A stretch of DNA of 24,333 nt from a virus, in IMG/VR virus record IMGVR_UViG_3300035188_000145, positions 1 through 24,333 of that record; one strand, 5' to 3'. Below the pieces are notes generated by a model that was given only the letters and a program-made list of their open reading frames with translations, did no database searches and was not told the DNA's origin. The number at the start of each line of letters is the position of its first letter. The stretch's first letter is position 1. This document shows, piece by piece, positions 1 to 24,333 of the stretch. The position numbers were made by a program, and so were the translations under genes.

Positions 1-319
1 CTTCGATAACATTAACGAAGCCCTGGACGGTGCGCTTTAGATGATCGCTAACTTCGGAACCGAATACACGGTTAGCAATATCTTCATATGCCTTTTTATA
101 CTCTTCGCCTGAAGGAGTATCAATAGCATGAGCCGTTTCGTGACCGATAAGCAAATGCTCAAGATCGTGCGAAATATCATGCCACATAGGCAGCATGAGG
201 ACACGGTTCTTGAGGTCGAACATAGCGGTTTTGATACCGCTCTTATGTTGAACAGTGATGTTTTCCGTTGCAAGCAACTTAGCAAGCAAGGAATTGGAAT
301 TAACGGTTATTGCAGTCAT
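1..319 (-). CDS. HExxH metallopeptidase-like protein, 5' part only (runs off the window)
   Basis: The first 106 codons of a gene that continues past the left edge. It starts at an ATG (319-317) behind a good ribosome site (AAAGGA, about 7 nt upstream) and a consensus promoter at 344-372. The protein has a zinc-protease helix H60-E-T-A-H64 in the context GHETAHAIDTP. The preceding stretch (FDLKNRVLMLPMW, residues 34-46) matches the N-terminus of conserved proteins of marine T4-like phages usually annotated as peptidase. In those phages the protein is often longer, may carry a VWA-type C-terminal domain and may sit near a CobS/MoxR-like ATPase; neither can be seen here. The third zinc ligand and the substrate are unknown. 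That it is a real gene is supported by the promoter, the ribosome site and the unbroken frame; the enzymatic role is inferred from the motif. Confidence 0.8.
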   Translation of the reverse strand, partial: MTAITVNSNSLLAKLLATENITVQHKSGIKTAMFDLKNRVLMLPMWHDISHDLEHLLIGHETAHAIDTPSGEEYKKAYEDIANRVFGSEVSDHLKRTVQGFVNVIE

Positions 320-343
320 ATCGTTCCTTTCACGATTTTCACA

Positions 344-372
344 AGTATAGCAAAACCGAACGCACTTGTCAA
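344..372 (-). promoter_or_regulatory. sigma70-type promoter for the metallopeptidase-like gene
   Basis: On the minus strand: TTGACA at 372-367, a 17-nt spacer, TATACT at 349-344. The -35 is a perfect match and the -10 matches five of six. It lies just beyond the stop of the 176-aa gene (380) and 25 nt upstream of the ATG at 319, so it separates this gene from the accessory cassette. Its form implies transcription by unmodified host polymerase, i.e. early expression. Confidence 0.85.
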
Positions 373-379
373 GTCATAA

Positions 380-910
380 TCAAAACAAAGGGTTAGAATG
401 TATATATTCTTCCTTATGAATGTAAACTTTCTCATCCTTAATATTAGGTGACATTATGTCTACAATAAGGTTAAAGGAACTCATAGAAGGCTGTTTTCTC
501 CACGCATACCACTCTCCTTTTTTACCAGAGCTATAAGGAGGTTGTTGATTGACCATGTAGTATTGGTCAGCCGTAACGTCTATAATTGTATTACCATCTT
601 GCAACCACCAGTGATATTCATTCCTATAATCAATACCTCTCATAGGAATAAGTCTATCGGTATCAAAAAGATAGTATAAGGCTTGTGTTGAAGGATAGCA
701 ATATCCATACATGGGATTAAATTTTTTTGATGGAGGCAAGTTATTATAGTGTGATGGCTTATACTTCTGCCACAGGTCTTTGACACTATCTGTCAAATAA
801 TCAACATTGTCAGGAGTATATTGATATGGTTCAAACGTTAAACGCCTAACCCAATACTCCTGCCAATGCTCATTTATCTTTTTGAATTTATATAGTTCTA
901 TCGTCTTCAT
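380..910 (-). CDS. Conserved-type protein with a possible Cys-His-Asp catalytic triad
   Basis: A 176-aa soluble protein, last gene of the accessory cassette, 22 nt after the 419-aa gene. Its middle has the arrangement Y-C71-Y-P-S-T-Q-A-L-Y-Y-L, then Y-H100-W-W-L, then I-I-D111-V-T-A-D-Q-Y. I recognise this as the pattern of small phage and bacterial hypothetical proteins in which a Cys at a helix start, a His before W-x-L and an Asp in an (I/L)DxTAxQ(F/Y) stretch are conserved. The spacing fits a papain/NlpC/transglutaminase-like cysteine enzyme. No signal peptide or membrane segment is visible, so a cytoplasmic target rather than the cell wall is more likely, unless a holin releases it. Family function is not known to me; the catalytic reading is inference from motif order. 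Confidence 0.72.
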   Translation of the reverse strand: MKTIELYKFKKINEHWQEYWVRRLTFEPYQYTPDNVDYLTDSVKDLWQKYKPSHYNNLPPSKKFNPMYGYCYPSTQALYYLFDTDRLIPMRGIDYRNEYHWWLQDGNTIIDVTADQYYMVNQQPPYSSGKKGEWYAWRKQPSMSSFNLIVDIMSPNIKDEKVYIHKEEYIHSNPLF

Positions 911-932
911 TGATCAAGCAACGACTTAGATA

Positions 933-2192
933 TCATCTTCCCACTTGCGGTAGATATTTTGCTTTAGTTTCTTCCCAATCCATATAGATCAAGTCATCAT
1001 AAAACAAGGTCTCTTTCGATACACGGTCCTGTTCTTTAAGTGACCTTATCCGTTTTGTCGCATACTTTTCTTTCCATACACCAACGAGGGCATCATAACT
1101 GGTATCAAATGACTTGACCAGTTTATCCTCGGTCACCTCTTTACATAGGAACTCTTTTGTATTATCGTAAAGAGGGCTAAAGTAGATACCTCTCTGATGT
1201 TCTGTTTTGATCAAATTCTTTTCAACACCCAATTGTGAGTATATGAATGAGTTCGACCTATTTTTATGATCTCTCTTAAAAGGTAGGCCATCACCGTTCT
1301 TGGCCACATACCATTCAAAATACTTTCTGGTGTGGTTTTTCTTTAGCCAATTAAGCATCAAGGCGGAAGTAGGTTTTCTCGTTTCATAAGAGACAGAGCC
1401 GCTTGTAAAGCCCATTTTCTTCCAATGTTGTAAACGATCATATTGCGATAGAGTATTAGCTTTAGACTTACCATATAGAGATGTAGTTGTGACCGCAACA
1501 AGTGTATCACCATATAAATCTTTCCATCTGTTTTGAACTTCATCGCAAAGACAAAGTAATGCCAATAGTTTTCCACCCGTGTAGTTATATCCTAATGGTT
1601 GTAGAGGAACAATAGTTGAACCAATGGCAGTATGATTGATCATATGCTGATTAGTTTTAACGTCACGGGACCATCCGATATAATTGTCTCTTGGTGTTAG
1701 ATCAAGGAAGTCCGATGATATACAAATAACTCCAAGATATTTACCCGTTACATCATCTTGAACAATGTATGAAAGATTGCGTCCAATATTGGAGTTGTTT
1801 TTCATCGTTGAGGTAAAGTTACGTATAGTATTCCATTTGGCAGCCATTTCACCACCATTTGAATATATCAATCTAGGTTGTAACTTTAGATAATCATCAG
1901 CATCTTCCGGAATCCAGATGTTCTCTTTAATTGTTTTGATTTCAAGTTCATCTTCACCATTCAGTTCAGCACCGAATAGTCCATTTTCAATCAAAGGATA
2001 CTTTATATGGATTTCCAACCACTTCTGATAAAGTGTATATTCCTCCACCGACATCTTTGAAACGTTGGACAAATCTTCCTCAACCACCGATTTAAGTTCA
2101 GCATCGGAAAGGGCCTCAGGCTCTTCAAATGTGGATTTAAATTCATCCCATTGTTTTTCAACGTATTTTAGGTCTTCGTCACTCTTTGACAC
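933..2192 (-). CDS. DUF4338 (DruA-fold)-like protein, tentative
   Basis: A 419-aa protein starting at GTG (2192-2190), which overlaps the end of the 75-aa gene by 14 nt; a GGAG ribosome site lies 6 nt before the start. The first 100 residues are acidic and helical. The core, about 150-265, reads LGVICISSDFLDL then RDNYIGWSRD (168-177), N-H-x-A-I-G-S-T-I-V-P (186-196), GGKLLALLC (206-214), LYGDTLVAVTTTSLYGK (226-242) and YDRLQHWKKMGF (251-262). The order of a short strand with IGW, a segment with a conserved Asn, a GxxLL helix and a TTSLYG strand, then a W-x-x-x-G helix, resembles the DUF4338 family, which includes DruA of the Druantia defence system and has a GNAT-like look. The remaining 150 residues are basic and unassigned. 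The assignment is by eye; a plain phage hypothetical is the alternative. Confidence 0.6.
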   Translation of the reverse strand: MSKSDEDLKYVEKQWDEFKSTFEEPEALSDAELKSVVEEDLSNVSKMSVEEYTLYQKWLEIHIKYPLIENGLFGAELNGEDELEIKTIKENIWIPEDADDYLKLQPRLIYSNGGEMAAKWNTIRNFTSTMKNNSNIGRNLSYIVQDDVTGKYLGVICISSDFLDLTPRDNYIGWSRDVKTNQHMINHTAIGSTIVPLQPLGYNYTGGKLLALLCLCDEVQNRWKDLYGDTLVAVTTTSLYGKSKANTLSQYDRLQHWKKMGFTSGSVSYETRKPTSALMLNWLKKNHTRKYFEWYVAKNGDGLPFKRDHKNRSNSFIYSQLGVEKNLIKTEHQRGIYFSPLYDNTKEFLCKEVTEDKLVKSFDTSYDALVGVWKEKYATKRIRSLKEQDRVSKETLFYDDLIYMDWEETKAKYLPQVGR

Positions 2193-2406
2193 TCATTTCT
2201 CCATTGTGTAGAAGTTCAAAGGCATCTTCTGGAAAAGTTTTGTTTTTATCTTGGCCAACCAAACTAACAATACCAGCATCAGCGAACATTTGATCTATAG
2301 TATATATTTCGTCTATCATTAGCTGTTGATTGATATAAGGGAAGTCTCTTTTTATTCTAACAACATCGCCAGGTTTAAAGGTTGAAAAATTCGTTCTCAC
2401 TTCCAT
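2179..2406 (-). CDS. Small SH3-like/KOW-type barrel protein
   Basis: A 75-aa protein whose ATG (2406-2404) lies inside the last codons of the 59-aa gene (10-nt overlap). The pattern FKPGDVVRIKR, EIYTI, GIVSLVG and FPEDAFELL is the strand order of a small SH3-like beta barrel seen in many phage accessory proteins, where PGD starts strand one and the fE(L)L stretch ends the fold. Such barrels bind nucleic acid or protein; no partner can be named. Its overlap with both neighbours points to coupled translation within the cassette. Confidence 0.7.
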   Translation of the reverse strand: MEVRTNFSTFKPGDVVRIKRDFPYINQQLMIDEIYTIDQMFADAGIVSLVGQDKNKTFPEDAFELLHNGEMSVKE

Positions 2407-2576
2407 CTATCTCTAATCTCTTTTACTCTTTCTTCCAAGTATCCACGGATGATTGTCATTTCATTAGTTTCTTCACAATTCACGCTTATATGATTGCGAA
2501 GTTCAAAGTCAAAGGCAGTCATCAACATCCAATCGTGTGAATATGAATGTGTTTTGTGTGGATCAGTTTTTTCCAT
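2397..2576 (-). CDS. Small protein, 59 aa, no recognised family
   Basis: An unbroken 59-codon frame from ATG (2576-2574) to TGA (2399-2397), preceded by a TGGAG ribosome site 9 nt upstream. It begins MEKTDPHKTHSYSHDW, has a helical middle with MTAFDFELRNHI, and ends in a charged helix (YLEERVKEIRDRWK). It overlaps the 35-aa gene upstream by 14 nt and the 75-aa gene downstream by 10 nt, so it fills a gap that would otherwise be non-coding in a packed operon. Function unknown; a mostly alpha-helical soluble protein is all that can be said. Confidence 0.65.
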   Translation of the reverse strand: MEKTDPHKTHSYSHDWMLMTAFDFELRNHISVNCEETNEMTIIRGYLEERVKEIRDRWK

Positions 2577-2670
2577 ACTGCTTACTCCAGAGATAGTTGT
2601 TTAGATATACAACGAATGCTGCCACTCGATTCATAAACCAACTATTCCAGAACCAATGATTGTATCTCAT
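2563..2670 (-). CDS. Aromatic-rich micro-protein, 35 aa
   Basis: A 35-codon frame whose ATG (2670-2668) overlaps the stop of the membrane protein upstream as ATGA, the standard signature of coupled translation. It ends TGA at 2565-2563, inside the start of the 59-aa gene. The composition is striking: five Trp, three Phe and four Tyr in 35 residues (start MRYNHWFWNSWFMNR), then AAFVVYL. It could be a membrane-surface or single-pass peptide, perhaps a partner of the three-helix membrane protein encoded just before it. No family recognised. Confidence 0.55.
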   Translation of the reverse strand: MRYNHWFWNSWFMNRVAAFVVYLNNYLWSKQYGKN

Positions 2671-2972
2671 AGAATGATTCCTTTTGATACCAGGCCAGTA
2701 ACATAAATGACACTAATGACAGCCTGAATAACCATTAGTGACTTCTTCTTCCACATGTATCCTACAGCAAACCATCCAACGTTACCTACGAACTGGACAG
2801 CGAGATTTAGAGGATACACATTCCAAGCGGTTAAGACGGCACCAATGATAACCAGTGCCGTCGAAGTCCATTCTAAAAAGAACTCATAGTCAAACTTCAT
2901 TTTCCCATCCCATTTGAGAGAGACCTGTCCATAGGTTATCGAGGTTGTAAGTCTGGTAACCAAACTGGACAT
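2667..2972 (-). CDS. Small membrane protein with three predicted transmembrane helices
   Basis: A 101-aa reading from ATG 2972, which overlaps the stop of the preceding gene as TAATG. Hydrophobic helices lie at about residues 33-50 (STALVIIGAVLTAW), 55-72 (NLAVQFVGNVGWFAVGY) and 78-97 (LMVIQAVISVIYVTGLV), with a KKK patch between the second and third. An internal ATG at residue 25 (2900-2898) has a better ribosome site (GGGATGGG) and begins MKFDYEFFLEW, which looks like the natural N-terminus; the true start may be there, giving 77 aa. It resembles a conserved small inner-membrane protein of T4-like phages. Role unknown. Confidence 0.72.
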   Translation of the reverse strand: MSSLVTRLTTSITYGQVSLKWDGKMKFDYEFFLEWTSTALVIIGAVLTAWNVYPLNLAVQFVGNVGWFAVGYMWKKKSLMVIQAVISVIYVTGLVSKGIIL

Positions 2973-3295
2973 TATTCAGAATCATTAACATTTCTATTGT
3001 CTCCCATCATGGTACGGAAATCAAAGTTTTCGTTCAACTGTGAATCTTCCATCTTTTGAGCTAGTTTTTGTAATCTTTCACCTAGCTTTTCCAGATTGAT
3101 GATCATGATAGCATCACGGATCATGCTATTCACATTCTGTCCTGTCTCAAGATCAAGTTCTTTCATAACTTCTTCCGAAACAGCAAGGCGCTCAGGTGTT
3201 CCTTCAGGACCTGGAGCCCACACCCATGGAATTTCTCCACTATCCATCATTCGTTCGGCTTTCGCCATGGCACGGAGGATTTCTTTGTCTAACAT
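2972..3295 (-). CDS. Hypothetical helical protein, first gene of the accessory cassette
   Basis: A 107-aa protein starting at ATG 3295 behind AGGAAT and 25 nt after the -10 of a consensus promoter. It opens with an amphipathic helix (MLDKEILRAMAKAERMM), then a Pro/Gly/Trp stretch (EIPWVWAPGPEGTPERL), then two charged helices and a polar tail. No family recognised. It is the promoter-proximal gene of the leftward cassette ending at 380, so it should be expressed early and strongly. Confidence 0.68.
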   Translation of the reverse strand: MLDKEILRAMAKAERMMDSGEIPWVWAPGPEGTPERLAVSEEVMKELDLETGQNVNSMIRDAIMIINLEKLGERLQKLAQKMEDSQLNENFDFRTMMGDNRNVNDSE

Positions 3296-3320
3296 ACATA
3301 TTCCTTTCAGCTAGACATAT

Positions 3321-3349
3321 ATCATACAATATTACGGTTCTTTTGTCAA
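3321..3349 (-). promoter_or_regulatory. sigma70-type promoter for the accessory cassette
   Basis: Minus strand TTGACA at 3349-3344, 17-nt spacer, TATGAT at 3326-3321. The -35 is perfect and lies inside the last codons of gene 46 (stop at 3332). It would drive the run of genes from 3295 down to 380 independently of the 47-46 operon. Confidence 0.82.
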
Positions 3350-5053
3350 GACCGAAAAATTCTTTACCTTTTCAAATCTGATGGTTCTTTGGAATCTATC
3401 AGTCATTGTGTCCTTATGTGAGATAACAAAGATGTTGGTACCTTTGTCACCCATTTCCCACATGATCTTGATAAATTCATCAATGCCTGTTCCGTCCATT
3501 GCACGATCAAGGATTTCATCAAATACTAATATGTTAACGTTTACTGAGTTTTTGAGTTTAGCAACATGACGCCAAGTAAGTAGGATCGCAAGATCGATTC
3601 TAAGTTTCTCTCCTTCGGAAAAGTTATTATACGTGAACTCGTCTCTATATCGACTCTTGATCGTCTCTTCAAAACTCTCGTTGATATTGAAGTTAACAAA
3701 GAAGCCCAGCTTGGCCAGGTACTTATTGATTTGTTTATTGATAATTGGGAGGTACTGTTTAATAATCTTTGTTTTGATTCCACCGTCTTTGAGTAGTGTA
3801 GTGGCAAGGTCAATGTATTGTCTATCATCTAGAAGGGTCTTCTTTTCTTCTTCGAGGGTGGAAATATCATGTTGGACTGTGGCAAGTTGTCGTTCTGACT
3901 CTTGGGTAGTCTTGTCAGATATGGCAAACTCCTCAATCTGTTTAGTGACTTGACTAAGATTATTAGCAATATGGTTATAGGAAGACTTAGCAGATGAAAG
4001 ATCCATTTTAATCTGGTTGATGTTACGGAGAACTTCATCTATCTTCTCGATTTCTGCCAATATGCCATCGATTTGGTCAGCAATCTTATTTAGCCCTTTT
4101 GCTAGTTCACTTGATTTTGAGTCCATCTCCTCAAGTCTATTCTTCTTAAATGATTCGTCGATAGATTGATGACAAGTCGGACATGTATCATTATCATTTA
4201 GAAACTCTACTTCCTTCGTCAGCCTCTCCATATTACCTTCCATCTTGGCCTTGAGACCAATCATTTTGGAATGCTTAGACTTTAGTGGTGAAAGATCAAG
4301 ATCATTTTCGGTGGCCTTCTCATAATCAATTTTTAGATTTTCGACCACACATTCTTGCTTGATGTATTCTTGTTCAAGATCATTCTTCTTTGATTCTAGT
4401 TCTCTTAACTTTTCTTCATTATTAGCCTTCAATGAAGCCAAAGTCTGTTCAATATAAGACTTGTTCTCTTCTTTGCTTGTGAGCCTAACTCGGTTCTTCT
4501 CTAGATGTTCTCTATTCAATTGCAGTTTATTCTTGATGACAGTGGACATAGCAGAGAAGATTTGGATATCCAGTAGGTCCTCAATAACCGAACGGCGATC
4601 ATTCGCAGACAATTGCATGAACGGAACAAACGATGCTGATCCAAGAATAACAACTTGTGTAAAGGACTTATAGTTCATCCGTAGAATGTTCTTCTCAAGA
4701 TGCTCCTGATAATCTTTAGTAGCAGCATCCTGATTGACCATCTTACCTTCGCAATAAATCTCAAAGACATTTGGCTTGGCACCACGAATGACCTTATACA
4801 GTTTATTGTTGATCGTGAACTCGATTTCCACAACACAGTTTTTGTTATTGATAGAGTTTACAACATTACCTTTGTTCACTTTACGGAAGGGCTTACCAAA
4901 AAGAACAAAGCACAGGGCATCAAGCATTGTTGATTTCCCTGCACCGTTGTGACCCATAATAAGGGTATTCTTATGAGTGTCTAGCTCAATCTCGGTAAAC
5001 ACATTTCCAGATGAAAGAAAGTTCTTATATCTGATAAGGTGAAATGTAATCAT
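3332..5053 (-). CDS. gp46: Recombination endonuclease subunit gp46 (Rad50/SbcC-like ATPase)
   Basis: A 573-aa SMC-type ATPase, close to the 560 aa of T4 gp46. With gp47 it forms the Mre11/Rad50-like complex that resects DNA ends for recombination-dependent replication and degrades host DNA. Visible in order: N-terminal ATPase lobe with Walker A G34-HNGAGK-S41; a Q-loop region around 130-150; coiled coil from about 170 to 280; zinc hook C291-P-T-C294 at the coil apex; returning coil to about 410; and the C-terminal lobe with signature FSEGEKLRIDLA (478-489), Walker B NILVFDE (507-513) and the switch His in ISHKD. The start ATG overlaps the stop of the oxygenase gene as ATGA, so translation is coupled. 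All catalytic elements are present. Confidence 0.97.
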   Translation of the reverse strand: MITFHLIRYKNFLSSGNVFTEIELDTHKNTLIMGHNGAGKSTMLDALCFVLFGKPFRKVNKGNVVNSINNKNCVVEIEFTINNKLYKVIRGAKPNVFEIYCEGKMVNQDAATKDYQEHLEKNILRMNYKSFTQVVILGSASFVPFMQLSANDRRSVIEDLLDIQIFSAMSTVIKNKLQLNREHLEKNRVRLTSKEENKSYIEQTLASLKANNEEKLRELESKKNDLEQEYIKQECVVENLKIDYEKATENDLDLSPLKSKHSKMIGLKAKMEGNMERLTKEVEFLNDNDTCPTCHQSIDESFKKNRLEEMDSKSSELAKGLNKIADQIDGILAEIEKIDEVLRNINQIKMDLSSAKSSYNHIANNLSQVTKQIEEFAISDKTTQESERQLATVQHDISTLEEEKKTLLDDRQYIDLATTLLKDGGIKTKIIKQYLPIINKQINKYLAKLGFFVNFNINESFEETIKSRYRDEFTYNNFSEGEKLRIDLAILLTWRHVAKLKNSVNVNILVFDEILDRAMDGTGIDEFIKIMWEMGDKGTNIFVISHKDTMTDRFQRTIRFEKVKNFSVLTKEP

Positions 5054-5724
5054 AGTTTAAAACTTCTCATACGTTGACATGGTGAAGCTACGGATGTTTC
5101 AATGTTTCTCACGAAAAAGATTTGGAACAATCTAGGCATACCATCAGAAAAGAAACCATTGGCTCTATGCCATGAATCAGCATCAAAACAAACGAGCCTG
5201 TTATACTTGTTTTGGAATCTGACAGTCTCTTCAAAACAAGACTCATGCTTAATCATCTTCTCATCGTAATCATTATCGGCACCATCACTGTAGAATGCCC
5301 GTTTATCCTCAATATAGTTATGTAGATTGCTTTTGAGTTCGAACAGAGAAGTTCCTGAATCACCATTAATGCTTGGTGTTAAGTATATGACACCATTAAA
5401 ATTGCCACGACCTTCAACATCAATATGAATCCATCCTCTGTTCTTAGGAGAATCTTTGTTACTATCATATGGATAAATTATCTGGAAATGCGTCTGTATA
5501 TTCCAAGTAATAGGATTACTTAGATCAAAGAACAAACTCATAAGCCTTTCCGAAAAGTGTTTAAACAGATTAGGGTCAAGTTCACTTATGGGGTTTGTTC
5601 TCAGACCAGGATGACGACCTTTCATATCAGCAAGGAATTCTTGACTTAGTGCAAAATTTCTCACATAATCCGGGTCATCATAAAAGTTATCCACACACAT
5701 GCTAGGATAATTAACATTAGGCAT
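5050..5724 (-). CDS. Probable 2-oxoglutarate/Fe(II) oxygenase-fold protein (DUF6445-like)
   Basis: A 224-aa protein between ftsH and 46. The N-terminus (VDNFYDDPDYVRNFAL, 11-26) is typical of phage and bacterial cupin-like oxygenases. The iron-binding facial triad is readable: H100-I-D102 in GWIHIDVEG, then H186 in DSWHRANG, and a candidate 2-oxoglutarate-binding R198 in MPRLFQIFF. The beta strands around them (NGVIYLTP, LVCFDAD) fit the double-stranded beta helix. Such enzymes are common accessory genes in marine T4-like phages; substrates range from nucleic acid bases to proteins, and none can be chosen here. It starts 10 nt after ftsH and ends in an ATGA overlap with gene 46, so it belongs to that operon. 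Confidence 0.82.
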   Translation of the reverse strand: MPNVNYPSMCVDNFYDDPDYVRNFALSQEFLADMKGRHPGLRTNPISELDPNLFKHFSERLMSLFFDLSNPITWNIQTHFQIIYPYDSNKDSPKNRGWIHIDVEGRGNFNGVIYLTPSINGDSGTSLFELKSNLHNYIEDKRAFYSDGADNDYDEKMIKHESCFEETVRFQNKYNRLVCFDADSWHRANGFFSDGMPRLFQIFFVRNIETSVASPCQRMRSFKL

Positions 5725-5734
5725 TATGATACTT

Positions 5735-7525
5735 TTAGAACTCTCTTCTAGGTTTCTTTCCTTCTAACAGGTTCTTAATCTCTTCTCCTGATAGTGTTTC
5801 GTATTCTAGCAGACCTTGTGCTAATGTGTCAAGGTCTTTTTTCTTTTCCATCAGAATACGATTAGCAGTTGCATACCCTTCTTCAACAAAACGCTTGATT
5901 TCCTCATCGACAACTCGCTGTGTCTTTTCAGCAATCTTAGGAGTATGGAACATATCAGCATTAGGAGTCGTGTAAGCCATTCTACCTAGTGCGTCCGAGA
6001 AACCATACTCGGTGACCATAGCACGGGCAAGTTGCGTTGCTTGCTGAATATCACCAGAAGCACCAGACGAAACTCTATCCTGTCCAAAGATCATTTCTTC
6101 TGCTACACGACCACCCATTGCCATTGCTAGTTGGGCAATCATTTCGTCATAGTGTAGTGAGATACGATCACGCTCAGGAAGAGACTGAACCATACCTAGC
6201 GCACGACCACGTGGAATGATTGTTGCCTTGTGAATAGGAGTTGAACCTGGCATATTGAGAGAAACGAGAGCATGGCCAGCCTCATGATAGGCAGTCATCT
6301 TCTTTTCTTCGTCAGATAGCAATAGTGTCCTATGTTCGGCACCCATCAAAATCTTATCACGGGCATCCTCAAACTCTTGTTCTGTAACGATACGTCTTGA
6401 ACGCCTTGCTGCTAGTAGAGCGGCCTCGTTGACAAGATTGGCTAGATCAGCACCAGAGAAACCTGGTGTTCCCTTAGCAACTGTTTTTAGATCAACATCA
6501 GGACCGATTGGAACTTTGCGAGTGTGAACTTTCAAAATCTTTTCACGACCAACAAAGTCTGGATTAGGTACCTGAACCTGTCTATCAAAACGACCAGGAC
6601 GAGTTAGTGCCTTGTCTAGAACATCGACACGGTTGGTAGCAGCAATGACGATAACACCAGCATTATCATTGAAGCCATCCATCTCAACAAGCATGGCGTT
6701 TAGCGTCTGGTCTCTTTCATCGTTACCAGAGATACCGTTTGCTCTTGAACGACCAACAGCATCGATTTCGTCAATGAAGATAATACAAGGAGCATTCTTC
6801 TTGGCTTGCTCAAACATGTCTCGGACACGACTAGCACCAACACCGACGAACATTTCTACGAAGTCAGAACCAGAAATGCTAAAGAAAGGCACGCCTGCCT
6901 CACCAGCGACCGCTCTTGCTAATAGAGTTTTACCAGTGCCTGGAGGACCAACAAGCAAAACGCCTCGTGGAATCTTACCACCGAGACGCTCGAACTTCTG
7001 CGGATCCTGTAGAAACTCTACAACTTCCTGTAGGTCTTCTTTTGCCTGATCAACACCAGCAACATCTTCGAAAGTCTTTGTTCCACTTGCTTCTGTTAGC
7101 AACTTGGCCTTAGACTTACCAAAACTCATAGGACCACCCATACCACCACCTTGACGGCGTGATAGAAAAATCCATAGACCAAAAAAGAAAAATACTGGTA
7201 GTAGATTTAGGAATAAGCTGGTCCAGAAAGACGCTTCTGGGCTATCTGACTTGACTGTAATGATTACATTATGTTCTTCTAACTTAGGCATTAAATTTGA
7301 TAGGGAGGCGACATAGGTAGTAAATGCTCTATTGTCAATCTTGTAATGTCCTGTGATTTCATTACTATTGATCGTAACATCATGGACATTGTTGCGAGTA
7401 ACTTGACTCATAAAATCTGAATATGTGATCTCGTTCGCAGCGTTGCGGCCTCTTGACTCCATAGAGAAAGCAAAAAGCACCAGACCAACGATTAGGAACG
7501 CAATCCATGGAATATGTTTCTTCAT
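5735..7525 (-). CDS. ftsH: Complete FtsH: membrane-anchored ATP-dependent zinc metalloprotease
   Basis: A 596-aa FtsH, slightly shorter than host enzymes (about 610-650 aa). Two transmembrane helices (about 5-22 and 100-122) flank a periplasmic domain of about 75 residues. The AAA module has Walker A GPPGTGKT (193-200), pore loop MFVGVG (225-230), Walker B FIDEID (250-255), sensor-1 AATNR (295-299) and arginine fingers in TRPGRFDR (308-315). The M41 protease domain has H414-E-A-G-H418 and the third zinc ligand D492 in SGASGD. Nothing essential is missing, so it should form an active hexamer that extracts and degrades membrane and regulatory proteins. Wording of the AAA and C-terminal parts ([31 protein letters not shown]) is that of alphaproteobacterial FtsH. 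ATG 7525 has an AGGAAAC ribosome site and starts 11 nt after gene 47, within the recombination operon. Confidence 0.97.
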
Positions 7526-7536
7526 ATCATAGTTTC

Positions 7537-8613
7537 CTATACTGTTTCAACCTGTAAGGCTTCGTGATATACTTCAATCATAAAATTTTTCATTTTAGTA
7601 TTATCTAGAGGCAGTGTCAAACCATCAATATATTTTCTGAGGATTGTTACCGTATCTTCCGCCTCATCGATTTCTTCCGCATCTTCACTATCTAGTAAAA
7701 CGCTAGGATCTTCCACGATCTGAATATCCAGCGGGCCTGCTTTATAGATAGAATCAAAGAGTAAATCAAAAGCATATGGATTACTTTTGTTTACGACAAC
7801 CAATTTAACGTAAGTATCCTTATACTTACTAAAGTCTGTGTTCTGGATCTTCTCAATAATTTCAGCATTAGCAATGTCATCATACTTGGCAATGCGAAAC
7901 ATCTTATGTGGATTCTGAATGAACTCTAGTTTCTTGTTCCTACTATCCAGCGTAGAAAATCCTCTAGGGTCTCCGTAATCATGCCAAGTGTATTCACCAA
8001 AGGCCCCAATATAAGTAATATTACCAACAGTGCTACGGTGGTGATAATGACCTGAGTATACAGCGTCAAAGTTTTCAAAGAGTTTGCGATCCAGTCCATG
8101 ATCTGATATAAGTCCTCTATGCATAGTAAAGCCATTCAACTCAAGGTGACCCATGAGAATAGATGCTTTGGGATGTTTGATTGCTTCTAATGCTTCCTCA
8201 CGGTTAGAGTCCGTGATCCATGGCATTATTTGAATATCAAGGCCGTCAATATTGATAACAGTAGGAACGCTATGAGTCCTAATGTGACGATATCGCCCGC
8301 CGACAAGTTCATCGAGGGCATTGACTTCGTGCGTATCCTTGTAATAAGAGTCATGATTGCCTTGTATAATGTGAGTTTCAATTCCTCTCTCCTCTAATGG
8401 CTCAAAGAAATCTTCCCGCAATCTCTTGGCGGACATAAAGTTCACATACTTGCGGCGATCATAGATATCACCAAGATGGATGACATGCTTGATGTTGTTG
8501 GTATCAATGTAATCAAAGAACCACTTCCAACATTTCTTTTGATAAGCCTGAAAGGCAGGATTATCGTTTCTGATACCAGCATGTGTATCAGTAGGCATCG
8601 CAATCTTTACCAT
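7537..8613 (-). CDS. gp47: Recombination endonuclease subunit gp47 (Mre11/SbcD-like)
   Basis: A 358-aa calcineurin-type metallophosphoesterase (T4 gp47 is 339 aa), nuclease partner of gp46. The five phosphoesterase motifs are in order: D9-T-H11; GD49IYDRR; GN86H87D; GH156LE; and GH189YH191. These hold two Mn ions that cut DNA. The C-terminal 150 residues would form the capping and gp46-binding region; it contains an acidic stretch (DSEDAEEIDEAEDT). It has its own promoter in front (8658-8686), with a rather long 44-nt leader, and is followed after 11 nt by ftsH. Confidence 0.96.
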   Translation of the reverse strand: MVKIAMPTDTHAGIRNDNPAFQAYQKKCWKWFFDYIDTNNIKHVIHLGDIYDRRKYVNFMSAKRLREDFFEPLEERGIETHIIQGNHDSYYKDTHEVNALDELVGGRYRHIRTHSVPTVINIDGLDIQIMPWITDSNREEALEAIKHPKASILMGHLELNGFTMHRGLISDHGLDRKLFENFDAVYSGHYHHRSTVGNITYIGAFGEYTWHDYGDPRGFSTLDSRNKKLEFIQNPHKMFRIAKYDDIANAEIIEKIQNTDFSKYKDTYVKLVVVNKSNPYAFDLLFDSIYKAGPLDIQIVEDPSVLLDSEDAEEIDEAEDTVTILRKYIDGLTLPLDNTKMKNFMIEVYHEALQVETV

Positions 8614-8657
8614 CGTTTAAACCATTCCCAAAAGTCTAAAAATATATTCTTGGATAC

Positions 8658-8686
8658 AGTATACACTAGAAAAATGATTTCGTCAA
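8658..8686 (-). promoter_or_regulatory. sigma70-type promoter for gene 47-ftsH-oxygenase-46
   Basis: Minus strand TTGACG at 8686-8681, 17-nt spacer, TATACT at 8663-8658. Each box differs from consensus at one position. The -35 covers the stop codon of the 60-aa gene (8683). It would start the operon that includes ftsH. Confidence 0.78.
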
Positions 8687-8865
8687 TCCTCTCGGGTAGC
8701 CATTTTATACGTTTCAATTTCCGACTCTCTTATCCATCCGAGATTAACCATTCTCCTCATTATCTTTTCTTTGTCTTGCGGATTGATAGGAACTGGTTCT
8801 ACAATCTTATCACAAAACCATTCTATATTCTGGTCAATTTCCTTGACAAAATCATCTATATCCAT
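8683..8865 (-). CDS. Small hypothetical protein, 60 aa
   Basis: A 60-codon gene whose ATG (8865-8863) overlaps the stop of the gene before it as TAATG. It is acidic at the N-terminus (MDIDDFVKEIDQNIEWF) and carries a helix-turn-like segment (KIMRRMVNLGWIRESEIETY). No family recognised. The tight coupling to its neighbour and position between 55 and 47 suggest a role in the replication/late-switch module, but nothing in the sequence proves it. Confidence 0.68.
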   Translation of the reverse strand: MDIDDFVKEIDQNIEWFCDKIVEPVPINPQDKEKIMRRMVNLGWIRESEIETYKMATRED

Positions 8866-9071
8866 TACCTCTGCCCCTTTTTGAAACGAGGGGGCTGAGC
8901 CGTACCCATCTCAACATCATATTCCATAATAGCTTTCTCACAGGCACGTTTAATGGATTCTAGTCGCATACGATAGTTACCACGAACATGCACCCGCTCT
9001 TTCTTATCATTCAGATTCGTTATCAAAGTCTGTACCTGAAACGGCACTTCGAACTGAGTTTCTTCCTTCAT
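8865..9071 (-). CDS. Small basic hypothetical protein overlapping the end of gene 55
   Basis: A 68-aa reading from ATG 9071, chosen because GGGAG lies 6 nt upstream; the frame is also open to a TTG at 9095 with a poorer ribosome site. The first 20 or so codons overlap the end of gene 55 in another frame, so a shorter product from an internal start near 9010 is possible. The non-overlapping part (KKERVHVRGNYRMRLESIKRACEKAIMEY) is strongly helical and basic, ending PPRFKKGQR, which fits nucleic-acid or polymerase binding. A gene of this type sits between 55 and 47 in marine T4-like phages. Function unknown. Confidence 0.62.
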   Translation of the reverse strand: MKEETQFEVPFQVQTLITNLNDKKERVHVRGNYRMRLESIKRACEKAIMEYDVEMGTAQPPRFKKGQR

Positions 9072-9651
9072 CTTCATCTCCCACAAACTTTTCAAGACCT
9101 TCTTTATCTACTTTTCTCTTTTCTTTTTTGGCTAGTTCCCTTGCCTCAAAGTTTTTGATGAACTCGTTTAGGTTATCATACATAGATGAGGAAATCAAGT
9201 GATTATCGTCCCCATCCACCATTAGAGAAGCATCAGCAGTATCCAATACGCTTTCCTGAAACTTCTTATACATTATATATCTATTCTTTTCCTCTTTAGA
9301 GATACGTCTATGGAAAGCATAGTAAATGATTTGCGTGAAGTATGCGAAAGGATTCTGACTGATATCAGGATTGAAATTGTCAAAGTAAAGAAAGCAATTC
9401 TCTAGTGCATCCGATTTCATTTCATCGATAAAAGAATAGTTCATAAAACGTGGCTTGCGAGCCAAGTTCTCGGTAATCAACCAGATACATTTGCCACAAT
9501 ACTCACTAACCCTAGGCTTCTCTTGCCCATTAGCTAATGCATCCTTACATCTTTTTTTATAATTTACAATATCTTCTAAAAATTTCTGGTTATCGACGTA
9601 GTGGTTAGTTTTCTTTTTCTTGGATATAAAGTTATTTTCCTTGTCAGACAT
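9007..9651 (-). CDS. gp55: gp55-type late-transcription sigma factor
   Basis: A 214-aa divergent sigma-family protein (T4 gp55 is 185 aa) that directs host RNA polymerase to TATAAATA-type late promoters. The diagnostic part is residues 45-115: SEYCGKCIWLITENLARKPRF, then a region-2-like core where DALENCFLYFDNFNP is followed by NPFAYFTQIIYYAFHRRISKEEK. This corresponds to the T4 segment ending [21 protein letters not shown]. In T4 the C-terminus carries a short hydrophobic motif that contacts the sliding clamp; here the tail is polar and acidic (GRNSVRSAVSGTDFDNESE) and no such motif is evident. It is the only gene of the block with its own perfect -35 promoter directly upstream (9679-9707). 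Confidence 0.92.
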   Translation of the reverse strand: MSDKENNFISKKKKTNHYVDNQKFLEDIVNYKKRCKDALANGQEKPRVSEYCGKCIWLITENLARKPRFMNYSFIDEMKSDALENCFLYFDNFNPDISQNPFAYFTQIIYYAFHRRISKEEKNRYIMYKKFQESVLDTADASLMVDGDDNHLISSSMYDNLNEFIKNFEARELAKKEKRKVDKEGLEKFVGDEDEGRNSVRSAVSGTDFDNESE

Positions 9652-9678
9652 AGTGACCCTTTCGTATGCTCAATAGAT

Positions 9679-9707
9679 ATCATATATCAAAAAAAATCAC
9701 TTGTCAA
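9679..9707 (-). promoter_or_regulatory. sigma70-type promoter for gene 55
   Basis: Minus strand TTGACA at 9707-9702, 17-nt spacer containing a run of eight T, TATGAT at 9684-9679. It lies 28 nt upstream of the gene 55 ATG, and 13 nt separate its -35 from the -35 of the opposite-facing promoter at 9721. Early host-polymerase expression of the late sigma is implied. Confidence 0.85.
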
Positions 9708-9720
9708 TGCATTTTTACCC

Positions 9721-9750
9721 TTGACAAGGTTTTAGAAACATGTGTATAAT
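9721..9750 (+). promoter_or_regulatory. Rightward sigma70-type promoter, opposite to all genes
   Basis: Plus strand TTGACA at 9721-9726, an 18-nt spacer, and a perfect TATAAT at 9745-9750. The predicted start is near 9757. No credible plus-strand gene follows: the only close ATG lies inside the hairpin and gives 19 codons. Transcription would run into the antisense of the 98-aa and 139-aa genes and uvsW. Both boxes are perfect; the only departure is one extra spacer base. Confidence 0.7.
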
Positions 9751-9756
9751 GGTTTT

Positions 9757-9850
9757 GTTCCACCAGCCTTACCATAACCAAATCTACCAATTGCTCCTAT
9801 CGAGCGAAGCGAGACCGATGCGAAGCATCGGCCAGAAGCTCCTAACCTAC
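9757..9850 (+). ncRNA. Possible structured small or antisense RNA in the gene 55 upstream region
   Basis: This gap between gene 55 and the 98-aa gene is non-coding as far as I can tell. It contains GCGAAGC at 9804-9810 and a perfect 7-bp stem with GAA loop, CCGATGC/GCATCGG at 9815-9831. The hairpins are flanked by imperfect 16-nt direct repeats (9778-9793 and 9841-9856, 13 of 16 identical), each next to a GCTCCTA (9793-9799, 9838-9844). GCTCCTA is complementary to ribosome sites of the TAGGAG type. The rightward promoter just upstream would place these in the 5' part of a transcript. No T-run follows the stem, so it does not look like an intrinsic terminator. The RNA call is inference. Confidence 0.4.
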
Positions 9851-10147
9851 CTATTGAACAAATCCTGGCTCAGTTAATAGTTTCATCTTTGCTATCTGCT
9901 TCTGAAGCAAAGGACCACGATTTGGCCACTTGATGATAGGCTGGTCGGAATTCTTTGCTAGGTTTTCCAATAGTGGTAGATAAATCTTCCTTACCGCTTC
10001 TAGTCTCTTTTTAAGATCGGTAATCTCGTCTGTCGCAGGAGCAATTGCGTTTGCTACAATCTCTTCCTCATCACCAAAGGTGAACCCGAAATCATCTACT
10101 AGATCAGCATCATCTAGAGTTAAATATTCGTTAGTATAAGTTGCCAT
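9851..10147 (-). CDS. Conserved hypothetical protein of T4-like phages, 98 aa
   Basis: A small acidic protein whose ATG overlaps the preceding stop as TAATG. The N-terminal half is acidic (LDDADLVDDFGFTFGDEEE); a helix (ITDLKKRLEAVRKIYLPLLENLA) leads to the motif IIKWPNRGPLLQKQIAKM. A protein with this helix plus IKWPNR ending occurs next to the Sm-like gene in marine T4-like phages, so it is part of the inherited core rather than an accessory gene. Function unknown to me; a small coiled-coil adaptor is possible. Confidence 0.75.
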   Translation of the reverse strand: MATYTNEYLTLDDADLVDDFGFTFGDEEEIVANAIAPATDEITDLKKRLEAVRKIYLPLLENLAKNSDQPIIKWPNRGPLLQKQIAKMKLLTEPGFVQ

Positions 10148-10566
10148 TAGTGGTATATCCTTTTAGTTGATAATTCTCTTAAAGCCTCAAGTAAACTTGA
10201 ATCTTCTTCAGAATCGGAAACTTCTTCAATCTCCTCTTCCTTCGTGTGAGAGGCTTCATTAGTGAAATAAGAAGTAATATTTTCCCAATAGTATTTATTC
10301 ATGTAGTCACTTACATCGACTATCATTAGAACATCTTCCAGATGTATCATAAACTGTTGCTTGTCTACAATTTTAGAAAACACCCAAGGCATAAAAGCTA
10401 CTTGCAGGCTTCCCGATGCTGTCGGCACATAAATTACCTTCAGAGGATTTATTATTAGGTAAACTATACCATCCTCATCTTCCATTTCAACAACTTCGGA
10501 TACGATATCGTCTCCGTTTTGGAGACGAAGGAACTTTGCCCTAGAGTATTCATTTTCCTCAGTCAT
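10147..10566 (-). CDS. Sm/LSm-like small beta protein, conserved in T4-like phages
   Basis: A 139-aa protein between uvsW and the 98-aa gene. Residues 10-95 alternate like a five-strand Sm barrel: AKFLRLQNGDDIVSEVVEM, VYLIINPLKVIYVP, SLQVAFMPWVF, then FMIHLEDVLMIVDV. The opening (LxNGDdIVsEV) and the late strand (H-x-x-D-V-x-x-x-x-D-V) are the usual signs of the phage LSm-like family. The C-terminal 40 residues are very acidic (TKEEEIEEVSDSEEDSS) and end in a helix. It may bind RNA or act as an adaptor; no target is visible. It starts 10 nt after uvsW ends. Confidence 0.7.
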   Translation of the reverse strand: MTEENEYSRAKFLRLQNGDDIVSEVVEMEDEDGIVYLIINPLKVIYVPTASGSLQVAFMPWVFSKIVDKQQFMIHLEDVLMIVDVSDYMNKYYWENITSYFTNEASHTKEEEIEEVSDSEEDSSLLEALRELSTKRIYH

Positions 10567-10575
10567 CGTCTTCTC

Positions 10576-12042
10576 TTACGTTTTGAGATTGATTTTGTAG
10601 ATTTTAAATTTGAACTTTTCTTCACTGTAGGTTTTGAGTCTTTCGAAGAAGTGACTAAGAGTATAGTTCTCTCTGGACTTCCAGCTAAAGTCGTCGGCAA
10701 TGTCATAGAGAGTGGCGGATTTCTTGGTGTCACTAACCCTAAGGCCTCGACCGACGGATTGTAGATTTCGGATTTTTGATTTTGTCGGTGATGCAAATAT
10801 GACGTTATCGAGGGCCACGATATTAGTACCAGTGCTGAGAACGCCAACGGACCCAACAATAATGGCAGACTGCTCTGTCTCAACGATTTTACGGATAGAT
10901 TCTCTTTCTTCAACATCAGTTCCTCCATGGATAAAAAATACTTTTCTACCTTTTGCTTTACTATTTATGCTATCATATAGAACACGGCCATGCTGCTCAA
11001 CATAGTTGAATAGTAGTAGAGTATTACCTTCCAATGATAGTGCCAGATTGGTAATGAAGGCATTTCTGTGTGGATTACTAATTATATACTTGATTTCATC
11101 TTGGTATCCAACAGACTTCATATACTGACATTCTTGTTCACTATACTTCAATAACAGACATTTGATTGACAATTCCGCTAACTGTTTCTTTTCCATCAGT
11201 TCGGCAGATGTTGTTGCTTTATAAATCTGGCCAAACATACCAATCAATTGCCATTCATGAGATTTGGCTCCAGATAGTGTTCCAGTAACACCTACTCTAA
11301 GCATGGCTCTGGTACACTTGGATACAATATCAGTAAGTGCTTTGGCCTGGGCTTGATGGACTTCATCGACTATAACATAGTCAAACTGTTGGAAAAACTC
11401 TTTAGGCATTCTCTGTAGTGACTGCCATGTGGAGATTGTAATAGGCTTGTTTGTAACCTTCTCCTTGCCTGAATATACAAGATGACAATACTTTTCCATA
11501 TTTTTACTATTCTTGCAAGAATAGTCTTGGAAGTCAGAATACATTTGTTCTACGAGAGCGGAACGAGGAACGATCAGAAGACCTTTTTTGCCGCTCTTTA
11601 GGCAGTAGTTACATATAAGATAAAGCAACAAAGACTTGCCAGAGCCAGTGGGAGATAGTATAATCCTTCTCCTAGACCGAATAGCATGAACGAATGCATC
11701 CAGCTGATAGTCTCTGGGAAAATGTTTTGGATTAAGTGCATTGATAAACTCTTTCGCTTCTTCTACTGAAAATGAATTATCTAAGTCTTCGTCATTATAC
11801 TCATAGGTATAACCACGTTCAGTAGCCCAATTGACTACCTGTGGAGCCAGACCTCTATACAGCAATTTACTGCTAGGATTATATAATCTAAGGTAACCGT
11901 CCCAGAGTTTCTGTTTATAAGAAGGAACGAACTGAAACCCTGGAGGACGGAACGAGAAAGCATCTCTTAGTTCCCATGCGACCGATTCGTCACACTGGAC
12001 TTTGATATACGTTTCATCGTAATTGTAGATTGTCAAATGCAT
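10576..12042 (-). CDS. uvsW: UvsW-type ATP-dependent helicase
   Basis: A 488-aa superfamily-2 helicase (T4 UvsW about 500 aa) that unwinds R-loops and branched DNA and shifts replication from origin to recombination starts. The first 100 residues match the small UvsW N-terminal domain (FRPPGFQFVPSYKQKLWDGYLRL). Then come a Q-like PRDYQLDA (109-116), Walker A S130-PTGSGK-S137, DEVH (226-229), motif III VTGT (252-255), a second RecA lobe with FFIHGGTDVEERE, STGTN and motif VI LQSVGRGLR. The basic tail (KFKFKIYKINLKT) may contact DNA. The start is 2 nt after the uvsY stop, so the two are co-transcribed. Confidence 0.96.
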   Translation of the reverse strand: MHLTIYNYDETYIKVQCDESVAWELRDAFSFRPPGFQFVPSYKQKLWDGYLRLYNPSSKLLYRGLAPQVVNWATERGYTYEYNDEDLDNSFSVEEAKEFINALNPKHFPRDYQLDAFVHAIRSRRRIILSPTGSGKSLLLYLICNYCLKSGKKGLLIVPRSALVEQMYSDFQDYSCKNSKNMEKYCHLVYSGKEKVTNKPITISTWQSLQRMPKEFFQQFDYVIVDEVHQAQAKALTDIVSKCTRAMLRVGVTGTLSGAKSHEWQLIGMFGQIYKATTSAELMEKKQLAELSIKCLLLKYSEQECQYMKSVGYQDEIKYIISNPHRNAFITNLALSLEGNTLLLFNYVEQHGRVLYDSINSKAKGRKVFFIHGGTDVEERESIRKIVETEQSAIIVGSVGVLSTGTNIVALDNVIFASPTKSKIRNLQSVGRGLRVSDTKKSATLYDIADDFSWKSRENYTLSHFFERLKTYSEEKFKFKIYKINLKT

Positions 12043-12044
12043 TA

Positions 12045-12491
12045 TTATTTACCGGATGTAAGTTGTAGGTATTTTACGAAATTTCCAAGATCCCACGTTC
12101 TGGAGTGTAGCGACTTTAGAACATTCTCACAGTATGCCACGATTTCTTCGTGTGCGATCTTCTTGAGTAACAGTTTATTTAGTTCTTTGTCCGTCTCAAT
12201 CTTTCTTGCTACTTGTGGATTAGATAGAACATGCTGACATGGCTCCCAACCATGTTCATCAAGGTCTTCCTTAGCCATATGACCTTGATAGTAATCTTCA
12301 CGGAGGCCTTTCATAATCTTGTAGTCAGCTTCCATCTTTTTTGCCAAATGTCTATGGTGGGACATAACATTGAGATATTTGCCATGAAGATGGGAAATCT
12401 TTAGAAGTTCCTTTTCCATAGATGTGGAATCAATGACGGAATCTTCCGACCATTCTTTCATTAAAACGTCAATAGTTACTGGTGCTTTCAT
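12045..12491 (-). CDS. uvsY: UvsY-type recombination mediator
   Basis: A 148-aa helical protein (T4 UvsY 137 aa) that helps load the UvsX recombinase on single-stranded DNA coated with gp32. Matching features: the N-terminal W-x-x-D-S-V-I-D-S-T-S-x-x-K-E segment, the central KKMEADYKIMKGLREDYYQGH corresponding to the T4 stretch ALKARLDYYSG, then VLSNPQVARKIETDKELNKLL and the C-terminal VLKSLHSRTWDLGNFVKYLQ. Position before uvsW is as in T4 and its marine relatives. It has a TTAGGAG ribosome site and its own promoter at 12515-12543. Confidence 0.92.
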   Translation of the reverse strand: MKAPVTIDVLMKEWSEDSVIDSTSMEKELLKISHLHGKYLNVMSHHRHLAKKMEADYKIMKGLREDYYQGHMAKEDLDEHGWEPCQHVLSNPQVARKIETDKELNKLLLKKIAHEEIVAYCENVLKSLHSRTWDLGNFVKYLQLTSGK

Positions 12492-12514
12492 AATAAACTC
12501 CTAATCACTGATAC

Positions 12515-12543
12515 ATTATATCACACTGTTTAGGAAAAATCAA
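12515..12543 (-). promoter_or_regulatory. sigma70-type promoter for uvsY-uvsW
   Basis: Minus strand TTGATT at 12543-12538, 17-nt spacer, perfect TATAAT at 12520-12515. The -35 matches four of six and covers the stop codon of the tube-fold gene (12540). It allows uvsY-uvsW to be made early, separately from the late gene upstream. Confidence 0.75.
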
Positions 12544-13061
12544 ACTCTTTCTATCTGATAGATATCATACCTAAAAGTGAAATCTGCGGTAGGAATAATA
12601 TCAGCATCAACTTTGGTATCAAAGTTTACCATACCGATAGATGTAGGATGACAGTTATGGAATTTGATTCTTATGTTCGGCTTATTGGCATTGGTATTGA
12701 TCGTTAGATATCCGTCGAAATAGATTTCTGTAGGATCTCGTCTGCTTTTTCTAGGGTATTGTTCAAATGATTCTGGGCGACCTAGACTTGTCATCCATTT
12801 ATAAGTTTCTTCCCAAACTCTCAAATCTTCGTCCATAATTGCTGATATTGTGAATGGTTCATATGTCACTTTATCACCATGTCTATAGGTTGTTGAAAAA
12901 GGAGTAGGAACTGCAATTTCACTAAGAGATATGGAAGGCAAAGATGCTGTCTGACAAAAGTATTTTAGAAATGGTTTATCTGGGATGATAAACGTGAATT
13001 TTGTGGATTGAAGAATAGATGTATTTTCAGGTGTATTTGATACAATAGACTCTAATGACAT
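12540..13061 (-). CDS. Second tail-tube-fold virion protein (gp19 family)
   Basis: A 173-aa protein with the gp19 (T4 tail tube) family pattern: KFTFIIPDKPFLKYFCQTASLPSIS, then AVPTPFSTTYRHGDKVTYEPFTISAIMDEDLRVWEETYKWM, and the final strands ADFTFRYDIYQIERV. The PTPF...GD...Y.PF.....DEDL...W core is diagnostic. A separate gene at 21742 fits the main tube protein better by position, so this one may be a baseplate tube initiator (gp54/gp48-like) or a tail-end protein, standing where T4-like marine phages often place gp3. It has a GGAGGG ribosome site, a late-promoter-like CTAAATAA upstream, and follows the gene 23 terminator. Confidence 0.85.
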   Translation of the reverse strand: MSLESIVSNTPENTSILQSTKFTFIIPDKPFLKYFCQTASLPSISLSEIAVPTPFSTTYRHGDKVTYEPFTISAIMDEDLRVWEETYKWMTSLGRPESFEQYPRKSRRDPTEIYFDGYLTINTNANKPNIRIKFHNCHPTSIGMVNFDTKVDADIIPTADFTFRYDIYQIERV

Positions 13062-13076
13062 GACAGCCCTCCACTA

Positions 13077-13084
13077 TTATTTAG
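13077..13084 (-). promoter_or_regulatory. Late-promoter-like box before the second tube-fold gene
   Basis: Minus strand CTAAATAA, a variant of T4 TATAAATA, between the gene 23 terminator and the start at 13061. It is close to the start codon (about 15 nt), and its site right after a terminator is what gives it weight. Confidence 0.45.
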
Positions 13085-13091
13085 CAGACAT

Positions 13092-13118
13092 AAAAAAAGG
13101 GGAGCCGAAGCTCCCCTT
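13092..13118 (-). terminator. Intrinsic terminator after gene 23
   Basis: Minus strand stem GGGGAGC, loop TTCG, stem GCTCCCC (13116-13099), followed by seven T (13098-13092). A textbook UUCG-loop terminator 23 nt beyond the capsid stop. It closes the capsid transcript and insulates the early uvsY block from late readthrough. Confidence 0.95.
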
Positions 13119-13141
13119 CTTAGTTTAATCGCACCGAACTC

Positions 13142-14482
13142 TTAGGTTAGGTTGCGAACACGGAAGATGCGGTAATAGATGTTAGCCTGGTTAGCTGTGT
13201 TTCTATCACCGACAACACCGTCACCGGCTGCGGTAGCAAATGGGTTTGCAACCATGCCGTAACGGGTCTTGAAGCCAATCTTTGGCTGGAATGTATCCTG
13301 ACCAATTGCACGAACCATCTGTAGTGGAACGTATGGGCAGTAGAATAGACCAGCGTCGAATGGAGAAGAACCACGGTAACCAACGGTTACTAGTTCGTCA
13401 CCGTTAGCAGAGCCACCGAAGTAAGGATCGATGTAAACCTTGATGCGACCGTGTAGAGTACCAGCAAAGGTGTTGCCAGTATCGTCAACGGTTAGATCGG
13501 CAGATAGAGCAGGTGTATAAGAAAGAACACCAGCCATAGCCATAGCAGAAGCAACGTCTGAAGAAACGATCAGAACGTTACCCTTACCACGACGAGTTGC
13601 CTTTGCAAGAGCATTAGCTTCACGCTCGATGTGGAAAATTAGACCCTTGAACTTCTCAACTGACCAACGGCCATTGGAGTCTGTATCAAGGTCGAATGTA
13701 CCAGCGGTTGTAACACCATACTGAGCACCAACTGTAGCAGAACGATAAATTGTGCGGATAACCTCACGATTGATTTCAGCAAGAATCTCTGTGGAGAGAA
13801 TGTTTGCTAGTTCTGTTTCTGCATCAAGACCGTGGATTGCCTTTAGGTCCTGTGCAAGTTCAGTGGTGTATTCTGCCTTTAGCGCACGGCTACGAGCAGT
13901 AACAGTAACCTTGTCGATGGCGAATGCCATTTCAGCAAAGTGGTTACCTGCTGCGTCACCTAGTGTTTCAGACTGTGCAGTTGTGAAGCCTTTGTTAACA
14001 CCATAAACAGCGGAATCTGATAGATCAAATACTGGGTTTGTATTTGATGTGTTACCAGATGTTGCACCAACAATACCGCCTGCTGAGTTCTGACCAGAAA
14101 AGGCTGTGTTGGCTTCGAAGAATAGAGCTTCGCTACCGTCCATTGTCTTATACTTGGAACGCATTGCGAAGATAAGGCCGGTTGGACCGGTCATTGGCTG
14201 AACGCCGCAAACGTCATAAGCAATTAGGTTAGGTAGCGCACGACGAACTAGGGAGATAAGAATTGGATCGTATGAACCAATGTTTGTACCAGCACCTAGG
14301 CCACCACCAGAGTTGGTAGGAGCAGCTTCGTTAAGAGTGCGAGCCTCTTCTGCCATTGCCTTTTCCTGATTCTCAAGAATAACGGCAGTAACAGCACGAC
14401 GATATGAATCCTTAATTGGATTGAGACCATTGTGGTCGAGAACTGGGGACCACTTGTTCTCAAGATTTTCTGTAAGATACAT
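13142..14482 (-). CDS. gp23: Major capsid protein gp23
   Basis: A 446-aa gp23 (T4 521 aa). Recognised from the N-terminus (LENKWSPVLDH), the GGGLGAGTNIGSYDPILISLVRRA stretch (about 59-82), LIAYDVCGVQPMTGPTGLIFAMRSKY, and the C-terminal GLFYCPYVPL and KTRYGMVANPFA. A gp21 cleavage site of the LxE type, L50-N-E52 before AAP, would remove a 52-residue N-terminal targeting region during prohead maturation, comparable to the 65 residues removed in T4. The shorter length suggests a reduced insertion domain. The leader holds a 16-bp perfect palindrome (14504-14519) but no clear late box. It ends just before a strong terminator, as expected for the most abundant late transcript. Confidence 0.97.
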   Translation of the reverse strand: MYLTENLENKWSPVLDHNGLNPIKDSYRRAVTAVILENQEKAMAEEARTLNEAAPTNSGGGLGAGTNIGSYDPILISLVRRALPNLIAYDVCGVQPMTGPTGLIFAMRSKYKTMDGSEALFFEANTAFSGQNSAGGIVGATSGNTSNTNPVFDLSDSAVYGVNKGFTTAQSETLGDAAGNHFAEMAFAIDKVTVTARSRALKAEYTTELAQDLKAIHGLDAETELANILSTEILAEINREVIRTIYRSATVGAQYGVTTAGTFDLDTDSNGRWSVEKFKGLIFHIEREANALAKATRRGKGNVLIVSSDVASAMAMAGVLSYTPALSADLTVDDTGNTFAGTLHGRIKVYIDPYFGGSANGDELVTVGYRGSSPFDAGLFYCPYVPLQMVRAIGQDTFQPKIGFKTRYGMVANPFATAAGDGVVGDRNTANQANIYYRIFRVRNLT

Positions 14483-14503
14483 TTTAGTTTCCTTCTTTCT
14501 ATT

Positions 14504-14519
14504 TTTTAACTAGTTAAAA
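14504..14519. other. Perfect 16-bp palindrome between genes 22 and 23
   Basis: TTTTAACTAGTTAAAA, ending one base short of the gene 22 stop and 22 nt upstream of the capsid ATG. The AT-rich symmetric sequence could be a protein-binding operator or a weak RNA hairpin in the 22-23 junction. It has no loop and few GC pairs, so a terminator is unlikely. Confidence 0.5.
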
Positions 14520-15929
14520 TTATCTTGGAAGAGATTTTCCAATTGCTCTCACGTAGTTGGCCATTGGACCGTTTAGAGCGCCTTCAGTTAGGGCCTGTGG
14601 GTCATTTGATGACTCAACCTTGTCAAGCACATTGTCGGTCTTGACCGCTACTGGGAAATAATTCTCCCTTAGTGTCTCGATTTTATCGATAAACTCTTCA
14701 TCGGATGTATAAGCAACGTTTTCTAGTAGAGAAGATAGCTTCTCTGCCTGAACGTCTGTTAGACCTTCACAAACAGAACCGATTAGCTCTGCCTTGCGGG
14801 CCTCAGCAATAACGCCAGTTAGCTGGACATTGCGCTGAATTTCTTCATTAAGTTTAGATTCTAGTTCCTCAACGGTTGCTGATAGTTCTTCAACTACTGA
14901 AACCTGCTCTTCCGGAACGTCGATATAATGTTCTGAGAATAGGGCACGAAGACCAGAAATGAAATCTTCTGTTAGCTCGCTACGGAGAGCGGACTCAACA
15001 GCAACTTCATTTTCTTCAATCCACTGTTCAACAACATAGTTTAGATAGTCATCAACCTTAGTTGAAATGTTTTCGTAGATTTCTGCAACTTTTTCTTCTA
15101 GAGTTTCAGCATATGCCTGCTCTAGTAGTGCAACTTCTTCTTCAATCTTAGCCTTTACAGCGGCTTCGAAAATTGTTGTAGCCTTAGCGTGGAACTCTTC
15201 GGATAGGTTCTCACCTTCTAGAAGTGCATTAACATGCTCGGACATATCAACTTCATATGTCTCTAGTGCTTCTGCGACTTCTTCTGAAACTGTTTCCTCT
15301 TCCTCGGAAATGAACTCAAAGTTTTCGTCAATAGCAGCAAGAATTTCTTCTTCTGATAGACCAGCCTCGATGCCTTCGTTGATAAAAGCCTCTAGCTCTT
15401 CGGAAAGCTCTAGCTCCTCATCACACTTTTCCATCTTGCCTTCGTGCTTCTCTTCCTTGTCCTCATCCTCGTCCTCGTCGTCCTTTTTGGACTTACGGGC
15501 TTCCTTAAGGGCCTTTAGACGCTCGGCTAGAGAAATTTTATCTTCTTCGGAGAATACTTCTCCTTCTGCTTCTTCGTCCTCTGATAGCTTCTTTGTTGGC
15601 TCTGCATGTGAACCAGAACCCTTTACAGAGGTGTCTCTTTTCTTACCACCAGCTGCCTTTGCACCTAGGTTTTCTTTTGCAGTGGATGTTGGTGTTGCTC
15701 CACCTAGATCCTCTGCATGGCCTGTCGGATCAGGTGCGCCTGGATTTGGGTGACGACCTTCAACAGCCTTTGAACTTGGACGTAGTGTCTTAGCGTTAGC
15801 TGTGGATGCTGTAGAAGGATCGACTGGATTTGGGTTAGAAATCTTACCTGGAGAAACCTCAGGATAGATACCCTCATTCAGTGCTTTACCTTCTAGAACA
15901 GCCTTAGCTGTTTCTGTTAGTGATGCCAT
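14520..15929 (-). CDS. gp22: Prohead scaffold core protein gp22, with long N-terminal extension
   Basis: A 469-aa, very acidic, coiled-coil protein in the position of gene 22 (T4 269 aa). The first 120 residues are low complexity (Pro, Ala, Thr, Gly), followed by a mixed-charge KSKKDDEDEDEDKEE run and then 250 residues of Glu-rich helix (EALETYEVDMSEHVNALLEG, ELSATVEELESKLNEEIQ). The C-terminus LTEGALNGPMANYVRAIGKSLPR looks like the conserved shell-binding end. LxE sites, for example LNE at 17-19 and LTE near the C-terminus, would be cut by gp21 so that the core is digested before DNA packaging. The Ser-rich frame on the other strand is only its complement. Confidence 0.9.
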   Translation of the reverse strand: MASLTETAKAVLEGKALNEGIYPEVSPGKISNPNPVDPSTASTANAKTLRPSSKAVEGRHPNPGAPDPTGHAEDLGGATPTSTAKENLGAKAAGGKKRDTSVKGSGSHAEPTKKLSEDEEAEGEVFSEEDKISLAERLKALKEARKSKKDDEDEDEDKEEKHEGKMEKCDEELELSEELEAFINEGIEAGLSEEEILAAIDENFEFISEEEETVSEEVAEALETYEVDMSEHVNALLEGENLSEEFHAKATTIFEAAVKAKIEEEVALLEQAYAETLEEKVAEIYENISTKVDDYLNYVVEQWIEENEVAVESALRSELTEDFISGLRALFSEHYIDVPEEQVSVVEELSATVEELESKLNEEIQRNVQLTGVIAEARKAELIGSVCEGLTDVQAEKLSSLLENVAYTSDEEFIDKIETLRENYFPVAVKTDNVLDKVESSNDPQALTEGALNGPMANYVRAIGKSLPR

Positions 15930-15955
15930 AGTTAGAATACTCCTTTTCCTAATAT

Positions 15956-15963
15956 ATATTTAG
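15956..15963 (-). promoter_or_regulatory. Late-promoter-like box before gene 22
   Basis: Minus strand CTAAATAT between the gene 21 stop (15969) and the gene 22 start (15929), followed by an AAAGGAG ribosome site. One to two mismatches to T4 TATAAATA. Confidence 0.5.
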
Positions 15964-15968
15964 TAATT

Positions 15969-16616
15969 TCAAAGTTTTGAAATATAGTTTTCAAAAATCT
16001 TCAAGGCAACTTCTTCAACATCGTGTCTAGATGCTTCACGAATTAGTTTCTTTGCTCTTTCGTTATGCACTTCTTTCCACTGATCATTTTCAAATACCCA
16101 CTCTTTACCTTCCATGATGCCTTGCACAAAAGCGTCTGGTGCGCTAGGGTCTGCCACAATGTCTGCCGCTGTAGCTAACTTAAAGTCGTCTTGAACTTGT
16201 TGAAAACCGTTCATTGCCCTTAGAGACCCTACGCCTCTTGTGGACACGCCAAGACTTGCACCGCCGTCTAGTAGACTCTTAACTATCTTTCCGTTAGGAG
16301 TATCTAATATCTTTGCTTTACCAATAAAGTTGGTTCCATCAGGATACAACTTTGTAATCATATGTGAAACTCTGTCTAGGTTGATTTGAGGATTCTCTGG
16401 ATGACCTAGCTCACCAAATGCTCTGTTCTTTGAAACATACTCACGGTTATATCTGTCTGCTTCCTTTGAAAGAATATTCATAGGATAGACACGACCATTT
16501 CTGTTCTGCTTTTCAGCCTGCATAAAGATACCAGTGATAAAGTGATTCTTACCACCTTTACCATCTGATTCTACCAGATACCGAATGTCTTGAACTTCTT
16601 CTCTAATAAGTTTCAT
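15969..16616 (-). CDS. gp21: Prohead core protease gp21
   Basis: A 215-aa serine protease (T4 gp21 212 aa) that matures the prohead by cutting after LxE or IxE. Visible: GIFMQAEKQNRNGRVYP (29-45), the FGELGH72P catalytic-His region, and the DGGASLGVSTRGVGSL stretch (117-132), which holds the nucleophile, S121 or S125. Asp partners are plausible at the following DFKLATAADIVADPSAPDAFV. The last 40 residues may be removed by self-cleavage. A good late box (16642-16649) stands in front. Confidence 0.95.
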   Translation of the reverse strand: MKLIREEVQDIRYLVESDGKGGKNHFITGIFMQAEKQNRNGRVYPMNILSKEADRYNREYVSKNRAFGELGHPENPQINLDRVSHMITKLYPDGTNFIGKAKILDTPNGKIVKSLLDGGASLGVSTRGVGSLRAMNGFQQVQDDFKLATAADIVADPSAPDAFVQGIMEGKEWVFENDQWKEVHNERAKKLIREASRHDVEEVALKIFENYISKL

Positions 16617-16641
16617 TTATTTTCCCTTAGAAATCTTTTCC

Positions 16642-16649
16642 TATTTATG
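16642..16649 (-). promoter_or_regulatory. T4-type late promoter box before gene 21
   Basis: Minus strand CATAAATA followed by GG, one base from TATAAATA, in the gap between the 201-aa gene (stop 16655) and gene 21. Confidence 0.65.
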
Positions 16650-16654
16650 TTCCG

Positions 16655-17260
16655 TTATACACTCTTTAATGTGCCTGCAACTACTTGTAACGCTTTTCTC
16701 GCAATTTTACCACCGAGACCACCTTTAGAGGGTTCGTCTTTCTTCACATAGTCTGCTTCACGGCCTCTAAATGTGTTCCAGTTTCTACGAAGGACTCCGA
16801 CCTTTTTACTATCTTCTGGTCTTTCGACTCCGTGTGATTTTCTTAGATCAGCGGCTTGCTTTTCTGAATCAGCTCCAGATGAATCACGCTTTTCTCTTTC
16901 AACGTCTCGTATTGCTCTCAAACCAGTTCTATACAGTTTTGATCTCCATGTTTTAGGGGCGAGACCTGCTTCATCTAATGTTTCTTCCGAAACTTTTTTC
17001 TTTTTTACTTTGACCAGCTTCTTCATCTTGATATCTCTTGGGTCCTGAAGAACATCGGCAGCTTTTCTATATCCTGCTTTCTTACGATCTTCAATTTCTT
17101 GTCTTGTCAAACCACCAAGTGCTTCGTTCATATCAGCAGCAACCATACGCTTCTTTTCATATAGTTTCTTTTCCATAATGGAGTTTAGTTTTTCTTGAAG
17201 AAGATTTTCTGCTAGAACAAAGTTTTTATCTAGAATGGATTCTACTAGATGTTCTGACAT
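16655..17260 (-). CDS. Prohead core protein, gp67-like at the N-terminus
   Basis: A 201-aa basic protein whose ATG overlaps the preceding stop as TAATG. Residues 1-48 (HLVESILDKNFVLAENLLQ, then EKLNSIMEKKLYEKKRMVAADM) follow the pattern of T4 gp67 (LIEAIKSNDLVAARKLFAEAM...IDLIKEEKIAIA): a short helix, a second helix with A-x-x-L/F, then L-x-x-K-K-x-x-x-A. The rest is Lys/Arg-rich (KMKKLVKVKKKKVSEE) and lacks the acidic tail of T4 gp67. Possible gp21 cleavage sites include TLDE and VERPE. Position next to 21 agrees with a core component; it may also stay with the DNA after cleavage. Confidence 0.65.
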   Translation of the reverse strand: MSEHLVESILDKNFVLAENLLQEKLNSIMEKKLYEKKRMVAADMNEALGGLTRQEIEDRKKAGYRKAADVLQDPRDIKMKKLVKVKKKKVSEETLDEAGLAPKTWRSKLYRTGLRAIRDVEREKRDSSGADSEKQAADLRKSHGVERPEDSKKVGVLRRNWNTFRGREADYVKKDEPSKGGLGGKIARKALQVVAGTLKSV

Positions 17261-17775
17261 TAGACTACTCCTGGAATGTTGAAGTCGGATGGTCTTGCTG
17301 TCTGACCAGCATCATAGTCTCTGTTGTCTTTCTTTAGGTCAATATAGATTGTAACATGATCATTATTCTCAAACACAGAGTCCATTATAATATCACCATT
17401 AACATTTGCAGATGGAGTAGCAATAGCATCACCGTGACCTAAGCCGGTAAAGTTGTAGTCGAAGAAACCTTCACCAAATGAAGCAAACACGGATGATCCG
17501 TTTGAACCATTAGTTGTTTCCCACATTAATTCAACATGGCCTTTGTTTTTAGCTGCATAGGAACCAAAAATTCTAACGATAGATGTTCTATAAACACCTT
17601 TGGCATTGGTATTACCAGACATAATCTTACCGCTTGTGTTTAGTGAATAAGCAAGACCAGATACATCCAGAATTTTTGTGTTTGCTTCATCTGTACCATC
17701 TGATGTAATGTGATATCTAATCAATGCTCTATTAGTGCTATCAATTAGCTTTGTTTGTGTTATTATATTTGCCAT
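17260..17775 (-). CDS. Conserved beta-rich structural-type protein
   Basis: A 171-aa protein between the prohead core genes, starting 2 nt after the 288-aa gene. The sequence is beta-rich with Ser, Asn and Gly: IDSTNRALIRYHITSDGTDE, KILDVSGLAYSLN, YRTSIVRIFGSYA, HVELMWETTNGS, VFENNDHVTIYIDLKKDNRDYDAGQTARPSDFN. The ending DLKKDxRDYDAGQ is one I associate with conserved small proteins of marine T4-like phages encoded near 20-23 and thought to be virion parts. A capsid decoration role is possible but not shown. Confidence 0.7.
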   Translation of the reverse strand: MANIITQTKLIDSTNRALIRYHITSDGTDEANTKILDVSGLAYSLNTSGKIMSGNTNAKGVYRTSIVRIFGSYAAKNKGHVELMWETTNGSNGSSVFASFGEGFFDYNFTGLGHGDAIATPSANVNGDIIMDSVFENNDHVTIYIDLKKDNRDYDAGQTARPSDFNIPGVV

Positions 17776-17777
17776 CG

Positions 17778-18644
17778 TTAGTTCCTAATTGAAAATGTTA
17801 ATAGTCTTTTGAAGGACTCTAGGTCGTCGTTTAACATGTTCTCAACAATCTTCTTGTTTTTGCTATTGACCGAGTCATAAACTTCAAGTATTCTTTTAGC
17901 CATACTGTTATTTAGTGTAATTGTTTTTCCGTTTATTTCAATAACATCTGTCTCAATATTTTCTTTAATCATCTGTCTCATTTTGTTAATTTTATTTTCA
18001 TTAACTGTAGACTGCTTGAGTTCTTTGGCCGTCGCTGTTTTTAATCTAGATTGAAAGACAGCATCCGACTTATTAGAAGATGCTTTCCATGATGATCCGG
18101 TTTTGATAGAACCTAGCGGTCTCTTGAATCCTGAGGTAGATGATTGTGATGAACTAGTTGATTCTCCGGAGTCTGACTTCTCTTGTGGCTGCTTGGATTG
18201 TCTAGCACTAGCCTTCAGTTCATCAGACTTACCTTTAATATAACCTTTTACACCGCCGGCCAGTGCACCTGTGGCCATACCGGCCAGGCCACCTCTTGCG
18301 CCTGCTACTGCACCCTTTGCCGCACCTTTTAGTGTTTCCCAAGTCGTACCTTCTTCAATGTCGTCATGCAATACAGCTTCACTTAGATTGATATTACCCT
18401 TGGGTCCAAAAGGAACAGAAAGATACTTATCTATCATCTTTGAATAGTATAGGGCAACGACCTGCTTATCTGGATATATTCTATACTGGATACGTCTGAA
18501 CATCAACAAAACAGGCATCTCTTTAGATGAAGGTATGCCTGTGCTTAGTTTTTCACCTTTTGACTCAAGCATGTTATCCTCGAAGAAATCAATTTCCTGA
18601 GTTGATGAACCACATTCTTCACGGATCTGCTTGAGAGTTTTCAT
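17778..18644 (-). CDS. Prohead-core-region protein with glycine-zipper segment (possible gp68 counterpart)
   Basis: A 288-aa protein in the place where T4 has gene 68. The N-terminal 100 residues are compact (MFRRIQYRIYPDKQVVALYYSKMIDKYLSVPFG). Residues about 104-140 are Gly/Ala-rich and hydrophobic (GAAKGAVAGARGGLAGMATG, then ALAGGVKGYIKG), a glycine-zipper pattern of membrane-inserting or tightly packed helices. A Ser/Gln-rich linker follows. The C-terminus (AKRILEVYDSVNSKNKKIVENMLNDDLESFKRLLTFSIRN) matches a helical ending I associate with gp68-like core proteins of marine T4-like phages. The zipper would fit an internal head protein that meets the portal or is ejected with DNA; that is inference. 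Confidence 0.6.
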   Translation of the reverse strand: MKTLKQIREECGSSTQEIDFFEDNMLESKGEKLSTGIPSSKEMPVLLMFRRIQYRIYPDKQVVALYYSKMIDKYLSVPFGPKGNINLSEAVLHDDIEEGTTWETLKGAAKGAVAGARGGLAGMATGALAGGVKGYIKGKSDELKASARQSKQPQEKSDSGESTSSSQSSTSGFKRPLGSIKTGSSWKASSNKSDAVFQSRLKTATAKELKQSTVNENKINKMRQMIKENIETDVIEINGKTITLNNSMAKRILEVYDSVNSKNKKIVENMLNDDLESFKRLLTFSIRN

Positions 18645-18654
18645 AATTTAATCC

Positions 18655-19803
18655 TTACTGAGCAAAATAGTTTGAAGCAATTTCTCTTTTCTTTTCTTCA
18701 AGTTTCTGATTGACCTTTTCCTGAAGAACAGATGTAAAGTTTTCTTTCATTTCGATTAGTTTGTTTTCAGAAATGTTCATCAATGCTTCATTGATAACTT
18801 CTTTGGTATCCATTTTAGTTTCCTCTTTTACTTCTTTTTTGATATTACCTTTATCTTTTTTACCACTTTCAATAAACTTTTTGTTGATAGCACGGGTTAG
18901 TGTCTTGCTTGGTGCTTCTTTGCGCCAGAAACGAGCATTAGAAACCTTTCCGACCAATTCTGCGGAGATTTCATTGATTGTAGATTCCTCGCAGTTCCAT
19001 CTACGAAGTGCTTTATTGATATTTGAATCTGGATCTCTCGCTGTCTTAGCAGAGGTCAATCTCTTTTTCATTCCACCCATACGGGAACAGAATGCCTTAC
19101 GACGAGCCGCTCTTTTACCTGTTGGTTTCTTTTCGGTTACGGCTGTTTGTAACTTAGAACCTGGATTTTCTCTACGGTAAGCATCAACTGCCTTCTGCGA
19201 AAGACCATCCGTCTTATCTTTGCGATTTACATCTTGCCAGTCTTCTTGCATCTTTTTTACCTTCGATCTTAGATGTTCTCTTGCTTTATCATAACCTTTG
19301 ATAGTATAGTTTAACCCTGTGGCACCCCAACCTACGGCACCTGGCAATGTAGATGTGGCCGCTACCAAGCCTCTTTTCGGATCAACACCTTTACGGCCTT
19401 CTGCGGCATCACCTGCTACTTGCCCTAATGTTGCTAGATTGGCTATTGTCATTCCAACTTTAGCAGCTTTTTTAATCTTAGGAGAAATATTTACTTCATC
19501 CACTTTCATAACTTTTCTGGATGAACCTGTATAATCTCCGATAGTCTCGCTATCTCTTTCAGGTTCGGTAGACATACCTTCTTTTGTAATCTTAGTCTTT
19601 TCTAGCTTTGCTAGTTTCTTATAATAATCTGGTCTCTCTGAGATATGGTCTCTTGCGATTTCCAAAGCATCTTTATGGCTATCTGTATGTTCTTTCTCAA
19701 CTTCAGCACCGTGCTTAATAAGTTTGTTCATGCCGGCTACTGACATTTTCCACTTCTTAGCTAGTTCGGCCGCTGTAAGTGTTTTGACGCTTTTAAGAGA
19801 CAA
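18655..19803 (-). CDS. Mosaic prohead-region protein: DUF5661-like + DUF6321-like + gp67-like tail
   Basis: A 382-aa basic protein directly after the portal gene, starting at TTG 19803 (AAAGGA ribosome site, 8 nt spacing; the first ATG is only at residue 20). Three modules: residues 12-68, a helix-turn-helix-like start (AKKWKMSVAGMNKLIKHG) with VEKEHTDSHKDALEIARDH and PDYYKKLAKLE, the DUF5661 pattern; residues 200-271, LSQKAVDAYRRENPGSKLQT, KAFCSRMGGMKKRLTSAKTA, then DPDSNINKALRRWNC, the DUF6321 pattern with C239 and C271; residues 335-382, a gp67-like helix pair (NISENKLIEMKENFTSVLQ, EKVNQKLEEKKREIASNYF). A Gly/Ala-rich hydrophobic part lies at 112-165. It occupies the gene 67 position of T4 but is nearly five times longer. 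Confidence 0.7.
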   Translation of the reverse strand: MSLKSVKTLTAAELAKKWKMSVAGMNKLIKHGAEVEKEHTDSHKDALEIARDHISERPDYYKKLAKLEKTKITKEGMSTEPERDSETIGDYTGSSRKVMKVDEVNISPKIKKAAKVGMTIANLATLGQVAGDAAEGRKGVDPKRGLVAATSTLPGAVGWGATGLNYTIKGYDKAREHLRSKVKKMQEDWQDVNRKDKTDGLSQKAVDAYRRENPGSKLQTAVTEKKPTGKRAARRKAFCSRMGGMKKRLTSAKTARDPDSNINKALRRWNCEESTINEISAELVGKVSNARFWRKEAPSKTLTRAINKKFIESGKKDKGNIKKEVKEETKMDTKEVINEALMNISENKLIEMKENFTSVLQEKVNQKLEEKKREIASNYFAQ

Positions 19804-19821
19804 ATTACAATCCTTTTTATA

Positions 19822-19829
19822 CTATTTAG
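19822..19829 (-). promoter_or_regulatory. Late-promoter-like box after gene 20
   Basis: Minus strand CTAAATAG overlapping the portal stop codon and 18 nt upstream of the TTG start at 19803. A variant of TATAAATA; the same CTAAATA form recurs before gene 22 and before the second tube-fold gene. Confidence 0.48.
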
Positions 19830-21673
19830 TCGATAGGAACAAGTTCACCATTTTCATTTATATGGGTTACTTCACCTTGCCCATTAGCATATTTATTAGA
19901 TCCAACATAAACTAGACCTAATTCTTTTGCTTCTTTGACAACCGACTTCTTAGCTGGAGTAGCAGACTTCTTTGATTGTATCTGTGCCAACTTGATCTTC
20001 TTGTCCATCATTTTGGATTCATGATCTTGGCCAGACTTTTCTGATTTATTTGGACCTTGATCCGGACCAGTTATCTTTTCAACTTCCTGGTTGACATGAG
20101 CCTGTGCAATCTGTTGTTGTGCGCCGAATGCAATCTGATTTTGCATATCTTGTTGCTGTTGTGCTTGCTGATCAATCATAGCCTGTTGCTGTTGAGCGGC
20201 TATGATTTGTGCTTCTTGCTGCATCTGTTCATTGATTTCTTCGATATCTTCATCGGTTTGCTGTAGGATATTCTTGCGAACCCACATAATAGAATAATAT
20301 CTACCAACGAACGGATCAACTTTGATTAGTGTATCTAAACGTAGATTTAGAAGTTCCGCTTCTTTGAGTTCATCAAAGTTATTGTCTTTCTTATAGTCAT
20401 ACCATATATCTTCTTTGATTTCTTTCCATTCTTCGTCGGTACAAACCTTTTTTAATACCAACTGAATACGAAGTAGTTCATCAAATAGTGTGGAGAACTT
20501 ATTGCGAAGTCTGGTAACAAACTTATTGAACTTTAGCTCGTCTCTTGTAATTTCTGTGGTACGACCTAAGGTAAAACCTGGGCTCTGCTCCATACGTGAA
20601 ACAGGAACACCAAGAGCCTTGTATAGTTTTGTTTGGAAATACTTGACATCTTCTAGTTCGCCAAGGTTTCTTGCTCCTTCCAGTGTGGAGATTTCAGTTC
20701 CCTTGGATCCTTCACGGCGTGGTAGCCAAAAATCTTCTAGCATTGATAGATGCTTACGGTCGTCTTTGATTTCACCAGTATTGGAATCGTAAACTAGTTT
20801 GTTACGATACTTGACCATGATATCACGGACATACTGTTCCGCTTTGACTGTTGGCATGTTACCAACGTCAATATAGAATACACGGCGCTCTGGCGCTCTT
20901 GATAGACGATAGATAACGGTAGCATCTTCGACCATTCTCAGATTGTTGAATGGCTTGATTGCTTTGTGTAGATAGGAAAGTACCATGGTTTGCTTTGGAT
21001 CCATGATACCTGAATTGACATTGACTACAGAATCGGCGGCAATCTTGGCACCCAGATTTGTACCAGAGCCAATCATTCCTCTTTCATTGTAGAGGTAATA
21101 CTCAATTTGTCTTTTGATTAGTTCGACGCCAGTGTTCGGATCACGCATCTTTTGGATTTCACGGATCTTACGAATACGGCGTGGGTCGATATATCTTATC
21201 TCTTGAATACCTGCGGCAGGTAACGCCTCGTCAATCACTATATGATAAAAAAGTCTTCCATCAATATACCAACGACGAAACACATCATGTCCCATGTTAC
21301 CAAAGTTCATCAACTTGAGGATGTAGTTGAACTCGTCCTCAATACGCTTCTTTAGTTGTGGGGTAAGTTTGACATCATCTAGATTGATTTCTACAGAAGT
21401 ACCTGAATCTTCTACTACGATGGCTTCATTTACGATTTCATCGATGGCAGATTCCATTTCAGGCTGGATGGATAATTCTCTATACTTTGTAATAAGCTGT
21501 GTTTCATTTCTAAATGTACCATCAAGATCGACATATGTTCCATAGTAACCAGCACCAGCAACCGTTACCGCACCGTCATTGTTTTCGGGCAGGGTAAACG
21601 TTTTCTGTCTTTGTTGATCTTCTAAGCGAGGATCGATCTTATCAGCGCCGATCTGAAAGCCAAATAATTTCAC
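19826..21673 (-). CDS. gp20: Portal vertex protein gp20
   Basis: A 615-aa portal (T4 gp20 524 aa), the dodecameric ring for head assembly start, DNA packaging and exit. Starts at GTG 21673 with AAAGGA 8 nt upstream. Recognised by IQPEMESAIDEIVNEAIV, the clip/stem part RLSRAPERRVFYIDVGNMP, RDIMVKYRNKLVYDSNTGEI, MLEDFWLPRREGSKGTEI and VKYFQTKLYKALGVPVSRM. The extra length is C-terminal: about 45 residues very rich in Gln (AAQQQQAMIDQQAQQQQDMQNQ), a charged linker, then a small end domain (LGLVYVGSNKYANGQGEVTH...). The Gln-rich part could be crown or barrel helix extending into the capsid. A strong terminator separates it from gene 19, yet I see no clear late box of its own. Confidence 0.97.
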   Translation of the reverse strand: MKLFGFQIGADKIDPRLEDQQRQKTFTLPENNDGAVTVAGAGYYGTYVDLDGTFRNETQLITKYRELSIQPEMESAIDEIVNEAIVVEDSGTSVEINLDDVKLTPQLKKRIEDEFNYILKLMNFGNMGHDVFRRWYIDGRLFYHIVIDEALPAAGIQEIRYIDPRRIRKIREIQKMRDPNTGVELIKRQIEYYLYNERGMIGSGTNLGAKIAADSVVNVNSGIMDPKQTMVLSYLHKAIKPFNNLRMVEDATVIYRLSRAPERRVFYIDVGNMPTVKAEQYVRDIMVKYRNKLVYDSNTGEIKDDRKHLSMLEDFWLPRREGSKGTEISTLEGARNLGELEDVKYFQTKLYKALGVPVSRMEQSPGFTLGRTTEITRDELKFNKFVTRLRNKFSTLFDELLRIQLVLKKVCTDEEWKEIKEDIWYDYKKDNNFDELKEAELLNLRLDTLIKVDPFVGRYYSIMWVRKNILQQTDEDIEEINEQMQQEAQIIAAQQQQAMIDQQAQQQQDMQNQIAFGAQQQIAQAHVNQEVEKITGPDQGPNKSEKSGQDHESKMMDKKIKLAQIQSKKSATPAKKSVVKEAKELGLVYVGSNKYANGQGEVTHINENGELVPID

Positions 21674-21697
21674 AATATAATCCTTTTATTAGAATAA

Positions 21698-21727
21698 AAT
21701 TCCATGGAGATTTCTCTCCATGGAATT
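21698..21727 (-). terminator. Intrinsic terminator between genes 19 and 20
   Basis: Perfect 13-bp stem (21698-21710 with 21715-21727), minus-strand loop GAAA, extended by a G-U and an A-U pair, and followed on the minus strand by TTATTCT. It lies 14 nt after the gene 19 stop. It should stop most of the abundant sheath/tube transcript before the portal gene, matching the low copy number of portal. Confidence 0.85.
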
Positions 21728-21741
21728 CTTGGTGTAGTATA

Positions 21742-22311
21742 TTAAGCTGATGAAGAATCGGTTGTAGGTGAAATTGGACCTAGAGATTCCCACCACTGAT
21801 AGGCGAAGGTGACAGCAAATTCTTCAATCTGGTCACCAGATGCCCAATCAAGATCAATAGCAGAAACGTCAGTTGGGAAACAACCAACAATCTTATATGT
21901 CTTGATGGCTTCACCTGTCTTTGCATACTGTGTAACGAAGGCATCTACCTGATACTGTGAAGCAACAGCTAGACCACCGTTACGAAGATTTGCAACGTGT
22001 GAATTTAGACCAGACATCCATCTTTCGAAAGCATTGCGGATAGCAAAGTCTTCGTCATTGATAACTGTGAATGACCAGTCAGGGAAGGTTCTTGTCCCTG
22101 CTACTTTAATCTCACGACCGAAGTAGTTAACAGGAATAGAAGATACGCTATCTCCTGGTAGGGAGGTTGAACGTGCCTTGAAAGTTACCTGCTGTGCGGG
22201 TGCACCTGGTGCACCCAACACGTTAGGAAATGTAATAGCAACGTCAAATAGGGCTGCTCTTGCTCCATCGGTGACAAGACTTGCTCTAAATGCTTGAACA
22301 TTAAATGCCAT
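21742..22311 (-). CDS. gp19: Tail tube protein gp19
   Basis: A 189-aa tube protein (T4 gp19 163 aa) that stacks as hexameric rings inside the sheath. Family signs: FDVAITFPNVLG at the N-terminus, QVTFKARSTSLPGDSVSSIPVNYFGREIKVAGTRTFPDWSFTVINDEDFAIRNAFERWM, KIVGCFPTDVSAIDLDW and EFAVTFAYQWWE. The position directly after the sheath gene is that of T4. A short Ser/Thr/Pro tail ends the protein. It has an AAAGGAG ribosome site and its own late box overlapping the gene 18 stop. Confidence 0.95.
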   Translation of the reverse strand: MAFNVQAFRASLVTDGARAALFDVAITFPNVLGAPGAPAQQVTFKARSTSLPGDSVSSIPVNYFGREIKVAGTRTFPDWSFTVINDEDFAIRNAFERWMSGLNSHVANLRNGGLAVASQYQVDAFVTQYAKTGEAIKTYKIVGCFPTDVSAIDLDWASGDQIEEFAVTFAYQWWESLGPISPTTDSSSA

Positions 22312-22332
22312 TTGTTAATTCTCCTTTGTCTG

Positions 22333-22340
22333 TATTTATT
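22333..22340 (-). promoter_or_regulatory. T4-type late promoter before gene 19
   Basis: Minus strand AATAAATA (preceded by T), one mismatch to TATAAATA, overlapping the gene 18 stop codon and 21 nt upstream of the gene 19 ATG. It lets tube protein be made above the sheath level. Confidence 0.7.
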
Positions 22341-24048
22341 AGAACTTGCCAACAACTTCGGAGAAGGCAACACCAGTACGGACTGCAACGAAGTTCAACT
22401 GAATGAAGTTGATTGAACGTGCTGGCTTAATATAAATGTCCCCGATAAATTCATTTCTGTCGATAACTTCAGGAGTATTGTTTGAGTCGTCACAAACAAC
22501 CTTGAAGTCAAAGATACCACGACGACCCTTAACGTCACGTAGGAATGGCTCAACTAGCGCAACGAACTGGGCTCTTGTGAACTCATCGTTGAACTCGAAT
22601 AGTGAATACTTAGCAGCCTTTGCGATAGCCTTTTCAAGAACGATGAATAGGCGACGAACGTTAATACGGTCGAATGCACTTGGCTTAGCAAGCATGGTCT
22701 TATCACCATACAGAACGACACCCTCGCCCTTGAACTCAACAACTGGATTGATTCCGTTCTTGTATAGTTCGTCTCTGTAGGTCTTGTTTGGATTCCAAGA
22801 AAGTTTAACAACATTCTTGATCTGACCACGATTGAAACCTGCTGGTGAGAACCATGGGTCACGGTCAAAGTCAGTGCGGGCACATAGGCCTGCGATATCA
22901 CCGTTTAGTGGTACCCAACGATAAACGTTGTTATACTTGTCGAACTGCTTCTTCCATCCTGAGTCCATGACTGCATAAGAAGATGAAGTGAAGTCGTTAC
23001 GATATGTGATAATATCAGCAGCTTCATAACCTGCGTTATTAACAACGTCGTTCATTAGTGGGGATACGAAAGCTACGCAATCCTTACGATAACCAGCAAT
23101 ATTGTCCACTACATGCTCGGATACTAGCTGAGAAGCTGCACCGGTCATGATTAGAGAAATATCAATATCTTCTGGGCTATAGAACTTATCATATGCTGTA
23201 ATGTAGTCACTGTTCTGAACAGCACCACCACGGCTTCCGTTTGTGAAAGACATGGTGTAGAAATTACTTGTCTGCTGGAATTCTGTATCTTCTGCTGGTG
23301 TTCCCCATGTGGAGGTTTCATCAACAAGAGTTGTAGAATTTAGAGCATGGTTAATTGGCCATACAAATTCAGAACGCTGTGCTAGAACAGAAGCGTAGTA
23401 GTTTGAAGAACCATCATCGTTCTTAGCATCGATTGCCTTAGAAACGAAGGCATACTTTTCTAGAACAGTGTTAGCTACACCTGAGAATTTACCTACAGGA
23501 TCAACAACAATGACATGCATTTCATCATTGGCGCCGCCCTTTGTTGCGGTGTATGCTGATGTGCCTGGTGCTGATGGAAATTCATTTGCATATTCCCAGC
23601 TTTCATATGCTACGGTATTTGCAGATGCCCAAACAGAAATCTTTAGTCCGTTACCTAGATCACCAGGATAACGAGCGGCGAACATGCCTGATGTATTTGC
23701 GGTATCAACGTCAGAGAAAGAAGCATCATAGTGATCTTCGTTTCTGATTAGGACGCCAAGTGAACCGGTTGTAGCATTTAGTGCAGTTGTATTTGCTGCA
23801 CGAACTAGCTTTAGGTTCTGAGCATAAGATAGAAAGTTTGCACAAGTGAAGAATGAAGGATATGTGTTAGAGTCGGGCTTACCAAAATAACGAACTAGGT
23901 CTATTTCATTGCTAATTGTAAAAATTTCATTTACTGGACCCCAATTAAAATCACCGGCAAATGCACCAACTGACATAGACACGGCAGGAACAATGGTTGT
24001 AAGATCAATTTCTGTCCATTGAACGCCAGGGGAAAGTTGATATGCCAT
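22339..24048 (-). CDS. gp18: Contractile tail sheath protein gp18
   Basis: A 569-aa sheath protein (T4 gp18 659 aa). The start LSPGVQWTEIDLTTIVPAVS is the typical sheath N-terminus that donates a strand to the neighbouring subunit; GAFAGDFNWGPVNE and VRYFGKPDSNTYPSFFTCANFLSYA follow. The conserved C-terminal core reads FSPAGFNRGQIKNVVKLSWNPN, VEFKGEGVVLYGDKTM, INVRRLFIVLEKAIAKAAKYSLFEFN and GDIYIKPARSINFIQLNFVAVRTG. The shorter length is likely from smaller outer protrusion domains. It has an AAAGGAG ribosome site and a late box 49 nt upstream. Confidence 0.97.
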   Translation of the reverse strand: MAYQLSPGVQWTEIDLTTIVPAVSMSVGAFAGDFNWGPVNEIFTISNEIDLVRYFGKPDSNTYPSFFTCANFLSYAQNLKLVRAANTTALNATTGSLGVLIRNEDHYDASFSDVDTANTSGMFAARYPGDLGNGLKISVWASANTVAYESWEYANEFPSAPGTSAYTATKGGANDEMHVIVVDPVGKFSGVANTVLEKYAFVSKAIDAKNDDGSSNYYASVLAQRSEFVWPINHALNSTTLVDETSTWGTPAEDTEFQQTSNFYTMSFTNGSRGGAVQNSDYITAYDKFYSPEDIDISLIMTGAASQLVSEHVVDNIAGYRKDCVAFVSPLMNDVVNNAGYEAADIITYRNDFTSSSYAVMDSGWKKQFDKYNNVYRWVPLNGDIAGLCARTDFDRDPWFSPAGFNRGQIKNVVKLSWNPNKTYRDELYKNGINPVVEFKGEGVVLYGDKTMLAKPSAFDRINVRRLFIVLEKAIAKAAKYSLFEFNDEFTRAQFVALVEPFLRDVKGRRGIFDFKVVCDDSNNTPEVIDRNEFIGDIYIKPARSINFIQLNFVAVRTGVAFSEVVGKF

Positions 24049-24096
24049 CTTTTACTCCTTTTTATAGGTTAGAATGGTTTTTATTCCATCTAAACC

Positions 24097-24104
24097 TATT
24101 TATT
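24097..24104 (-). promoter_or_regulatory. T4-type late promoter before gene 18
   Basis: Minus strand AATAAATA followed by GG, one mismatch to TATAAATA, in the 75-nt gap between the upstream gene's stop (24124) and gene 18. The leader after it contains an imperfect hairpin (24067-24096). Confidence 0.75.
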
Positions 24105-24123
24105 GTTTTGAATGTTTTCAGAA

Positions 24124-24333
24124 TTATAGTTTACTATCCCAGTCAAAATTTAGATTATCGAAGGGATACATACTTTCTCTTCCACGCAACCATAGATCAC
24201 CATTATCATCTTTCTCCGCATAATCATCTAAACCGTTGTCAATGAATCCGAAAGGAACATTTTCCACATCTTGTAAATATGCCTGTTCTTTCTGTAAGAC
24301 ATATCGGATATCATTTGAAACTGTTTCTTTAAA
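24124..24333 (-). CDS. C-terminal end of an unrecognised gene, possibly terminase large subunit gp17
   Basis: The last 69 codons of a gene entering from the right edge, open to the window end and stopping at TAA 24126-24124. The visible part is acidic: VLQKEQAYLQDVENVPFGFIDNG, then DDYAEKDDNGDLWLRGRESMYP, ending DNLNFDWDSKL. In T4, gene 17 precedes 18, and a PFGF-like acidic tail would not be out of place there, but the ATPase and nuclease motifs lie outside the window, so this is only a positional guess. Confidence 0.6.
   Translation of the reverse strand, partial: FKETVSNDIRYVLQKEQAYLQDVENVPFGFIDNGLDDYAEKDDNGDLWLRGRESMYPFDNLNFDWDSKL

Follow-up and report, generated by a model that had tools for sequence, protein, structure and literature searches.

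In bacteriophage T4, gp55 takes over from sigma-70, and a review that found no small trans-acting regulatory RNA of this phage to have been functionally characterised hoped that the genomes of its relatives would suggest candidates (PMC3014915). RNAC and RNAD, small T4 RNAs without a known role, come from the tRNA region (PMC3014915). At the T4 origins oriF and oriG, near uvsY and uvsW, a MotA middle promoter is combined with an exposed non-template strand (PMC3016281). Among bacteria, antisense and small RNAs terminated by Rho have been described (PMC7815308), and very stable DNA mini-hairpins such as d(GCGAAGC) arise when G-C pairs carry a GNA or GNNA loop (PMC4686876).

Here we describe a site in a T4-like virus that appears to be a so far undescribed antisense noncoding unit, judged from its promoter, its leader and two hairpins, H1 and H2. 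The open literature, to which our search was confined (subscription papers lay outside it), does not describe the unit. As at oriF and oriG, its transcript may expose the non-template strand close to uvsY and uvsW, but its promoter has the sigma-70 consensus, it lacks an A+T-rich unwinding element and it carries structured hairpins. With the Rho-terminated bacterial RNAs it shares a promoter of its own, an untranslated C-rich leader and stem-loops at the presumed 3' end, whereas it is phage-borne, keeps a fixed place beside the late sigma factor gene g55 and has a putative dependence on Rho. Its loops, like those of the mini-hairpins, are closed by C and stand on G-C pairs, but they are tandem, genomic and next to a promoter, H1 adds a tandem G.A, and their folding as DNA is predicted. 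The putative RNA would resemble RNAC and RNAD as a small phage RNA without a known role, from a different locus.

The window, meaning the whole stretch of DNA analysed, covers the full length of one virus record (24,333 bases). Its T4-like gene content, entirely on the minus strand, comprises g23, tail tube, uvsY, uvsW, a 139-aa gene, a 98-aa gene, g55 and a nuclease gene resembling gp47 (SbcD-like). Judged by g23, the named phages nearest to it reach 65% at most: Pelagibacter phage Mosig, DLP_6, Methylophilales phage Melnitz and S-WAM1. The late sigma factor gene g55 (9007–9651, minus strand, start at 9651) matched phrog_234 with an E value of 1.5e-51. The 98-aa gene (9851–10147, minus strand) had no PHROG match, and its stop codon at 9851–9853 forms the far border of the unit. 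CTAAATA, which we take to be a cyanophage late-promoter motif, occurs six times in the window, only on the minus strand (for example at 13078, 15957 and 19823); three copies lie just ahead of genes, which suggests late promoters, and the count is not above chance. A canonical intrinsic terminator with a UUCG loop, GGGGAGCTTCGGCTCCCC followed by a T-run, lies 3' of g23 (13093–13116, minus strand) and is the phage's own standard of termination.

Between the g55 start and the 98-aa stop, an earlier note on this DNA had described back-to-back promoters, and both were found. The plus-strand promoter, TTGACA-18-TATAAT at 9721–9750, matches the sigma-70 consensus at 12/12 positions, and its -35 element is 13 nt from that of the g55 promoter on the minus strand (TTGACA-17-TATGAT, 9679–9707, 11/12). 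It points against all genes of the window, and from the spacing its transcript would be expected to start at about 9757, some 7 nt after the -10 element. The further claim that no plus-strand gene follows also held: a plus-strand open reading frame of 45 aa (9740–9877) begins within the promoter, ahead of the expected transcript start, and a plus-strand coding sequence was rejected. No coding signal was found on the plus strand, a read-through translation yielded nothing, and the reading frame between H1 and H2 is not kept across elements.

A search with the g55 protein yielded 68 relatives, and conservation was assessed in the 44 loci with g55 identity of about 65% or more (L004–L047), together with the window. 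The plus-strand promoter scored 12/12 in all 45 loci and in 33 of 33 distinct elements; since the detection pattern demanded a near-consensus promoter, the result lies in success at every locus and not in the score alone. Loss of the promoter and stem in close relatives, which the earlier note had named as evidence against its proposal, was not seen. Among the 22 elements that adjoin g55, 17 have a g55 promoter of 11/12 or better and four have one of 9/12 or worse. A gap of about 750 nt lies between the unit and g55 in 11 elements, where the unit stays beside the 98-aa gene. The plus-strand promoter is kept at 12/12 even with a weak or lost g55 promoter or a displaced g55. The 750 nt include another reading frame (L004, L006, L012, L026, L030, L033, L034, L037, L041, L044 and L047). 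Four near-complete relatives of 165–174 kb have nearly all genes on one strand and carry just one to three anti-coding 12/12 promoters per genome (one each in G004, G005 and G007, three in G006), always including one at g55; this rarity, with the GCGAAGC copies and the conserved structure described below, places the site beyond chance.

In the window H1 (TCGAGCGAAGCGAGA, 9800–9814, plus strand) consists of two outer pairs, a tandem G.A/A.G, two inner pairs and a GAA loop, and H2 (CCGATGCGAAGCATCGG, 9815–9831, plus strand) of seven base pairs and a GAA loop. They adjoin each other ahead of the 98-aa stop codon, and H2 is the 7-bp GAA-loop stem pointed out earlier; two of the three GCGAAGC copies in the window are at this site. 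As many matches to the hairpin pattern were unrelated contigs, pairing was also counted in 25 distinct elements found through g55 and not through that pattern (hereafter unbiased), in a fixed register around the loops and without alignment. Three outer pairs of H1 co-vary, its core GAGCGAAGCGA is present in 24 of the 25, and pairs 3–6 of H2 co-vary. In nearly all 25, these H2 positions and the innermost two outer pairs of H1 show Watson-Crick pairing, each with two to four kinds of pair. None of 2000 shuffles reached the observed pairing. In an alignment of 20 sequences 97% of cells were paired, with a covariation of 0.581 versus 0.168 after shuffling, and slid controls gave 18–43%; shuffle tests are inflated by relatedness, which the slid controls preserve, and the structure itself was read from these sequences. 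Both hairpins co-vary strongly in relatives, where the earlier note had proposed a covariance search. Under standard energy tables the 94-nt plus strand has an alternative fold as well, with a TTGCTC/GAGCGA hairpin; those relatives whose leader contains TGCAAC are unable to form it. No Rfam family matched at its gathering score, the best match below threshold being RtT (22 bits vs 45).

The hairpin structure fits the plus strand, since the rules for sheared G.A (tandem G.A, GNA and GNNA loops) apply there only: inside H1 the mismatches are G.A/A.G on plus but U.C on minus, and across elements the loops are GAA, GTA, GTTA, GGTA and GCTA, with G first, A last and a closing C-G pair. Not every H1 obeys the rule: the G001 element at 61406 differs, with CTGCGCGAGCGCAG as its H1. 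The plus strand is the strand transcribed from the antisense promoter and also the non-template DNA strand. As DNA, the hairpins fall by sequence into the GNA/GNNA mini-hairpin class, each loop standing on at least two G-C pairs; the description "ultra-stable" in the earlier note is documented for GCGAAGC hairpins of DNA (PMC4686876) and would be putative for an RNA. Among 48 terminator-like stems from six relatives, the commonest loops were of the UUCG and GAAA types and 28 of 388 pairs were G-U, versus none of 125 at pairs 2–6 of H2 (counts that are not independent). The loop classes and the absence of G-U pairs point towards DNA hairpins, the C-rich, G-poor leader towards an RNA handled by Rho (PMC7815308). 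Genome-wide, GNA hairpins were too few for a test of strand bias.

The leader (9757–9799, plus strand) is 37% C and 7% G, about 56% A+T, and Rho-site-like; its C-rich, G-poor composition has a z of about 2.8 against the anti-coding background. C exceeds G in 25 of 25 leaders of the clade, and the leaders of the distant elements in G001–G003 are not C-rich. The two GCTCCTA copies reported earlier lie at 9793–9799 and 9838–9844, but the pairing with ribosome sites proposed for them did not survive comparison: only one of the 25 unbiased leaders has GCTCCTA and two have CTCCT, and the motif was rejected as an anti-ribosome-site seed. Recurrent leader words are exclusively A/C-rich, such as AACCA (23 of 25). 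In all its main parts the earlier description of the site proved right; the imperfect direct repeat measures 18 nt at 72% identity where 16 nt had been given. No U-tract follows H1 or H2 on either strand, and an intrinsic terminator at the hairpins was therefore rejected.

T4-like genomes more distant than these loci have one or two copies of the unit, all anti-coding. The distant G001 and G003 each carry two anti-coding 12/12 promoters, all followed by hairpin pairs. One of the two is at g55 and the other lies a gene away from what by eye resembles a phrog_407 gene; the second antisense units are at about 1406 of L295 and 16810 of L290. G004 likewise has a second unit, with an 11/12 promoter, beside a phrog_407 gene (L274, 13900–14110; about 14.0 kb in G004). 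H1/H2-like pairs for which a promoter was not detected occur on the anti-coding strand of G001 and G003 (L298, about 19690; L286, about 6149), after a large gene with baseplate-like repeats. An antisense promoter of 10–12/12 also lies directly upstream of g55 in P-RSM4, P-SSM4, S-SSM7, S-RSM4, ACG-2014b, DLP_6 and Mosig, without H1/H2, a state seen in several Kyanoviridae; S-B68 and Melnitz score 9. Its presence outside the clade, where H1/H2 are lacking, suggests that the antisense promoter predates the hairpins, although a repeated origin of matches this short would also be conceivable. At the DNA level the region had no match in named phages, and among 30 pattern matches in genome contigs, sought as bacterial homologues, none had the H1+H2 arrangement in its printed sequence.

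We consider it very probable that a conserved antisense noncoding unit exists at this site. It combines what a small noncoding RNA gene has, namely its own promoter, no coding sequence and a covarying structure, and in the window's clade, though not in G001–G003, it has the untranslated, C-rich, G-poor leader of a Rho-dependent unit. The regulatory RNA or antisense transcript suggested in the earlier note is backed by comparison, in that 33 of 33 elements have the perfect promoter, the hairpins co-vary and the noncanonical positions fit the plus strand only. The unit probably has a role in the early-to-late switch. Our preferred explanation, held tentatively and, taken as a whole, at somewhat less than even confidence, is that it is an early, sigma-70-driven antisense noncoding unit restraining the uvsY-uvsW-139-98 operon until late transcription, with the hairpins marking a stable RNA end. 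Host sigma-70 polymerase would fire the antisense promoter early; the untranslated leader would let Rho load, so that transcription ends beyond H2, and exonucleases would trim the product to H1/H2, leaving an RNA of about 75–100 nt. Early antisense transcription, through polymerase collision and the RNA, would repress the operon and insulate g55. Once gp55 replaced sigma-70, the antisense promoter would fall silent and late sense transcription run through, the late timing of the sense operon being inferred by analogy with T4. We favour this explanation because of the promoter's presence in 45 of 45 loci, the rarity of anti-coding promoters, the covariation, the same-site promoter in named phages and the excess of C over G in clade leaders; the restriction of CTAAATA to the minus strand and the takeover by gp55 in T4 (PMC3014915) also speak for it. 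Against it stand the G001–G003 leaders and also the loops and the missing G-U pairs, which suit DNA hairpins no less well. The conserved unit lies beside the late sigma gene, and sequenced, named phages of Prochlorococcus, Synechococcus, Pelagibacter and Stenotrophomonas have an antisense promoter in the same place, so a single small site could give access to the family's replication origins and to its early-to-late switch.

If the RNA instead acted in trans, its unstructured leader pairing with phage or host mRNAs or H1/H2 binding and titrating a protein, the strong promoter, conserved structure, noncoding character and additional copies elsewhere in G001, G003 and G004 would all be in keeping; we nevertheless think this unlikely, given the missing conserved seed, the divergence of distant leaders where promoter and hairpins stay, and an orientation always antisense to neighbouring genes. 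Promoter competition alone, in which the plus-strand promoter limits g55 by keeping polymerase away and makes an RNA without function, is a very improbable account: two polymerases could hardly both bind with -35 elements so close, and cyanophages too have back-to-back promoters at g55, but the perfect promoter persists where its partner is lost or g55 displaced, and the hairpins co-vary. Nor does it seem at all likely that H1/H2 serve the 98-aa operon on the sense strand, as its terminator or as a structure at its 3' end, beside an incidental antisense promoter. Their place directly past the sense stop codon and the pairs with no detected promoter after the baseplate-type-looking gene agree with that idea, yet on the minus strand H1 has U.C mismatches and the loops start with U, the UUCG loop and U-run of the g23 terminator are both lacking, and conservation of the antisense promoter is perfect.

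T4 origins are themselves promoters with an exposed non-template strand (PMC3016281), which makes the most interesting rival a transcription-dependent origin like oriF, at which the antisense RNA would form an R-loop and GNA mini-hairpins on the displaced plus strand would keep it open or recruit replication proteins. Its position beside uvsW and uvsY, the documented hyperstability of its loop classes in DNA (PMC4686876), the contrast in G-U pairs with the relatives' RNA terminators and the one to two units per genome speak for such an origin. Composition and skew give it no support: GC skew does not change at the unit, although it follows the coding strand, no A+T-rich unwinding element lies downstream of the promoter, and a C-rich RNA would be expected to disfavour R-loops; T4 itself, moreover, has a different arrangement at this location. 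We rate this origin as rather unlikely, and give the same doubtful standing to the broader proposal of a single-stranded DNA element, opened by transcription, whose paired mini-hairpins start or control replication or recombination next to uvsW/uvsY. If true, T4-like phages would be making natural and conserved use of hyperstable DNA mini-hairpins.

A short palindrome is also centred on the predicted transcript start, within the first 16 nt past the -10 element, in relatives such as L021, L032, L044, L163 and L199 (for example ATGCTTTGCAT, ATACTCCGTAT and AGGCTATGCCT). Its mean stem is 2.9 in relatives versus 1.8 in shuffles, it is weak in the window, and a similar palindrome lies 3' of the -10 element in DLP_6, Mosig and S-SSM7.
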